The notes under the pieces: model-generated
The model's input: only the letters and a program-made list of their open reading frames with translations
Databases searched by the model: none
Told to the model about the DNA's origin: nothing
Shown here: piece by piece, positions 1-64,000 of the stretch
Layout of the letters: each line of letters opens with the position of its first letter
Numbering within the stretch: the first letter of the stretch is position 1
Assembly (NCBI RefSeq): GCF_003574965.1
Contig: NZ_CP032317.1
Location: 248,001 to 312,000 of the forward strand
Reading direction: 5' to 3'
DNA: 64,000 nucleotides
Source of the DNA: Hymenobacter oligotrophus
GTDB taxonomy: Bacteria; Bacteroidota; Bacteroidia; Cytophagales; Hymenobacteraceae
Program-made: the position numbers and the translations under genes

Positions 1-1
1 C

Positions 2-2182
2 CGCGTGGCCTACGTGGAGGTGCTAAACGGGCGCCAACGGCCTGTGCTGCAAGCCAAAATCGAGCTGAAGCAGGCCGCGGGGCACGGCTCGTTTCAGTTG
101 CCGGCCACGCTGCCGGCCGGGCGCTACACCGTGCGGGCCTACACCAACTGGATGAAGAACTTCGGGCCCGAGTACTTCTTCCGGAGCACGGTTACGGTGC
201 TGAACACTTTTGCCGCCGCCTTGCCGGCCGACACGGTGAAAGCAACCCCGCCCGACGCGCAATTCTTTCCGGAAGGCGGCAGCCTGGTAAAAGGCCTGCC
301 AAGCAAAGTAGGCTTTAAAGTAACCGACCAAGCCGGCCGGGGCTTGGCCGCCGAAGGCGTGCTGCTCGATAAGCAAGGCAAACAGGTGGCCCGCTTTGCT
401 ACCCTGCGCCACGGCATGGGGCAGTTTGTGTTTACGCCTGCCGAAGCCGGCACTGGCTACACCGCCGTGCTCAAGCTTGCCAACGACCAAACCCTAACCC
501 GCGCACTGCCCGCCGTGTACGAGCAAGGCTATGTGCTAAGCGTGGCGCCGGCAGGCCCGGGGCAGTTGGGGTTGTCGGTGGCGGCCAACGGCCCCGCCGC
601 CGCCGAAGAGTTGTACGTGCTCGGCCATGCCGGGCAACACGCGTTTCTGGCCCAAAGCCTGCGCTTAGCCAACGGACAAGCCCAACTCGTGCTCGATAAA
701 GCCGCGTTGCCCGAAGGCGTGCTGCACTTCACGGTATTCAACGCGCAGCGCCAGCCGGTGTGCGAGCGGCTGTACTTCCGGCGCCCCAATAGCCGCTTGG
801 TAATCGAGGCCACGCCCGATAAGCCGCAGTACGCCACCCGCGACAAAGTGAGCCTGCGCCTGGCCACCGCCAACGGTGCGGGGCAGCCCGCCGCCGCCGG
901 GCTTTCGATGGCCGTTTACCGCCTCGATTCGCTGGCGGCGCCCGAGTCGGCGGCCGACATCCGCTCGTACTTGTGGCTGACCTCGGCGCTGCGGGGCCAC
1001 ATCGAAAACCCCGGCTACTATTTGCAGGCCCCCGAACCCGAGGCCGAAGTCGCCGCCGATAACCTGATGCTGACGCAGGGCTGGCGCCGCTTTCGGTGGG
1101 AAACATTACTGGCCGGCACGCCGCCGGCCTTGCCGCACGCCCCCGAGCTAAACGGCCACCAGATTAGCGCGCGGCTGCTAAACAAAGCCACCGGCGCCCC
1201 AATGGCCGGCATACCGGCCTACTTGGCGGCCCCCAGCCGCGTGGTACGCCTCTACAACGGCATCAGCAACCCCGAGGGCCTGGTGCGCTTTGAAGCCCGC
1301 GAGCTGTACGGCCCCAAAAACCTGGTGCTGCAAACCAACTTTCGGCAAGACAGCACCGCCCGCTTTGAGCTGCTGAGCCCATTTGCTGCCGAGCACGCCG
1401 AGCAACCCCTGGCGCCGCTGCGCCTAACCGAGCAAAACCGCGCCGAGCTTACGCAGCGCCATTTGCAGGTGCAGGCCCAAAACGCCTACTTCCGCAAAGT
1501 CCTAGGTGCCTACGCCCAGTCCCTCACCGACAGCCTGGCGTTTTACGGCCGCCCCGACGAACGCTACCGCCTCGACGATTTTACCCGCTTTAAGGTAATG
1601 GAGGAGGTAATGCGCGAGTACGTGCCCGGCGTGGTGGTGCGCATCCGCAAGGGCCAATTCTACTTTATGGTGGTCGACAACGGCAACCGCACCATCTTCA
1701 CCGACGAGCCCATGGTGCTGGTGGATGGCGTGCCGTTTTTCAACACCGACCGGGTAATGAAGATTGACCCCTTGAAGGTGCAGCGCCTCGATGTGGTAAC
1801 GCGCGGCTACCTGCACGGCCCGCTTACCTACCCCGGCCTGGTAAGCTACACCAGTTACCGGGGCGACATGGCCGGGGCCCAGCCCGATGCCCGCGCCTTG
1901 GTGCAAGCCTACGAAGGCCTGCAGTGGGAGCGGGAGTTTTACGCCCCGCGCTACGAAACCGAGAGCCAAAAGCAAAGCCGCTTACCCGATTTGCGCCACC
2001 TGCTGTACTGGAACCCCAACATTGCCACCACAGCCGGGCTGCCGCAGCAGCCAAGCTTTTACACCGGCGACGAGCCCGGCCGGTACTTGGTAGTGGTGCA
2101 GGGGCTTTCGGCTACGGGCCTGGCGGGCAGCAGCAGCTTTACCTTCGAGGTGAAGCCGGCTGGGGTAGCCCAGACCCGGTAG
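2..2182 (+). CDS. MG2/TonB-plug-like outer-membrane protein, 5' truncated
   Basis: The reading frame is open to the left edge, so the true start and signal peptide lie outside the window; 726 residues are visible. The opening residues (YVEVLNG, then RAYTNWMKNFG about 45 residues in) match the first beta-sandwich of large Bacteroidota proteins that carry macroglobulin MG2-like domains. FFPEGGSLVKGLPSKVGFKV is the usual start of the next domain. Near residue 550-620 there is a TonB-plug-like stretch (VLVDGVPFFN, then VQRLDVVTRGY), as in SusC-type receptors, but no beta-barrel follows. Members are thought to sit in the outer membrane or periplasm; the substrate is unknown. A lipoprotein gene follows 37 bases later on the same strand. 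Family placement is from recognised sequence style, not from a search. Confidence 0.75.
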   Translation, partial: RVAYVEVLNGRQRPVLQAKIELKQAAGHGSFQLPATLPAGRYTVRAYTNWMKNFGPEYFFRSTVTVLNTFAAALPADTVKATPPDAQFFPEGGSLVKGLPSKVGFKVTDQAGRGLAAEGVLLDKQGKQVARFATLRHGMGQFVFTPAEAGTGYTAVLKLANDQTLTRALPAVYEQGYVLSVAPAGPGQLGLSVAANGPAAAEELYVLGHAGQHAFLAQSLRLANGQAQLVLDKAALPEGVLHFTVFNAQRQPVCERLYFRRPNSRLVIEATPDKPQYATRDKVSLRLATANGAGQPAAAGLSMAVYRLDSLAAPESAADIRSYLWLTSALRGHIENPGYYLQAPEPEAEVAADNLMLTQGWRRFRWETLLAGTPPALPHAPELNGHQISARLLNKATGAPMAGIPAYLAAPSRVVRLYNGISNPEGLVRFEARELYGPKNLVLQTNFRQDSTARFELLSPFAAEHAEQPLAPLRLTEQNRAELTQRHLQVQAQNAYFRKVLGAYAQSLTDSLAFYGRPDERYRLDDFTRFKVMEEVMREYVPGVVVRIRKGQFYFMVVDNGNRTIFTDEPMVLVDGVPFFNTDRVMKIDPLKVQRLDVVTRGYLHGPLTYPGLVSYTSYRGDMAGAQPDARALVQAYEGLQWEREFYAPRYETESQKQSRLPDLRHLLYWNPNIATTAGLPQQPSFYTGDEPGRYLVVVQGLSATGLAGSSSFTFEVKPAGVAQTR

Positions 2183-2219
2183 CGCTACACACGGCTACAG
2201 TTTCACAACCACTCAAACC

Positions 2220-2672
2220 ATGCCTATGAAACCCCGCTTTGCTTACCTAGGGCTGCTGTGCTTGGTGCTGCTGCTCGGCGCGTGCGGCCAGCAGATAAAG
2301 GAGCCCGTGGCGTTTGAGCTGTACGCTGGCAACCCTGCGCTGCCGCCGCCCAACCAAGGCATGAGCGTGATACAAGGCGTGGTGCAGCCCGAGCTGATTC
2401 AGCTAACCTACCGCACCTCCGATGGGCTGGAGGAAGAAAGCGGCGAAATGGTGCTGCGCGGCCCCGAGCGCGAGCAATGCCTGCAGATGCTCCGCCGCAC
2501 CAAGCTCAAGCCCACCAACGAGCGCGCCGAGGGCGCCGGCGCGTTCGACGTGACGCTCACCGATGCCTCGGGCAAGCAACTGATGGGGGAGCCCGAGAAC
2601 CGCAGCGAATGGGCGGCCTTTGCCAAGCAAGTAGCCGCACGCCGCACCGCCAGCCAAGCACCGGCCTTATAA
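2220..2672 (+). CDS. small predicted lipoprotein
   Basis: 150 residues. The start has a short basic region, a hydrophobic core (YLGLLCLVLLL) and the lipobox LLGAC, so lipidation at Cys is expected and the protein should be anchored in a membrane on the periplasmic side. ATG at 2226 (MKPRFAYL) is an equally good start. The mature part has no family I recognise; it contains LTYRTSDGLEEESGEMVLRG, which looks like a short beta-rich domain. It lies 37 bases after the MG2-like gene and ends just before a strong hairpin, so the two are probably co-transcribed. Function unknown. Confidence 0.8.
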   Translation: MPMKPRFAYLGLLCLVLLLGACGQQIKEPVAFELYAGNPALPPPNQGMSVIQGVVQPELIQLTYRTSDGLEEESGEMVLRGPEREQCLQMLRRTKLKPTNERAEGAGAFDVTLTDASGKQLMGEPENRSEWAAFAKQVAARRTASQAPAL

Positions 2673-2684
2673 GCCCAAAAACGC

Positions 2685-2729
2685 ACCGGGGCGCCCGTTC
2701 TTCGCAGTTAGAAGAACGGGCGCCCCGGT
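2685..2729 (+). terminator. 19-bp perfect hairpin terminator
   Basis: Arms 2685-2703 and 2711-2729 are perfectly complementary with a 7-base loop. Only a weak T-rich tail follows. It closes the lipoprotein transcription unit. Confidence 0.75.
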
Positions 2730-2732
2730 ATT

Positions 2733-3180
2733 TGTTGCAGCGATATCAGCCTAGCACCAGCGGCTCATTTTGAAGCCGGGCGAGGCGGGTTGGGTGCGTT
2801 CGGGAGCTGTTTCGGGTTCGGCCTGGCCGGGTTGCTGCGAGCGGCGCGGGCGCGGCGAGCGGAGCGGGTCGGCGGGGCGGGCAGGGGGCAAGCCCACGTG
2901 CGAATCGGAAGCGGGATGAATCGGATGCTTGATCATAGCGGTAAGAAGTAACGGCGAGTACCCGGCTGGCCAAGTGGGTGGCTGCGAGGTAGCTATACGC
3001 AAACGCGAGGCATGCGGCTGGGCTTTTGGCTGTTTTTTCTGTTGCGCTGGCCGGTTGGTATTGGGCCAAAGCTCATCGGTGCGCGGGGTGGCTGTATTTT
3101 TGCAGAGCCGGACGCATGTTTTCGGGCCGACCGTCGTTGTAGCAAGCGCCCAATTAGTTCTCCATCAACCGTTCGCAGTT
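2733..3180. other. intergenic gap with a promoter box
   Basis: No strong gene; it holds the weak small frame at 2751-2936 on the - strand. On the + strand TATTTTTG at 3095-3102 matches the Bacteroidota -7 box TAnnTTTG, placing transcription start near 3108, ahead of the next gene. I see no TTG at the expected -33 distance. Confidence 0.4.
2751..2936 (-). CDS. possible small Pro/Arg-rich hypothetical protein
   Basis: 61 codons from an ATG at 2936, reading leftward toward the terminator at 2685-2729. The product starts MIKHPIHPASDSHVGLPPAR and is rich in Pro, Arg and Ser, with no hydrophobic segment. The only support is that the frame is open with an ATG in an otherwise empty gap and ends before a hairpin that could work in both directions. 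High-GC non-coding DNA can also give such frames, so this is a weak call. Confidence 0.25.
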   Translation of the reverse strand: MIKHPIHPASDSHVGLPPARPADPLRSPRPRRSQQPGQAEPETAPERTQPASPGFKMSRWC

Positions 3181-4461
3181 TTGACTTCATCTCATTTTTC
3201 TACGGCGGCATTCGGCCGGTTGCTTTCGCGGGTAGGCTGGCTCAAGGCCGGCGCGCTGCTCGTTTTGTGGTTGTCCCTAGGTGCCGTGGCGCCGGCGCAG
3301 GCCCAGTACATCATTCGGGGCGTGGTGGTAGATAAGGACACGCAGGAGCCGTTGCCCTTCGTGAGCATTGGCGTGAAGAACTCGACCAAAGGCACGGCCA
3401 GCAACGTGAGCGGCGAGTTTCAGCTGAATGTGTCGCAGCTGCCCCAAACGCTGGTGTTCAGCGAAATTGCCCACGTACGCGACACCGTGCGCGTTACTAG
3501 CACCGATCAGCCCCTGAAAATAGCGCTTGCCACCACGGCCATTACGCTGCCCGAGGTGAAGGTGGGCAGCTACGCTTACCAGCTCGTTGACCGCGCTTAC
3601 CGCCGCATGCAGCGCAACTACGGCCAGAAATACTACGGGCAGGCCTTTTACCGCCAAATCACGCGCATCGACAACGCCCCCACCGAGCTGCAGGAAGTTA
3701 TCTGGAACGTGAAAACTAACCCGGCGCGCATCGAGGGCACGGCCATTGCGCAGGGGCGCTTTGCGGGCAAGCAAGCGGCCATGAACTTCAGCAACTTCTC
3801 GCTTTACACCAAGTCGTTTGGCTTGTTCGATCCGCGCGCCGATAGCACCGTCAGCCTGGCCTTGTTTAGCCCCAACGTGGTGAAAAATTACCACGTGGAG
3901 CTGGTGCGCGTGCTCGGCGACGACAGCAGCGGCGTGGCCGAAATCAACTTCGAAACCCGCCCCGAGGTAAAGAAATACAAGGCCGAGGGCACCGTGTGGA
4001 TCGACGTGGATACCTACCAGATAAAGCGTTACAAGTTTACCACGCCCAACTTCACCACCACGCTCAGCAACCCCAGCTACAAAGTGGATAACTCCAAGCT
4101 GAGCATTGATATGGTGTTTCAGGACAGCGACGAGCCCGTGGCCCCGCTCGACCACATGCAGGTAAACCTCACCACCGATTTGGTGCGGCCCAACATGCCG
4201 AAAGCGGCCATCAGCGTGGAGTCGTTTACGTTTTTCTACGACACCACCCAGCAGCCCGCCAACGTACGCTACGCCCGCGTCAGCGCCAACGAAAACGACC
4301 TGCAGGCCATTCGGAGCGTGAAGTACGACCCCGAGTTTTGGGCCAACAACCCGGTGGTGCAGCGCACCCCCGTGGAAGACGAAGTGATTCAGTCGTTCGA
4401 GAAGGCCGGCGCATTCGGCACCATGGTTACCAAGCCTGCCAAGCCCGCGCAGCGGCGTTAA
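3181..4461 (+). CDS. secreted carboxypeptidase-regulatory-like (CarboxypepD_reg) protein
   Basis: About 426 residues. The frame is open back to 2929 but holds no ATG or GTG between the promoter box at 3095 and the signal peptide; TTG at 3181 or TTG at 3220 are the plausible starts. The signal peptide ends APAQAQ, giving a mature N-terminus near YIIRGVVVDKDTQEPLPFVS. That is the typical beta-sandwich regulatory-like domain (about 85 residues) that starts many Bacteroidota envelope proteins. The rest (from YAYQLVDRAYRRMQRNYGQK) resembles the long region shared by DUF5686-type proteins but is shorter. It is exported to the periplasm or outer membrane; no enzymatic motif is visible. The exact start is the main uncertainty. 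Confidence 0.7.
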   Translation: MTSSHFSTAAFGRLLSRVGWLKAGALLVLWLSLGAVAPAQAQYIIRGVVVDKDTQEPLPFVSIGVKNSTKGTASNVSGEFQLNVSQLPQTLVFSEIAHVRDTVRVTSTDQPLKIALATTAITLPEVKVGSYAYQLVDRAYRRMQRNYGQKYYGQAFYRQITRIDNAPTELQEVIWNVKTNPARIEGTAIAQGRFAGKQAAMNFSNFSLYTKSFGLFDPRADSTVSLALFSPNVVKNYHVELVRVLGDDSSGVAEINFETRPEVKKYKAEGTVWIDVDTYQIKRYKFTTPNFTTTLSNPSYKVDNSKLSIDMVFQDSDEPVAPLDHMQVNLTTDLVRPNMPKAAISVESFTFFYDTTQQPANVRYARVSANENDLQAIRSVKYDPEFWANNPVVQRTPVEDEVIQSFEKAGAFGTMVTKPAKPAQRR

Positions 4462-4484
4462 GCACCTAGGCGAATGGTTAATCG

Positions 4485-4514
4485 AAAGCCCGATCTGGTA
4501 GCAGGTCGGGCTTT
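4485..4514 (+). terminator. hairpin terminator with T-run
   Basis: Arms around 4485-4496 and 4503-4514 (AAAGCCCGA / TCGGGCTTT core) pair, and the right arm ends in a T-run. It lies 24 bases after the stop of the preceding gene. Confidence 0.65.
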
Positions 4515-4637
4515 TGGTTTGATAACCGGCTGCCGCCGGGGCTTGCCCGCTGCGAATGGCCTTCGCCTACCTAGGGCAAAACAATTGCCGGGCGGGGCGG
4601 TAGTGCACCTGTTCTGCTTTTCCATCCGCTTGGGCTC

Positions 4638-5273
4638 ATGCACCACCTCACCGCCGCCGACATTCAGGCCTTCGATAAGATTTACCGGCTCAACCTCGTC
4701 AACAGCATTACGGGCTACAAGCCGGCCAACCTCATCGGCACCGCCGATGGCAGCGGCGCTGCCAACGTGGCCATCTTCAGCTCGGTGGTGCACCTCGGCT
4801 CCGACCCCGCGCTGCTGGGCATGGTAACGCGCCCCACCACCGTGCCGCGCCACACCTACGAAAACATCCGGGCCACGGGCTGCTACACCATCAACCACGT
4901 GCACGAGGGCTTTGTGGCGGCGGCGCACTACACCTCGGCCAATTTCGGGCGCGAGGAATCGGAGTTTGCGGCCTGCGGCCTCACGCCCGTGTACCGCGAC
5001 GGTTTTGCCGCGCCCTATGTGGCCGAAAGCCACATCGGCATTGGGCTGCGCCTGCAGCAAGAGGTGCCCATCGAGCTCAACGGCACGGTGCTGCTCATCG
5101 GCAGCGTGGAGCACGTGTACCTGGCCCCCGAGGTGCTGCAGCCCGATGGCTCGTTGCACCTAGGCGCCGTGGCCGATGTGTGCATCAGCGGCCTCGATGG
5201 CTACCACCGCGTGCAGCCGCTGGCGCGCTACGCTTTTGCGCGCGCCGGGCAGGGGCCGCAGCGCATCGGGTAG
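4638..5273 (+). CDS. flavin reductase family protein
   Basis: 211 residues, cytoplasmic, without signal peptide. The fold is the FMN-binding split barrel of flavin reductases: NLVNSITGYKPANLIGTAD near the start, then VAIFSSVVHLGSDPALLGMV, then a CYTINHVHEGFVAAAHYTSA segment, which is the usual order of conserved blocks. Such proteins reduce flavin with NAD(P)H or carry FMN as a redox enzyme; the partner is not evident. The gene stands alone, with a terminator upstream at 4485-4514. It could also be classed as a DUF447-like flavoprotein, but the block order favours flavin reductase. Confidence 0.8.
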   Translation: MHHLTAADIQAFDKIYRLNLVNSITGYKPANLIGTADGSGAANVAIFSSVVHLGSDPALLGMVTRPTTVPRHTYENIRATGCYTINHVHEGFVAAAHYTSANFGREESEFAACGLTPVYRDGFAAPYVAESHIGIGLRLQQEVPIELNGTVLLIGSVEHVYLAPEVLQPDGSLHLGAVADVCISGLDGYHRVQPLARYAFARAGQGPQRIG

Positions 5274-5425
5274 CGCACATGCGGTGCAGAACGGGTTTGC
5301 GCGCTGCCATTGGTGCGGTTTTTAGCTCAACAATTGTCCGCGTGGCCCGGCACCGCCGTATGTTAGCAGCCGTGCACGCTCCGAGCACCTTCGAGCGTTA
5401 GTAACGGAGTGCCCGTACCTGCTTT

Positions 5426-6697
5426 ATGCCCCAACGCTTTTCCTTGGTTTGGTTGCGCTTTTACCTGGTGGCCCTAGGTGGTTTGGCGGCGCTGTGTGCC
5501 CAGGGACAGCAGCGGCCCGATACCACCAAGCAGCCTGCTCCCATCCGCAACATTCAGCTCGAAAACGTGGAGGTGGCGCCCAGCGCCATCAACACCAAAA
5601 GCTGGCTGCTGCTCGATAAGGAGATTCAGCTCGAGCTCGACGGGGCCGTGCGCAACCTCTACAACTTTAAGTTCGATAAGGCCGAAAAGCAATTCCGCTC
5701 GTTGCGCCGCCGCTACCCCGAGCACCCCATGCCGTACTTTCTGCTGGGCCTGAGCCAGTGGTGGAAGATTGTGCCCAGCAACGTGCAAACCAAGCAGTTC
5801 GACAAGGTCTTTTTCGCCTACATGGACACCACCATCAGCAAAGGCGAAACCTTGTTTAAGCAAGACAAGCGCAATTACGAGGCCTGCTTTTTTCTGTCGG
5901 CAGCGTATGGGTTTGCAGCCCGCCTCAACGCCGAGCGTGCCAACTGGCGCAAGGCCACCGTGTACAGCAAAGAGGCCCTCGACTACCTCGCCCTGAGCCA
6001 GGAAGCCAACGGCCTGAGCCCCGAGTTTTTGTTTGGGCAGGCCTTGTTCAACTACTACCAGGTGTGGATTGCCGAACACTACCCGCTGCTGCGCCCGGTA
6101 ATGCTGTTTTTCCCGAAGGGCAACCGCGACCTAGGGCTGCGCCAGCTGCGCAACGTGGCCGATAACGGCTTTTACACCGGCGCCGAGGCCAAGTTCTTTC
6201 TAATGAAGATCTTGTACAACGACGAAAACAAGCCCGAGGAGGCGCTGCCCGTGGCCCGCAGTTTGGCCACCATGTATCCCGACAACGGCTACTTCCAGCG
6301 CTTTTACGCCCTGGCTTGCTACAACCGCGGCGAGTACGACGAGTGCGAACGAGTAAGCCGCGAAATCCTGGAAAAGCTCAACCAGGGCATGCCTGGCTAC
6401 GAGGCCATTAGCGGACGCTACGCCACCTACTTTTTGGGCTGGCTGATGGAGCACCGCTACGACAATTCCGAAAAGGCCGCCGACTACTTTCAGCGCTGCA
6501 TTGTGTTTGCCGAAAGCACCGGCGAAACCGAGCAAGGCTTTTACGTGCTGGCCCACCGCCACCTCGCCCGCATTGCCGCCGACCGCTCCGATGTAACCAC
6601 CGCCCGCCGCTACTACAACGTGGTAAAGGACAAAGCCCCCCGCGACTCGCCCGAGTACCGCGAAGCCCGCGAGTACCTGAAGCAGCACAAAAAATAG
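5426..6697 (+). CDS. secreted tetratricopeptide-repeat protein
   Basis: 423 residues. A hydrophobic segment (FYLVALGGLAALCAQGQQ) near the N-terminus looks like a cleaved signal peptide. The rest is helical and TPR-like: YNFKFDKAEKQFRSLRRRYP (about residue 75), ALPVARSLATMYPDNGYFQR (about 275) and YFQRCIVFAESTGETEQGFY (about 355) are typical repeat units. Proteins of this layout are common in Cytophagales and are presumed to be periplasmic scaffolds; no enzyme motif is present. It is monocistronic and closed by a strong hairpin at 6735. Confidence 0.8.
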   Translation: MPQRFSLVWLRFYLVALGGLAALCAQGQQRPDTTKQPAPIRNIQLENVEVAPSAINTKSWLLLDKEIQLELDGAVRNLYNFKFDKAEKQFRSLRRRYPEHPMPYFLLGLSQWWKIVPSNVQTKQFDKVFFAYMDTTISKGETLFKQDKRNYEACFFLSAAYGFAARLNAERANWRKATVYSKEALDYLALSQEANGLSPEFLFGQALFNYYQVWIAEHYPLLRPVMLFFPKGNRDLGLRQLRNVADNGFYTGAEAKFFLMKILYNDENKPEEALPVARSLATMYPDNGYFQRFYALACYNRGEYDECERVSREILEKLNQGMPGYEAISGRYATYFLGWLMEHRYDNSEKAADYFQRCIVFAESTGETEQGFYVLAHRHLARIAADRSDVTTARRYYNVVKDKAPRDSPEYREAREYLKQHKK

Positions 6698-6734
6698 CCC
6701 CGACGCCTAGGTGCTTAGGCGCTAGTTGCCGAGC

Positions 6735-6780
6735 AACAGCCCGCGGGGCCCGTTTTGCACGGGCCCCGCGGGCTGTTTTT
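6735..6780 (+). terminator. 18-bp hairpin with T-tail
   Basis: Arms 6735-6752 and 6760-6777 are perfectly complementary with a 7-base loop, followed by a T-run. Classical intrinsic terminator for the TPR gene. Confidence 0.9.
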
Positions 6781-6781
6781 A

Positions 6782-7293
6782 TTTACACCAATTGATTGGT
6801 GTAAAGCAGGTTGGCTTAACAGCCAATAAACAATTTCAGGAGCGCAGCAAAAGCGCCTAAATCCGGCGGGCTACCCTGCGGTTGGCAATAGCTGTTTCGT
6901 TGAGCCGAAGGCGGACCGCAATTCCTCATTAAGGCATCCTGCAATACGCAAAGCGCGCGCCCTGAAACGCTCCCCACGGAGCCAAACTCAACAAAAAAAG
7001 TGGGGCCTGCGAAAACGATTTTTTACTGATAATCAGTACTATATAATCAATGTCTAATATGATTAGAGGTGATTAAGTACTTGATTATCTGACGGGATTC
7101 TTCTAAAGGAAGAGTTTAAGTATTTATTAAGCTAAATATTTAAATATATAATTAATAAATATTGCTTATTTAGTTTGTAATCCTATTTCTACATCCAATA
7201 ATAATACATAACGTAACAGGCACCAAATGCAACCGCATAAAACCGAGAACATGCAACACCTCGACCCCATGTTTTCCCCAAGCCTGTACTCAT
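6782..7293. other. AT-rich intergenic region
   Basis: About 510 bases without a convincing frame on either strand. From about 7015 to 7200 the composition drops sharply in GC compared with everything around, with TA-rich runs such as ATTAATAAATATTGCTTATT. It is probably the promoter and leader of the T9SS cargo gene that starts at 7294. I could not fix a TAnnTTTG box with confidence. Confidence 0.4.
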
Positions 7294-8580
7294 ATGAAAT
7301 CCACCATACTCTGCTTTGCTTTTCTTCTGACTTCGGTTGTTGGCGCTACTCAGGCCCAAGCCCAATGCACGTACACCTCCAAACCGGGTGGGGGTAAGTG
7401 GAGCGACCCCAACACGTGGGTTATTTCGGGCAAATCCGACGGCAACCTCACGCCGACCAATAGCCGGCAGCGCAACGGCCAAGACGCCAGCAACAACATT
7501 ATCGTTATCAACTCGGCCGTTGAGCTGGACACCGATTACAGCATAACCGGCGACCACGCCAAAATGGTGATTACCAGCACCGGCTCGCTCACCGACCAAG
7601 CCAACGCGCACAACCTGTACTTTGGCGAGCAAACCGGCCCCGACATGACGCGCCTGCAGCTCGATGGCACGCTCGATGTATACAGCGTGAGCTTTTACAA
7701 AGCCGATGCGCAACTGAGCGCCACCGCCAACCTAAGCACCGACTGCAATATTTCGCTGGCCAACCAGTCCGACCTGATGGTGGCTCCCGGTGCCGAAATC
7801 GACATCGACGGCAACCTAATGGTGACGCAAGGTAACCCCCGCATTATGGGCACCGGCACGCTCTCGATTAGCGGCTGCGTGCTTACCCAAGGCAACGGCG
7901 GCCTCAACGGCCTGTTTGCCCCCGGCCTGCGGGTGTGCGTGCAGGGCCAACCCAACGACTGCGCCACCGACGGCATGAGCTGCAACCCGCGTGTGCAGGA
8001 GTACATCACCGTAAATGCCTGCGCCAGCGCCCCGCTGCCCGTAGAGCTGGCCAGCTTCAACGCCCGCTACACCAACAAACAAGTGCAGCTGCAGTGGGTA
8101 ACGGCTTCGGAAAAGAACTCGGCCAACTTTGCCGTGGAGCGCTCTGCCGATGGCAAAACCTTTGAGGTGGTAACCACCGTGCGCGCCGCCGGCAACTCTT
8201 CGGTCCGCCGCGAATACTCGGCCGTGGATAACAACGTGCGCCCCGGCCTGAACTACTACCGCCTCAAGCAAACCGACCTCGACGGTACCTCAACTACCTC
8301 GCAGGTAGTAGCCGTGCAAGCCGGCGCGGCCGAGCAGCAACTGAGCGCCTACGGTACCCCCGGCAACCTGATTGTGGAAATGCGCACCGATGCCGTGTGC
8401 CGCGCCATTCGGGTAATGGACAGCATGGGCCGCGTGCTGCACACCGAAGTAATGCCCGACGGGGCCACTGGCCTGGTTACCCGCCAAATTCCGCTGCGCC
8501 AAAGCCTGGGCGGCGTGTACATTGTGCAGGCCGTAACCACCAACGGCACCCTTACCAAGAAAACGATGCTGCGCGACTAG
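7294..8580 (+). CDS. secreted T9SS cargo protein with C-terminal sorting domain
   Basis: 428 residues. Signal peptide MKSTILCFAFLLTSVVGATQ ending in an AQAQC region. Residues about 25-240 repeat short Asp/Asn/Thr-rich beta strands (VAPGAEIDIDGNLMVTQGNP), like a right-handed beta-helix or G8-like surface domain. LPVELASFNARYTNKQVQLQ (about 250) begins the fibronectin-like domain that often comes before T9SS tails. The last about 80 residues (GNLIVEMRT, then GGVYIVQAVTTNGTLTKKTM) form a type A sorting domain. It should cross the outer membrane by T9SS and be attached or released. The upstream region is AT-rich. The ligand or activity is unknown. Confidence 0.8.
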   Translation: MKSTILCFAFLLTSVVGATQAQAQCTYTSKPGGGKWSDPNTWVISGKSDGNLTPTNSRQRNGQDASNNIIVINSAVELDTDYSITGDHAKMVITSTGSLTDQANAHNLYFGEQTGPDMTRLQLDGTLDVYSVSFYKADAQLSATANLSTDCNISLANQSDLMVAPGAEIDIDGNLMVTQGNPRIMGTGTLSISGCVLTQGNGGLNGLFAPGLRVCVQGQPNDCATDGMSCNPRVQEYITVNACASAPLPVELASFNARYTNKQVQLQWVTASEKNSANFAVERSADGKTFEVVTTVRAAGNSSVRREYSAVDNNVRPGLNYYRLKQTDLDGTSTTSQVVAVQAGAAEQQLSAYGTPGNLIVEMRTDAVCRAIRVMDSMGRVLHTEVMPDGATGLVTRQIPLRQSLGGVYIVQAVTTNGTLTKKTMLRD

Positions 8581-8612
8581 CACCCGCAGCAGCGGCCTGA
8601 TTGCCCTGTACG

Positions 8613-8643
8613 AAAGCCCACGAGCTACTGCCTCGTGGGCTTT
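8613..8643 (+). terminator. 12-bp hairpin terminator
   Basis: Arms 8613-8624 and 8632-8643 (AAAGCCCACGAG and its complement) with a 7-base loop and T-tail. Ends the T9SS cargo gene. Confidence 0.85.
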
Positions 8644-8777
8644 TGCTTTGTCCTACCTAGGGGCAATGCTGCTGCGGGCAGGTGCGCTGAAAAACCTAGG
8701 GCGGGGCAGAAATGGCGAAGCGCTTTTTGGAGTGCAGAAAGCGGTTAGCTTTAGGCGCTTTTTCCCCTGTCTATCCA

Positions 8778-10586
8778 ATGAACAAACGTACTCTTGCGGC
8801 CAGCATGCTGGCCGGTGCCTTGCTGATAGGCTGTTCTCAGCAACCCCAAAAAGAAGCCCAAACGGCTGGCGGCGAGCAAACTGCTGCCGCCGAAAACACG
8901 CTGGGTTCGGTATTCGACAGCTACTGGGAGGAAAACTCCAAGCTGTTCCCGCTGGAAGCTACCGCGCAAGGCGATAACCGCTACAACGACCAGCTGCCTA
9001 ACGACGGCACCGTGGCCTTTCGGCAAAACCTGCAACAGTTTTACCAGAAGTACCTAACCGAGCTGCAGCAGTTCGACCGCGAAAAGCTTTCCGACAACGA
9101 CCGCATCAGCTACGATATCTTCCGCTACGACCTCGAAACCAAGCTCGAAGGTCTGAAGCTGAACACCTGGATGATTCCGTACCAGCAGTTCTGGGGCTTG
9201 CCGCTCACCATGGGCCAGTACGGCTCGGGCGAGGGCGTGCAGCCTTTCAAAACCGCCGAAGATTACGACAACTGGCTGGGCCGCGTGCGGGGCTTTTCGG
9301 TGTGGGCCGATACGGCTATCAGCAACTTCCGGCGCGGCATGCGCGCCGGCGTGGTGTTGCCCCGCCCGCTGGTGCAAAAGATGATTCCGCAGATGGAAGC
9401 CATGGTGGTTTCGGACCCCAGCAAGAGCTTGTTCTATGGGCCCATCAACAAGTTTCCGGCGGGTGTTTCGGAGGCCGACCGCAAGCGCATTACCGAGGCC
9501 TATCGTGCCGCCATCAGCAACGAGCTGGTGCCCACGTACCGTCGCCTAGGTCAGTTCCTGAAAACGGAGTACCTGCCCAAGAGCCGCACTAGCACCGGCA
9601 TTGCCGCCGTACCGAACGGGCCCGACATTTACCGCTACTACGTAAAGTACTGGACCACCACCGACAAGACGCCCGACGAGATTTACCAAACCGGCTTGGC
9701 CGAGGTAAAGCGCATCCGGACGGAGATGGAGCGCGTGAAAACCCAGGTGGGCTTTAAGGGCGACCTGAACGCGTTCTTCAACTACATGCGCACCGACAAG
9801 CGCTTTACGCCCTACAAAACGCCCGACGACGTACTGAACGCCTTCCGCGGTATTCAGGCCAAAATCACCCCGAACCTGCCCAAACTGTTCGGCCGCACGC
9901 CCAAAACGCCGTTCGAGATTCGCCAGACCGAGGCCTTCCGGGCCGCGTCGGCTTCGGCCGAGTACAACCCCGGCAACCCCGATGGCTCGCGCCCCGGCAT
10001 TTTCTACGTGCCCATTCTCGACGCCAAGACCTTTAACACCACTTCGGGCATGGAGTCGCTGTTTCTGCACGAGGCTATACCGGGCCACCACTACCAAACT
10101 TCGCTGCAGCAGGAAAACGACCAAATGCCCAAGTTCCGCCGCTTTGCATGGTACGGCGCCATGGGCGAAGGCTGGGCCTTGTACACCGAAAGCCTGGGCA
10201 AGGAGCTAGGCCTTTACACCGACCCGTACCAGTACATGGGCGCCCTCGGCGACGAGATTCACCGCGCCATTCGTTTGGTGGTGGACGTGGGCATGCACAG
10301 CAAAAACATGACGCGCGAGCAGGCCATCAAGTACATGATGGACAACGAGGCCATCAACGAGCAAGGCGCCGTGGCCGAAATCGAGCGGTACATGGCCATT
10401 CCGGGCCAGGCGTTGTCGTACAAAACCGGTTCGCTCAAAATTCAGGAGATGCGCCGCAAGTACGAGCAGCAACTGGGCTCGAAGTTTAAGATCAGCGACT
10501 TCCACGACGAACTGTTGAAAGACGGCGTGATGCCGCTGGCCGTGCTGGAGCGCAAGATGGATGCCTGGGCTGCCAAACAGCAGTAG
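8778..10586 (+). CDS. DUF885 family lipoprotein, probable metallopeptidase
   Basis: 602 residues from ATG 8778; the frame is open from 8712, but only this start places the signal sequence correctly (MNKRTLAASMLAGALLIGCS, lipobox LIGC). The body is a DUF885 helical metallopeptidase-like fold. Near residue 440 the HEAIPGHHYQ stretch carries the two His and Glu expected to bind zinc, and GEGWALYTE follows about 35 residues later, which is the family's second conserved block. Members are thought to be peptidases or carboxypeptidases facing the periplasm; substrate unknown. It is a single-gene unit closed by a 16-bp hairpin. Confidence 0.87.
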   Translation: MNKRTLAASMLAGALLIGCSQQPQKEAQTAGGEQTAAAENTLGSVFDSYWEENSKLFPLEATAQGDNRYNDQLPNDGTVAFRQNLQQFYQKYLTELQQFDREKLSDNDRISYDIFRYDLETKLEGLKLNTWMIPYQQFWGLPLTMGQYGSGEGVQPFKTAEDYDNWLGRVRGFSVWADTAISNFRRGMRAGVVLPRPLVQKMIPQMEAMVVSDPSKSLFYGPINKFPAGVSEADRKRITEAYRAAISNELVPTYRRLGQFLKTEYLPKSRTSTGIAAVPNGPDIYRYYVKYWTTTDKTPDEIYQTGLAEVKRIRTEMERVKTQVGFKGDLNAFFNYMRTDKRFTPYKTPDDVLNAFRGIQAKITPNLPKLFGRTPKTPFEIRQTEAFRAASASAEYNPGNPDGSRPGIFYVPILDAKTFNTTSGMESLFLHEAIPGHHYQTSLQQENDQMPKFRRFAWYGAMGEGWALYTESLGKELGLYTDPYQYMGALGDEIHRAIRLVVDVGMHSKNMTREQAIKYMMDNEAINEQGAVAEIERYMAIPGQALSYKTGSLKIQEMRRKYEQQLGSKFKISDFHDELLKDGVMPLAVLERKMDAWAAKQQ

Positions 10587-10601
10587 CACCTAGGACCCCG
10601 C

Positions 10602-10638
10602 AAAAAAGCCCCGCGCCAACTCGGCGCGGGGCTTTTTT
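10602..10638 (+). terminator. 16-bp hairpin terminator, bidirectional
   Basis: Arms 10602-10617 and 10623-10638 match perfectly, with an A-run on the left and a T-run on the right, so it could act on both strands. Confidence 0.9.
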
Positions 10639-10700
10639 GCAGCCAAAACGGCCAAGGCAAACGGGCGGCACCGCCTAGGTGCTGGGCGGGCGTTTAGGCG

Positions 10701-10886
10701 TTAGGAGTTGTCGGCGCGGTCGGAGTCGCGCTCGTGGGCGTGGCGCGGATCGTGGCTGGGCCGGTTTTGCCGCGTGTAGCGGTAGCTGTGGCAGCGCCCC
10801 GATTGGCTGCCGGAATAGTGCAAACGCTGGCCCGAAGCGGCACCCCGGTCGCTGGCCGAGGGCACCCGATAACGTGAGTACTGCAT
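10701..10886 (-). CDS. possible small Ser/Arg-rich hypothetical protein
   Basis: 61 codons from ATG 10886 (MQYSRYRVPSASDRGAASGQ), hydrophilic, with many Ser, Arg, His and Tyr residues and no signal or membrane segment. It ends before the bidirectional hairpin at 10602-10638, which is what a real - strand gene would do. It is similar in length and style to the weak frame at 2751-2936, but I see no sequence match between them. Coding status is uncertain. Confidence 0.35.
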   Translation of the reverse strand: MQYSRYRVPSASDRGAASGQRLHYSGSQSGRCHSYRYTRQNRPSHDPRHAHERDSDRADNS

Positions 10887-11072
10887 GGTGGGAAGAGTGG
10901 GTGGGAATGGTAGATGTGTACAATTGCTTGTACGTAGCTCAACCATACCGGAGTTGTATTGCGCAGGCCTACTCTGACGGATTTCTGCTTAGAATATTCA
11001 CATACAGCACGGTACTAATTTGGCCCTGGCTCGTTGGCACCTAGGGCGCTACGCACGCCGGCACCCGCTCTG

Positions 11073-11108
11073 CTGGCTGACTGGCGCGAGCTGGCCGACT
11101 GGCGCGAG
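11073..11108. repeat. 18-bp tandem duplication
   Basis: Two adjoining copies of CTGGCYGACTGGCGCGAG (11073-11090 and 11091-11108) differing by one base. The second copy runs into the left arm of the 40-bp inverted repeat. Confidence 0.75.
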
Positions 11109-11324
11109 TCTTAGCGCGTCAGCGCGCGACTCGTGCCGCAATATGGGTGGGAGTCTCTGACTCCCGTGCCGTGCACGACGCGGCCTAGGTGCTACCGATG
11201 CCCAAACCCAATGGCAGCTAGTTGCCCGAGCCATTCCTTAGGTATCCTTCTCGCGACGCGAGTCTGGAGACTCCCGCCCATGCCGCGGCACGAGTCGCGC
11301 GCTGACGCGCTAAGACTCGCGCCA
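11100..11324. repeat. 40-bp perfect inverted repeat with longer imperfect arms
   Basis: Bases 11100-11139 are the exact reverse complement of 11285-11324. The similarity continues inward: 11143-11163 against about 11260-11280 is about three-quarters identical (TGGGYGGGAGTCTC core). The two arms enclose about 90 bases with no frame. The layout (long terminal inverted repeats, short non-coding core) resembles a non-autonomous element or a large structured RNA. I see no target-site duplication and no transposase. Confidence 0.7.
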
Positions 11325-11349
11325 GGAATTGCTTTACCCGCCTAGGCCC

Positions 11350-11404
11350 GGCCGCGCCCTAGGTGCTTAGGCTGCTAACTGCTTGCGGCACCTAGGGCGC
11401 GGCC
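11350..11404. repeat. 17-bp inverted repeat built on two CCTAGG sites
   Basis: 11350-11366 and 11388-11404 are perfect reverse complements (GGCCGCGCCCTAGGTGC), separated by 21 bases. It lies just beyond the terminator of the - strand lipoprotein and could form a second hairpin. Confidence 0.7.
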
Positions 11405-11426
11405 GCACGAGCCTGTCTGCGGGCAC

Positions 11427-11464
11427 AAAAAACGCCCACCAACCCGGCAAAGGATTGGTGGGCG
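11427..11464 (-). terminator. 10-bp hairpin terminator
   Basis: Arms 11433-11442 and 11455-11464 pair (CGCCCACCAA). The A-run at 11427-11432 reads as a U-run on the - strand, so it ends the lipoprotein gene at 11485. Confidence 0.8.
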
Positions 11465-11484
11465 GCTCGGAGCGCGGCAGGCGG

Positions 11485-12006
11485 CTATTCGCGGTTGTCC
11501 TGCTTGCTGGTGTTGCTGTTTTCGCGGTCGGTGTTGCGGCGCGGGCCACCGCCCTGCACGCCCTGTACGGAGGCGTTTTGCGGCGTGGAGCGCGGTATGT
11601 TGTTGAGCGAGCCGCGGCCCGAAGTAGTGCCGGCTTGCGGCGGGTTGTCGGTGGCCGGAATTTCGGTGTCGCGGGTGCCGCGGCCCGTGAGGCTGCGGCC
11701 CGAGGTGGTGCTGCTGCCGTCGGTGGTGCCGGTTTCGGTGTATTTGGAGGTGTTGGGGTCGCCGCCGGGCTGCGAGCTTACGGCCTCGGCCACAGTGCGG
11801 GCGCCCGAGGTAGTACCCACCGGAATATACGCCTTGCCGCCTCCCGATACGCTGTCGCGCTCGGTATCAACGCGCGTGGCGTGCGGGGCTCGGGCAAATG
11901 AATCCTGAAATTGATGGTCGATGCCGGGTTCCATAGAACGGTCGCAGGCAACAAGTGCCGACAGCAGCAGCAAAGCCGCGCCTAGCGCGTACGGGGTGCG
12001 AGACAT
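11485..12006 (-). CDS. low-complexity Ser/Thr/Gly lipoprotein
   Basis: 173 residues from ATG 12006; the frame extends to 12090 but only this start gives a proper lipoprotein signal (MSRTPYALGAALLLLSALVA followed by C). The mature part is hydrophilic and disordered-looking, with repeated TTSGR/TSGA patches (GTTSGARTV, TTSGRSLTGRGTRD, AGTTSGRGSLNN). There is no recognised domain. The composition is like that of the two lipoproteins at 15738 and 16629, so it may belong to the same loose group. Envelope location is expected; function unknown. Confidence 0.75.
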   Translation of the reverse strand: MSRTPYALGAALLLLSALVACDRSMEPGIDHQFQDSFARAPHATRVDTERDSVSGGGKAYIPVGTTSGARTVAEAVSSQPGGDPNTSKYTETGTTDGSSTTSGRSLTGRGTRDTEIPATDNPPQAGTTSGRGSLNNIPRSTPQNASVQGVQGGGPRRNTDRENSNTSKQDNRE

Positions 12007-12148
12007 AGCAAAGGCAGTATTTTGGATGAGAGAATTCGGAGTATGCGGATGTATACGCACGAACGCGCCCCAACGGCTAACTGCACCCAAGGCCGCGCGG
12101 CCAAAATGCGCAAGCGTGCATCTTTGCAGCTCCCAACCCCCTTAGCCC

Positions 12149-12889
12149 TTGACAAACGCCGTACTCAGCTGGAGCGGAGGCAAAGACTCGGCCCTGTGCC
12201 TGCACCACGCCCTGCAAAACCCCGGCTTGCGCCTTACACACTTGCTCACCACCCTCAACGAGCACTACCGCTGCGTGGCCATGCACGGCGTACGGGCCGA
12301 GCTGCTGGAAGCCCAAGCCGAGCGCATAGGCCTGCCGCTGGTGCCCGTGTGGCTGCCCGAAATGCCCAGCATGGAAGTATACGAGCAGCGCATGACCGAT
12401 GCCCTAGAGCACTTGGCGGCACAGGGCGTGCGCACCACCGTATTCGGCGATTTGCACTTGCAGGATTTGCGCGCCTACCGCGAACAGCAGCTGGCGCGCG
12501 TGGGCTGGCAGGCCGAATTTCCGATTTGGCACAAGCCGGCTGCCGAGGTTATGCGCGAGTTCATCGACCTAGGGTTTCGGGCCGTAGTGGTGTGCGTCAA
12601 CGATCAGCACCTCGACCAAAGCTTTTGCGGGCGCGAGCTCGACGAGCACTTTCTGCGCGACTTGCCGCCTGGTGTTGACCCATGCGGCGAAAACGGCGAG
12701 TACCACAGCTTTGTGTACGAGGCGCCCTACTTCAGCCGGCCCATTGCCGTTGCGCGCGGCGAGCAGGTGCACCGCACGTATCGCCCAGCCGCCGACACCG
12801 AAAACGCCAACAACGACTGTTACCGCAACGAGCCCAGCCCCTTTGGCGCTGGCTTTTGGTACCAGGATTTGCTGCTGGCGCAGCCCTAG
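12149..12889 (+). CDS. PP-loop ATP pyrophosphatase, diphthine-ammonia-ligase (Dph6)-like
   Basis: 246 residues. The start is TTG at 12149: an in-frame TAG lies at 12143 and no ATG precedes the P-loop. LSWSGGKDSALCLHHAL at the N-terminus is the PP-loop (SGGKDS) of adenine-nucleotide alpha hydrolases. MHGVRAELLEAQAERIGLPL, TTVFGDLHLQDLRAYREQQL and CGENGEYHSFVYEAP follow in the order of the MJ0570/Dph6 family. Eukaryotic and archaeal relatives amidate diphthine. Bacteria lack diphthamide, so the bacterial target is unknown, perhaps B12- or nucleotide-related. Cytoplasmic. It is convergent with the hydrolase at 12966 and shares a 25-bp hairpin with it. Confidence 0.85.
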   Translation: MTNAVLSWSGGKDSALCLHHALQNPGLRLTHLLTTLNEHYRCVAMHGVRAELLEAQAERIGLPLVPVWLPEMPSMEVYEQRMTDALEHLAAQGVRTTVFGDLHLQDLRAYREQQLARVGWQAEFPIWHKPAAEVMREFIDLGFRAVVVCVNDQHLDQSFCGRELDEHFLRDLPPGVDPCGENGEYHSFVYEAPYFSRPIAVARGEQVHRTYRPAADTENANNDCYRNEPSPFGAGFWYQDLLLAQP

Positions 12890-12902
12890 GTGCCGCAGCC
12901 AC

Positions 12903-12956
12903 CCCCACGCACAAGGGCCCCGGCAGCACGCGCTGCCGGGGCCCTTGTGCGTGGGG
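12903..12956. terminator. 25-bp perfect hairpin between convergent genes
   Basis: 12903-12927 and 12932-12956 are perfect complements with a 4-base loop. There is no U-run on either side, so it may act as a pausing or mRNA-stabilising structure rather than a textbook terminator. Confidence 0.7.
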
Positions 12957-12965
12957 CAAGTCCTC

Positions 12966-14084
12966 CTAAATCGGGTGGTACGGGTTGTAGTCGCTTTCGT
13001 CGGTGGGGGCAAACGGGTCGATTACGCCGCTGACATAGGCCTCGGGCTGATCGAGGTGGTGGTGGCGCATGCGGTTTTGCTTGCGCCGCTTTAGGTGCTT
13101 GTTGCTGCCGTTGCGGCGCTGGGCCAAAATGGCGTAGGCCGCTAGCCCAACCACAGCGGCCGTAGCGCCTACCAGCAACGGCGTGCGGGGATTAAGTACG
13201 GGCGGCGGCACCGATACTACGCCCGATTCGTCGGCCCGGGCGGGCTGCGACACGTAGCGGCCGTGCGCTGGCACAGCCAAGCGGTCGAACTCGCGGGCCA
13301 GCTGCTCCAGCTCTTGCTGCAGGGCATCGCCGCGCATGGCCACGCCGTGGCCGGTGGCGGCAATGGCCGGTTTCAGCTGCGCCAGCATTTCTACGGAACT
13401 GCGGGCGGCTTGCCAGTCGCAGGTAAAGTACTTGGGCGGGCCGTGCACCTCCTGGCGCTGCTCCCACACGGCAATGGCCGATTCTTGCTCCACCGTCACG
13501 AACGCGTCGCCCACAAGCAGCAGGCGGTCCGATTCGCGGAAAAACGACACGTGGCCGGGCGTGTGGCCGGGCGTGTGCAGCCAGCGCCAGCCCGGCAGCT
13601 GCGGCACCGAGCCATCGGCGGGCAGCTCGTGCACGCGGTTGCCTAGGTCGTAGGGCGCTTTGGGATATAGCACCGACATAACAGCCATGGCACCGCCGCC
13701 CACGGTGGGGTCGGGTGGGGGGTAAGAGGAGCGCCCCGTGAGGTACGGCAACTCGAGGCGGTGTGCGTACACGGGTACATCCCAGTGCTCGGCCAAGGTT
13801 TTGAGGGCGCCGGCGTGGTCGAAGTGGCCGTGCGTCATGATGATGGCCTCGGGGCGCGAGGCCTCCCCGAACAGCGTTTCGGCCGCGTGGCGAATTTTGC
13901 CCGCCGCGCCGGGCAAGCCGGCATCCACCAGCACCCACGGGCCCGAGCTAGGCTCTTGGCGCACGAAAAACAAATTCACAAACACGTTGCGCAGGGCCCA
14001 TACGCCCGGTGCCACGTATTGCAAATCGGGGGTGGTGGCGCGGTTCGGGCGCGATTTCAGGTTATCCAGGTGGTGATTGGTCAT
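12966..14084 (-). CDS. metallo-beta-lactamase-fold hydrolase with C-terminal membrane helix
   Basis: 372 residues. The MBL fold fills about residues 25-270: THGHFDHAG (zinc ligands), LHTPGHTPGHVSFF with the third His, LLLVGDAF with the bridging Asp, and ATGHG near 245. A hydrophobic stretch (TPLLVGATAAVVGLAAYAIL, about 310) could be a membrane anchor, followed by a basic/His-rich tail. MBL hydrolases of this type act on thioesters, lactones or sulfur compounds; the substrate cannot be told. It starts 33 bases after the stop of the HTTM gene on the same strand, so they are likely co-transcribed. Confidence 0.83.
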   Translation of the reverse strand: MTNHHLDNLKSRPNRATTPDLQYVAPGVWALRNVFVNLFFVRQEPSSGPWVLVDAGLPGAAGKIRHAAETLFGEASRPEAIIMTHGHFDHAGALKTLAEHWDVPVYAHRLELPYLTGRSSYPPPDPTVGGGAMAVMSVLYPKAPYDLGNRVHELPADGSVPQLPGWRWLHTPGHTPGHVSFFRESDRLLLVGDAFVTVEQESAIAVWEQRQEVHGPPKYFTCDWQAARSSVEMLAQLKPAIAATGHGVAMRGDALQQELEQLAREFDRLAVPAHGRYVSQPARADESGVVSVPPPVLNPRTPLLVGATAAVVGLAAYAILAQRRNGSNKHLKRRKQNRMRHHHLDQPEAYVSGVIDPFAPTDESDYNPYHPI

Positions 14085-14117
14085 AGGCGTAAGGGTTAAA
14101 ATCGGTGAGAAGCGGGG

Positions 14118-15725
14118 CTAGTATTCGCAGCTGCACAGCACCTCGCGTTTCGGTTCGGATACCTGGTAGTTCGGCAACGACACTTCTTTCATGTACACCA
14201 CATCGAGGCGCTTGAGCGGCGGGTTGCGCGGGTTGAGGTGCCACAGGCGCAGCATGTAGTTGCAGTAGTACGGCCGCATCCAGGAGTTGTCGACAAACAG
14301 GTAGTTCTCGGAATACTTGCGCCACCGGTCGTTTTTGTGCAGCGCCATTACCGAGTACGGTTTCTCGTAGCTAACGGGGCGGCCGTTGCGGTACAAATCG
14401 TACAGGCGGCCGTTGGCGGCGTTGCCTTCGATGATGTACCAGCCGTCGTCTTTGAACACGGCCGGCGCAAACATGCCCCAGTGCTGATCGGTGCGGAACT
14501 GGTAGCCAAACCAGCGCAGCGGCTCGCTCATGGTGTATTTGGGCGCGATGATGCCGTCGAGGTTCCACCAAATGGTGTACCCCACGAGCACGTACAGCAC
14601 GGTTTCGCGGAGCATGGGCAGCAAGGCGTAGCCGGGCTTGCGGGCCCTAGGTCGCCAGGTGGCCTGCACTTGCAAAGGCAGCTGCCAGGCCGGCAAGCGC
14701 TGGCGCAGCCCCCCTAGGTAGCCTGCGCAACGCTGCGTGGCCGGGCCCAGCTTGCGCTCCAGCCAGTTGAGCACGGGCGCGGGCAGCAGGCCCATGAGGG
14801 AGGCGAAGTTGATGACGAAAAACAACCCCACGAACAGCGTAAGGCTGATGCCAATGTGGAAGCTGAACAGCACCACCACGAACACCGTCCGGAAAAACGC
14901 GGTGCCCACCGGAATAAACAGCAGCACGGGCAGCAGCAGCTCGGTGTAGTAGGTAAGGTGCGTCAGCCAGCGCATCAGCTCGAAGTGCGGGTACAGCAGG
15001 CGGCCGCCGGGCATCAGCACCTGGTCGAGGCTAAGCGCGTAGTAAATGGCCGTGCCTTCGGTGGTCCATTCGGGCGCGTTTTTCAGGAAGGCCGTGCACA
15101 CGTACACCAAGGCAATCTGCACCACGTAGGCCACCGTGGCGGCACTAAAGTGCGTGTAGCTCGCGGGTGCAGGCTGGCCTTCGGCGTCTTTGCTCCACAC
15201 GCGGCCCCAAGGCAAAAAAATGCCCCAAAACAGCAGCATGCGCAGCAAATCGTCGCCGCCTTGCGCAATCATAGGGTTGCGGTTTTGCAACGACACCAGC
15301 ATCACCCACGACAGCACCGTCATCAGGCGGGTGCGCCAGCCCAGCAGCAAGCCCACGGCAAAACCGGCGGCCGCCAAAAACAGCAGCGCCTGCACCTGCC
15401 ACAGGCCGCTCATGTTGTGAATGGAAAACTCGTAGGGGTTCCAGGCCCGCTCGAACAGCACGTGCAAGGGCAAGACCCCCAGGTTGGTGTAGTGGGCTTC
15501 GAGGTCGGTGCTGCGGATGCCCAAATCGAGCAGAACAACCGCCGCCACGGCCATGCGCATCAGCGCCAGCGCCCGAATATCTACCTCGAACAACCGGCGC
15601 ACCCGGGCCAGCAACCGCAGGCCGGGCCCGTTGCCGCGCGAGGGAGGCGGAGGCGCAGAAAGGGCAACCTCCTCGGTGGGAAGTTGCCCTGGCGCCCGGT
15701 CAAGCTGTTCGACCGAAGTGTGCAA
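14118..15725 (-). CDS. HTTM-domain integral membrane protein
   Basis: 535 residues with about seven to nine hydrophobic segments (ALALMRMAVAAVVLLDLGIR, LLFLAAAGFAVGLLLG, LLPVLLFIPVGTAFF, VLFSFHIGISLTLFVGLFFV). The order matches the horizontally transferred transmembrane (HTTM) domain, related to vitamin-K-dependent gamma-carboxylases. The C-terminal about 200 residues are soluble, with a conserved WGMFAP block typical of bacterial members. The bacterial function is not established. It lies 12 bases after the stop of a Thr/Gly-rich lipoprotein and upstream of the MBL hydrolase, giving a three-gene - strand cluster. Confidence 0.85.
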   Translation of the reverse strand: MHTSVEQLDRAPGQLPTEEVALSAPPPPSRGNGPGLRLLARVRRLFEVDIRALALMRMAVAAVVLLDLGIRSTDLEAHYTNLGVLPLHVLFERAWNPYEFSIHNMSGLWQVQALLFLAAAGFAVGLLLGWRTRLMTVLSWVMLVSLQNRNPMIAQGGDDLLRMLLFWGIFLPWGRVWSKDAEGQPAPASYTHFSAATVAYVVQIALVYVCTAFLKNAPEWTTEGTAIYYALSLDQVLMPGGRLLYPHFELMRWLTHLTYYTELLLPVLLFIPVGTAFFRTVFVVVLFSFHIGISLTLFVGLFFVINFASLMGLLPAPVLNWLERKLGPATQRCAGYLGGLRQRLPAWQLPLQVQATWRPRARKPGYALLPMLRETVLYVLVGYTIWWNLDGIIAPKYTMSEPLRWFGYQFRTDQHWGMFAPAVFKDDGWYIIEGNAANGRLYDLYRNGRPVSYEKPYSVMALHKNDRWRKYSENYLFVDNSWMRPYYCNYMLRLWHLNPRNPPLKRLDVVYMKEVSLPNYQVSEPKREVLCSCEY

Positions 15726-15737
15726 AGCCGTCAGAAA

Positions 15738-16376
15738 TTAGCGGGTGGTAGAACCGGAAGTAGTGCCCGAAGTGGTGCGGCCGGTGGTAGAGCCCGACGT
15801 GGTACCCGAAGTAGTACCCGACGTGGTGCCGCGGGTAGTAGAGCCCGAACGGCTGCCCGAGGTAGAGGTGCTGCGGGTAGTGGAGCCCGAGGTAGAACCG
15901 CTGGTGGTGCCCATGGTGGTGCCGCTGGTAGTACCGCTGGTGCTCATCGTGGTAGAGCCGCTGGTAGTGCCCGAGGTGGTTCCGCTCGTGCTCATGGTGG
16001 TGCTGCCGCTGGTAGTACCTGAGGTGGTGCCGGTGGTGCTGCCCGAGGTGCTCATGGTGGTAGAGCCCGACGTGGTGCCCGAGGTAGTGGTACCCATGTC
16101 GCTGCCCATGGTGGTGGTACCCGAGGTAGAGCCGCTGGTAGTACCCATGGTGGTGCTGCCGCTCGTAGTGCCCGAGGTGGTGCCGGTGGTAGTGCTGCCC
16201 GATGTGGTAGCGGGCGTGGTCGAGTCGTAGGAGCCCGAGGTGGTGCCGCTACCCGAGGTAGAGCCCGACGTAGTGGCCCCGGAGGTGGTTTCGCGGTTGC
16301 AGCCCGACAGAGCCACCGAAACGCTCAGCACAGCGGCCGAGAACAAGAAGAGCGGGGAGCGAAGCGACTTTTTCAT
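15738..16376 (-). CDS. lipoprotein made of TTSGS-type pentapeptide repeats
   Basis: 212 residues. MKKSLRSPLFLFSAAVLSVS then VALSGC gives a clear lipobox. From residue about 30 to the end almost every residue is Thr, Ser, Gly or Met, in units such as TTSGS, TTSGT, TTMGT and TTMST, with Arg appearing near the C-terminus. The DNA therefore has a 15-base periodicity. No fold is expected; it may be a surface brush or linker-like lipoprotein. Repeat number is likely to vary by slippage. The + strand of the same DNA is also open (VVEPEVVPEVV-type), which I take as a shadow. The signal peptide supports the - strand. Confidence 0.8.
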   Translation of the reverse strand: MKKSLRSPLFLFSAAVLSVSVALSGCNRETTSGATTSGSTSGSGTTSGSYDSTTPATTSGSTTTGTTSGTTSGSTTMGTTSGSTSGTTTMGSDMGTTTSGTTSGSTTMSTSGSTTGTTSGTTSGSTTMSTSGTTSGTTSGSTTMSTSGTTSGTTMGTTSGSTSGSTTRSTSTSGSRSGSTTRGTTSGTTSGTTSGSTTGRTTSGTTSGSTTR

Positions 16377-16554
16377 AGCGGTAGGGGGTAATGGTTGTGA
16401 GAAGAATTAGAACGCAATGCCGGAACGACGAACTCCAAGACGGGCGGGGGGCACGCGGCCCCCGTGCAATGCCAGCCCATACTTTACGTAGCTCGCCAAA
16501 GAAGAGCTATATAGCGGTGTTTATTTTTAGCCGATGAGCTTGCAGCGCAGGCAG

Positions 16555-16589
16555 AAAAAAAGGACAACCACAAGCGTGACGTCCTTTTT
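16555..16589 (-). terminator. hairpin terminator with U-run
   Basis: Complementary AAAAAGGAC/GTCCTTTTT arms separated by about 17 bases; on the - strand the right-hand tail is U-rich. It ends the lipoprotein gene at 16629. Confidence 0.65.
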
Positions 16590-16628
16590 CTCCCTCCTCT
16601 TTCCAAAATGTGAGCGTGTAAGTAATGC

Positions 16629-17057
16629 TTAGTTGGTAGTGCTGCCGCTGGTAGTAGAAGCCCCCGCTCCGGAGCCCCCCGTGGTACCACCCGTGGTGGC
16701 TTCGTTGGTAGTAGCGCCGCCGCCCGTCGAGCCAGCTGTGGTGCCGGCCGTGGAGCCCGCGCTCGAGGTAGTGCCGCTCATGCCGCCGCCCGTAGTCACG
16801 CCGCCGCCGGTAGTGCCCGACGAGGTGCTGCCCGTGGTGCCCGAACCGGTGCCGTCGGTGCTCATGCTGCCGGTGCCCATGGAGTCGGTGCTGCCCATGT
16901 CGGTGGTGGTTTCGGTATCCGAGCCTTGCCCGGGGCCGGTGCCGTCGGCACCCATGCCGGAGCCGGCGTTGGAGTTGCCATCGTTGCCACAAGAGCCCAG
17001 GGCCAGAAGCGCAAATAAAGCGCCCGACATGCACCAATTGCGTGTACGGTTCATCAT
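16629..17057 (-). CDS. low-complexity Gly/Thr/Ser lipoprotein
   Basis: 142 residues. Signal MMNRTRNWCMSGALFALLAL then GSC gives a lipobox. The mature part is Gly, Thr, Ser and Asp/Met rich (GSTDSMGTGSMSTDGTGSGT, TTGGGVTTGGGMSGTTSS) with no stable fold apparent. It is less regular than its neighbour at 15738 but of the same type, and the two lie 250 bases apart on the same strand, separated by a terminator. Function unknown. Confidence 0.75.
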   Translation of the reverse strand: MMNRTRNWCMSGALFALLALGSCGNDGNSNAGSGMGADGTGPGQGSDTETTTDMGSTDSMGTGSMSTDGTGSGTTGSTSSGTTGGGVTTGGGMSGTTSSAGSTAGTTAGSTGGGATTNEATTGGTTGGSGAGASTTSGSTTN

Positions 17058-17215
17058 TGAGGGGTTATTGGTTTTGAATGGTATTTTGCTGATAGTGCGG
17101 CAAATACAGAAGGCTTATACGCCCTGGGATAGGGTTCAGATGAATTTTTTCGAGAAAATTTTGTGCACGTTTTTTGCACTAATCAAGGTGTCGGGCTGGG
17201 GTATGCGGGCCACTT

Positions 17216-17223
17216 TAACTTTG
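17216..17223 (+). promoter_or_regulatory. Bacteroidota -7 box upstream of DCC gene
   Basis: TAACTTTG matches TAnnTTTG, about 72 bases ahead of the ATG at 17295. No TTG is visible at the usual -33 distance. Confidence 0.45.
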
Positions 17224-17294
17224 CATGGCGCCCAACCCAACCGCGGTTCGTTGGTTTCGTACTGGCACTGCACCCCGCACCAACCCCTTCTGCC

Positions 17295-17699
17295 ATGACC
17301 CCGGGTTCCTCCATCATCCTTTTCGACGGCGTTTGCAACCTGTGCCACGGCTTGGTGCAGTTTATCATCGAGCGCGACCCGCAGGCCCGTTTCCGGTTTG
17401 CCTCGCTGCAGTCGGAGGCCGGGCAGCGCCTGATGCCCGGCGGCGCAAACCCCGACCCCGAAAACCCCGACTCGGTGGTGCTGATTGAGAACGGCCAAGC
17501 CTACACGCACTCCACGGCCATCTTGCGCATTGTGCGGCACCTAGGCGGCGGTTGGCGGCTGCTGGGCCTGGGCATGGTGTTGCCGCGCTTCTTGCGCGAT
17601 GCCGCCTACCGCTTTGTGGCGCGCAACCGCTACCGCTGGTTTGGCAAGCAAAACGAATGCTGGCTGCCCACGCCCGAGCTAAAGGCGCGCTTTCTGTAA
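17295..17699 (+). CDS. thiol-disulfide oxidoreductase, DCC family
   Basis: 134 residues from ATG 17295. IILFDGVCNLCHGLVQFIIE near the N-terminus holds the DxxCxxC motif (D-G-V-C-N-L-C) that names the DCC (DUF393) family. SVVLIENGQAYTHSTAILRI and YRFVARNRYRWFG are its other conserved blocks. The protein is thioredoxin-like and cytoplasmic; its substrate is unknown. A longer frame to 17163 exists but would cover the -7 box, so the ATG is preferred. It is closed by a long hairpin at 17730. Confidence 0.87.
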   Translation: MTPGSSIILFDGVCNLCHGLVQFIIERDPQARFRFASLQSEAGQRLMPGGANPDPENPDSVVLIENGQAYTHSTAILRIVRHLGGGWRLLGLGMVLPRFLRDAAYRFVARNRYRWFGKQNECWLPTPELKARFL

Positions 17700-17729
17700 G
17701 CCGATGTGCCTACATTTCCTATTGAACCC

Positions 17730-17792
17730 AGAACGCCGGCGCGGGCGGCAGAACAGGAGCGTAACCTGTTCCGCCGCCCGCGCCGGCGTTCT
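17730..17792. terminator. 28-bp hairpin between convergent genes
   Basis: 17730-17757 pairs with 17765-17792 with a single mismatch and a 7-base loop. It lies between the DCC gene (+) and the marR-like gene (-). There is no strong U-run on either side. Confidence 0.7.
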
Positions 17793-17808
17793 GACGTTTG
17801 GCCGAAGC

Positions 17809-18297
17809 TTAAGCCGCCGACGAAGCCGCGTGCTCGTCGGTGGCTTGGCTGGCCGAGGGCAGCAGGCTTTGCAGCGCTTTCACCAGCGAGCCGGCTCCGG
17901 ACCCGAAAAACTGCTGGTCAAACTCTTCCAAGGCCCACGCGGCGCGCACCACGGTTTTCAGGCCGGCGGGCGTAAGCGAAAGGCTGCGGGCGCGGGCATC
18001 TTGCTCGTTGGCGGGCCGCTGAATCAGGCCTTTTTCCTCCAGTGCGCGTACGATTTTGCTGGTCGTCATTTTGTCGTAGTGCGCAAACTGCGCAACGAGG
18101 GCCTGCGTAACCGGCGCCGGCTGCTGACCTAGGCGCTGCACAGCCGACAACAGCAAAAACTGGCTGGGCGAGAGGCCCATGGGGTGCAGCACCTCGCCCA
18201 GGCGGCGCTGCCAGTGGGCAGTGGCTTGGGCCAGCAAAAAGCCCGGGTTCACATCGGGGCCTTCAAACGTAAACAGCGGATCGAGCGGAAGTGCCAT
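17809..18297 (-). CDS. MarR-family transcriptional regulator
   Basis: 162 residues from ATG 18297; the open frame reaches 18558 but would run through the divergent promoter. The layout is MarR: a dimerisation helix, then a winged helix-turn-helix (LSPSQFLLLSAVQRLG, then YDKMTTSKIVRALEEKGLIQ) and a wing with ANEQDARARSLSLTPAG. These dimers repress nearby genes and are released by small phenolic or oxidising ligands. It is divergent from an NADPH-quinone-reductase-like gene at 18442, the classical target arrangement, and a palindrome lies between them at 18365-18378. It ends in an Ala/Ser-rich tail. Confidence 0.88.
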   Translation of the reverse strand: MALPLDPLFTFEGPDVNPGFLLAQATAHWQRRLGEVLHPMGLSPSQFLLLSAVQRLGQQPAPVTQALVAQFAHYDKMTTSKIVRALEEKGLIQRPANEQDARARSLSLTPAGLKTVVRAAWALEEFDQQFFGSGAGSLVKALQSLLPSASQATDEHAASSAA

Positions 18298-18364
18298 AGG
18301 AATTTCGGTAGGTTGCGCGCCCAAACACGTGGGCCAGTTCGGTTTTCGGCTAAACGCATTTCCC

Positions 18365-18378
18365 GTAAACAGGTTTAC
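18365..18378. promoter_or_regulatory. candidate MarR operator
   Basis: GTAAACAGGTTTAC: 6-bp half sites GTAAAC/GTTTAC around a 2-base spacer, the only clear palindrome in the 144-base divergent region. A weak -7-like TATCCTTG follows at about 18405. Confidence 0.4.
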
Positions 18379-18441
18379 CGTAACCTTGCTTACTATCAAC
18401 ACATATCCTTGGCAGCCGCGCCGTGCGGCACTTTTTCTGTT

Positions 18442-19443
18442 ATGAAAGCTCTTGTTCTCGACGGGGTAGGCCAGCCGCTGCAACTGCGCGAAGTGCCCAC
18501 GCCGCAGCCGCAAGCCGGCGAAGTATTGGTGCAGCTGCAAGCCGCCGCCCTCAACCACCGCGACGTTTGGATCCAGAAAGGCCAGTACGCGGGCCTGCGC
18601 TTCCCGATTATTCTGGGTTCCGATGGCGCCGGCACCGTGGCCGATTTAGGCGAGGGCGTACCCGAAAGCCTGCGCGGCCAGGAGGTCGTCATCAACCCCG
18701 GCCACAATTGGGGCGACAACCCCCGGGCCCAAGGCCGCGCGTTCACCATCCTGGGCCTCCCGCACGACGGCACCTTTGCCGAGTACGTGTGCGTGCCGGC
18801 CCGCTACGTGCACCGCCGCCCGGCGCACCTCACGCCCAACCAGGCCGCCGTGCTGCCCCTGGGCGGCGTTACGGCTTACCGGGCGCTTTTTACCCGCGGC
18901 GGGCTGCAAGCCGGCGAGCGGGTGCTGATAACTGGCATTGGGGGCGGCGTGGCTTTGCTGGCCTTGCAACTGGCTTTGGCCGCCGGCGCCGAGGTGTGGG
19001 TAACCTCGGGTTCCGACGATAAGCTGGAGCGCGCCCGCGCCCTAGGTGCCCGCGGCGGCATTAGCTACCGGCAGGAGGGCTGGGGCACCGCGCTGGCCAA
19101 GCAGGCGGGCGGCGGCTTCGATGTGATTATCGACAGCGCCGCGGGCCCCGGCACGGTGCAGCTGCTCGAAGCGGCCAATGCCGGCGGGCGCATTGTGTTT
19201 TACGGCGGCACGGCGGGCGTCATGGCGCAGCTGCCGCCGGCGCGCATCTTCTGGAAGCAGCTGAATTTGATGGGTTCCACCATGGGCACCGAAGCGGATT
19301 TTGCCGGCCTGCTCCGCCTCGTGGACGAGAGCAAGCTGGTGCCCCTGATGGACGAGGTGTACCCGCTGGCCGAAGGCGAAAAAGCCATGCGCCGCATGGA
19401 CGACGGCCAGCAATTCGGTAAGCTGGTGCTGCAGATAAATTAA
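18442..19443 (+). CDS. zinc-type alcohol dehydrogenase-like / quinone oxidoreductase (MDR family)
   Basis: 333 residues from ATG 18442. The N-terminal GroES-like domain (ALNHRDVWIQKGQYAG, PIILGSDGAGTVADLG) is followed by a Rossmann domain with GIGGGVALLALQLALAAGAE. The structural-zinc Cys cluster of classical alcohol dehydrogenases is not visible, so an NAD(P)H-dependent quinone or enoyl reductase is more likely. Members of this medium-chain group reduce quinones or alpha,beta-unsaturated carbonyls. Its divergent MarR neighbour suggests induction by an electrophile or phenolic. Cytoplasmic. Confidence 0.87.
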   Translation: MKALVLDGVGQPLQLREVPTPQPQAGEVLVQLQAAALNHRDVWIQKGQYAGLRFPIILGSDGAGTVADLGEGVPESLRGQEVVINPGHNWGDNPRAQGRAFTILGLPHDGTFAEYVCVPARYVHRRPAHLTPNQAAVLPLGGVTAYRALFTRGGLQAGERVLITGIGGGVALLALQLALAAGAEVWVTSGSDDKLERARALGARGGISYRQEGWGTALAKQAGGGFDVIIDSAAGPGTVQLLEAANAGGRIVFYGGTAGVMAQLPPARIFWKQLNLMGSTMGTEADFAGLLRLVDESKLVPLMDEVYPLAEGEKAMRRMDDGQQFGKLVLQIN

Positions 19444-19558
19444 TATGCAACTGGCTGGAAATTAGCGACAATAAATTGCGTTTGGAAAGGCGCAAATGGA
19501 ATGTGCGGCGGCCCCTAGGTGTTCTATTACCGACACTGAAACAGCAGCTGATACTGAC

Positions 19559-19825
19559 ATGAAAACACCCGCAGAATACCTCGACGTGCCGGTTTTTTAC
19601 CTTACGTATCCGACGGGTGAAGTAGCCGAGCAAGCGCCCGTGGTTAGCTACGACGACGCCCTGCGCGCCGTGGAAGCGGCCCTGGCCGATGCCGAGAAGT
19701 ACCGCTACCTGCTGATGCGTGCCCTGCGCCGCTCGCAAGACCCCGAAGGTACCGTGCCCTTTGGCCCCGCCGCTACCGATGCCGGTGCCGATGTGCGTCC
19801 CATGTACCCCGACATTGCTGCCTAA
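19559..19825 (+). CDS. small conserved-looking hypothetical protein
   Basis: 88 residues from ATG 19559 (MKTPAEYLDVPVFYLTYPTG). Acidic and helical, with an EAALADAEKYRYLLMRALRR amphipathic helix; no signal peptide. Codon use looks like that of its neighbours and a hairpin with a T-run follows at once, so I regard it as a real gene. I do not recognise the family. It may be read through from the oxidoreductase gene 116 bases upstream. Confidence 0.65.
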   Translation: MKTPAEYLDVPVFYLTYPTGEVAEQAPVVSYDDALRAVEAALADAEKYRYLLMRALRRSQDPEGTVPFGPAATDAGADVRPMYPDIAA

Positions 19826-19861
19826 CCTAGGCGCTTTCGCTTACATATTACCTTACCTTGC

Positions 19862-19895
19862 CGGCGGCTTCTCCCACGAGAGGCCGCCGTTTTTA
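19862..19895 (+). terminator. 12-bp hairpin with T-run
   Basis: Arms 19862-19873 and 19878-19889 pair (one G-U), followed by TTTTT. Confidence 0.8.
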
Positions 19896-20215
19896 TTCCC
19901 CGAACTGCCGCGGCGCCCAAGCTCGCGCTAATGTTCAGTAACTGCCTGAGGTTAAAGCCGAACTGCACATTGCCCTAGGGTAGAGGGTGGGCCTTACTCA
20001 ACTGCAAGCCAAGCAGCCCTAGGTGCAGTGGCCGAAATGGTAGCGGGGGAGCCGGGCTGCCGCAGCATAGCACCATTTTGCGGCTCGGCGCGGGCACTCC
20101 GCAGCGGCAAAATTGCTGCCTGAGTTGGCACCGAGGCAGCGGGGCCGGGGTATTGGCCGTAAATTGCTAAGCCGTAGCCTACCTGCGAACCAGGCGTTAG
20201 TCAGCAAGTGGCTTT
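19896..20215. other. intergenic region, no feature seen
   Basis: 320 bases with two CCTAGG sites and no frame I believe. A - strand frame of 62 codons (20019-20207) has no support beyond being open. I could not place a promoter for the phosphoesterase gene. Confidence 0.4.
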
Positions 20216-21376
20216 ATGTCCGGAACCGATGCCCGCTTTCGAATGCCCATTCCTTACGCTTCGCTCAAACATTTTCTCCTGGGTTGGTTGTTGGCCTGCA
20301 CGTTGCTGGCGGCGCCCACCCAGGCGCAGCGCTTTGCCGCCATCGGCGACTACGGCTACGCCGGCACGCCCGAGCGCGACGTGGCCTCGTTGGTAAAAAG
20401 CTGGAACCCGCACTTCGTTATCACCCTCGGCGACAACAACTACGATTACGGCGACTCCACCACCATCGACCAGAATATTGGCCAGTACTACCACGAGTAC
20501 ATCGGGTTTTACCAAGGGCGCTACGGGCAGGGCTCGGCCTACAACCGGTTTTTTCCGAGCCTCGGCAACCACGATCTGTACACGGCCAACGGCATTCCAT
20601 TTCTGCGCTACTTTACCCTGCCCGGCAACGGGCGCTACTACGAGTACCGGCGCGGCAACGTGCATTTTTTTGTACTGAACAGCGACCCGGCCGAGCCCCA
20701 CGGCGTAGCCAGCAACTCGGTGCAGGCCCAGTGGCTGAAGCGCCGCCTGGCCCTGGCCCGCGCCCCCTGGAAAGTGGTGTACTTCCACCACGCGCCGTAT
20801 TCGTCGGGCCAGCACGGCAACGCCACCGTTATGCAGTGGCCTTTTAAGGATTGGGGCGCCTCGGTTGTGCTATCGGGTCACGACCATCACTACGAGCGCC
20901 TGCTCGTCGATGGGTTTCCGTATTTCGTGAACGGCTTGGGCGGGCGCAATATCTACAACCTCAACCCCCAGCGCACCGCCGCCGGCAGCCGCGTGCGCTA
21001 CAACGCCGACTACGGCGCCATGCTGATGCAGGCCTCGGCCGACACGCTGCGTTTGGAGTTTTACACCCGCCGCGGCCAGCGCATCGATTCGTATACCTTG
21101 GGTAAAGGTTTGCCGCTCGAGGGCACCTTGTACCCGCCGGCGCCCAACCCGTTTAGCGGCTCCACCGAGCTGGCGTTTGCCGTGCCGGAGCCCGGACGGG
21201 TGCAAATCAGGGTGTTAAACCTGCTCGGCCAGGAAGTAGCCACGCTGTTCGACGCCGACGTGCGCGCCGGCAAGCGCCAGCTAAGGTGGTATCAAGGTGC
21301 GCTGAAAGCGGGCATTTACCAAGTGGTGATGACGAGCCCCAGCGGCAAGGTTACGGCACGCGCCGAAGTGCTGTAG
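20216..21376 (+). CDS. secreted metallophosphoesterase with T9SS sorting domain
   Basis: 386 residues. A signal peptide (LLGWLLACTLLAAPTQAQRF) follows a short N-terminal extension; ATG 20243 is an alternative start. The calcineurin-like fold is complete: AIGDYGYAG (first Asp), TLGDNNYDYGDS, SLGNHDLY (GNHD), VVYFHHAPYSS and LSGHDHHYERL (GHxH), all near residues 40-225. This is like a purple acid phosphatase or alkaline-phosphatase-D-type enzyme using two metals. The last about 80 residues (YPPAPNPFSGSTELAF, then RVLNLLGQEVATLF) are a type A T9SS sorting tail. Released outside the cell, it could scavenge phosphate from phosphoesters. Its 3' end overlaps the convergent gene by 26 bases. Confidence 0.88.
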   Translation: MSGTDARFRMPIPYASLKHFLLGWLLACTLLAAPTQAQRFAAIGDYGYAGTPERDVASLVKSWNPHFVITLGDNNYDYGDSTTIDQNIGQYYHEYIGFYQGRYGQGSAYNRFFPSLGNHDLYTANGIPFLRYFTLPGNGRYYEYRRGNVHFFVLNSDPAEPHGVASNSVQAQWLKRRLALARAPWKVVYFHHAPYSSGQHGNATVMQWPFKDWGASVVLSGHDHHYERLLVDGFPYFVNGLGGRNIYNLNPQRTAAGSRVRYNADYGAMLMQASADTLRLEFYTRRGQRIDSYTLGKGLPLEGTLYPPAPNPFSGSTELAFAVPEPGRVQIRVLNLLGQEVATLFDADVRAGKRQLRWYQGALKAGIYQVVMTSPSGKVTARAEVL

Positions 21377-22781
21377 CCTGCTCGGGGTGGTTGCCAGCCA
21401 GGCGCTGGGCCAGCACCACCGCCAAATCGGCGGCTTGTTGCCGCAACTCCGGTACCGCTGTCGACTCGAACCACAAAGGGCGCAAACTCGGACCTAGGGT
21501 AAACAAGTGCTCCGAGGGCGCGCCCGTACTGTCGAGCAAGGCGCCCTCGGCCGAGGTTTGAATACCGAGGCGCATGGCATCGGGCACGAGCAGGCCAGCG
21601 CGGCGCAGCTGCACAATCAGCGGGTCTTTGAGCTGTTGGTAGTCCATCAGCGGGCCGGTACACAGCACCACGTGGTCGGCTTGCAGCCAACGGTGGTCGT
21701 GGTTGTGACGGATTTGCACGGCCATTTGCGCGCCGCGGCCTTCGATGTGGCGTATGCGGCCTTTCTCTATCTGCAAACGTCCGCTGCGGCGCAGCTCATC
21801 GAGCACGGCGGCGTTTTGCGGCGGGTTGCGGTGCCGCAGCGTCGACCACAAGGTGGCCAAATGCCGCATAAAGCGTTGCTGCTCGGGCTTGGGCCAAGCC
21901 GCCCAAATGTGCCCTAGGTTGGGGCGCAGGGCATCGAGCACGGCCCGCCAGTTGTAGCCTTCGGCGGCGCCTTTGGCCACGTGCCGGCGCACCACGCGCA
22001 GCACTTCAGTTACGGTGCGCAGGCCAGCTATTTCCGAGGCGTAGTAATTGGGGTAGGGGGCAACGGCCGTTTCGGTGTGGGCTACGGGCCAGCGGCCGTG
22101 GCGCGACACGGCCAGCAACGGGCCGCGGTGGCCGTCGGCCCGCAGGCCCATCAGCACATCGAGGGAGGTAAGGCCCGTGCCAATCAGCATCACCGACTCG
22201 TGGGGGGCAATGTTGCGCAGCGCGCCGGGCGCCCACGGGTTGGCATGGAAGTGCGGGTGCTGATGGTAACCGGTATCGGGCCGCACCGGCATGCTAGGCG
22301 GAAAGTTACCCAGGGCCAGCACCACCGTGTTGGCATTTAGCTCGCGGCCGTCGTCGAGTATTACGCGCATCTGGCAGCCACCCGCCGTTGGGGTAGCCGC
22401 TACGGCGCGGTTGGCTAGCCACTGCACGCGCACGCCGTTGATGGCGGTATTCTCGAGCGCCGCTTGCACCAGGCTCTCGATGTAGCGGCCGTAGGTTTGG
22501 CGCGGACAAAAGCCGTATTCGCCCTCCGGGATGCCGTTTTCGTGCAGCCACTCCACAAAGTGGTTGGGCTGATCGGGAAAGGCGCTCAGGCCCTGGCTGC
22601 GCACGTTCAGCAGCCACTCGGGCCGGTCGTTGGTGTAGGCCGTGCCGGGGCCGAGCCGCTCGCGCGGCTCCACCACTACTACATCGAGCGGCCAGGGGCC
22701 GCCCGGCAGGCGCGTGAGCTGCACGGCCAGCAAGCTGCCAGCCACTCCGCCCCCGATAATGAGTATGGTACGCCGCGTCAT
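21351..22781 (-). CDS. FAD/NAD(P)-binding protein (YdhS-like)
   Basis: 476 residues from ATG 22781 (MTRRTILIIGGGVAGSLLAV); the frame to 22817 adds no signal. The N-terminal GGGVAGS dinucleotide-binding motif, then PEWLLNVRSQGLSAFPDQPN and SVMLIGTGLTSLDVLMGLRA around residue 190, fit the FAD-NAD(P)-binding family represented by E. coli YdhS. Members oxidise unknown small molecules and are cytoplasmic. It faces the T9SS phosphoesterase, with which it overlaps at the 3' end, and lies downstream of hldD on the same strand. Confidence 0.82.
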   Translation of the reverse strand: MTRRTILIIGGGVAGSLLAVQLTRLPGGPWPLDVVVVEPRERLGPGTAYTNDRPEWLLNVRSQGLSAFPDQPNHFVEWLHENGIPEGEYGFCPRQTYGRYIESLVQAALENTAINGVRVQWLANRAVAATPTAGGCQMRVILDDGRELNANTVVLALGNFPPSMPVRPDTGYHQHPHFHANPWAPGALRNIAPHESVMLIGTGLTSLDVLMGLRADGHRGPLLAVSRHGRWPVAHTETAVAPYPNYYASEIAGLRTVTEVLRVVRRHVAKGAAEGYNWRAVLDALRPNLGHIWAAWPKPEQQRFMRHLATLWSTLRHRNPPQNAAVLDELRRSGRLQIEKGRIRHIEGRGAQMAVQIRHNHDHRWLQADHVVLCTGPLMDYQQLKDPLIVQLRRAGLLVPDAMRLGIQTSAEGALLDSTGAPSEHLFTLGPSLRPLWFESTAVPELRQQAADLAVVLAQRLAGNHPEQATALRRVP

Positions 22782-22888
22782 GACAGAGCCTTGTAAGCCC
22801 AAGAGTATCTTGAGCATGAGTCCGAAAAAAGGAATTTTTCCGGACTCTGCCTACCTAGGCTTTCGGGCAGCGGGCGCGGCAGGCCGGG

Positions 22889-23854
22889 CTACAGATACGC
22901 GTTCGGCACCAAAAAGTCGCGCACGTATTCGCTGATGCCGTCTTCGAGCCGCGTGAAGGGCCGCGCGTAGCCAATGCTGCGCAGCTTGCTCATGTCGGCC
23001 TGCGTGAAGTATTGGTACGTGTCGCGGATGTCCTCGGGCGTGTCCTTGAACTTGATGTCGGCTGTTTTATCGAGCGCGGCAAAGGTGTTCAGGGCCAGAT
23101 CGAGGAAGGTGCGGGCCTCGCCGGTGCCTAGGTTGTAAATGCCCGAGTTGCGGCGGTGGTGCATCAGAAAGATGCACACGTCGGTGAGGTCGCGCACGTA
23201 AATAAAGTCGCGCATCTGCTCGCCGTCGGCAAACTTGGGGTTGTGCGAGCGAAACAGCTCCATCGTGCCCGTACGCTGCACCTGCTGAAAGGTGTGGAAT
23301 ATCACCGAAGCCATGCGGCCTTTGTGGTACTCGTTGGGGCCGTACACGTTAAAGAACTTCAGGCCCGCCCAGAAAAACGGTTTTTCCTGCTGCTGAATGG
23401 CCCAGTTGTCGAAGTCATTCTTGGAGTCGCCGTAAGGGTTCAGGGGGCGCAGCAGCGGTAGCAGGGCTTCGTCGTCGGAGTAGCCCAAGGTGCCCGAGCC
23501 GTAGGTAGCCGCCGAGGAGGCGTACACCAGCGGCAGGTTGTAGCGTACGCAGGCCTCCCACATTTGCTGGCTGTAGTTCAGGTTCAGCAAATCGAACACG
23601 GCCTTGTCTTGCTCGGCCGTGTCGGTGCGGGCCCCTAGGTGGAATATGAACTCCACCTGCTCGTGATTCTTGTCGAGCCACTCGAAAAACTCGTTGCGGT
23701 CTACGAACTCGCGCAGGCGCTTGCCTTTGAGGTTCGGCATCTTCTTCTCCACCGAGAAGTTGTCCACCGCCACCACGTCGTTGAAGCCATCGGCGTTGAG
23801 CCGGCTTACCATGCAGCTGCCGATAAAGCCCGCTGCGCCCGTCACGATAATCAT
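22889..23854 (-). CDS. hldD: ADP-L-glycero-D-manno-heptose 6-epimerase
   Basis: 321 residues from ATG 23854; the frame reaches 23944 but MIIVTGAAGFIGSCMVSRLN is the classical start. It is an extended SDR enzyme: GAAGFIGS NADP site, YASSAATYGSG with the catalytic Ser region, and YGDSKNDFD with the catalytic Tyr/Lys, about residues 140-150. It converts ADP-D-glycero-manno-heptose to the L-glycero form, the last step before inner-core LPS assembly. Related genes in the window are gmhB (60203) and a GT9 heptosyltransferase (51854), though not in the same operon. TACCTTTG lies on the - strand at 23880-23887, 25 bases before the ATG. Confidence 0.93.
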   Translation of the reverse strand: MIIVTGAAGFIGSCMVSRLNADGFNDVVAVDNFSVEKKMPNLKGKRLREFVDRNEFFEWLDKNHEQVEFIFHLGARTDTAEQDKAVFDLLNLNYSQQMWEACVRYNLPLVYASSAATYGSGTLGYSDDEALLPLLRPLNPYGDSKNDFDNWAIQQQEKPFFWAGLKFFNVYGPNEYHKGRMASVIFHTFQQVQRTGTMELFRSHNPKFADGEQMRDFIYVRDLTDVCIFLMHHRRNSGIYNLGTGEARTFLDLALNTFAALDKTADIKFKDTPEDIRDTYQYFTQADMSKLRSIGYARPFTRLEDGISEYVRDFLVPNAYL

Positions 23855-23879
23855 AAGCTCGGAGTCGTTTTCTGTGGGG

Positions 23880-23887
23880 CAAAGGTA
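23880..23887 (-). promoter_or_regulatory. Bacteroidota -7 box of hldD
   Basis: The - strand reads TACCTTTG, matching TAnnTTTG, 25 bases ahead of the hldD start. There is no clear TTG upstream at 19-21 bases. Confidence 0.55.
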
Positions 23888-23974
23888 GGGCCGCCACGGG
23901 CAATGCACCAGCCGGGCCGCCAAGCCGGCCGCAAAAGCCTGCATGCAGGCGGCGTAGCCCCACCGGAGCGCACA

Positions 23975-24012
23975 AAAAAGCCCGCCCGCAGCGCGTGCGC
24001 GGGCAGGCTTTG
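23975..24012 (-). terminator. hairpin terminator of dps
   Basis: A GC-rich stem (AAAGCC-GCCCGC and its complement, one mismatch) at 23978-24012; the A-run 23975-23980 gives a U-run on the - strand. Confidence 0.75.
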
Positions 24013-24047
24013 GGGTGTGGGGGCGGCCGTTGCCGGCGCCGCTGGGG

Positions 24048-24518
24048 TTATTGGTTAAGCGAGGCGCTGTACATCCACACCGTTTTTTCCTGCTCCCGAA
24101 TGTAGTCGCTCATCAGTGCGCCGGTGCCTTCGTCGCTGGCTTCGCTGGCCAGCTCCAGCAGCTCGCGCTCCAAAATCAGCAAGGCCTGAAAGTTCTCGAC
24201 CACGGTGCGCACGGCGGCGTTGCCCTCCGACACGTTCGTGGCTTCTTTGATGGTGGCCGTGCGCACGTAATCGGTAAACGAGTGCAGCGGGCGGTGGCCC
24301 AAGGTGAGAATGCGCTCGGCTATTTCGTCGATTTTCACCAGTGCATCGGTGTACAGTTCCTCAAACTTGGCGTGCAGCTCGAAGAACTTTTCGCCTTTGA
24401 TGTTCCAGTGAAAACCGCGGGTGTTGATGTAGAAAATCTGGTAGTTGGCGAGCAAGGTGTTCAGGCCCGTAGCAAGTTGCTGCGCCTGAGCCGAGTCTAA
24501 ACCGATGTGGTTCTTCAT
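24048..24518 (-). CDS. dps: Dps-family ferritin-like DNA-protection protein
   Basis: 156 residues from ATG 24518; the frame extends to 24677 but without a sensible N-terminus. It is a four-helix ferritin fold: FHWNIKGEKFFELHAKFEEL (about residue 35) carries the His and the Glu/Asp of the inter-subunit ferroxidase site, followed by YTDALVKIDEIAERILTLG. Dps forms dodecamers that oxidise Fe(II) with peroxide and bind DNA. The Lys-rich DNA-binding tail is short here (MKNHIG), so DNA binding is uncertain. It is divergent from the cobalamin operon, with its own terminator. Confidence 0.9.
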   Translation of the reverse strand: MKNHIGLDSAQAQQLATGLNTLLANYQIFYINTRGFHWNIKGEKFFELHAKFEELYTDALVKIDEIAERILTLGHRPLHSFTDYVRTATIKEATNVSEGNAAVRTVVENFQALLILERELLELASEASDEGTGALMSDYIREQEKTVWMYSASLNQ

Positions 24519-24737
24519 GTGCGTTTTGGGAGTGGATTGAGGTACGAACAGCGGCAGCCTCGCCCCGCGCTGCGCCGGCCGGCTGCTCTGGGTGTATAAG
24601 CAACGGGGGATACCTAGGGTTTGGCCCGGTGCCAACGCCACAGATTTACGCTCGGCCGAGCTGCGGGTTTTGGCCAAGCTGCCAACCCGCCGCGGCGCCC
24701 CAAACCGGGCCCGAAGTTTCCGCTACCTTTGGCCCAC
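24519..24737. other. divergent intergenic region
   Basis: Between dps (-) and the cobalamin riboswitch (+). TACCTTTG at 24724-24731 matches the -7 box and places transcription start near 24738, where a hairpin (about 24738-24767) begins. A TTG at -33 is not evident. Confidence 0.5.
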
Positions 24738-24766
24738 TGTTTCTTGGTTGAGTTTACAACCAAACA

Positions 24767-24936
24767 GCGGCAGGTGCCCGGCCCTAGGTCGGGCTTAAAA
24801 AGGGAATCGGGTGCAACTCCCGAACAGACGCGCTACTGTAAGTACCCGCTAGCCAAGTCTTTTCGAGCAAGCCATTGCCCCACACCTAGGGGCGAGAAGG
24901 CCGGAAGGATGGTACAAGTCAGGAGACCTGCCCGCC
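24767..24936 (+). ncRNA. cobalamin riboswitch
   Basis: The leader holds the ordered blocks of the adenosylcobalamin aptamer: AGGTGCCCG at about 24772, AAAAAGGGAATCGGGTGCAA at 24798-24817, CGCGCTACTGTAAG near 24829-24843, and the B12 box AAGTCAGGAGACCTGCC at 24916-24932. It lies about 210 bases before the cobT start, and every gene downstream is for cobalamin assembly or uptake. Binding of the cofactor should switch the operon off. About 200 bases remain between the aptamer and cobT; I did not resolve the expression platform. Confidence 0.93.
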
Positions 24937-25143
24937 GCTGCTTGGGTGACGCCTTCGCGCCTACAAGGCCGTCATCAGGTAAGGAAAGCAGCCGCCATGC
25001 GCTGCCGTGCAGTTTTTTGCCAAAGCTGCACCAGCGCCGTTGGGTGCCTTGCCTGTTGGCTATTTGAGGAAAGCGGAGCGCACGGTAAAACAGCTAGGCA
25101 GCAAGTATTCGGTGGCCCCCGGGCCAGCCTTTTTCTCTGCTTG

Positions 25144-26250
25144 ATGACGCCTCTTTCCCTAGGTTCCGACTTGTTTGCGGTGCCCGTGCCGCCGTTGGTG
25201 CCGGCCGGTAGCACGCTGCCCGCCGCTGTGCAGCACCGCATCGATACCAAAACCAAACCCCTGGGTGCCCTAGGTCAGCTCGAAGACCTGGCCCGGCAGA
25301 CCTGCCTGGTGCAGCAAACCCTTACGCCCACGCTGCAGCGGCCGCACCTAGTAGTATTTGCCGCCGACCACGGCATTGCTGCCGAAGGCGTAAGCCCGTA
25401 CCCCGCCGAAGTAACCGGCCAAATGGTGCGCAATTTCGCCGCGGGCGGGGCGGCCATTAACGTGTTTTGCCGGCAGCACGGCCTTACGCTGCAGGTAATA
25501 AATGCAGGCGTAGCCTCCGACCTAACCGATGTGCCCGGCGTGCGCGATGCTAGGGTCGGAGCGGGTACGCGCAGCTTTCTGCACCAAGCGGCTATGTCGG
25601 AGGCCGAGTGCCAGCAGGCCCTGAACGCCGGTGCAGCCATCATTAATGAGCTGCACGCCGCCGGTTGCAACGTGGTGGGCTTCGGCGAAATGGGCATTGG
25701 CAATACTTCCTCGGCGGCGGTGCTGCTGCACGTGCTCACGGGGCAGCCGCTGGCGCACTGCGTAGGCCGCGGCACCGGCCTCGACGACGCCGGCCTGCAG
25801 CGCAAGCTCGCGGTGCTTGCCCAAGCCGTGGCGGCCCACCCCGAGGTGTCGGCCAGCAACCCTCTGCAAATGCTGGCTACGTTCGGCGGCTTCGAAATAG
25901 CGCAGCTCTGCGGCGCCATGTACCGCGCCGCCGCCCTGCGCATGCTGGTGCTCGTCGATGGCTTTATCGTGAGTGCTGCGCTGCTGGTGGCGGCCCGCCT
26001 CGAGCCCACTGTGCTCGACTATTGCGTGTTCTGCACCCAATCGGCCGAGGCGGGGCACCGCCATTTGCTGGCCGCCCTAGGTGCCCGCCCGTTGCTGCAG
26101 TTGGGCTTGCGCTTGGGCGAGGGCACCGGCTGCGCGTTGGCGTACCCGCTGGTGCAGTCGGCAGTGGCATTCCTGAACGAAATGGCTTCCTTCGAAAGCG
26201 CCGGCGTAAGCACGGCCACCGCGGAGGCATCAGCTGCCGAAGCCCGATGA
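25144..26250 (+). CDS. cobT: nicotinate-nucleotide--dimethylbenzimidazole phosphoribosyltransferase
   Basis: 368 residues from ATG 25144; the frame is open from 24946, but that part overlaps the riboswitch tail. Conserved CobT blocks: [20 protein letters not shown] at the N-terminus, [40 protein letters not shown] around residue 180, and [13 protein letters not shown] with the catalytic Glu near residue 325. It makes alpha-ribazole phosphate from nicotinate mononucleotide and a lower-ligand base, for the nucleotide loop of B12. First gene of the riboswitch-controlled operon; its stop overlaps the cobS ATG (ATGA). Confidence 0.95.
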
Positions 26251-27047
26251 AACAGTGGCTCCGCACCCAAGTAGAGCTGCTGCTGACGGCCGTAATGTTC
26301 TACACCCGCATACCCTGCCCCGGCTGGATTGGCCACTCCGAGGAACTGCTTAACCGCTCCACTATTTATTTCCCGCTGATTGGGTGGCTGGTGGGCGCGG
26401 CCTCGGCCGTGGTGTACCTAGGGGCGGCTTACTTGTGGGGCTCGGCTATCGGCTTGCTCCTGAGCATGGTGGCTTCGGTGCTGATTACCGGCGCTTTCCA
26501 CGAAGACGGCTTTGCCGACGTGTGCGACGGTTTTGGCGGAGGTTGGACAAGCGGCCGCATCCTCGAAATCATGAAGGATAGCCGCGTGGGCACCTACGGC
26601 GTGGTGGGTTTGGGCTTGCTGATGGCCACCAAATTTGGCGCCCTGTACCAAGTGGGCGGCGCCGAATCGGCCGTTAAAGCCTCCATCCCTGTGTTGCTGC
26701 TGGTGGCGCACCCGCTCAGTCGCCTCACGGCGCTTAGCTTCGTATTCACGCATCAGTACGCCCGCGAAAACGACGACGCCAAAGCCAAGCCCGTAGCCAA
26801 AGCCCTCGACCTAGGTCGGCTGCTGACGGCCAGCGCTTGGGGCCTGCTGCCGTTGCTGGCGTGGGTGGCCTACGCCCAAAACCCGGGCATGCTGCTGGTG
26901 CTGCTGCCGCTGGCTATCCTGCAAATAGTGCTGGGTCGGTGGTTTCAGCGCTGGATTGGCGGCTACACCGGCGACTGCCTCGGCGCTACCCAGCAGTTGG
27001 CCGAAGTGCTGATCTACTTGTTTTTCACCGCCCGTATTTGGTTTTAA
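26247..27047 (+). CDS. cobS: adenosylcobinamide-GDP ribazoletransferase (cobalamin synthase)
   Basis: 266 residues from ATG 26247, overlapping cobT by four bases. Integral membrane protein with about six hydrophobic segments. [13 protein letters not shown] near the N-terminus and [20 protein letters not shown] (about residue 85) are the CobS hallmark, the Asp residues binding Mg2+. It joins adenosylcobinamide-GDP to alpha-ribazole (phosphate) to form the cobalamin skeleton. TAATG overlap with cobC downstream implies translational coupling. No cobU is seen between cobT and cobS. Confidence 0.95.
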
Positions 27048-27631
27048 TGGCTGCTCCGCTGCTCGATGTTTACCTGATCCGCCACACGGCAGTAGCCACA
27101 CCGGGCCTCTGCTACGGCCACCACGACGTAGGCCTGGCCGAGAGCTTCCGCGACGAAGTAGCCGCGTTGCAAACCAAGCTACCCGCGGCGCCGGGTCAAG
27201 GTTTTCGAGCTTTCACCAGCCCATCGTCGCGCTGCCAGCAACTGGCGCACACCGTTGCCGGCACCGCCACTCCCGACGAGCGCCTGCGCGAAATGCACTT
27301 TGGCGTTTGGGAAAACCGCTTGTGGAGTGAGCTGCCCGAGACCGAGCTCACGCCCTGGATGGCCGACTACGTAACCGTGGCGCCGCCCGCCGGCGAAACC
27401 TTTCAGCAGCTGCAAGACCGCGCCACGGAGTTTTTGGCCGAGCTACCTCAGCTGCCCGCCCATGCTGGACCGGTGTTGGTATTCACTCACGGCGGCGTAA
27501 TTCGGGCCATGCTGGCGCACTGCCTGGGTTACCCGTTGCGCAATGCCTTTCAGGTAACCATCGACTTCGCTTCGGTTACGCAGCTTACCCATCAGCACGG
27601 GCGCTGGCAGGTGCGCACCGTCAACCGCTAA
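27047..27631 (+). CDS. cobC: alpha-ribazole phosphatase-like histidine phosphatase
   Basis: 194 residues, starting inside the cobS stop (TAATG). Histidine-phosphatase fold: DVYLIRHTAV at the N-terminus (the usual RHG is RHT here), SPSSRCQQLAHT, REMHFGVWENRLWSELPETE and FTHGGVIRAMLAHCLG with the second catalytic His. In this operon position it removes phosphate from alpha-ribazole phosphate or adenosylcobalamin phosphate. Assignment to CobC leans on context, as the fold is shared by many phosphatases. Confidence 0.88.
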   Translation: MAAPLLDVYLIRHTAVATPGLCYGHHDVGLAESFRDEVAALQTKLPAAPGQGFRAFTSPSSRCQQLAHTVAGTATPDERLREMHFGVWENRLWSELPETELTPWMADYVTVAPPAGETFQQLQDRATEFLAELPQLPAHAGPVLVFTHGGVIRAMLAHCLGYPLRNAFQVTIDFASVTQLTHQHGRWQVRTVNR

Positions 27632-27699
27632 ACAGTACTTAGGGGCAAGGCTTTGCTTGCCGCTCATCATCACTTATCTGCGCTCTACTTTTGCTAGCC

Positions 27700-28605
27700 A
27701 TGCGCTATCTGTACTCGCTGTTGCTCGGTCTTTCGCTGGCAGCTTGCTCCCAAGCTCCTGATTCGGCCAACGCATCAAAAACCGCTGCTGCGGTGCCCGC
27801 ACGCATCACCGTCACCGACGACCTAGGCCGCACCGTCAGCATTCCGTCGCGCCCCAAACGTGTTATGGCTCTAGCAGCTTCTATGACGGAAATGCTGTTT
27901 GCCGTAGCCGACACCAGCACCATCATTGCCCGCACCCAAGCCTGCGACTACCCGGCCGCGGCGCTGCGCAAGCCCAAAGTCAGCAGCTACCCCGTCGATT
28001 TCGAAACCATTGTGGGCATGCACCCCGATGTAGTGTTCACAATTGAGGGCATGACCAGCGCCGCCGATGCCGCCCGCCTGCAGCAGTTAGGCGTGCCCGT
28101 GTACTACCAGCGCTACCGCCGCGTCGAGGACATCTTCCGCGGCCTCCGCGACCTAGGCCGCCTGCTTGGTCGCGAGGCGCAAGCTCAGCACCTCACCGAT
28201 TCGCTCCGGCGCGAGCTGGCCAGCCTGCCCGCCACCGCTGGCCCCAAGCCGCGCACGTTGGCCATTACCTGGCTCGACCCAATTTACGCCTACGGCCGCA
28301 ACACGCTCTTCACCGATAAAGTCCGGCTGGCCGGCGGGCAGAATGCTCTGCAAGATTCGTTTCCGCAGCCTTACCCGGCGCTTACCCGCGAGTACATTCT
28401 TAAGCTGAACCCCGATGTGCTTATTGGCGGGCGGTTTGGCAAGCTCGATAGCACGTTTTTCCGCATGTACCCCGAGCTGCGCCGCATCAAAGCCTACCAA
28501 ACCCGGCAGGTGTACCCCGTCGACGGCGACCTGATGGCCCGCCCCAGCCCGCGCGTCGTCGAATCCGTACGCGAGCTACACCGTTTGCTGCACCCCACTA
28601 CATGA
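27700..28605 (+). CDS. btuF: cobalamin/iron-type ABC transporter substrate-binding lipoprotein (BtuF-like)
   Basis: 301 residues from ATG 27700 (TTG 27691 also possible). Lipoprotein signal MRYLYSLLLGLSLAAC. DDLGRTVSIPSRPKRVMALA starts the periplasmic-binding fold of the BtuF/FhuD type; VDFETIVGMHPDVVFTIEG and TLAITWLDPIYAYGRNTLF fit the two lobes. It should capture a corrinoid in the periplasm and hand it to the permease encoded next (ATGA overlap). Sequence alone cannot exclude siderophore or haem, but riboswitch context favours cobalamin or cobinamide. Confidence 0.85.
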   Translation: MRYLYSLLLGLSLAACSQAPDSANASKTAAAVPARITVTDDLGRTVSIPSRPKRVMALAASMTEMLFAVADTSTIIARTQACDYPAAALRKPKVSSYPVDFETIVGMHPDVVFTIEGMTSAADAARLQQLGVPVYYQRYRRVEDIFRGLRDLGRLLGREAQAQHLTDSLRRELASLPATAGPKPRTLAITWLDPIYAYGRNTLFTDKVRLAGGQNALQDSFPQPYPALTREYILKLNPDVLIGGRFGKLDSTFFRMYPELRRIKAYQTRQVYPVDGDLMARPSPRVVESVRELHRLLHPTT

Positions 28606-29606
28606 GCCGTCGTGCGCCGCTGCTTTTTGGCTTAACTCTGGTAGCTGCCTTTGGGCTGCTACTGATAGGTATGCGCCTGGGCAGCATCGAAAGCGCCGAT
28701 TACGCCACCCTTTGGCAAGCCCTGCAGCACTACGATGCCAACAACCCGGCGCACTTGGTGCTCATCGAGTTGCGGCTGCCTAGGTTGTTGCTGGCTTTGT
28801 TGGCCGGCGGAGGCTTGGCCCTGAGCGGCTACCTCATGCAAGCCATGGTAAACAACCCCCTGGCCGACCCGTACCTGCTCGGCACAGCTTCGGGCGCTTC
28901 CCTAGGTGCTTTGGTGGTGAGTGTGTTGTTGCCAGCTGCCAGCACCATCACGCCCTGGATCTTACCCATCGGCAGCTTGGCCGGGGCCGCGGGCGCCACC
29001 TTGCTCGTAATCGGCATTGGCTCGCGCCGCGGCCGGCTGATACCGGCCCAACTGCTCCTGGCTGGTGTGGCCGTGGCCGCCATGCTCAATGCCCTAGGTG
29101 GCCTCATCATCTTTCAGGCCCAAACCGATTCGCAGCTGCGCGCCGCCGTGTCGTGGGCGTTCGGCAGCCTGGAGCGAGCCGGTTGGGGGTTGCTTACAGG
29201 CCCGGCCTTGGCAGTGGTTATCGGCCTTGGCTTAGCCTGGGCCATGCGGCGTCACCTCAATATTTTGCTGCTAGGGGAGGAGCGGGCCGCCGCCCTAGGT
29301 CTGGATGTGGGCCGCACCCGCTGGGCATTGCTCCTGGCAGCCAGCGGCATTACGGCCGGGGTGGTGGCGCTGTGCGGGCCGCTGGGCTTTGTGGGGCTGA
29401 TTGTGCCGCACATCACCCGCGGGCTGCTTGGCGTAACGGGCCGCCTCAACATAGCCTTCTGCGCGTTGCTGGGCGGTACGTTTTTGCTGGCCTGCGATTT
29501 GCTAGCCCGCTGGCTCTACCCGCCGGCCGGTTTGCCGGTTGGGCTGATAACGGCCCTGTTCGGCGTACCGTTCTTCGTATATTTGCTCCGACGTAAGGGG
29601 GCTTAG
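28602..29606 (+). CDS. btuC: FecCD/BtuC-type ABC transporter permease
   Basis: 334 residues, starting at 28602 inside the last codons of btuF. About ten membrane helices. ELRLPRLLLALLAGGGLALS, NPLADPYLLGTASGASLGAL and CGPLGFVGLIVPHITRGLLG are the BtuC/FecCD signature blocks, the last two near the channel and the ATPase contact. No ATP-binding subunit (BtuD) follows; the next gene is queD. The ATPase must be elsewhere or shared with another importer. A 17-bp inverted repeat overlaps its stop. Confidence 0.88.
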   Translation: MSRRAPLLFGLTLVAAFGLLLIGMRLGSIESADYATLWQALQHYDANNPAHLVLIELRLPRLLLALLAGGGLALSGYLMQAMVNNPLADPYLLGTASGASLGALVVSVLLPAASTITPWILPIGSLAGAAGATLLVIGIGSRRGRLIPAQLLLAGVAVAAMLNALGGLIIFQAQTDSQLRAAVSWAFGSLERAGWGLLTGPALAVVIGLGLAWAMRRHLNILLLGEERAAALGLDVGRTRWALLLAASGITAGVVALCGPLGFVGLIVPHITRGLLGVTGRLNIAFCALLGGTFLLACDLLARWLYPPAGLPVGLITALFGVPFFVYLLRRKGA

Positions 29607-29671
29607 GACCTTGGGAGCTTACGGGCTGAAGCACGGCTTCGGGCCTGCGGGCAGCCAAGGTCCTAAGCCCC
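29598..29671 (+). repeat. 17-bp inverted repeat across the btuC stop / queD leader
   Basis: 29598-29614 and 29655-29671 are perfect complements (GGGGCTTAGGACCTTGG) with about 40 bases between, which themselves contain a small hairpin. There is no U-run, so it may separate btuC from queD by structure alone. Confidence 0.65.
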
Positions 29672-29693
29672 TGAGTTCCCAAGACCCTTTCCA

Positions 29694-30113
29694 ATGATTT
29701 ACCTCAGCCGTCAGGAGCACTTCAACGCCGCTCACAAGCTCTACAACCCCAACTGGAGCGAGGAGCGCAACAAGGAAGTGTTCGGGCCCTGCGCCAACAC
29801 CAATTGGCACGGACATAACTACGACCTCATCGTTACGGTAAAGGGCCAACCCGACCCCGAAACCGGCTTTGTAGTTGATCTGAAAGCGCTCAGCGTGCTC
29901 ATCCGCGAGCATATCGTGCGCCACGTCGACCACAAGAACCTAAACCTCGATGTGCCTTTCATGGCCGGCAAGCTGGCCAGCACCGAGAACTTGGCCATTG
30001 CTTTCTGGGAAATCCTGCAGCGCGAATTGCCGGGCATTACCAGCACGGCTCAGCTGCATTGCGTCAAGATTTACGAAACGCCCCGCAACTTCGTCGAGTA
30101 CTACGGAGAGTAA
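29694..30113 (+). CDS. queD: 6-carboxytetrahydropterin synthase (QueD/PTPS family)
   Basis: 139 residues. QEHFNAAHKLYNPNWSEERN carries the first His of the zinc site, and TNWHGHNYDLIVTVKG the other two (H-G-H). VVDLKALS and HVDHKNLN follow as in PTPS enzymes, and the C-terminal ETPRNFVEYYG has the conserved Glu. It converts 7,8-dihydroneopterin triphosphate to 6-carboxytetrahydropterin, the first queuosine-specific step; other pterin roles are possible. It lies 88 bases after btuC and before lpxB but is functionally unrelated to both. Confidence 0.92.
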   Translation: MIYLSRQEHFNAAHKLYNPNWSEERNKEVFGPCANTNWHGHNYDLIVTVKGQPDPETGFVVDLKALSVLIREHIVRHVDHKNLNLDVPFMAGKLASTENLAIAFWEILQRELPGITSTAQLHCVKIYETPRNFVEYYGE

Positions 30114-30206
30114 ATTCCGGATGCTGAATGATGAATTCCGAGTTCGATTGAATTTGGAATTGCCTCAATTCAGAATTCAGAATTCATAATTCAGAATTCA
30201 CCCCTA
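30114..30206 (+). repeat. AT-rich GAATTC-repeat spacer
   Basis: A 93-base spacer of low GC with four GAATTC words and repeated ATTCAGAATTC units, directly before the lpxB GTG. It is unlike anything else in the window apart from the AT-rich block near 7.1 kb. Confidence 0.6.
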
Positions 30207-31319
30207 GTGAAATACTACCTGATTGCCGGCGAACGGTCCGGCGACTTCCACGCCGCTCGCCTCATGCGGGCCCTCAAGCAGCAAGACTCCACCGCCGAGT
30301 TTCGTTGCTGGGGCGGCGACATGATGAAGGAAGCCGGTGGCGAACTGGTGCACCACTACGACGAAATGGCCATCATGGGCTTCGTGGAGGCCGCTACCAG
30401 CGTGTTCAAGTTTCGCCGATTTTTGAAGGAAGCCGAGCAAGACCTGCTGGCCCACAAGCCGCACGTACTTATTCTGGTCGATTACGCCGGCTTCAACATG
30501 CGGGTGGCCAAGTTTGCCAAGGCGCACGGCATCAAGGTATTTTACTACATCTCGCCAAAAATCTGGGCCTGGAACCAAGGCCGCGTGCACAAGATCAAGC
30601 AATTGGTCGACCGCATGTTCGTAATCTTGCCCTTCGAGCAGGAGTTCTACAAGCGCTTCGATTACGAAGTCGACTACATCGGCAACCCCACGGCCGATGC
30701 TGTGCACGAGCACCCTGAGCCCACCGATTTCCACCAGCGCAACGGCTTCGATCCGCAGCGGCCTATTATTGCGGTATTGCCTGGCTCGCGCAAGCAAGAA
30801 ATCGAGGAGATGCTGTTTGAGATGCTGCGCATTCTGCCGCCGTTTCTTGATTACCAGTTTGTGGTGGCCGGCGTGTCCAACCTCGACAAAGCCTATTACC
30901 ATCACTTCGAGCGCAACAACGTGCGCATCGTGTTTGAGCAGACCTACGATTTGCTGCGCCATGCCAAAGCCGCTATCGTAACCAGCGGCACGGCCACCCT
31001 CGAAACGGCTTTGTTTGATGTGCCGCAGGTAGTTTGCTACCGCACCAGCACTATTTCCTATCGTATTGGCAAGGCCGTTATCAAGGTGCCCTACATTTCG
31101 TTGGTGAACCTGATTGCCGGCCGCCAAGTGGTAAAGGAGTTAATCCAAGGCGAGTTCAACGCCCGCAACCTCGTGGCCGAGCTGCACCGCCTCCTTGAAG
31201 ACGATACGCATATCGCCGAAATAAAAACCGGCTACGCCGAAATTCGCGAAAAGCTGGGCCGTCAAAATTCTGCGCAAAAAGCCGCTGAGCTGATGGTAGG
31301 CTACCTGCTTACGCGTTAG
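30207..31319 (+). CDS. lpxB: lipid-A-disaccharide synthase
   Basis: 370 residues with a GTG start at 30207 (MKYYLIAGERSGDFHAARLM). Family blocks: AGERSGDFHAA, MGFVEAATSVFKFRRFLKE, ILVDYAGFNMRVAKFAK, YYISPKIWAWNQGRVHKIKQ and LPGSRKQEIEEML. It is a GT19 enzyme that joins UDP-diacylglucosamine to lipid X, making the beta-1,6 disaccharide of lipid A at the inner face of the inner membrane. The usual LpxA/C/D genes are not next to it. A strong hairpin at 31350 ends the unit. Length is normal for the family. Confidence 0.95.
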   Translation: MKYYLIAGERSGDFHAARLMRALKQQDSTAEFRCWGGDMMKEAGGELVHHYDEMAIMGFVEAATSVFKFRRFLKEAEQDLLAHKPHVLILVDYAGFNMRVAKFAKAHGIKVFYYISPKIWAWNQGRVHKIKQLVDRMFVILPFEQEFYKRFDYEVDYIGNPTADAVHEHPEPTDFHQRNGFDPQRPIIAVLPGSRKQEIEEMLFEMLRILPPFLDYQFVVAGVSNLDKAYYHHFERNNVRIVFEQTYDLLRHAKAAIVTSGTATLETALFDVPQVVCYRTSTISYRIGKAVIKVPYISLVNLIAGRQVVKELIQGEFNARNLVAELHRLLEDDTHIAEIKTGYAEIREKLGRQNSAQKAAELMVGYLLTR

Positions 31320-31349
31320 ACTCAACCGCAGGTCGTTCATAAGCGTATC

Positions 31350-31394
31350 AAGCAAAGAGGCTCCGGATTAACTAATCCGGAGCCTCTTTGCTTT
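31350..31394. terminator. hairpin terminator shared by lpxB and the - strand small gene
   Basis: 31350-31370 and 31373-31393 are complementary with T-rich right and A-rich left flanks, so it can work on both strands. Confidence 0.85.
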
Positions 31395-31431
31395 GTATAA
31401 GTGGTAAGCTTTGTGGTGCGTACAAGTTGCT

Positions 31432-31626
31432 TCAATGTCTTCTTCGATAAGCTATAGCAACAAACAGCGCTGTAAAAAAAGCAGATAGCAACGCTATACC
31501 GGCAAACCATCTATTTGTTGATGCGGGTATATGATGGCCTGAGCCATAATACAACATCCATAGGAAGCCTAGGCAAAGCCACCAAATTATTAGCAAGCCA
31601 TAACCTAGCGCTGATTTGAAACTCAT
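31432..31626 (-). CDS. 64-residue two-helix membrane protein
   Basis: MSFKSALGYGLLIIWWLCLG starts a first membrane helix, and FAGIALLSAFFTALFVAIAY near the C-terminus a second, followed by RRRH. The 64 residues are strongly hydrophobic and the frame ends before a bidirectional terminator, so I think it is real. Lower GC than its neighbours. The ATG at 31626 directly touches the left arm of the clpX terminator hairpin (31627-31678), leaving no room for its own promoter or leader. Family and function unknown. Confidence 0.65.
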   Translation of the reverse strand: MSFKSALGYGLLIIWWLCLGFLWMLYYGSGHHIPASTNRWFAGIALLSAFFTALFVAIAYRRRH

Positions 31627-31678
31627 AAAAAGCAGATAGCGGCAGAAAAGATTACTTTTCTGCCGCTATCTGCTTTTT
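31627..31678 (-). terminator. 23-bp hairpin terminator of clpX
   Basis: 31627-31649 and 31656-31678 are perfect complements with a 6-base loop and runs of A/T at both ends. It lies 8 bases after the clpX stop and ends exactly at the ATG of the next gene. Confidence 0.88.
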
Positions 31679-31686
31679 CCAGAATG

Positions 31687-32913
31687 CTATGCTGCCCTCA
31701 ATTGCTTAAGCGGCGATTTCTCAAACTTCTCGTGCGCGTAGTCGAGGTCGATGACCAACTCCGTGGTGTCCGTTACCGAGGGCATATCGAACATGGCGTC
31801 GGTCATGATGCTCTCGCAGATGGAGCGCAAGCCGCGGGCGCCTAGGCGGTATTCGTCGGCTTTGTCCACGATGTAGTCCAGCGCCTCGTCGGTGAACGTC
31901 AGGTTGATGCCCTCCATTTCGAACAGGCGGTGGTACTGCTTCAGAATGGAGTTCTTGGGCTCCGTCAGGATCATGCGCAGCGTGGCCTTGTCGAGCGGGT
32001 TCAGGTGCGTGAGCACCGGCAGGCGGCCAATCAGTTCCGGAATCAGGCCGAACTGCTTCAGGTCCTGGGCCGTGATGTAGCGCAGGAAGTTGTTCGTATC
32101 TACCTTCTCCTCCAGCATCGTTTTGGCGAAACCTAGGGGCTTGGTATTCAGGCGGCTCTTGATGATGCGGTCGATGCCCACGAAGGCGCCGCCGCAGATG
32201 AACAGGATGTTCTCCGTGTTCACGGTAATCATCTTCTGCTCGGGGTGCTTGCGCCCGCCGTGCGGGGGCACGTTTACGGTGGTACCTTCGAGCAGCTTCA
32301 GCATGGCCTGCTGCACGCCCTCGCCGCTCACATCGCGCGTAATGCTGGGGTTGTCGCTCTTGCGAGCAATTTTGTCTACTTCGTCGATGTACACGATGCC
32401 GCGCTCAGCGGCTTCCACGTTGTAATCGGCGGCTTGCAGTAGGCGCGTGAGGATGCTTTCCACGTCTTCGCCCACGTAGCCAGCTTCGGTCAGCACAGTG
32501 GCATCGGCAATGCAGAAGGGTACCTGCAGCACCGAGGCCAGCATTTTGGCCAAGAAGGTTTTGCCCGTGCCGGTTTCGCCTACCATAATGATGTTCGATT
32601 TTTCAATCGTTACGTCATCCTTGCCGGCGGGCTTCTGCATCAGGCGCTTGTAGTGGTTGTACACGGCCACTGCCAGCACCTTCTTCGCTTCATCTTGGCC
32701 TACCACGTACTGATCGAGGTATTCCTTCATGTCGCGGGGCTTCACGAGGTTGAACTTCGGCGCCTTCGCGTTCGAACGAATTTTGTTCTCCTCGTTCAGG
32801 ATTTGCTGCGCTTGCCCAACGCAACGCTCGCAAATGTGAGCGTTGATGCCGGAAATCATTATGGAAACCTCGCGCTTGCTTTTGCCGCAGAACGAGCAGG
32901 TGATATCTGCCAT
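31687..32913 (-). CDS. clpX: ATP-dependent Clp protease ATP-binding subunit ClpX
   Basis: 408 residues. The N-terminal zinc finger has Cys 6, 9, 28 and 31 (CSFC, CERC) for substrate and adaptor binding. Walker A is GETGTGKT (about residue 112), the pore loop GYVGED, Walker [10 protein letters not shown], and sensor II follows in [14 protein letters not shown]. An LGF loop (KPLGFAK) takes the place of the IGF loop that docks on ClpP. It unfolds tagged proteins for ClpP in the cytoplasm. clpP lies just upstream on the same strand but has its own terminator, so clpX needs its own promoter (TACCTTTG, - strand 32968-32975). Confidence 0.97.
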
Positions 32914-32967
32914 TGTCGAAGGAAAGTCGAAAATCTAACTGTACAGCCTAATTGGGTAATACAGCCT

Positions 32968-32975
32968 CAAAGGTA
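32968..32975 (-). promoter_or_regulatory. Bacteroidota -7 box of clpX
   Basis: The - strand reads TACCTTTG about 55 bases ahead of the clpX ATG. It lies after the clpP terminator, so clpX can be transcribed on its own. Confidence 0.55.
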
Positions 32976-33030
32976 CGAATTCGGGAACGCCGCTTGTACA
33001 CGGAAAAGTGCCGATACAAACAGCTTCTAC

Positions 33031-33080
33031 AAAAAGAACAACCGTCCCATCCTGAAGTTGCAATTCAGAATGAGACGGTT
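33031..33080 (-). terminator. hairpin terminator of clpP
   Basis: AACCGTC...CTGAA at 33040-33056 pairs with 33064-33080 with two G-U wobbles; the A-run at 33031-33035 becomes a U-run on the - strand. Confidence 0.7.
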
Positions 33081-33172
33081 GCATGTTATCTGTCGTGTCG
33101 AATAGCGTAAGGTATTCGGCTGGATTAGCCAGAACCCGGATTGCTCGCTATTCTCGGAACCACAGCCGTTGC

Positions 33173-33877
33173 TTACTTCTCCAGCTTGTGGCGCTCCAGT
33201 ACCTCGTCGATAATGCCGTATTCCTTGGCCTCGTCGGCGCGCATCCAGTAGTCGCGGTCGGAGTTGTCGTGCACTTCCTGGTAGGTTTTGCCCGTGTGCT
33301 TGGCCAAGATGTCGTAGAGCTCTTTCTTGAGCTTGAGGATTTCGCGGGCCGTGATTTCGATGTCCGACGACTGGCCCTGCACGCCGCCCGAGGGCTGGTG
33401 GATCATGACGCGGGCGTGGGGCAGGGCCGAGCGCTTTTCCGGGGCGCCGCCGGCCAGCAGCACGGCGCCCATGGAGGCGGCCAGGCCGGTGCAGATGGTG
33501 GCCACGTCGGGGCCCACGTACTGCATCGTGTCGTAGATGCCCAGGCCGGCGTACACCGAGCCGCCCGGCGAGTTGATGTAGAGCAGGATGTCCTTCTTGG
33601 CGTCGGCCGACTCCAGGAAGAGCAGCTGCGCCGTGATGATGTTGGCAATGTAGTCGTCGACGGGCGTGCCCAGGAACACGATGCGGTCCATGATCAGGCG
33701 CGAGAACACGTCAATCTCGGCAAAGCGCGTGGGGCGCTCCTCAATCACCGAGCGCGTCATGTTCGTGACGAAATGGCGGCTTTGGCCTTCGATGTGGTGC
33801 AGATACTGATCGACACCCAAACCGCTCAGGCCTTGGCCTTTAACGGCAAATTTGCGGAATTCCTGTTTGTTCAGCAT
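33173..33877 (-). CDS. clpP: ATP-dependent Clp protease proteolytic subunit
   Basis: 234 residues from ATG 33877; the frame continues to 33997 but would run through the tig terminator. Catalytic triad: Ser in [15 protein letters not shown], His in [10 protein letters not shown], and an Asp further on. [19 protein letters not shown] is the conserved lead-in. It has about 25 N-terminal residues more than E. coli ClpP ([17 protein letters not shown]), as in other Bacteroidota, perhaps a propeptide. It forms the barrel for ClpX-fed proteolysis. Order on the - strand: tRNA-Leu, tig, clpP, clpX. Confidence 0.95.
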
Positions 33878-33946
33878 TGACTGAAGGGGTAGGAGAATGG
33901 TTGGTACGGCATGATACCGGCGCAAGGCCGGGGAGCAAAGGGTACG

Positions 33947-33983
33947 AAAAAAGCCCTTACTCCGACGAAGTAAGGGCTTTTTT
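33947..33983. terminator. 15-bp hairpin terminator of tig
   Basis: 33947-33961 and 33969-33983 are perfect complements with a 7-base loop; A-run and T-run flanks make it usable from either side. Confidence 0.9.
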
Positions 33984-34008
33984 TTAGAGGGAATCAACCC
34001 CGGGCGAA

Positions 34009-35337
34009 TTACGCCTGCGGTTGGTTCCGGAAGTCCTCGGCCGTCATCGGCTGGTCTTTAACAACAATCTGGCCGCGCAGGTTGTCGAGTACTTTTTCTG
34101 CCAGAATGGCTTCGTACTCCTGCACATAGTTCTTGCCGTTCTCCTGGCGCAGGTAGTTGTCGGCGAAACCGCGCACCGATTCGCGCAGCTCGTCGGATAC
34201 CTCCGGCATGTTGAACTGGCTCAGGATCTTGCTGATCGTGCGGTCGAGAATCTCGTCGTTCGACACGTTCAGGCCTTGCTCTTCAACTACTTTGTTGCGG
34301 ATCAGCGACCATTTCAGCTCCTTCTCGTAGTCTGAGTAGTGCTCTTCTACCTGCGTGGGCGTCAGCTTGCCTTTGTTGGCAGCCACCAACCACTTTTTGA
34401 AGAACTCCTTGGGCAGGTTGATTTCGGTCTCGGCAACGAGCTTGTCGATCAGGCGGCGGTTCAGCAAGTTGTTCGACTCACGGTCGTAGTTCTCTTGGAT
34501 GGTTTCGCGCACTTTCGCGTCGAAATCTTCCTTCGAGGTTACGGCGTCTTTGCCGAATACTTTGTCGAACAGCTCTTGGTTGAACTCGGCTTGTGCCGAG
34601 CGGTGGATTTGCTCCACTTCGAAAGTGTATTCGCCTTCAACGCCAGCAGCCAGCTCCTTCGAAAGGCCCGTGAAGTTAGCAATCAGGGTAGCGTCGCCGC
34701 CGAAAGCTTCTTTCAGATCGAAAGTCACTACGTCGCCAGCTTTCACGCCCACAAACTTATCGGCGCCGCTTTTCACCTTGTTGGTGGGCAGCATCACTTT
34801 CTGCGAAAACTCCGTGGTTTCCTGCTTCAGCTGGCCCGAGATGTAGTCGCCGGCTTCTGAGGTTTCAGGAGTGGTGTTTTCGCCGAACTGGCGGCCGATC
34901 TGCTCGTAGGTGTCGTCGAGGGTGCTTTGGTCCAGCTCCACTTTGGGGCGCTCCACCTCGAACGAGTCGCCGGTCGGCAGCGTGAAGTCGGGAATCAGGC
35001 CCAGTTCGAACTGGAAGTCGAAGTCCTTCTGGGTGTCAAAGTCTACGTTCGAAGGCACGGGCAGCGGGTCGCCCAGCAAACGCAGGTTGTTTTCCTTGAT
35101 GTAGCCGTCAACCGACGAGCTCAGCAGGCGGTTGATTTCGTCGACCAGGATGCCCTTGCCGTACATCTTGCGCACCAGACCCGCCGGCACTTTGCCCGGA
35201 CGGAAGCCCTTGATCTGCGCCCGCTTGCTGGTCTCCTTGATTTGCTTTTCTACAGCTTCCGAGTAGTCAGCTTCGGTGAGGCGCACCGTCAGCAGGGCGC
35301 CCTGCTGTTCGTCTTTTTTGTCGAGGGTAATGTCCAA
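34009..35337 (-). CDS. tig: trigger factor (ribosome-associated chaperone)
   Basis: 442 residues with a TTG start at 35337 ([32 protein letters not shown]). The open frame to 35505 is false since it enters the tRNA-Leu gene. [20 protein letters not shown] is the ribosome-docking signature, about residue 45. A central region ([10 protein letters not shown]..., [11 protein letters not shown]) takes the place of the FKBP-like domain and looks degenerate. The long helical C-terminal chaperone part follows. It shields nascent chains at the exit tunnel and could act as a prolyl isomerase. It neighbours clpP and clpX, a classical grouping. Confidence 0.93.
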
Positions 35338-35467
35338 AACGAGTCGGAGGTTAAAGGTAAGCGGGCCACTGGCCCAGTTAGATGAAAAGGCAACAAGCCC
35401 CCAACGCACCGGGGCCGGGGAGTTGAGGGCTTGTATCGAGTTGCTGCCGAAGCAGCGTGCGAGTGGT

Positions 35468-35548
35468 GCGGATGGAGGGACTCGAACCCACACGCCTTGC
35501 GGCACCAGATCCTAAGTCTGGCACGTCTACCAATTTCGCCACATCCGC
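35468..35548 (-). tRNA. tRNA-Leu (anticodon TAG)
   Basis: The - strand begins GCGGATGTGGCGAAATTGGT and ends CATCCGC, giving a 7-bp acceptor stem. The anticodon arm reads CCAGA-CTTAGGA-TCTGG with anticodon TAG, and there is a class II variable arm (TGCCGCAAGGCGTG). Length 81 without CCA. Confidence 0.95.
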
Positions 35549-35578
35549 ATATAGCCGCAACCGTCTGCCGCGGGGCCG

Positions 35579-35608
35579 CAAAGCTAAACAAGGTTCTCGG
35601 AAAATCAA
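35579..35608 (-). promoter_or_regulatory. promoter of tRNA-Leu
   Basis: - strand TTG (35608-35606) and TAGCTTTG (35586-35579) with a 19-base spacer, the usual Bacteroidota -33/-7 arrangement. Transcription would start about 25 bases before the tRNA. Confidence 0.65.
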
Positions 35609-35793
35609 ATCCTGAGGAAAAGTTGGCAACGCCGAGCGGCAAAATCTTGTTATAGCCCTAGGTGCATTGGCCCCTAGGTGCGGTTGGCATCGGCAGCCTT
35701 TATCGGCTTGCCCATCGGAACCTAAGCTAGGGAAACAGGTTTTTGTACCTTCGTCTGCCGCTTCCGCAAGCGGCCCGCAGTGCTTTTTCGCCA

Positions 35794-38001
35794 ATGGCAA
35801 CTCTTATAGATCCTGAGGTAGAACGGCAGGAAATTCTCCGCCACTACCGCCGCCTGCTTCGCACGGCCAAGCCTTACCTGAAAGAAGGCGACGCCAAGCT
35901 GATTAAAAAGGCCTTCAATACCTCGCTGGAGGCCCACAAGGACATGCGCCGCAAGTCCGGCGAGCCGTACATTCTGCACCCGTTGGCCGTAGCCCAGATT
36001 GTGGTGGAGGAAATAGGCCTGGGTACCACCAGCATTGTGGCGGCGCTGCTGCACGATGTGGTGGAGGACACCACCTGGGAGATTTCCGATGTGGAGCGCG
36101 AGTTCGGCAGCAAGGTGGCGCGCATTGTCGATGGGCTTACCAAAATCTCGGGCGTGTTCGACTACGGCACCTCCGAGCAGGCCGAGAATTTCCGCAAGAT
36201 GCTGCTGACGCTGTCGGAAGACGTGCGCGTTATCCTCATCAAAATTGCCGACCGCCTGCACAACATGCGGACGCTCGACTCGATGCCGCGCCACAAGCAG
36301 CTCAAAATCGCGTCGGAAACGATTTACCTTTATGCTCCGCTGGCGCACCGCCTAGGTCTGTACGCCATCAAGAGCGAGCTGGAGGACCTGCACCTGAAGT
36401 ACACCGATACGGAAACCTTCCGGGAGCTGACGCAGAAGGTGCGGCAGAGCCGGGGTGCGCGCAACCGCTTTATTAAGGAGTTTGTAACGCCGCTTGAGGA
36501 GGAGTTGCGGGAGCAAGGGTTTGATTTTGAAGTAAAAGGCCGGCCCAAAAGCATCTACTCCATACTGCGGAAGATGCGCAAGCAAAACATTCCTTTCGAG
36601 GAAGTGTACGATTTGTTTGCCATCCGCGTGATTCTGAACGTGCCGCCCGAGCAGGAAAAAGCCGCCTGCTGGCGCGTGTACTCCATCGTTACCGACTTCT
36701 ATCAGCCCAACCCCGACCGCTTGCGCGATTGGGTGAGCACGCCCAAAGCCAACGGCTACGAGAGCCTGCACACCACGGTGATGTCGCAAACCGGCCAATG
36801 GGTGGAGGTGCAGATTCGTTCGCGGCGCATGGATGACATTGCCGAGAAAGGCTACGCCGCACACTGGAAGTACAAAGACACCGGCGCCGTGCAGCCCGAG
36901 TCGAGCCTGGAGGCGTGGATCAGCAAGGTGCGCGAGATGCTCGAAACCAACAACTCCAACGCCCTGGAGTTCATGGATGAGTTCCGCCAGAACTTGTTCG
37001 TGAAGGAAGTTTACGTCTTCACGCCCAAGGGCAAGCTCATTATTTTGCCCGACGGCGCCACGGCGCTCGACTTCGCCTTCGAAATCCATACGCACATCGG
37101 GCTGCAGTGCCTAGGTGCCAAGGTAAACCAGAAGCTGGAGCCGCTGAGCTACCGCCTGCGCAACGGCGACCAAGTGGAAATCCTGACCTCGCAGAAGCAG
37201 CGCCCCACGGAGGAATGGCTGGGGTACGTGACGACATCCAAAGCTCGCTCGCGCATTCGCGAATTCCTGCGCGACGACAAGCGCACCAAAGCCGAGGACG
37301 GTAAGTTTTTGGTAGAGAAGCGCCTGGAGCTCCTAGGGGTCGAGCAAAATCCCGACAACCTAAACCGTTTGCTGGCGCACTTCAACGTGCACAACCTGCA
37401 CGAGTTTTACTACCGCTTGGCCATCGGCCAGATCGACGGGCGCGAAATAAAGGAAAGCCTGTTCGACCCGGCTACGCCGGCCCCTAGGTTGCCTTCAATG
37501 CTCGAGCCCAAGGCCTTCGACCAAGAGGTGCAGAAACTGCGCGGCGTGCGGCCCGACATGTTATTGATAGGGGAGAAGACCGACACGATTCGGTACACCA
37601 TTGCTACTTGTTGCAACCCCATTCCGGGCGACGATGTGTTCGGGTTCGAAACCGATCAGAGCATCGAAATTCACCGTACTTCGTGCCCTAAAGCCACCAG
37701 CCTGATGTCGAGCTTTGGCAACCGCATTGTGCGCGCCAAATGGACGGATCAGCTCGAATTGGCTTTCCTGGCCGGTATTCGCATCAAAGGCTCCGACCGG
37801 GTGGGCTTGGTGAACGACGTAACCAAGATTATTTCCAACAGCCTCAAGGTAAACATGCGCTCCATCACCATCGACTCGGACGACGGCATGTTCGAAGGAC
37901 AAATAATGGTGTTCGTGAACGACACCGCCCATCTGGAAAAGCTGATTCAGCGCCTTTCGCGGGTGCGCGGCGTACTCTCGGTTGAGCGTTTCGGTTCCTA
38001 G
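35794..38001 (+). CDS. rel: bifunctional (p)ppGpp synthetase/hydrolase (RelA/SpoT)
   Basis: 735 residues from ATG 35794 (MATLIDPEVERQEILRHYRR). Order: an HD hydrolase domain with HPLAVAQI and ALLHDVVEDT (about residues 65-90), a synthetase domain starting GLYAIKSELEDLHLKY with YESLHTTVMS, a TGS domain (VYVFTPKGKLIILPDGATAL, about 405), and a C-terminal ACT domain (LAGIRIKGSDRVGLVNDVTK). Both active sites look intact, so it should make and degrade the alarmone. Its upstream region has a near-consensus TACCTTCG at 35746. It is monocistronic, with the fur-like gene 76 bases downstream. Confidence 0.96.
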   Translation: MATLIDPEVERQEILRHYRRLLRTAKPYLKEGDAKLIKKAFNTSLEAHKDMRRKSGEPYILHPLAVAQIVVEEIGLGTTSIVAALLHDVVEDTTWEISDVEREFGSKVARIVDGLTKISGVFDYGTSEQAENFRKMLLTLSEDVRVILIKIADRLHNMRTLDSMPRHKQLKIASETIYLYAPLAHRLGLYAIKSELEDLHLKYTDTETFRELTQKVRQSRGARNRFIKEFVTPLEEELREQGFDFEVKGRPKSIYSILRKMRKQNIPFEEVYDLFAIRVILNVPPEQEKAACWRVYSIVTDFYQPNPDRLRDWVSTPKANGYESLHTTVMSQTGQWVEVQIRSRRMDDIAEKGYAAHWKYKDTGAVQPESSLEAWISKVREMLETNNSNALEFMDEFRQNLFVKEVYVFTPKGKLIILPDGATALDFAFEIHTHIGLQCLGAKVNQKLEPLSYRLRNGDQVEILTSQKQRPTEEWLGYVTTSKARSRIREFLRDDKRTKAEDGKFLVEKRLELLGVEQNPDNLNRLLAHFNVHNLHEFYYRLAIGQIDGREIKESLFDPATPAPRLPSMLEPKAFDQEVQKLRGVRPDMLLIGEKTDTIRYTIATCCNPIPGDDVFGFETDQSIEIHRTSCPKATSLMSSFGNRIVRAKWTDQLELAFLAGIRIKGSDRVGLVNDVTKIISNSLKVNMRSITIDSDDGMFEGQIMVFVNDTAHLEKLIQRLSRVRGVLSVERFGS

Positions 38002-38077
38002 GTCGGATAAGGCCTAACCGGCAAAACAGCACGTTCGGGTATATGCCAGTACACTATAGTATATAAGAGAGCAGCAC

Positions 38078-38545
38078 ATGCTTGATGTTGAGAAATACGA
38101 AGAGGTAAAGAAGATTTTCACGGCTTACTTGGAAAGCAAGGGGCTTCGAAAAACCTCCGAACGGTACGCCATTCTGGAGGAAATTTATTCCCGGAATGGC
38201 CACTTCGATGTGGAAGAACTGTACGCCGGCATGAAAGAACGCGGCATTCAGGTAAGCCGCGCCACCGTGTACAACACCTTGGATCTGCTGGTGGAGCACC
38301 ACCTCGTGAGCAAGCATCAGTTCGGCCGCAACCTGGCGCAATACGAGAAATCGTACGGTTACCGGCAGCACGACCACGTCATCTGCACTGAGTGTCATAA
38401 AGTGGTGGAGTTCTGCGATCCGCGCATCCACGGCATCCAAACGATGGTCGGGGAGTTATTGAACTTCCATATCTTGCACCACTCCTTAAATCTTTACGGC
38501 ATTTGCGGCGACTGCCGCGCGAAAGCCGCCCGTACTACCGAATGA
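38078..38545 (+). CDS. Fur-family transcriptional regulator
   Basis: 155 residues. A winged-helix DNA-binding domain (RKTSERYAILEEIYSRNGHF, then VSRATVYNTLDLLVEHHLVS) is followed by a metal-binding dimerisation domain with two CxxC pairs, CTEC (about residue 105) and CGDC (about 146), typical of the structural zinc site. HDHVICTEC contributes further His ligands. Fur, Zur or PerR cannot be told apart here. Its stop overlaps the STAS gene by four bases (ATGA), giving tight coupling with STAS and purA, an unusual partnership for a metal or peroxide regulator. Confidence 0.92.
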   Translation: MLDVEKYEEVKKIFTAYLESKGLRKTSERYAILEEIYSRNGHFDVEELYAGMKERGIQVSRATVYNTLDLLVEHHLVSKHQFGRNLAQYEKSYGYRQHDHVICTECHKVVEFCDPRIHGIQTMVGELLNFHILHHSLNLYGICGDCRAKAARTTE

Positions 38546-38892
38546 AAACTGACGCCAACCTGCAAGACGGCATCCTGTCGGTGCGCCTCACCGGCGACCT
38601 GATCGGCAGCCCCGATTCCCAGCAACTCCTGCAAACCGTTGATCAGCACCTAGGCGACGACGCCGTGAAGTTGTGCTCAGTGGATTTGTCCAACGTACGC
38701 TACGTCAACAGCTCCGGCATCGGCGTGCTGGTGTCGCTGCTTACCAAGTTCCGCAGCCGTGGTGGCGAATTGGTGCTGATTAACCCGGCCGAGCACCCGC
38801 GCAAAATGCTGGCCCTAACCAAGCTTACTTCCATCTTCACCATCGCCGACGACGAAGCAGCTGCCACCAGCCTGCTCAAAAACGCCAACTAA
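38542..38892 (+). CDS. STAS-domain protein (anti-sigma-factor-antagonist-like)
   Basis: 116 residues from ATG 38542, overlapping the previous stop. VDLSNVRYVNSSGIGVLVSL (about residue 45) is the STAS core with the SSG phosphorylation region, followed by FRSRGGELVLINPAEHPRKM. STAS proteins of this size bind anti-sigma kinases or act as phospho-switches. No kinase or sigma gene is nearby. Its TAA overlaps the purA ATG (TAATG), so all three genes should be translated together. Confidence 0.85.
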   Translation: MKTDANLQDGILSVRLTGDLIGSPDSQQLLQTVDQHLGDDAVKLCSVDLSNVRYVNSSGIGVLVSLLTKFRSRGGELVLINPAEHPRKMLALTKLTSIFTIADDEAAATSLLKNAN

Positions 38893-40163
38893 TGCCAGTA
38901 GACGTACTCGTCGGGCTCCAGTGGGGCGACGAAGGAAAAGGAAAAATCGTGGACGTGCTTGCGCCCACGTACGATGTAGTAGCCCGGTTTCAGGGCGGAC
39001 CCAACGCCGGTCATACCCTCACTTTCAACGGCACCAAGCACGTACTGCACCAAGTGCCCTCGGGCATTTTCCACCCACACATTATTAATGTAGTTGGGAA
39101 TGGAGTGGTGCTCGACCCCGTGGTGTTCCGCGAGGAGCTGCGCAAGCTCACGGCGCGCGGCATCGATGCCACCGCCAACCTGTATATCTCCAAGAAGGCA
39201 CAGCTGATTCTGCCCTCGCACCGGGCCCTCGACCGCATTTGGGAGGAAGCCCGTGGCGGGGGGCGCATCGGCTCTACATTAAAAGGTATCGGGCCGACGT
39301 ACCAAGATAAAATCGGTCGAACCGGCTTGCGCATCGGCGACATCTTGCGTACCGATTTCAGCCAACGCTACCAAGAAACCGTGGAACGGCATCGGCAGCT
39401 GGCTGCTTTTCACGAGCGCGAGTTAGGCATTGAAGCAGATGAGGCCGCCTTTTTCGAAGCAGTGGAGAAACTGCGTCAACTACGGCTTACCGATACAGAG
39501 TACCTTCTGAATGACTTGCTCAGCCAAGGCAAGCGCATTCTGGCTGAGGGAGCACAGGGTTCGTTGCTGGATATCGACTTCGGTACCTATCCGTTTGTTA
39601 CATCTTCGAGCACTGTGGTAGCCGGGGCCTGCACAGGCCTAGGTATTGCGCCGCGCCACATCGAAAAGGTATACGGCATCAGCAAAGCCTACTGCACCCG
39701 CGTGGGCAGCGGCCCGTTTCCAACGGAGCTCCTCGACGAAGTAGGGGAGCAGATCCGCCAGGCCGGTCGCGAGTTTGGCTCTACTACCGGGCGTCCGCGC
39801 CGTTGCGGCTGGATCGATTTGCCGGCTCTGCGCTATGCCATCATGCTCAACGGCGTCACCGAAATTCATCTAATGAAAGCCGATGTGCTTTCTGACTTCG
39901 ATGAAATCCGGGTTTGCACTCATTATAAGCGTGCCGATGGTAGTTTAACCGAACAGCTTCCCGACCTAGGGGAGCTGCAAGAACTGACCCCGGAATACAT
40001 TTCGCTGAAGGGTTGGCAAACTAGTCTCGATAATGTTGCCGATCCCGGGGCGCTGCCCGCTCAACTAACGGCATACGTGCAATACCTTGAACAGCAGCTA
40101 AAAGTGCCGGTCACGATTGTGAGCGTCGGCCCTGACCGAACCAGCACTTTGCACATGAACTGA
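38892..40163 (+). CDS. purA: adenylosuccinate synthetase
   Basis: 423 residues, start inside the stop of the STAS gene. GLQWGDEGKGKIVDVLAPTY at the N-terminus has the GDEGKGK nucleotide-binding loop with the catalytic Asp; NAGHT and the GTP-binding GAQGSLLDIDFGTYPFVTSS region (about 220) follow. Together with purB (52978) it forms AMP from IMP: PurA joins IMP and aspartate using GTP. Cytoplasmic. The family is usually about 430 residues. The unit ends in a hairpin at 40175. Confidence 0.97.
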   Translation: MPVDVLVGLQWGDEGKGKIVDVLAPTYDVVARFQGGPNAGHTLTFNGTKHVLHQVPSGIFHPHIINVVGNGVVLDPVVFREELRKLTARGIDATANLYISKKAQLILPSHRALDRIWEEARGGGRIGSTLKGIGPTYQDKIGRTGLRIGDILRTDFSQRYQETVERHRQLAAFHERELGIEADEAAFFEAVEKLRQLRLTDTEYLLNDLLSQGKRILAEGAQGSLLDIDFGTYPFVTSSSTVVAGACTGLGIAPRHIEKVYGISKAYCTRVGSGPFPTELLDEVGEQIRQAGREFGSTTGRPRRCGWIDLPALRYAIMLNGVTEIHLMKADVLSDFDEIRVCTHYKRADGSLTEQLPDLGELQELTPEYISLKGWQTSLDNVADPGALPAQLTAYVQYLEQQLKVPVTIVSVGPDRTSTLHMN

Positions 40164-40174
40164 TAAAAATAAGT

Positions 40175-40214
40175 TACGCCTCGCTTGACTTTTCCCGAGC
40201 GAGGCGTACTTTTG
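40175..40214 (+). terminator. 11-bp hairpin terminator
   Basis: 40175-40185 and 40198-40208 pair (TACGCCTCGCT), with a following ACTTTT tail. Ends the fur-STAS-purA unit and precedes the rRNA promoter region. Confidence 0.8.
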
Positions 40215-40284
40215 TCCTCCCAGTCAGGCAAACGGCCTGCAGGTTTTTCTAAAACGAAGGGCTTAAATTTTTTTGCTCCTGCTC

Positions 40285-40316
40285 TTGACTTTGATGTTTC
40301 GGTAGTGCTAGTTTTG
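40285..40316 (+). promoter_or_regulatory. rRNA promoter 1
   Basis: TTG (40285-40287), 21-base spacer, TAGTTTTG (40309-40316); matches the Bacteroidota TTG/TAnnTTTG layout. Confidence 0.6.
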
Positions 40317-40417
40317 CACCCCGTTTCAGAAGGGAACAGGGTTAGGCTCACAAATCAAGGATCTAAAAACGGATTCAGTTGTTAGTAAGAGCTGCTGAAA
40401 AAATACGGCGCTGGAAC

Positions 40418-40449
40418 TTGCAAAGCAGCGAACGAGTTTGCTACCTTTG
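40418..40449 (+). promoter_or_regulatory. rRNA promoter 2
   Basis: TTG (40418-40420), 21-base spacer, TACCTTTG (40442-40449), then CAGCCC, which repeats at promoter 3. Confidence 0.65.
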
Positions 40450-40526
40450 CAGCCCGGTTCGGAACGCGAGTCGGGGGAATAGGAAACAAGTTGGACGGCG
40501 CGGCAAAAAAAAGTTGGCGCCGGGGG

Positions 40527-40558
40527 TTGCGAAAGCGGAAAAAAGCTGCTTACCTTTG
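40527..40558 (+). promoter_or_regulatory. rRNA promoter 3
   Basis: TTG (40527-40529), 21-base spacer, TACCTTTG (40551-40558), then CAGCCC. The closest to 16S, about 250 bases upstream. Confidence 0.65.
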
Positions 40559-40624
40559 CAGCCCCAACCACGAAAACACCGGCCGCGGGATGCGCGGCGC
40601 TACGGACACGACCGGTGTCCGCCC

Positions 40625-40633
40625 GTTCTTTGA
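40625..40633 (+). promoter_or_regulatory. boxA-like antitermination motif (leader)
   Basis: GTTCTTTGA in the 16S leader, repeated identically at 42701-42709 before 23S. The position before both large rRNAs is that of the Nus/boxA signal. Confidence 0.45.
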
Positions 40634-40808
40634 GAGAGTGTTGAAAACGACAAGGTAGTAGCCGGTTGCGGCGCCGCGAGGCGCGGGCAAGCGGCGAACC
40701 AAGCGAAACGAACAAACCGATCCTGTCGGCGCGCCCTTCCAGCGGGAAGGGCGGCGGCAAAAGATTGCTAGGACAAATCGCTGCTGGAAGCAGCAGCAAC
40801 AAACTTTT

Positions 40809-42320
<1,512 letters not shown>

Positions 42321-42444
42321 GGAGCGCTTTTGCCGCGCCGCCGGATCGGGCGTTCAATCGCTTAACCTGTTGTTTTCGCACTCGCTCAATGATTTTGAGA
42401 CACGAGGATTCGCTTTTCCCCGGTGGGGAAAAGACCGAAGGCCC

Positions 42445-42518
42445 GGGCTTGTAGCTCAGGTGGTTAGAGCGCGACACTGATAATGTCGAGGTCCGTGGTT
42501 CGAGTCCACGCAGGCCCA
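42445..42518 (+). tRNA. tRNA-Ile (anticodon GAT)
   Basis: Acceptor GGGCTTG/CAGGCCC, D-arm TAGCTCAGGTGGTTAGAGC, anticodon loop CTGATAA (GAT), T-arm GTGGTTCGAGTCCAC. In the 16S-23S spacer, as usual. Confidence 0.96.
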
Positions 42519-42554
42519 CTCGCTTCGGCGTCCGGCCGCGGCGACTCGTGCGAC

Positions 42555-42628
42555 GGGGGATTAGCTCAGCTGGCTAGAGCACCTGCCTTGCACGCAGGGG
42601 GTCAACGGTTCGAATCCGTTATTCTCCA
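42555..42628 (+). tRNA. tRNA-Ala (anticodon TGC)
   Basis: Acceptor GGGGGAT/ATTCTCC with two G-U pairs, anticodon loop CTTGCAC (TGC), T-arm AACGGTTCGAATCCGTT. Second spacer tRNA. Confidence 0.96.
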
Positions 42629-42700
42629 CTTTCCTTTTTGCGGAAGCGCTTTTCCTTGCGGAAAGCGCTTCCCCGCCGCCGGGCAACAGGCCCGGCGCAC

Positions 42701-42709
42701 GTTCTTTGA
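42701..42709 (+). promoter_or_regulatory. boxA-like antitermination motif (spacer)
   Basis: GTTCTTTGA, the same word as in the 16S leader at 40625, about 105 bases before 23S. Confidence 0.45.
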
Positions 42710-42811
42710 CGTAACGGCTAGCAAACATAGTAGAAGAAATAGGCCTGTCCAGTAAGTTGGACGGGCATCGCACGAGCAAACGACAGACCCATGATTACTC
42801 TGGGTCGACCG

Positions 42812-45725
<2,914 letters not shown>

Positions 45726-45822
45726 CGCTCTTGCATTTTTCTTCTTCCCCTGCGTTTGCTGGCCGTGCGTCAACGCTTCACGGCCCCGCTTGCCCGCGCG
45801 CAAGCAGGTGTCCGCGCACGAC

Positions 45823-45934
45823 AATGGTGGCTTTAGCCCGGGTGTTCACCTCTTCCCATTCCGAACAGAGCCGTTAAGCCCCGGAGCGCCCATGGTACTG
45901 CCTTCGCCGGCGGGAGAGTCGGTCGCCGCCAACC
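45823..45934 (+). rRNA. 5S ribosomal RNA
   Basis: It has the Bacteroidota 5S pattern: GGTGGCTTTAGCCCGGGTGT, ACCTCTTCCCATTCCGAACA, CCGTTAAGCCCCGG, then GGTCGCCGCCA at the 3' end. About 110 bases; exact ends uncertain. Confidence 0.92.
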
Positions 45935-45945
45935 CTTGTCCCCAC

Positions 45946-45980
45946 GCCCCCCCGCGGTCCGCCGCGGGGGGGCTTTTGCG
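45946..45980 (+). terminator. rRNA operon terminator
   Basis: 12-bp GC hairpin 45946-45957 / 45962-45973 followed by TTTTGCGTTTT. Confidence 0.88.
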
Positions 45981-46458
45981 TTTTACGCCCCCCTACGCGC
46001 CCCCGCCCGTCGACGGCTGATCCGCGCTGCGCCCCGGTGGACGGGGCGTCCGGAGTTGGAGCAGAGTGGAGCTGGTGTAAGTGCAGAGTCCTAAAATTTC
46101 TAATCTAAGTGTGGCCGTTATCAGTCTAATGCATTGAGTCGTTCCGATAGGTGCGACACCGTTTAGTGCTACGGGTCTGTATAAGCTATAAGGCCTTTCA
46201 ATTAGGTTTCTGTAACCTAACACCAATTTATGTAAAGTCGTATCAGTTTAGTTCAATATTTACCTAAGACGCTTATGATTCTTCAGGCCTTATATCCAAC
46301 GAATTATACCTAAGTATCTACTAGCTGATGCACTGTGCTGCTAGGTGTCGCGTTGTTTATCAACAAAATAATAAGTGACCAAAAGGAGCCTGTTTACTTT
46401 TTGAGGGCGTCTTTCTGTTCCGATTTACGTTCTTTAGGTACTGCATTCACGGTACCAT
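45981..46458. other. AT-richer intergenic region
   Basis: About 480 bases without a believable frame, GC lower than the surroundings from 46080 on. It should hold the promoter of the BatA gene. A 77-codon - strand frame (45993-46226) has no coding character. Confidence 0.4.
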
Positions 46459-48495
46459 ATGGCACTAACTAATCCTTGGTTTCTTTTAGCTCTAATTGCA
46501 CTTGCTATTCCCGTTTTACTTCATTTATTCGAACTACGCCGTCCGCAGCGAGTTCTGTTCACAAATGTTGACTTCATCAAGAATGTCAAGCTGGTAACAG
46601 CTAAACAGCGCCGGCTGCAGCATTTACTTGTATTGTTGCTTAGGCTGGCGTTTGTTGGTTGTTTAGTATTGCTGTTCTGCCAGCCATACATACCAGCCGC
46701 TGGTGAGAAAGGGGTTGATAGCCATTCCGCTTTGGTTATCGACAACTCTCTGAGCATGAACGCGGATGCGGCGGACGGCGAGCAACTTCTCGAGAAAGGA
46801 GTACGTGAGACCAGCCAGCTTTTAAGCGTCTTGCCGCGCACAGGCTTCGTTGATGTGCTGTATGACCGAAGGCGCCAAAATGCACTGACCCCCAGTCGTG
46901 CCATCGAGTCGCTTATTAGTTTGGCGCCATCGGGTTCAAGCCAAGGTCTAGGTGCTCAGATAAGCACATTGGCAAACAACCGAAGTACTGCCGCTACATC
47001 TGTTTTTTTGGTTTCGGATTTTCAGCGTTCAGGCTTTGCCCCGAGCACTATCCGGCAACTAAACAATCGGCAGCAAGTGTACTTGTTGCCACTGCGGCCA
47101 GCGCCAACTGCTAGCGTGTATGTAGATAGTTTGTACATGGCGGATGAGTTTGTTAGACCGGGAGTCGAGACGACTTTGCTGATGCGGCTGCGCAATGGCG
47201 GCACCACTGATGCGCGCGGTGTTGTCGTTCGGGTTTTAGTTGGTGCACGGCAAGTCGGAACGTTTCAGGTTGATTTAGCGGCCGGGCAAAGCCAGGTGAG
47301 TTCCGTTCGGGTTAGGCTGAGCGGCACGGATGCGGTGAAATGCCGCGTCGAGGTTGATGACCAACCCATTCGCTACGACAACACCTTCTATTTTGTGCTT
47401 AAACCCAGCCGCCGTGTGCGCGTTTTGGAGATAGGTGGAAGTCGTAGTCCATTACAACGCTTATACCCCAACGAATCAGTTTTTGAGTATAAACAAGAAA
47501 GTGGTTTTGAGCCGGAGGGGCTTTCAAATGCTGATTTTGTAATTATAAACGCCAACTCGTCTCTTGTGGCTAGCCAACGCGCTGCCTTGCGGAGGTTTGT
47601 GGAGGGCGGAGGGACCGTGCTATTTGTGCCGGCGCCTAGCAAGGTGGGTGCCAACCTCAGCGAAACCTTAGCCGACCTAGGGCTAACATCGGTGCGGCCG
47701 CTCAATGGGGCTGCAGCCACTCAGGAGGTAGCATCGCCCGACAAGCAAAACCCGTTTTTCAAAGACGTTTTCGCGCAACAGACCCGTCAGCCGGACATGC
47801 CCCGCGCCACGCCGTTGCTCGCCTGGAGCCGCTCGACGCTGGATGTATTGAAGCTGCGCGACGGAAGCGCATTCTTGTCGGGCTTCCGCACGGGCAAAGG
47901 CATGTTATACGTGGTGGCCTCGCCGCTTGCCCCCGCGTACACTACGTTTCCCGAGCACCCCCTGTTTGTGCCGGTTATGTATCGGTTAGCCACCTCGAGT
48001 GTTGGCCAAGAGCAGTTGCCTGCGTATCGGTTAACCGACCGAGCAGTAGTGTTGCGGCAACCAACGGAAACGCCAACCGGCACCGAACAAGTGTATCGAT
48101 TGGCAAACGACAGGAGTGCGTTTATTCCGGCCCAGCACGTGCGCGACGGCCGTTTGTATTTGCAACTTCCGCCCGATTTACGGCAGCCGGGCTACTACCA
48201 GCTAAGCCTAGGCAAGCGAAACCTAGGAACCCTCGCGTTTAATATCGACAAGAAGGAATCGGAGCTGGCGTATTACTCGGTTGAGGAGCTACGGCAACTC
48301 GAAAATACCTTCCCCAATGTGCATGTGTACGAATCGGCGGGGGGACAAAGCGTTGCGGCCCAATTTGCGCAGCAGCGCACTGGCACGCCGTTGTGGCGCT
48401 ATTGCTTGGCGGCAGCGCTGTTATGCTTGCTCGGCGAAGTGTTGGTGTTGCGCTTTGCCGGCGCCAGAAATACAACCGCCCCGCTAGCCGCTTAG
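46459..48495 (+). CDS. BatA/VWA-like membrane protein
   Basis: 678 residues. The start, LTNPWFLLALIALAIPVLLH with LFELRRPQRVLFTNVDF, is the BatA N-terminal domain with a first membrane helix; a second helix follows (LLVLLLRLAFVGCLVLLF). A degenerate von Willebrand A domain begins with ALVIDNSLSMN, keeping the DxSxS metal motif. A gatase-like part (LSNADFVIINANSSLV, RFVEGGGTVLFVPAPS) comes near 360. The last helix (CLAAALLCLLGEVLVLRF) closes it. In Bacteroidota such proteins sit in the cytoplasmic membrane and are linked to aerotolerance-type operons. No moxR gene is adjacent. Codon use and GC are a little lower than in neighbouring genes. Confidence 0.85.
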   Translation: MALTNPWFLLALIALAIPVLLHLFELRRPQRVLFTNVDFIKNVKLVTAKQRRLQHLLVLLLRLAFVGCLVLLFCQPYIPAAGEKGVDSHSALVIDNSLSMNADAADGEQLLEKGVRETSQLLSVLPRTGFVDVLYDRRRQNALTPSRAIESLISLAPSGSSQGLGAQISTLANNRSTAATSVFLVSDFQRSGFAPSTIRQLNNRQQVYLLPLRPAPTASVYVDSLYMADEFVRPGVETTLLMRLRNGGTTDARGVVVRVLVGARQVGTFQVDLAAGQSQVSSVRVRLSGTDAVKCRVEVDDQPIRYDNTFYFVLKPSRRVRVLEIGGSRSPLQRLYPNESVFEYKQESGFEPEGLSNADFVIINANSSLVASQRAALRRFVEGGGTVLFVPAPSKVGANLSETLADLGLTSVRPLNGAAATQEVASPDKQNPFFKDVFAQQTRQPDMPRATPLLAWSRSTLDVLKLRDGSAFLSGFRTGKGMLYVVASPLAPAYTTFPEHPLFVPVMYRLATSSVGQEQLPAYRLTDRAVVLRQPTETPTGTEQVYRLANDRSAFIPAQHVRDGRLYLQLPPDLRQPGYYQLSLGKRNLGTLAFNIDKKESELAYYSVEELRQLENTFPNVHVYESAGGQSVAAQFAQQRTGTPLWRYCLAAALLCLLGEVLVLRFAGARNTTAPLAA

Positions 48496-48563
48496 CTAGG
48501 CATTTGGGCAAAGTGCTCTAACTTGCCGCAAAGCTCCTACGGTTGAGCACAGAGTAGTAACAA

Positions 48564-49073
48564 ATGAAGAATCAGGCTGCGTTACGAACAGCGGTACGCG
48601 TGGGCGCCATTGCCGGGGGATTGTGTGTGGCTTGGGTGCTCATGCTGTATTTCACCGGCCAGAACCCGTACGGCCCCAAGCGCCTCATGACGATGTTTGT
48701 GCCGCCCGTTGCGGTGCTGGTAGCCCAGTGGCGCGCGCGCAAGCAGGCGCCAGAGCAATTTGGTTTTTCAATGGCTTTGCTTACGGGCGTCGTAACGCTC
48801 CTGCTCACCGCTAGCTTGTCGGGGTTGGGTGTTTATACGCTCGCCCGCACGGGCAACCCGCAGCTGATCGAGCAAAACCGCTTGCAAATGAAGCGAATGA
48901 TTCAGGCTGAACGCGCCAATTTTCTAAAGGAAAAAGGCGGAAAAGAACAGTACGAGCGCAGCATCCGTGGTATTGCCAGCACGCCGTCGGCGCTGGCCCA
49001 AGACGACTTCAGCAAAAAGCTTTTGGCGGGTTTGTTTTTCTTCTTGCCCGGCGCCGTTTTCTTTCGGAAATAA
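48564..49073 (+). CDS. DUF4199-like membrane protein
   Basis: 169 residues with about four membrane segments (GAIAGGLCVAWVLMLYFTG, ALLTGVVTLLLTASLSGLG, LLAGLFFFLPGAVFF). A charged helix follows the third (QMKRMIQAERANFLKEKGGK), as in DUF4199 proteins, which are restricted to Bacteroidota. Function unknown. The next gene is a second member 30 bases away, so the pair is likely co-transcribed with the glycosyltransferase genes that follow. Confidence 0.75.
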   Translation: MKNQAALRTAVRVGAIAGGLCVAWVLMLYFTGQNPYGPKRLMTMFVPPVAVLVAQWRARKQAPEQFGFSMALLTGVVTLLLTASLSGLGVYTLARTGNPQLIEQNRLQMKRMIQAERANFLKEKGGKEQYERSIRGIASTPSALAQDDFSKKLLAGLFFFLPGAVFFRK

Positions 49074-49103
49074 CAACGTCTTCACCTCCAAACCCTAATT
49101 ACT

Positions 49104-49631
49104 ATGGAAAACACCGTTACTCCATCTGTTTCGCCTTCGGCCGTTGGCGTGCGCTACGGCGTTATGCTCGGCATCGTATCCATCATCTTCACGGCCGTGA
49201 TAATGATGGCAGGCTTGGAGCAAAACACCGCCGTTGGCTTGCTGGGCGCGGTAATCAGTATTGTTTTTATTGTGCTGGCTCACAAAGCCTTCAAGCAGGC
49301 AAACGGCGGCTTCATGTCGTACGGACAGGGCTTGGTGATTGGTGTAATTGCGTCGGTGGTGTCGGGTGTTCTGACGGCCGTGTTCCGCTACATCTACCTC
49401 ACTTTCATCGACCCCGAGGCCATGAGCCGGGGCATGGAGGCCGCCCGCGCCAAGCTGGAAAGCCAAGGTATGTCGGACGAGCAGATTGACCAGGCCATGG
49501 CCATGAGCAGCAAAATGACCGACGGCCCGCTTGGGGTGGTGGTTGCTATTGTGGGCTCGGTTATCATTGGTTTGCTTTTCTCGCTGATTATTTCGGCCAT
49601 TACTAAGCGTACGCGTCCTGAGTTTGAGTAA
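49104..49631 (+). CDS. DUF4199 family membrane protein
   Basis: 175 residues. GVRYGVMLGIVSIIFTAVIM starts four membrane helices; HKAFKQANGGFMSYGQGLVI and the EAARAKLESQGMSDEQIDQA amphipathic helix before the last segment are the usual DUF4199 features. Its stop overlaps the TTG start of the next glycosyltransferase by eight bases. Such pairing with a GT2 is common in Cytophagales. Function unknown. Confidence 0.85.
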   Translation: MENTVTPSVSPSAVGVRYGVMLGIVSIIFTAVIMMAGLEQNTAVGLLGAVISIVFIVLAHKAFKQANGGFMSYGQGLVIGVIASVVSGVLTAVFRYIYLTFIDPEAMSRGMEAARAKLESQGMSDEQIDQAMAMSSKMTDGPLGVVVAIVGSVIIGLLFSLIISAITKRTRPEFE

Positions 49632-50616
49632 GAAGAACGTAAAATCATTTCCCGTCGAGCTGTCGATTGTAATACCGCTGCTCAACGAGGAGGAGTCGTT
49701 GCCGGAGCTAACGAGTTGGATTGGGCGCGTACTGCAGGCCCACGGCCTGTCGTATGAAGTCATTCTGATCGACGACGGCTCGACGGACAACTCGTGGGAA
49801 GTGATTGAGGAGCTGGCTGCCGCGGATGTGCACATCCGCGGCATTCGCTTCAACCGCAATTATGGCAAATCGGCGGCTCTCGATACCGGCTTTCGGGCCG
49901 CCGAGGGCCGCGTGGTTTGTACCATGGATGCCGATTTGCAAGATTCGCCCGAAGAGCTGCCCGAACTCTACCGGCTGATTACCGAGGAGCGCTACGACCT
50001 GATCAGCGGTTGGAAGAAAAAGCGCTTCGACCCGCTAAGCAAAACCATTCCGACGAAGCTTTTTAACGGCGTTACGCGATGGATTTCGGGCATACAGCTG
50101 CACGATTTTAACTGCGGCCTGAAAGCCTACGACAGCCGCGTGGTAAAGAGCATTGAGGTGTACGGCGAGATGCACCGTTACATTCCGGTAATTGCCAAGT
50201 GGGCCGGTTTCCGGCGCATTGGCGAAAAGGCTGTTCACCACCAGGAGCGCAAATACGGCACCACCAAGTTTGGCCTGGAGCGCTTCGTATACGGCTTCCT
50301 CGATCTGATGAGCATCACTTTCGTGAGCCGCTTCCGGCGCCGGCCGATGCATTTCTTCGGCTCGATGGGCGTGCTGTCGTTTTTCCTAGGTGCCATCATC
50401 ACGCTGTGGCTGGTAGGCGAGAAGGTGTGGTTGGCCGCGCACAACCTGCGGGCCCGCGACGTAACCGACCAGCCGTTATTCTTCCTGGCACTCGTGGCTG
50501 TGATTGTGGGCGTGCAGTTGTTTCTGACGGGCTTTTTGGCGGAGCTAACTTCGTTGAACGGCCGGCGCAAAAATCAGTATTTGGTGCGCGAAACCCTGAA
50601 CCTGCCGACCTCCTAG
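49624..50616 (+). CDS. family 2 glycosyltransferase with C-terminal membrane helices
   Basis: 330 residues, TTG start at 49624. A GT-A domain with LSIVIPLLNEEESLPELTSW, VILIDDGSTDNSWEV and CTMDADLQDSPEELPELY (the DxD metal motif) is followed by KYGTTKFGLERFVYGFLDLM and two membrane helices (HFFGSMGVLSFFLGAIITLW, FFLALVAVIVGVQLFLTGFL). It looks like undecaprenyl-phosphate sugar transferases (ArnC/GtrB type), which load a sugar on a lipid carrier at the cytoplasmic face. The next transferase starts four bases on. Confidence 0.88.
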   Translation: MSKKNVKSFPVELSIVIPLLNEEESLPELTSWIGRVLQAHGLSYEVILIDDGSTDNSWEVIEELAAADVHIRGIRFNRNYGKSAALDTGFRAAEGRVVCTMDADLQDSPEELPELYRLITEERYDLISGWKKKRFDPLSKTIPTKLFNGVTRWISGIQLHDFNCGLKAYDSRVVKSIEVYGEMHRYIPVIAKWAGFRRIGEKAVHHQERKYGTTKFGLERFVYGFLDLMSITFVSRFRRRPMHFFGSMGVLSFFLGAIITLWLVGEKVWLAAHNLRARDVTDQPLFFLALVAVIVGVQLFLTGFLAELTSLNGRRKNQYLVRETLNLPTS

Positions 50617-50620
50617 GCGC

Positions 50621-51763
50621 ATGGCACGTGTGGTGATTATTGGGCCGGCGTACCCATTGCGCGGCGGCTTGGCTACCTACAACGAGCGGCTGGCGCGGGC
50701 TTTTCGCGAAGCCGGCGACGAGGTGCGCATCGTTACGTTTAGCCTGCAGTACCCCAACTTTCTGTTTCCGGGCCAAACACAGTTCAGCACCGAAGCGGGC
50801 CCCGCTGACCTCGACATTGAGGTAAGCATCAACTCCGTGAACCCGCTGAGCTGGTGGCAAGTAGGCCAGCGGCTGCGGCGCGAGCGGCCCGATTTAGTTG
50901 TGTTCCGGTTTTGGTTGCCATTTATGGGGCCGGCCCTAGGTACCATTGCCCGCATAGTGCGTGGCAACGGCCACACGCGCATCGTCACCATCACCGACAA
51001 CGTAATTCCGCACGAAAAGCGGCCCGGCGACCGGCCTTTCACGCAGTATTTCCTGCGGGTGTGCCACGGCTTCGTTACCATGAGCCGCTCGGTACTGGCC
51101 GATTTGCGCCAGCTCGGCCTGAGGCAACCCGCTCGTTACCAAGCACACCCGCTCTACGACAACTTCGGACCGGTTGTGCCCCAACTCGAGGCACAACGCC
51201 GCCTGCACCTAGCGCCCGAGTACCGGTACTTGTTGTTTTTTGGCTTCATCAGGGCGTACAAGGGGCTCGATGTGTTGCTCAAAGCATTTGCCGATGAGCG
51301 CCTAGCCAAGCTGCCCCTGAAGCTGATAGTGGCCGGCGAGTTTTACGAAGATGCCGCGCCCTACGAGGCCATCATCCGGGAGCACAAGCTGGAGAGCCGC
51401 TTGGTGCGCGCCACCGATTTTATTCCAAACGAGCGGGTGGCCGATTACTTCTGCGCCGCCGATATGGTGGTGCAGCCCTACAAGCACGCCACCCAAAGCG
51501 GCGTGTCGCAGATTGCCTACCACTTCGAGCGGCCCATGCTGGTGACCGACGTGGGCGGGCTGGCCGAGCTGATTCCGGATGGCGAAGTGGGCTACGTGGT
51601 GCCACCCACCCCGCAGGCCATTGCCGATGCGTTGGTTGACTACTTCACACACCCCGACCTACAAGCCAAGTTTGAAGCCGGCACGCGGCACTACAAGCAG
51701 CAATTTTCGTGGGCCGAAATGGTGAAGGCGCTCAAGGAAGTAGCCGCAGTGCCGAGCACCTAG
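50621..51763 (+). CDS. GT-B glycosyltransferase (GT4-like)
   Basis: 380 residues. VVIIGPAYPLRGGLATYNER at the N-terminus, a central GFIRAYKGLDVLLKAFADER (about residue 210) and the C-terminal RVADYFCAADMVVQPYKHAT then VGGLAELIPDGEVGYVVPPT give the two Rossmann-like lobes of a retaining GT-B enzyme. It lies directly after the lipid-carrier GT2, so both probably build an envelope glycan or glycolipid; the sugar cannot be inferred. Cytoplasmic or membrane-associated. Ends at a hairpin shared with the convergent GT9. Confidence 0.88.
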   Translation: MARVVIIGPAYPLRGGLATYNERLARAFREAGDEVRIVTFSLQYPNFLFPGQTQFSTEAGPADLDIEVSINSVNPLSWWQVGQRLRRERPDLVVFRFWLPFMGPALGTIARIVRGNGHTRIVTITDNVIPHEKRPGDRPFTQYFLRVCHGFVTMSRSVLADLRQLGLRQPARYQAHPLYDNFGPVVPQLEAQRRLHLAPEYRYLLFFGFIRAYKGLDVLLKAFADERLAKLPLKLIVAGEFYEDAAPYEAIIREHKLESRLVRATDFIPNERVADYFCAADMVVQPYKHATQSGVSQIAYHFERPMLVTDVGGLAELIPDGEVGYVVPPTPQAIADALVDYFTHPDLQAKFEAGTRHYKQQFSWAEMVKALKEVAAVPST

Positions 51764-51786
51764 GCTTCCGATACGAGTACTAACGA

Positions 51787-51840
51787 CACCGCCCCGCTTC
51801 GTGCTAGCCAAACGGCAGCAGCGAAGCGGGGCGGTGCTTT
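51787..51840. terminator. 15-bp hairpin shared by convergent glycosyltransferases
   Basis: 51787-51801 and 51822-51836 are perfect complements, followed by TGCTTT on the + side. Confidence 0.75.
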
Positions 51841-51853
51841 AACCGAGAAATGT

Positions 51854-52966
51854 TCAGGCGGAGGCAAGCGGCAAACTAGCCTGCACGGCAGCCAACACCT
51901 TTTCGGCGGGCAGGTCCTCCATGCAGCTGGTGCCGAGTTTGCAGGTGCCGCGGTAAAAGCACACACACTCGCGGTTGGGCTGCACAATCTGGCCGCGGCC
52001 GTACAGGTCGAACTCGTGCGGGTTGAAGATGTTGTTCATCAGCACCGTGGGTTTGCGCAAGGCGATGCTGATGTGCATGGCCATGGTTACCTGCGTCACG
52101 ACGAGGTCCATCTGATCGAGCAGGTTGATGAACTGCGGCAGCGGGAAGTGCCCTAGGTAAGGGGCCCCTGTGGCTGCCTGTAGGCGCTGGTTGCGCTCTT
52201 CTTCGGCGGCACCACCTAGGAGCACGGGCGCGTAGCCGGCTTGTTGCAGCTGAGTGATCAGGCTAACCCATTTCTCATCGGACCACAGGCGGGTTGTCCA
52301 ACGGTCGCCGCAGCCGGTGTTAAGGCCTACGCGGCGGCCCGCAGGTGGCAGCTGCGGCCACTGGTATCCCTTGTCGGCGTGGTTATCGAACACGTATTCT
52401 TCGCCCCGAAACTCGTAGCCGCACAGCTCGAAAATCTCCTGCACGTAGGGCTTAGTGTTTTGCAAACTGAGCTGGTCGAACACGCCCGTTAGGAATTTGT
52501 GCCGGGCTAGGTCGTTGGCGGGCCAAGCTACGCCGTCGTACGGGCGCAGGGCGTAGCCAAACTTTTGCGTTGCCTTGAGGGTGTTCAGCAGCGCGCCGGC
52601 TTCCTTGTCCTTATCGAGGTTGAATACGATATCGAACTCACGGGCTTGCAGCTGCAATACGGCCGCGAAATCGAACTTTAGTATTTCATCGACGGCATCT
52701 TGCGGCAAGATGGCGGGCGTGTGCGTGAGCCAAGTGATGTAAGCTGACGGGTACTCTTGGCGCAAGCGGCGCAGCAGCGGCGTGGTCCGGATTACATCGC
52801 CGATGGCCCCAAGCTTGATGATGAGAAGCCGCTGCCGCACCGGTGCGTACACGGGGCAGCCTGCGCACTGGTAGCCGTGCTCCTTGTTGGGCCGACACGG
52901 AATATCGCCACGGAAGTGGCGGCAGTCCGGGTGCACAACGGTATGATTGAGAAGGATGGTGCTCAA
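51854..52966 (-). CDS. family 9 glycosyltransferase (heptosyltransferase-like)
   Basis: 370 residues. An N-terminal Cys-rich stretch (HPDCRHFRGDIPC, YQCAGCPVY) and a C-terminal one (CVCFYRGTCKLGTSC) look like a metal or disulfide cluster not found in E. coli WaaC/F. Between them is a GT9 core: LLIIKLGAIGDVIRTTPLLR, then VLLGGAAEEERNQRL and DLVVTQVTMAMHISIALRKP. It would add heptose or a related sugar to lipid A-core. The gene is 11 bases after purB's stop on the same strand and convergent with the GT4. HldD and GmhB are elsewhere in the window. Confidence 0.87.
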   Translation of the reverse strand: MSTILLNHTVVHPDCRHFRGDIPCRPNKEHGYQCAGCPVYAPVRQRLLIIKLGAIGDVIRTTPLLRRLRQEYPSAYITWLTHTPAILPQDAVDEILKFDFAAVLQLQAREFDIVFNLDKDKEAGALLNTLKATQKFGYALRPYDGVAWPANDLARHKFLTGVFDQLSLQNTKPYVQEIFELCGYEFRGEEYVFDNHADKGYQWPQLPPAGRRVGLNTGCGDRWTTRLWSDEKWVSLITQLQQAGYAPVLLGGAAEEERNQRLQAATGAPYLGHFPLPQFINLLDQMDLVVTQVTMAMHISIALRKPTVLMNNIFNPHEFDLYGRGQIVQPNRECVCFYRGTCKLGTSCMEDLPAEKVLAAVQASLPLASA

Positions 52967-52977
52967 CTCGGCGAAAA

Positions 52978-54330
52978 TTAAATGCCCACGTAGTTCGAGG
53001 GCGTGATGGCGCGCAGCTCGGCCTTTACTTCGTCGCGCACGTCGAGCGTGCTCACAAATTCGCTGATTGTGGCCTGCGTAACCGGGCCGTGCGTGCGCGT
53101 AAGGGCTTTGAGGGCGTTGTACGGATTGGGGTATTGCTCGCGGCGCAAAATGGTTTGGATGGCCTCGGCCACCACCGGCCAGTTGGCCTCTAGGTCGCGG
53201 TGCAGGGCTTCTTCGTCGAGGGCCAGCTTGCCGAGGCCGCGCTGCAGTGCCGTAATGGCAATGAGGATGTGGCCCAGCGGCACGCCTAGGTTGCGCAACA
53301 CCGTAGAGTCGGTGAGGTCGCGCTGCAGGCGCGAGATGGGCAGCTTGCTGGCCAGGTGCTCGAGCACAGCGTTGGCAATGCCCAGGTTGCCCTCGGCGTT
53401 TTCAAAATCGATGGGGTTTACCTTGTGCGGCATGGCCGAGGAGCCCACTTCGCCCGCCTTAATGGTTTGGCGGAAGTAGCCCAGCGAGATGTACTGCCAC
53501 ACGTCGCGGGCCATGTCGATGAGGATGGTGTTGAGGCGCTTCAGGCCGTCGCAGGTGGCGGCCAGGTGGTCGTAGTGCTCGATTTGAGTGGTGGGGTAGG
53601 AGCGGTGCAGGCCCAGTTGCTCGTTTACGAAGCGGTTGCCGAAGCCGTGCCAATCTACCTCCGGGTAGGCCACGTGGTGGGCGTTGAAGTTGCCCGTAGC
53701 CCCGCCGAATTTAGCTCCGAAAGGCACTTGCTTCAGCAAAGCCAACTGCGCCTCGAGGCGGGCCACAAATACCGCCAGCTCTTTGCCTAGGCGCGTAGGC
53801 GAAGCCGGTTGACCGTGGGTGCGCGCCAGCATGGGCACGGCGGCCCACTGCGCGGCGCAAGCCCGTAGCTGGTCGGCAAGCTGCTCGTAGCCGGGCACAA
53901 TTTCGCGGTGCAGGGCTTCGCGCAAGCTCAGCGGCACGGCGGTGTTGTTTACGTCCTGCGAGGTCAGGCCAAAGTGAATAAACTCCACGTAAGCACCTAG
54001 GCCCAGTATCTCGAATTGGTCGCGCAGCCAATATTCCACGGCTTTTACATCGTGGTTGGTGATGCGCTCGTGCGCCTTAATGGCCTCAGCGTCGGCCTCG
54101 GTAAACTCTTGGTAGAGCAGGCGCATGCGCTCAAATACCTCCGCCTCGACGCCCTGCAGCTGAGGCAGTGGCAGTTCGCACAAAGCAATAAAGTACTCCA
54201 CCTCCACCAGCACGCGGTAGCGAATCAGGGCTAGCTCCGAAAAAAAGTTGGCCAGCGGAGCGGTTTGGCGGCGGTAGCGGCCATCGAGGGGCGAGAGGGC
54301 CGTGAGGGGCGTCAGCGCGTCGTGCATCAT
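52978..54330 (-). CDS. purB: adenylosuccinate lyase
   Basis: 450 residues (MMHDALTPLTALSPLDGRYR; ATG at 54327 is equivalent). All family blocks are present: LSPLDGRYRRQT, THGQPASPTRLGKEL with the catalytic His, and GSSAMPHKVNPIDFENAEGN (the fumarase/aspartase-superfamily signature loop with the catalytic Ser). It removes fumarate from SAICAR and adenylosuccinate, serving both IMP synthesis and the AMP branch, where it follows purA (38892). The GT9 gene comes next on the strand. Length is usual for the E. coli-type enzyme. Confidence 0.95.
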   Translation of the reverse strand: MMHDALTPLTALSPLDGRYRRQTAPLANFFSELALIRYRVLVEVEYFIALCELPLPQLQGVEAEVFERMRLLYQEFTEADAEAIKAHERITNHDVKAVEYWLRDQFEILGLGAYVEFIHFGLTSQDVNNTAVPLSLREALHREIVPGYEQLADQLRACAAQWAAVPMLARTHGQPASPTRLGKELAVFVARLEAQLALLKQVPFGAKFGGATGNFNAHHVAYPEVDWHGFGNRFVNEQLGLHRSYPTTQIEHYDHLAATCDGLKRLNTILIDMARDVWQYISLGYFRQTIKAGEVGSSAMPHKVNPIDFENAEGNLGIANAVLEHLASKLPISRLQRDLTDSTVLRNLGVPLGHILIAITALQRGLGKLALDEEALHRDLEANWPVVAEAIQTILRREQYPNPYNALKALTRTHGPVTQATISEFVSTLDVRDEVKAELRAITPSNYVGI

Positions 54331-54580
54331 GCAAGTAAGGAACTAGCAGGCCCAGGGGCCCGGTTTTAGGGCAACGAAACAGATAGGGCAGCCGCCGGCC
54401 ACCCCTTCAGCAAGAGCTGAGCCGCCGATGTGCCCGCGAAGGTAGGAAGGCCTTGCGGCCGGGGCAACGTATAGCCGAGCTACGCGTAGGGGCAGTTTGT
54501 GGTACTTTTGTACCCGAAGCGGCTTAGGTTCGGCACGAAACTGGCGAGGCAGGCCGCTGATTATCTACACTTCTGTGCGA
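54331..54580. other. divergent promoter region purB / transglycosylase
   Basis: 250 bases. TACTTTTG (54503-54510, +) matches the -7 box about 70 bases ahead of the transglycosylase start. On the - strand a TACCTTCG word near 54440 is one base off consensus and would serve purB. Confidence 0.5.
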
Positions 54581-56761
54581 GTGAACCCAACAACCAAGAA
54601 AGTACTGTACTGGTCGCTAGGCACCATTGGAGCATTGTTGCTCGTGGGCTTGGCCGTGTTTCTGCTGAAACGCGAGCAGTTGCTGCAGTACGCCCTGCGC
54701 CAAACCAAAACCAAGGTCGAGCGCAAATATCCCGTTACCCTAACCCTAGGTCCGGCGCGCTTTACCGACCTGAACACCGTGCAGATCACCAACGTGAGCC
54801 TGGTGCCCCGCACCGGCCTGCAAGATACCTTGCTCACGGCCCGCCGCATCAACGCCAGCATTAGCCTGCGTTCGTTGTTTGCCCGGCGCCCGGTGTTCAG
54901 CAACCTGCAAATTGAGCAGGCCCGGTTGGTTGCCCGCAAAACGGCTACGGCCGACAACTACGGCTTTCTGATTAAGCGCACGGGCAAAACCGCCGTGCCG
55001 CGCGATACCACCAAAGGCACCAACTACGGCGTACTGCTGAACCAAGTGCTCGAAACGGCGCTGGAGAACATTCCGGGCGAGGCCGACTTCCGCAACTTTT
55101 TGGTGGCTTACGAAAGCCCGCGCCACCGCGCCACCATCACCATGCCCGAGCTTACCATCGAAGACGGCGACCTGGCGGGCAAACTAACGGTGGTGCTCGA
55201 CTCCGTTACCAACCGCATTGGCTTGCGCGGCCACGTGGAGCAGGGCGACGAAAACATGGACGTGCAGGTGTTCAGCCAGGGCCGCCAGCCGGTGGTGCTG
55301 CCCTACGTGCAGCGCCGTTTCGGGGCCAACGTGCAGTTCGATACGTTGCATCTGCAACTGGCCGGCAAGGATTTCGACGACGAGCGGCTTACCGTACGCG
55401 GTGCTGCTTTGGCCAGCAACTTTCGCCTGAACCACCCCAAAATTTCGGACGAAGACGTGGTAGTGCGCCGCGGCGGCATCGACTTCGTGGCTACCCTAGG
55501 TCAGAATTACCTCGCGCTGGAAAAGGGCACCAAGGTTACGCTGAACAAGATTGTGGCTTTCCCGCAAATCAGCGTGCGCATGCGTACGCCCGCCGAGCTG
55601 GGGCGCCGCATTGCCGCCGAAACCCGCCACTACAGCCCGCGCTTGCGGGGCCTGCTGGTGTCGCTGAACGTGGAAACGGACGAGGTGCCGGCCACCGACT
55701 TCTTCGCCTCGCTGCCCCAAGGCATTTTTGGGGCGGTGGAGGGCATGCAGGGCACCGGTACGCTGCAGTACCACCTCAGCGCCGCCCTCGATATGCAGCA
55801 AGTGGATAGCCTGAAGTTTGACTCGGGCTTACGCGCCAGCCGCGACTTCAAAATCACGCGCTTTGGCCGCGTCGATCTGCGCAAGCTCAACACCGAGTTT
55901 GCCTACACCGCCTACAACGACCGCGGCGATTCGCTCAAGACCTTTGCCGTGGGCCCCTCAAACCCCGATTTCGTGCCGTTCAATCAGGTGTCAAACTACC
56001 TGAAGTACGCCATCATCACGGCCGAAGACCCGCGCTTCTTCACGCACAAAGGCTTTATGGAGAAAGCGTTCGTGAAATCGGCCATCCAGAATATCAAGGA
56101 GAAACGCTTTGCCCGCGGCGGCAGCACGCTCTCGATGCAACTGGTGAAAAACGTGTTCCTGACGCGCAAGAAAACCGTGGCCCGCAAAGCCGAGGAGGCC
56201 CTGATGGTGTGGCTGATTGAGAATACCCGCCTCGTGAGCAAAGAGCGCATGATGGAGGTGTACCTCAACATTATTGAGTGGGGCCCGAGCCGCTACCGCT
56301 GGCCCAACGGCGAGCGGGGCGTGTACGGTGTAACGGAGGCCGCCCGCTTTTACTACGACAAAGAGCCCGCGCAACTTACCCTGCAGGAAAGCCTGTACCT
56401 GGCCAGCATCATCCCTAAGCCGAAGTACGCCCGCGAGTCGTTTAACCAATACGGCGACCTGAAGGCCAGCTCGCGCTACTTCTTTCGCCTGATTGCCGAC
56501 ATCATGGCCCGGCGCGGCTACATACCCGAGGCCGAGGCCGATGGGCTGAGCCGCTCGGTAAACCTGGCCGGCCCGGCGCGACGCTTCATGAACTTCTCGG
56601 CCCGCCCCGACACCACCCGCGTGGTGGCCGCCGACAGCAGCCAGTTTGACCCCATCAACCTCATCGACCTGCTAAACACCGGCGGCCTGCCCGACGAAGG
56701 TGCCAACACCAACGCCCCGGCCACCGAAGGCGCCGACGACAACGGCGGGAAAAAGCCCTAA
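54581..56761 (+). CDS. AsmA-like/GT51 peptidoglycan transglycosylase fusion
   Basis: 726 residues with GTG 54581 preferred (54575 GTG also possible); the frame from 54497 starts upstream of the -7 box end. An N-terminal membrane helix (VLYWSLGTIGALLLVGLAVF) is followed by about 380 residues of beta-rich AsmA/DUF3971-like sequence (VTLTLGPARFTDLNTVQITN, FSNLQIEQARLVARK). From about 480 a GT51 domain appears: IITAEDPRFFTHKGFMEKAF with the catalytic Glu, RFARGGSTLSMQLVKNVFLT, and MMEVYLNIIEWGPSRYRWP. No penicillin-binding transpeptidase domain follows, so it is a monofunctional glycan polymerase with a long periplasmic N-part. Acts at the outer face of the inner membrane. Confidence 0.87.
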   Translation: MNPTTKKVLYWSLGTIGALLLVGLAVFLLKREQLLQYALRQTKTKVERKYPVTLTLGPARFTDLNTVQITNVSLVPRTGLQDTLLTARRINASISLRSLFARRPVFSNLQIEQARLVARKTATADNYGFLIKRTGKTAVPRDTTKGTNYGVLLNQVLETALENIPGEADFRNFLVAYESPRHRATITMPELTIEDGDLAGKLTVVLDSVTNRIGLRGHVEQGDENMDVQVFSQGRQPVVLPYVQRRFGANVQFDTLHLQLAGKDFDDERLTVRGAALASNFRLNHPKISDEDVVVRRGGIDFVATLGQNYLALEKGTKVTLNKIVAFPQISVRMRTPAELGRRIAAETRHYSPRLRGLLVSLNVETDEVPATDFFASLPQGIFGAVEGMQGTGTLQYHLSAALDMQQVDSLKFDSGLRASRDFKITRFGRVDLRKLNTEFAYTAYNDRGDSLKTFAVGPSNPDFVPFNQVSNYLKYAIITAEDPRFFTHKGFMEKAFVKSAIQNIKEKRFARGGSTLSMQLVKNVFLTRKKTVARKAEEALMVWLIENTRLVSKERMMEVYLNIIEWGPSRYRWPNGERGVYGVTEAARFYYDKEPAQLTLQESLYLASIIPKPKYARESFNQYGDLKASSRYFFRLIADIMARRGYIPEAEADGLSRSVNLAGPARRFMNFSARPDTTRVVAADSSQFDPINLIDLLNTGGLPDEGANTNAPATEGADDNGGKKP

Positions 56762-56777
56762 ACCCTAGGTGCCTAAA

Positions 56778-56817
56778 CAAAAGGCCCGGCGGAGCAGCTG
56801 CTCCGCCGGGCCTTTTG
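56778..56817. terminator. 20-bp palindromic terminator
   Basis: 56778-56797 and 56798-56817 are complementary with no spacer (inner bases will be unpaired). A/T flanks make it bidirectional between the transglycosylase and terC. Confidence 0.85.
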
Positions 56818-56837
56818 CTTGAGTTAAGAGCGAGGCG

Positions 56838-57809
56838 CTAAACCTTGGGCTCGTCGGAAGACGACGCGGCGGGCTCGGTTACGGCATCGTCGTCGTTCTT
56901 CTTGGGCAATATCAGCGACACTACCACCGACAAAGTAAGTACGGCCGCTACCACACCTAGGGCCCACTCCGTGGGGAGGTGGAAGAAGTCGTGCAGCAGC
57001 AGCTTGCCGCCGATAAAGACGAGGATAAGCGACAAACCGTAGTGCAGGTAATGGAATAGCTGCATGAGGCCGGCCAACGCAAAGTAAAGCGCGCGAAGGC
57101 CCAACAGCGCAAACACGTTGGAGGTGTACACGATAAACTTGTCTTGCGTAACGGCCAGAATGGCCGGGATGGAGTCGGCCGCAAACACCACGTCGGTGGT
57201 TTCCACCATCACCAGCACCACGAACAGGGGCGTGGCAAACAGCAGCTTCTCCTTGCGCACGAAGAACTTGCTGCCCTCGTAGCGGTTGGTGATGGGCAAA
57301 TGACGGCTGAGGAAGCGCACCACCGGGTTGTTTTCGGGGTCGATGTCGGGGTCGCCGCTGGTGGTGGCCATCTTAAAGCCCGTGTACACCAGAAAAGCAC
57401 CGAGCACGTAAAGCGTCCAGCTGAATTTGCTGATGAGCGCGGCGCCAATCACGATAAAGGTGGCGCGCAACACCAGCGCCCCCAGCACGCCCCAGAACAG
57501 GATTTTGTGCTGGTACTCGCCCGGCACCTTGAAGTAGGTGAAGATGAGCAGAAACACAAAGAGGTTGTCAACACTCAGCGCCTTTTCAAGCAAGTAGCCC
57601 GTCAGGAAATTCATGCCGGCCTCGCGTCCGAATTCGTGGTACACGAAATAGTTGAACGCCAACGAAAGCGCAATCCAGAAGGCGCTCCAACCCAGGGCTT
57701 CGCGCATGCGCACTACGTGAGCCTTGCGGTTGAACACCAGCAAGTCGAGCAGCAGCATGGCCAGCACAAAGAGATTGAAAGCAACCCAGAACCAGGGAGT
57801 TGTAGTCAT
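56838..57809 (-). CDS. TerC/Alx-family membrane protein
   Basis: 323 residues with about eight or nine membrane helices (VAFNLFVLAMLLLDLLVF, WSAFWIALSLAFNYFVY, VLGALVLRATFIVIGAAL). EKALSVDNLFVFLLIF and VETTDVVFAADSIPAILAVT are the two TerC signature blocks, with the Glu/Asp residues thought to bind metal. Family members export Mn2+ or accompany metallation of exported proteins; tellurite resistance is only a historical name. An acidic Ser/Glu tail follows. No yybP-ykoY-type riboswitch is visible in the 61 bases upstream. Confidence 0.9.
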   Translation of the reverse strand: MTTTPWFWVAFNLFVLAMLLLDLLVFNRKAHVVRMREALGWSAFWIALSLAFNYFVYHEFGREAGMNFLTGYLLEKALSVDNLFVFLLIFTYFKVPGEYQHKILFWGVLGALVLRATFIVIGAALISKFSWTLYVLGAFLVYTGFKMATTSGDPDIDPENNPVVRFLSRHLPITNRYEGSKFFVRKEKLLFATPLFVVLVMVETTDVVFAADSIPAILAVTQDKFIVYTSNVFALLGLRALYFALAGLMQLFHYLHYGLSLILVFIGGKLLLHDFFHLPTEWALGVVAAVLTLSVVVSLILPKKNDDDAVTEPAASSSDEPKV

Positions 57810-57870
57810 GCGAAGGACGCGTCAGCAGGCAGCAACCGAGTGCCCGGCCGCTACCTAGGATAGTGGAGCC

Positions 57871-58680
57871 TTACCGCGTTTTAGGCGCGGAGGTTACGGC
57901 GTGGGTAGCCGTGGCAGGTTGGGGCAGGGCAGCCGGCGCAGCCGCCTTGGGCCCGCCGAAATGGCGAAACCAGCTTTCTACCTTCATTTGTACCACGCCC
58001 AGCAATGCTTCCTTAAAAATGCCCTTCGACATTTTGGAGGCACCCCGGGTGCGGTCGGTGAAGATAATGGGCACTTCCTGAATGCGGAAGCCGTGCTTGT
58101 AGGCCAGCCATTTCATCTCGATCTGGAAAGCATAGCCCACGAAGTGAATGCGGTTCAGATCGATGGCGCGCAGCACTGGGGCCGTGTAGCACTTAAAACC
58201 GGCCGTGGCATCCATAATGGGCATGCCCGTAATAAAGCGCACGTAAGCCGAGGCAAACCACGACATGAGCACGCGGTCCATGGGCCAGTTTACTACGTTT
58301 ACGCCAGTGATGTAGCGCGAGCCGATGGACATATCGTGGTCCTCTACGGCGCAGGCCTCGTACAGGCGCACGAGGTCGTCGGGGTTGTGCGAAAAGTCGG
58401 CATCCATCTCGAAGATGTACTGGTAGCCGCGCTGCAAGGCCCACTTAAAGCCGTGCAAGTATGCCGTGCCCAGGCCTAGTTTGCCGGTGCGCTCCTCCAG
58501 GTGCAGGCGGCCCGCAAACTCGCTCAGCAGCCCGCGCACCACGGCGGCGGTGCCATCGGGCGAGCCGTCGTCGATGATGAGCACATCGAACGCCTTCGGC
58601 AGCGAAAAAACCTTGCGGATGATCAGCTCGGCGTTTTCCCGTTCGTTGTAGGTCGGTATGATGACGAGCGAATCGTTCAT
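57871..58680 (-). CDS. polyprenol-phosphate mannose synthase-like GT2
   Basis: 269 residues. SLVIIPTYNERENAELIIRK, LIIDDGSPDGTAAVVRGL, YIFEMDADFSHNPDDLVRLY (metal motif) and DATAGFKCYTAPVLRAIDL, then FTDRTRGASKMSKGIFKEAL, match bacterial dolichol/polyprenol-phosphate mannosyltransferases of the cytosolic type. It transfers a sugar from GDP- or UDP-sugar to a lipid carrier. The Pro/Ala-rich C-terminus has no membrane helix. The -7 box TACCTTTG lies only six bases before the ATG (58686-58693), so its mRNA may be nearly leaderless. Confidence 0.9.
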   Translation of the reverse strand: MNDSLVIIPTYNERENAELIIRKVFSLPKAFDVLIIDDGSPDGTAAVVRGLLSEFAGRLHLEERTGKLGLGTAYLHGFKWALQRGYQYIFEMDADFSHNPDDLVRLYEACAVEDHDMSIGSRYITGVNVVNWPMDRVLMSWFASAYVRFITGMPIMDATAGFKCYTAPVLRAIDLNRIHFVGYAFQIEMKWLAYKHGFRIQEVPIIFTDRTRGASKMSKGIFKEALLGVVQMKVESWFRHFGGPKAAAPAALPQPATATHAVTSAPKTR

Positions 58681-58685
58681 TAATC

Positions 58686-58693
58686 CAAAGGTA
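58686..58693 (-). promoter_or_regulatory. Bacteroidota -7 box just before the GT2 ATG
   Basis: The - strand reads TACCTTTG, ending five bases before the ATG at 58680. No TTG found at 19-21 bases upstream. Confidence 0.45.
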
Positions 58694-58702
58694 ACAATTA
58701 GG

Positions 58703-60040
58703 CTATGCTGCCGAGGTTAATTTTTGGGCCACTTGCTGGGCGCGGCGCAGGCAATCCGGTATGCCCACACCGGCGCGCCAGTTGGCCACTGCCCAAATGC
58801 CTTGTTGCTCCAGGGCGTCGGCCGCGGCGTGCGCCGGAATGATGCGCTCATCGAACTGAGGGATGCTTCGTTCCCACCGGTAAATGTGCTGCAACCGGGC
58901 CGGGGCATCGGGCTTGAGGCCGTAAAGCCGTTGCTGTTCGGCCCGCAGCGAAGCCAGCAGCTGCGCGTCGGGCAATCGGGCGTTGGTTTCGTACTGGGCG
59001 CCGCCCACAAACGAGGTGAACAGCACCTGCCCCGCGGGGCACCTATCCGGAAACAGCGAACTGCTCCACAAGGTGCCCGCCGCCACGGGTTGCTCCACGC
59101 GCGGGCTCAGGGCGCCAAAGCCGTTGAGCGGGTGCTGCACGGCGCTGCGGTCGTAGGCAGTGTGCACGGCCGTAAGCGGCGGGTAGTGCACGGCACCTAG
59201 GGCAGCGGCCTGCTGCGGGTGCAGGCCCCGGAGCAAATCGGCGGCGGCGTAGGCCGGTAGTGCCAGGATGAGGGCGTCGTACAGCTCGGTAGGTTCGGGC
59301 TGGCCCGCCAGCTGCAGGCGGTATTGCCCGTTGCCTTGCGGCAAAAAGACCTGCACGCGGGTGTTTAAGTGCAGGTGCGTCAGGCGGCTGGCCAGGGCAT
59401 CGGTAAGCACTTGCAAGCCGCCCCGAAATGAGATGATGCGGCGGCGGGCTACGCCCTTCATGGTGCGGGCAAAGCCGCGCAGCACCGAGCCGTGTTCTTG
59501 CTCGAGGGCCGCCAACTGCGGAAACGTTTTGTGCAGCAACAGCTGGTTGGGGTCGCCGGCGTAAATGCCCGACACAAACGGGTTCACCGCGTAGTCCAGA
59601 ATTTCTTGCCCAAAGCGGCGCCGGAAAAAATGGCCAATGGTTTCGTGCGCATCGGGGGCGGCTTTGGCACGGCGCAGTTCCGATAGGGCCTGCCACTTGC
59701 CCTTCAGGCTGAAAAAGCTGCCAAACAGCAGTTGCTGGGGCTTGCCCGGCAGCTCGCGCAGCGCGCCGCCGCGCACCACGTAGCGGTGCCCGCTTACGCC
59801 GCCGGGCTCCTGAATCTGCTCTGCCAGCCCCAGGTCGGCAATCAGGCCTTCGAGCTCGGGACTGAGCTGCAGCGAGTTGGGGCCCAGCTCCAGCACGTAG
59901 CCTTCGGGCAGGTGGCGCGTGCGCATGTTGCCGCCGGCCGCATTGCCGCTCTCGTACACGTGCGCCGTGGCGCCTTGTTGCTGCAAGTACCACGCCGTGG
60001 CCAAGCCCGTAATGCCGCTGCCTATAATTGCTACGTTCAT
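58703..60040 (-). CDS. hemG: protoporphyrinogen oxidase (HemY type)
   Basis: 445 residues from ATG 60040 (MNVAIIGSGITGLATAWYLQ). The frame reaches 60487, but that part overlaps gmhB on the other strand and is unlikely. FAD-binding GSGITGLATA at the N-terminus, LELGPNSLQLSPELEGLIAD (about residue 55), and the C-terminal IWAVANWRAGVGIPDC, where the motif is kept, define the oxygen-dependent PPOX family. It makes protoporphyrin IX (or coproporphyrin III) in haem synthesis. No other haem gene is near. Confidence 0.9.
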   Translation of the reverse strand: MNVAIIGSGITGLATAWYLQQQGATAHVYESGNAAGGNMRTRHLPEGYVLELGPNSLQLSPELEGLIADLGLAEQIQEPGGVSGHRYVVRGGALRELPGKPQQLLFGSFFSLKGKWQALSELRRAKAAPDAHETIGHFFRRRFGQEILDYAVNPFVSGIYAGDPNQLLLHKTFPQLAALEQEHGSVLRGFARTMKGVARRRIISFRGGLQVLTDALASRLTHLHLNTRVQVFLPQGNGQYRLQLAGQPEPTELYDALILALPAYAAADLLRGLHPQQAAALGAVHYPPLTAVHTAYDRSAVQHPLNGFGALSPRVEQPVAAGTLWSSSLFPDRCPAGQVLFTSFVGGAQYETNARLPDAQLLASLRAEQQRLYGLKPDAPARLQHIYRWERSIPQFDERIIPAHAAADALEQQGIWAVANWRAGVGIPDCLRRAQQVAQKLTSAA

Positions 60041-60188
60041 GCGAATGTGTAAACCGCCAAAGGCTGCAAAAGTAAGCTGCCGAGAATACTCAATTTGCTG
60101 ATTTATTTCAATTAGCTGGCCTGCCAACGTGCCACCAGCGGGCCTAGGTGCCCTTGGCTGCCCGCGTGCCGAACAGCCGCGCTGCGCG

Positions 60189-60196
60189 TACTTTTG
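60189..60196 (+). promoter_or_regulatory. Bacteroidota -7 box of gmhB
   Basis: TACTTTTG ends six bases before the ATG at 60203, so the transcript should have almost no 5' leader. Confidence 0.45.
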
Positions 60197-60202
60197 CCGG
60201 GC

Positions 60203-60724
60203 ATGAATGCTACTTCCACGGCCAAAGCCGTTTTCCTCGACCGCGACGGCGTGCTCAATGCCGAAATCGGCCATTACGTGTGGCGCCTCGATGAATTTGT
60301 GGTGCTGCCCGATGTGCCCGCCGCCTTGCAGCGCCTGCACGCCGCCGGCTACTTGCTGATAGTGGTAACCAACCAGGCCGGTATTGCCAAGGGCCTCTAT
60401 ACCTCTGCCGAGGTAGCCGCCTGTCATCACAAACTGCAAGAGGCCTGCGGCGGCGTAATCGATGCGTTTTATTACGCCCCTGGGCATCCGTCGGTGTCGG
60501 AGTCGCTGATGCGCAAGCCCGATTCGCTGATGCTCGAAAAAGCCATGGCACGCTTTGGCCTCGATGCGGCCCAGTGCTGGATGGTAGGCGACCGGCCCCG
60601 CGATTTACAAGCTGCCGCCAAAGTGGGCGTGCGCGGCATATTGGTAGGCGAGGAGGCGCTGGTACCCGATGCCCCGCTTGTGCCCAACTTGGCCGCTGCT
60701 GCCAACCTGATTTTGCGCTCCTAG
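60203..60724 (+). CDS. gmhB: D-glycero-beta-D-manno-heptose 1,7-bisphosphate 7-phosphatase
   Basis: 173 residues from ATG 60203. HAD-superfamily motif I is FLDRDGVLNAEIGHYV with the nucleophile Asp. VVTNQAGIAKGLY is motif II and MVGDRPRDLQAAAKVG motif III/IV. The Cys/His zinc loop of E. coli GmhB is partly replaced (YYAPGHPSVSESLMRKPDSL). It removes the 7-phosphate in ADP-heptose synthesis, upstream of hldD. A histidinol-phosphatase role is possible for this family, but no his genes are near. A 19-bp hairpin follows. Confidence 0.88.
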   Translation: MNATSTAKAVFLDRDGVLNAEIGHYVWRLDEFVVLPDVPAALQRLHAAGYLLIVVTNQAGIAKGLYTSAEVAACHHKLQEACGGVIDAFYYAPGHPSVSESLMRKPDSLMLEKAMARFGLDAAQCWMVGDRPRDLQAAAKVGVRGILVGEEALVPDAPLVPNLAAAANLILRS

Positions 60725-60741
60725 CACCTAGGCGCCAACAA

Positions 60742-60788
60742 CACAGCCCCAGCGCACAAGCTGGTTAGGCTTGTGCGCTGGGGCTGTG
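60742..60788. terminator. 19-bp hairpin terminator, bidirectional
   Basis: 60742-60760 and 60770-60788 are perfect complements with a 9-base loop, between gmhB (+) and the micro-lipoprotein (-). Confidence 0.8.
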
Positions 60789-60805
60789 GCGTAGGAGGGC
60801 GTTGC

Positions 60806-60961
60806 TTATTGGCGCTCGGCCGGGGCAGCTGCCGCGCTGGCCGTTACGGCCGAGGCCTGCTGCGTAGCGGGCTTTTGCTGGGTGTAGGCCGGGCACTTGG
60901 TGCTGCACGAACCCAGGCCAGCGGCCAAGGCCAATACGCCCAGAACTGCAATCTTTTTCAT
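60806..60961 (-). CDS. 51-residue micro-lipoprotein (paralogue A)
   Basis: From ATG 60961: MKKIAVLGVLALAAGLGSCS, a full lipoprotein signal with lipobox LGSC, then a mature part of about 32 residues holding KCPAY and ending AAPAERQ. It is short enough to be missed by length-filtered annotation. It shares the CPAY block, an ATQ-A patch and the identical PAERQ-stop tail with the gene at 61184, so they are paralogues by duplication. Terminators flank each gene. Function unknown; it should be a small surface or periplasmic lipopeptide. Confidence 0.75.
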   Translation of the reverse strand: MKKIAVLGVLALAAGLGSCSTKCPAYTQQKPATQQASAVTASAAAAPAERQ

Positions 60962-61123
60962 GTAAATATGCAATTATGCGTGAGGGTTACGCAGGGTAAA
61001 AGGTTCGGTACTAACGGTGTTCGGCTGAGGTTTAGTTTGAGCTGAACCGAAAAAATTTCAAACCGCCCTTGTACCGTTAGCCAAACCCCCAAACCGCACT
61101 TGCAAGACCGATTCAGGTATAAA

Positions 61124-61167
61124 AAATCCGGCCGCGGCGCCCCAAGCGGGGCGCCGCGGCCGGATTT
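61124..61167 (-). terminator. 20-bp hairpin with U-run
   Basis: 61124-61143 and 61148-61167 are perfect complements with a 4-base loop; A61121-61126 gives a U-run on the - strand. Ends the micro-lipoprotein gene at 61184. Confidence 0.9.
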
Positions 61168-61183
61168 CGTACGCGCAGGGTGC

Positions 61184-61330
61184 TTATTGGCGCTCGGCCG
61201 GTGCAGCCGCCGAGGCTACTACCTCTGCTTTCTGGGTAGCGGCTTTGCCGTATGCCGGGCACGACTGCTTGTTGCAAGCACCGAGGCCCAAAGTGGCAGC
61301 GGCAGTCAGAAGAAGTAGACCTTTTTTCAT
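61184..61330 (-). CDS. 48-residue micro-lipoprotein (paralogue B)
   Basis: From ATG 61330: MKKGLLLLTAAATLGLGACN, lipobox LGAC, then SCPAYGKAATQKAEVVASAA and the end APAERQ. Its own promoter is clear (TTG-21-TATGTTTG, - strand 61359-61390) and a strong terminator follows, so it is an independent transcription unit. It is the best-supported of the very small genes here. Two Cys remain in the mature protein beyond the lipidated one in paralogue B's CNKQSC region or one in A, which could bind metal or pair. Function unknown. Confidence 0.82.
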   Translation of the reverse strand: MKKGLLLLTAAATLGLGACNKQSCPAYGKAATQKAEVVASAAAPAERQ

Positions 61331-61358
61331 AAGTGGTACAGATTTGCTTGTCGGAATA

Positions 61359-61390
61359 CAAACATACTGCCGCCGTGGGCCTTACTCCAA
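61359..61390 (-). promoter_or_regulatory. promoter of the 48-residue lipoprotein gene
   Basis: - strand TTG (61390-61388), 21-base spacer, TATGTTTG (61366-61359); identical spacing to the three rRNA promoters. Confidence 0.7.
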
Positions 61391-61470
61391 CAGCAGCAGG
61401 CAGAAAAGTACTATACTGCTGAGCTTGCATATAACCGCCCGGCCCCCGGCCTCCGGGGTGCTAGCAGGTA

Positions 61471-61515
61471 AAAACAAACCCTCCCGCACCCGGCAGTTGC
61501 CTAGGGCGGGAGGGT
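61471..61515 (-). terminator. 10-bp hairpin terminator of speA
   Basis: 61478-61487 and 61506-61515 pair (ACCCTCCCGC); A-rich 61471-61477 gives a U-rich end on the - strand. Confidence 0.75.
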
Positions 61516-61542
61516 GCTTTGGCTACCTAGGGCTGCGGCAAC

Positions 61543-62940
61543 CTAGGCGTAGCCCAAGATGCGCATCATCGATTCGGGGTCTTGCTCCGGGGCAAACTCC
61601 CAGTCGCGCACGCTGCCGTCGGCGTCGCGGTCGAGGATGACGTGCTTGGGGGCCGGAATCAGGCAGTGCTTGATGCCGCCGTAGCCCGAGAGCTGCTCCT
61701 GGTACGCGCCCGTGTGGAAAAAGCCCACGTACAGCGGTTTCTCCTGGCCGCGCTCCGGCAAAAACACTTGGTAAATGTGCTTTTCGGCGTTGTAGTAGTC
61801 CTGCGAGTCGCAGGTAAGGCCGCCCAGCTGAATTTTCTTGTAGTTACGCTCCCAGCCGTTGAGGGCCAGCATGATAAAGCGTTGGTTGAGGGCCCAGGTA
61901 TCGGGCAGGTTCGTGATAAACGAGCCGTCAATCATGTACCACAATTCCTTGTCGTTCTGCAGCTTTTCGTCGAGGATGTTGTAGATGTGCGCCCCCGATT
62001 CGCCCACCGTGAAAATGCCGAACTCGGTGAAAATGTGTGGCTCGGGCACGCCTTCTTCGCGGCAAATGCGCTGAATGGTGCGTAGCACTTCCTCAATCAT
62101 GTACGGGTAGTCGTACTCGGGTTGAATGGAGGTTTGGATGGGCAGGCCGCCGCCGATGTCGATGGTGTGCAGCGTGGGGCACACCTTGCGCAGCTCGCAG
62201 TACTTGTGCACAAAGCGGCGCAGCTCCGACCAGTAGTAGGAGGTGTCCTTGATGCCCGTGTTGATGAAGTAGTGCAGCATCGTCAGCTCGAAGCGCGGGT
62301 CGTTTTTGATCTGCTCTTCGTACAGCGGAATGGCATCGGCGTAGCGCACGCCCAGGCGCGAGGTGTAAAACTGGAAGCGCGGCTCCTCGTCGGAAGCCAA
62401 ACGAATGCCCAGGTTGGCGCGGGTATCGGCGTGCACGTGCTCCTTGTAGTACTCGATTTCCGACAGGTTATCGAGAATGGGCATGCAGTTCACGAAGCCG
62501 TCGTTCATGAACTCGGTGAGGTAGCGCTTGTACCGCTCGCGCTTAAAGCCGTTGGCGATGATGTACGTCTGCTTGTTGATGCGGCCCTTGCCGTAGAGCG
62601 CGCGCACAATGTGCATGTCGTACCCCGAGGAGGTTTCGATGTGCACGTCGTTTTTCAGGGCTTCCTCCACCACAAAAGCAAAGTGCGAGGCCTTAGTGCA
62701 GTAGCAGTAAGTGTAGCTGCCTTGGTAGTCGATTTTCTCGATGCCCTGCCGAAACCACTGCTTGGCGCGTTGAATGTTTTCGCTGATTTTGGGCAAGTAG
62801 GTAAGGCGCAGCGGCGTACCGTGTTTCCGGATCAAATCCATCAGCGGAATGCCATGAAAGCGCAGCTCGTTGCCCTCGACGGTGAACTCCTGCGAAGGAA
62901 AGTCGAAGGTTTGGCTAATCAGGTCGTGGTATGTATCCAT
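61543..62940 (-). CDS. speA: arginine decarboxylase (fold III PLP enzyme)
   Basis: 465 residues. Alanine-racemase/ODC-type fold: SYTYCYCTKASHFAFVVEEA carries the PLP Lys, ANGFKRERYKRYLTEFMNDG and TIDIGGGLPIQTS (phosphate site) follow, and the Cys of GGLTCDSQDYYNAEKH lies near the substrate site. This is the short Bacteroidota arginine decarboxylase rather than the about 630-residue E. coli SpeA. It makes agmatine, a polyamine precursor. It is divergent from an arginase-family gene (63233). The leader contains a 9-bp inverted repeat and a TATCTTTG box (- strand 63055-63062). A diaminopimelate-decarboxylase role is less likely, given the sequence blocks. Confidence 0.9.
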   Translation of the reverse strand: MDTYHDLISQTFDFPSQEFTVEGNELRFHGIPLMDLIRKHGTPLRLTYLPKISENIQRAKQWFRQGIEKIDYQGSYTYCYCTKASHFAFVVEEALKNDVHIETSSGYDMHIVRALYGKGRINKQTYIIANGFKRERYKRYLTEFMNDGFVNCMPILDNLSEIEYYKEHVHADTRANLGIRLASDEEPRFQFYTSRLGVRYADAIPLYEEQIKNDPRFELTMLHYFINTGIKDTSYYWSELRRFVHKYCELRKVCPTLHTIDIGGGLPIQTSIQPEYDYPYMIEEVLRTIQRICREEGVPEPHIFTEFGIFTVGESGAHIYNILDEKLQNDKELWYMIDGSFITNLPDTWALNQRFIMLALNGWERNYKKIQLGGLTCDSQDYYNAEKHIYQVFLPERGQEKPLYVGFFHTGAYQEQLSGYGGIKHCLIPAPKHVILDRDADGSVRDWEFAPEQDPESMMRILGYA

Positions 62941-63232
62941 TTTGGGAACTTGGGGTCAGGGGGGCCGGGGGCTTGGCGTGCCGGTGGTGTCCGAAGCATT
63001 TTTCAGGACACAACCGAGTTCCTAAGACCCCAAGAGCCTATTATCTTGCAGAGGCAAAGATACCCCAACGGGGGTGTTTTGGTTGTTGAATTGTTCGTTG
63101 GTCGCGGAGGAAGGTCCTCCGACACCAAGCCTAACCGGCGCCTACGGGTGTCAGCCCTTGTGTGTTAGCACCTTGGGGTTCCGGTAATCGGCAAGCAACA
63201 CTACCGCCCTAAACTTATTTAGCCGATGTAGT
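62941..63232. other. divergent region speA / arginase
   Basis: 292 bases. CTTGGGGTC at 62949-62957 and its complement at 63026-63034 form an inverted repeat in the speA leader. TATCTTTG (- strand, 63055-63062) is a likely speA -7 box. For the + gene I see no clear promoter. Confidence 0.5.
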
Positions 63233-64000
63233 ATGCGACGAATTAAACTCATTGAAGTGCGCTCCGAACTGGGAGCTGGCACCCGCGGGGCAAGCCTGGG
63301 CATCGATGCCCTGAAAGTAGCCTGCCTAAACAAAGGGTCCGATTACTTCCGGCGGTTCAACGCCGTGGCCGTGCCGGACCAAAACCACGTGCTGTTCGAC
63401 AAAAACCACTTTCCCTACGCGAAGCACATCGACAGCATTTACACCGTGCTCAAAGGCATTGCCGGCACGGTAGAGCAAACCCTGCGCTTTGGGGAGTTCC
63501 CGCTGGTGCTGGCCGGCGACCACAGCAACGCCGCCGGTACCATTGCCGGCATCAAGGCCACGTACCCGCACAAAACCCTCGGGGTAGTATGGATCGACGC
63601 CCACGCCGACATCCATTCGCCCTACACCACGCCCTCGGGCAACGTGCACGGCATGCCGCTGGCCATGGCCCTAGGTGCCGACCACCGTGAGCTGCAGCAC
63701 AACAGCGTGGAGCCCGAAACGGAGTTCTTCTGGCGCAAAATCAAGAACCTAGGCGAAGAAGGCCCCAAGGTTACGCCCGACCACCTGGTGTACGTGGTAG
63801 TGCGCGACACCGAAATGGAAGAAGACGCCATCATTGCGCAGCACGGCATCAAAAACTTCAAGCTCGATGAGTTTCGCGCCAAAGGCCCCAGGCAGGTAGC
63901 CCGCGAGATTTACGAGCAACTGCGCTTCTGCGACCTGGTGTACATCTCGTTCGATGTCGATTCGCTTGACTCGCGCTTCAGCAAAGGCACCGGCACGCCC
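63233..64000 (+). CDS. arginase/agmatinase-family ureohydrolase, 3' truncated
   Basis: 256 residues are visible from ATG 63233; the frame runs off the right edge. Ureohydrolase metal motifs appear in order: GDHSN (about residue 100), WIDAHADIHSP (DAHAD, about 123) and SFDVDSLD (DxD, about 243), binding the two Mn2+. The N-terminus (RRIKLIEVRSELGAGTRGAS) and the long HSPYTTPSGNVHGMPLA loop fit Bacteroidota arginase more than agmatinase. It would split arginine into ornithine and urea, or agmatine into putrescine and urea if it serves the neighbouring speA. The choice cannot be made from this fragment. Confidence 0.87.
   Translation, partial: MRRIKLIEVRSELGAGTRGASLGIDALKVACLNKGSDYFRRFNAVAVPDQNHVLFDKNHFPYAKHIDSIYTVLKGIAGTVEQTLRFGEFPLVLAGDHSNAAGTIAGIKATYPHKTLGVVWIDAHADIHSPYTTPSGNVHGMPLAMALGADHRELQHNSVEPETEFFWRKIKNLGEEGPKVTPDHLVYVVVRDTEMEEDAIIAQHGIKNFKLDEFRAKGPRQVAREIYEQLRFCDLVYISFDVDSLDSRFSKGTGTP

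Follow-up and report, generated by a model that had tools for sequence, protein, structure and literature searches.

Several described envelope systems share traits with the two micro-lipoproteins analyzed here, LP1 and LP2, and with the family to which they belong (LP). The mature part of E. coli LptM (YifL, PF13627), a small outer-membrane lipoprotein, begins CGLKGPLY, and, as in LP, its best-conserved stretch lies beside the lipidated cysteine and its tail is variable. The entericidins EcnA and EcnB (PF08085) are small lipoproteins, 41 and 48 residues long, whose genes stand side by side. As described in the part of the source available, just the first ~10 mature residues of E. coli LptM are resolved, near the lateral gate of LptD, and its N-terminal region is enough for co-purification (PMC12644819), while the accessible text of a second report gives LptM as missing from non-proteobacterial genomes (PMC10567701). 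Within Bacteroidota, short lipoproteins also make up the PG1828 family (NF050142), covered by partly accessible sources (PMC7352132, PMC6706054, PMC11225709). Periplasmic cysteines of the Bacteroidota envelope serve for intermolecular disulfides in the type 9 secretion and gliding apparatus, where they link the barrel proteins SprF and PorG to the lipoprotein GldK according to the available portion of PMC12635249. In the accessible text on the Bacteroidota BAM complex, no LP-like subunit is seen (PMC12578637).

LP differs from each of these systems. It carries a second cysteine that LptM lacks, occurs in Bacteroidota rather than Proteobacteria, and has no known link to LptD; PF13627 recovered E. 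coli LptM (2.6e-8) and none of nine LPs at E <= 10 (one query was off by one letter), and hhalign, in an alignment showing the CGLK of E. coli LptM, paired only the signal peptide plus three further residues, with a probability of 19%. PF08085 recovered EcnA (6.4e-6) and EcnB (4.3e-7) but none of eight LPs at E <= 10. A relation to PG1828 was considered and rejected: LP2 scored 23.5 bits against the 50-bit cut-off of NF050142, a weak match mostly through the signal peptide and low-complexity tail, LP1 was not among the matches, and 5 of 16 members of our A3 set matched at E <= 0.01 (best 2.7e-4); moreover, the 30 better-scoring members examined (L031-L060), most of them repetitive, all lack CPAY. 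NF050142 itself matched 137 of 296 Bacteroidota genomes at E <= 0.001 and passed its cut-off in 12, and weak hits to it say little because many cover just the first 30-50 positions of much longer frames. In SprF/PorG-GldK the cysteine is borne by the barrel proteins (in SprF, by the C-tail), whereas in LP it would be lipid-anchored. These precedents do not make the LP family a member of the LptM or the SprF/PorG-GldK system.

The LP1-LP2 locus

The window analyzed is a 64,000-nucleotide stretch of the Hymenobacter oligotrophus genome (NZ_CP032317.1, positions 248,001 to 312,000). LP1 and LP2 lie in it head to tail between an HAD phosphatase gene and a speA-like gene (Table 1). A sequence-only reading had proposed two adjacent paralogous micro-lipoproteins, and both open reading frames are present with the translations it described, sharing an MKK start, a hydrophobic stretch, a lipobox (read by eye as LGSC and LGAC), a CPAY block and an AERQ end. 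No other CPAY or AERQ-stop peptide occurs in the six frames of the window. Paralogy is borne out by alignment of the mature parts, which scored above 5000 of 5000 shuffles, and of the parts after CPAY, which scored above 4999 of 5000. The AF2 model of LP2 has a helix at residues 3-17, in the signal region, and is otherwise unstructured (mean pLDDT 61.8). Rfam gave no match across the pair, and a search of plasmids gave none.

Table 1. Features of the LP1-LP2 locus and the barrel gene discussed in the text (window coordinates except for the last row)
Feature	Position	Strand	Remarks
HAD phosphatase (GmhB-like by eye)	60203..60724	+	PF00702, PF13242; convergent with LP1; 92% identical to the L088 copy over 173 aa
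Hairpin between LP1 and the convergent HAD gene	60742..60788	.	~20 bp; -49.9 kcal/mol, z -7.66 (76-nt stretch)
LP1, micro-lipoprotein, 51 aa	60806..60961	minus	mature C-STK-CPAY-...-AERQ; 94% identity in genomes G007 and G005
LP2 intrinsic terminator	61121..61166	minus	long GC hairpin then T6; -50.9 kcal/mol, z -7.46 (71-nt stretch)
LP2, micro-lipoprotein, 48 aa	61184..61330	minus	mature C-NKQS-CPAY-...-AERQ
LP2 promoter-like site	61359..61390	minus	TTG (61390-61388), 21 nt, TATGTTTG (61366-61359); presumed Bacteroidota TAnnTTTG type
SpeA-like arginine decarboxylase	61543..62940	minus	PF02784; upstream of LP2, same strand
Small outer-membrane barrel (predicted), ~250 aa	L331:1394-2260; G000:C1:2778396-2779157	minus	beside lipA, osmC and brxC in many loci

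The clear promoter claimed for LP2 was found as a TTG-N21-TATGTTTG site upstream of the gene, matching TAnnTTTG, which we take to be the Bacteroidota-type consensus. Of 161 family genes, 119 have this motif upstream, where shuffles give 24.6 +/- 3.9; it was not found upstream of LP1, where a simple scan gave a 9-of-12 match to an E. coli-type promoter. The same reading had given each gene its own strong terminator. This holds for LP2, with its ~20 bp stem followed by T6, and for LP1 in part: the ~20 bp stem is there, but its LP1-side tail is T-poor and has no T-run. A simple terminator scan reported the LP1 hairpin only as a 6-pair version and missed that of LP2, and its count in the window was near chance (6, against 3.9 +/- 2.4 in shuffles).

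Homologues and unequal substitution rates both speak for real genes under selection. Every genome of the window's family but one (G021) yielded LP, 23 of 24 in all, as a tandem pair in 8 and a single copy in 15, judged from inspected 3-kb loci; locus L088 of this family encodes a protein identical to LP2. By the Nei-Gojobori method, applied to seven orthologue pairs per gene, dN/dS was 0.067-0.330 for LP1 and 0-0.193 for LP2, pointing to purifying selection. Summed over two trios, the C..CPAY block had no non-synonymous differences in LP1 and 4.5 in LP2, all within the second trio, and the tail showed 12 synonymous against 0 non-synonymous differences in LP2 (six pairwise comparisons) and 6 against 6 in LP1; these sums are indications only, because the same sequences are reused. 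A tree of 23 proteins places LP2, with weak support, beside the genes of G003 and G011, each present in single copy. It also weakly suggests that the LP1/LP2 duplication is older than the split of two genera, although one of its 20 inner branches was well supported and G013, an outgroup sequence, was placed inside the LP1 set. Tandem pairs occur in seven family-level groups including the window's (the others at L143 and L156; L146; L157; L161 and L294; L164; L171), so duplication of LP seems to be a repeated event. Pairs were also noted at L188 and L202, and L187 is the same contig as L146.

Spread and conserved core of the family

The best explanation of LP1 and LP2 is that they are this lineage's tandem copies of a widely conserved Bacteroidota micro-lipoprotein. 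We defined the family by a lipobox cysteine, 3-6 residues, and C[PADE]x[YF] or a close variant in a protein of ~35-60 aa, a definition that covers LP1 and LP2. Its core is the lipid cysteine followed after 3-6 residues by C-[P/A/D/E]-x-[Y/F], usually CPAY. Among 163 distinct sequences collected under a motif filter, the core reads CPAY in 136, CAAY in 8, CPAF in 5, CDAY in 4 and otherwise in 10; the mature part spans 14 to 40 residues (median 23) and contains two cysteines in 161 sequences and three in 2. The shortest LP proteins have 35 aa (L063, L066), and the shortest mature peptide, of 14 residues, is CKSKKQCEAYDAKH, from a 37-aa protein at L292:1923.

LP sequences were found in 33 family-level groups, all of one class, a tally that combines 44 opened profile hits, the window's family, genome G082 and syntenic slots. 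The 44 hits came from a core-profile search of 395 genomes of the class; distinct and picked among the best-scoring, all 44 carry the lipid cysteine and C[PAD]x[YF], and they represent 28 groups, while the 382 genomes with a match include many signal-peptide-only hits. Six hits opened outside the class (L078, L079, L081, L082, L084, L086) had no CPAY. Scanning named genomes for the CKSHE subtype matched 212 stretches, of which 189 encode relatives and 80 were kept; all 80 are from metagenome-assembled genomes, labeled Flavobacteriales, Crocinitomicaceae, Vicingaceae, Salibacteraceae, Sphingobacteriaceae or other Bacteroidetes.

Syntenic slots were also read in 16 poorly scoring genomes. Here a candidate needed no more than a lipobox, a hydrophobic stretch and a basic start within a small ORF, and the ORF in question was chosen by eye. 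A lipoprotein with a second cysteine occupied 11 of the 16, with the motifs CPAY, CDAY, CAAY, CEAY, CPKF, CPQF, CPTDTF and CPSAF. These motifs vary at the proline and not at the cysteine, and therefore the second cysteine, not the proline, is the most constant residue. In a second batch of 20 regions 5' of the barrel gene from 19 genomes (four of which have LP elsewhere), 18 had no candidate and one held a partial candidate (G384, CRSRDACPG). The barrel-upstream region of G162 holds a 65-aa lipoprotein-like ORF without a second cysteine.

No member scanned passed a Pfam or NCBIfam cut-off, the weak sub-cut-off Pfam matches being DUF4995 (E 0.02), LPAM_1 and others, and the LP profile matched solved structures at E 0.11 at best. 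Our literature search found no paper naming the family. The surface-export signal, of the C-X-K/Q-(D/E)2 type as defined in the available part of PMC5080379, is absent from all 163 sequences, which have at most one acidic residue at +2 to +6.

Genomic neighborhood

Across the window's family (the window and L088-L097), speA adjoins LP in 10 of 11 loci and the HAD gene in all 11. More widely, the SpeA-like family lies near LP in 13 of 61 laid-out loci, window included, and the HAD family adjoins it in 12 of the 60 others. A protoporphyrinogen-oxidase-like gene, assigned by eye, also lies near the window pair.

A frequent gene order elsewhere is ung / LP / brxC / osmC / outer-membrane barrel / lipA. 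In the 80 named loci, which extend at most 3 kb per side, are in several cases ended by contig ends, and overlap the 61 laid-out loci in 7 cases, tblastn found Ung in 60, the ~250-aa barrel in 46, LipA in 43, OsmC in 37, BrxC in 29 and a BamA-like protein (assigned by eye) in 27; BrxC and OsmC were identified by Pfam. In 25 of those 29 brxC-containing loci LP stops 0-18 bp ahead of the point where the brxC alignment begins, which is operon spacing, and brxC is downstream of LP in 14 of the 61 laid-out loci, within 133 bp in 13 of these. The window's genome has lipA, the barrel gene, osmC and brxC clustered (L331) without LP, with brxC at C1:2779820, about 2.47 Mb along the contig. LP is therefore not dependent on those neighbors. 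We infer that LP originally formed part of the cluster and later moved beside speA and the HAD gene; its retention outside the cluster argues that it acts alone or with something encoded elsewhere.

Neither of two neighbors qualified as an obligatory partner. BrxC was unmatched in 15 of the 40 LP-bearing genomes and matched in 32 of 40 low-scoring ones. The small barrel was missing from 4 of the 40 LP-bearing genomes; it was present in 63 of the 80 genomes overall, and the contrast between 36 of 40 LP-bearing and 27 of 40 low-scoring genomes is not valid because the low-scoring set is impure (11 of 16 inspected hold LP). One barrel member gave no Pfam match at E <= 0.1 and, by sequence, one weak match to solved structures (E 0.0032). 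Its model, with a mean pLDDT of 87.8, is of a small outer-membrane barrel, which we read as 8-stranded and nearest to OmpA/OmpW/OprF/PagL/Ail-type barrels and a Legionella porin, a resemblance that gives no function. GldK was found in 40 of 40 LP-bearing genomes but also in 38 of 40 others, so its co-occurrence is uninformative.

Possible roles of the anchor-proximal cysteine

The two genes are real, and the emphasis moves from the C-terminal tail, where the sequence-only reading had placed it, to the cysteine near the anchor. What the sequences offer is a putative signal peptide carrying a lipobox and, 3-6 residues beyond the lipobox cysteine, a second cysteine with an aromatic residue shortly after it, together with a variable tail and purifying selection. 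Since the constant parts are the lipid cysteine, the second cysteine and the aromatic residue, the simplest mechanism is a short membrane-proximal arm with a thiol contact. We tentatively favor this reading, giving it less than half of our confidence: LP might act as a lipid-anchored cysteine arm facing the periplasm, docking on an outer-membrane or periplasmic partner and probably forming a disulfide with it. Lipidation and sorting would place LP at the outer membrane on its periplasmic side, as the lack of an export signal suggests; the lipid-proximal segment would dock on the partner, and the second cysteine, presumably free, would make a thiol or disulfide contact. The tail, in which a basic residue often stands close to the end, would serve as a spacer, and a tandem pair could supply two variants under separate control. 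Both halves have precedents in the accessible parts of the sources cited above, docking in the N-terminal ten residues of LptM within the LPS translocon and disulfide bonding in SprF/PorG-GldK. Against the cysteine arm stands the finding that no tested neighbor is obligatory, as BrxC and the barrel are absent from 15 and 4 of 40 LP-bearing genomes and the window's genome has the lipA-to-brxC cluster without LP; the near-empty regions 5' of the barrel gene in the second batch of 19 genomes also count against it. The family is kept across many groups of one class as mature peptides of 14-40 residues with a conserved, presumably free cysteine, and is retained although its gene here lies outside the cluster used by many other lineages; the identity of the partner would show whether Bacteroidota hold envelope machines together by lipid-anchored cysteines.

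Docking could also proceed as in LptM, without thiol chemistry, the lipid and a short segment mimicking a lipid substrate or sitting in the hinge of an outer-membrane barrel machine, which might be LptD, BamA or the small barrel whose gene lies close by, and so promoting its assembly. The conserved stretch beside the lipid cysteine and the poorly conserved tail fit this idea, LP1 CSTKCPAY and LptM CGLKGPLY have C-x-x-K-x-P-x-Y in common, and barrel genes are close in many named loci (46 of 80 for the small barrel, 27 for the BamA-like gene). We nevertheless consider it doubtful: neither PF13627 nor hhalign indicates a sequence relation, the most constant LP residue is missing from the start of LptM, and LptM is reported, in the text available, to be missing outside proteobacterial genomes (PMC10567701).

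The operon spacing ahead of brxC in 25 of 29 named brxC loci, the presence of brxC within 133 bp downstream in 13 of 14 laid-out ones, and OsmC in 37 of 80 loci would suit a role for LP in the bacillithiol system, sensing or buffering thiols in the envelope as a thiol-stress partner of bacilliredoxin. Such a role is unlikely, given the distribution of BrxC (unmatched in 15 of 40 LP-bearing and matched in 32 of 40 low-scoring genomes), the distant brxC of the window's genome and the expected cytoplasmic location of BrxC.

A permanent bond is a further variant, and one we regard as decidedly unlikely: LP would be a Bacteroidota-specific, lipid-anchored disulfide tether whose second cysteine, bonded to a cysteine of a periplasmic structure, pins that structure to the outer membrane. 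Candidate targets would be an OmpA-like protein or, within the type 9 secretion and gliding machinery, the GldK/PorK track or ring, and groups such as f20, in which no LP was found near brxC in the three genomes inspected (G062, G094, G105), would use other cysteine donors.

The sequence-only reading had taken the conserved extreme C-terminus for a functional peptide, and the family at large does not bear this out. AERQ ends just 9 of the 163 distinct sequences, all from the window's genus or one neighboring genus of the same family, and in the sister trio LP2 ends in QARQ and one LP1 in NRL. A basic residue does occur among the last five positions in 140 of 163, and therefore a loose C-terminal feature may exist. 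That the tail is the active part, for instance as a released or partner-binding peptide, would accord with this and with the 12 to 0 differences of the LP2 tail; with an LP1 tail at 6 to 6, so few AERQ ends, and tails that vary between families in length and sequence, we hold it to be very unlikely.

An entericidin-like toxin/antidote pair would explain why two small lipoproteins are encoded side by side, like ecnA and ecnB in E. coli, and why tandem pairs recur in other family-level groups, but is highly improbable with PF08085 matching none of eight LPs, a single copy in 15 of the 23 LP-bearing genomes of the window's family (3-kb locus), and a strongly conserved core common to both copies. 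Equally hard to credit is a metal or haem ligand formed by Cys-Pro, which we take to be haem-regulatory-like, or by a Cys/His cluster: most members have the CP dipeptide, many CKSHE-type members have a histidine three residues before the second cysteine, and a protoporphyrinogen-oxidase-like gene is near the window pair, but CAAY, CDAY and CEAY members have another residue in place of the proline, and LP1, LP2 and others lack the histidine.

In the tandem pairs of group f106 (L143:6740, L156:6343), the first LP ends with a longer basic tail, KKKLYxKDRDxFGNKR, absent from the other members read.
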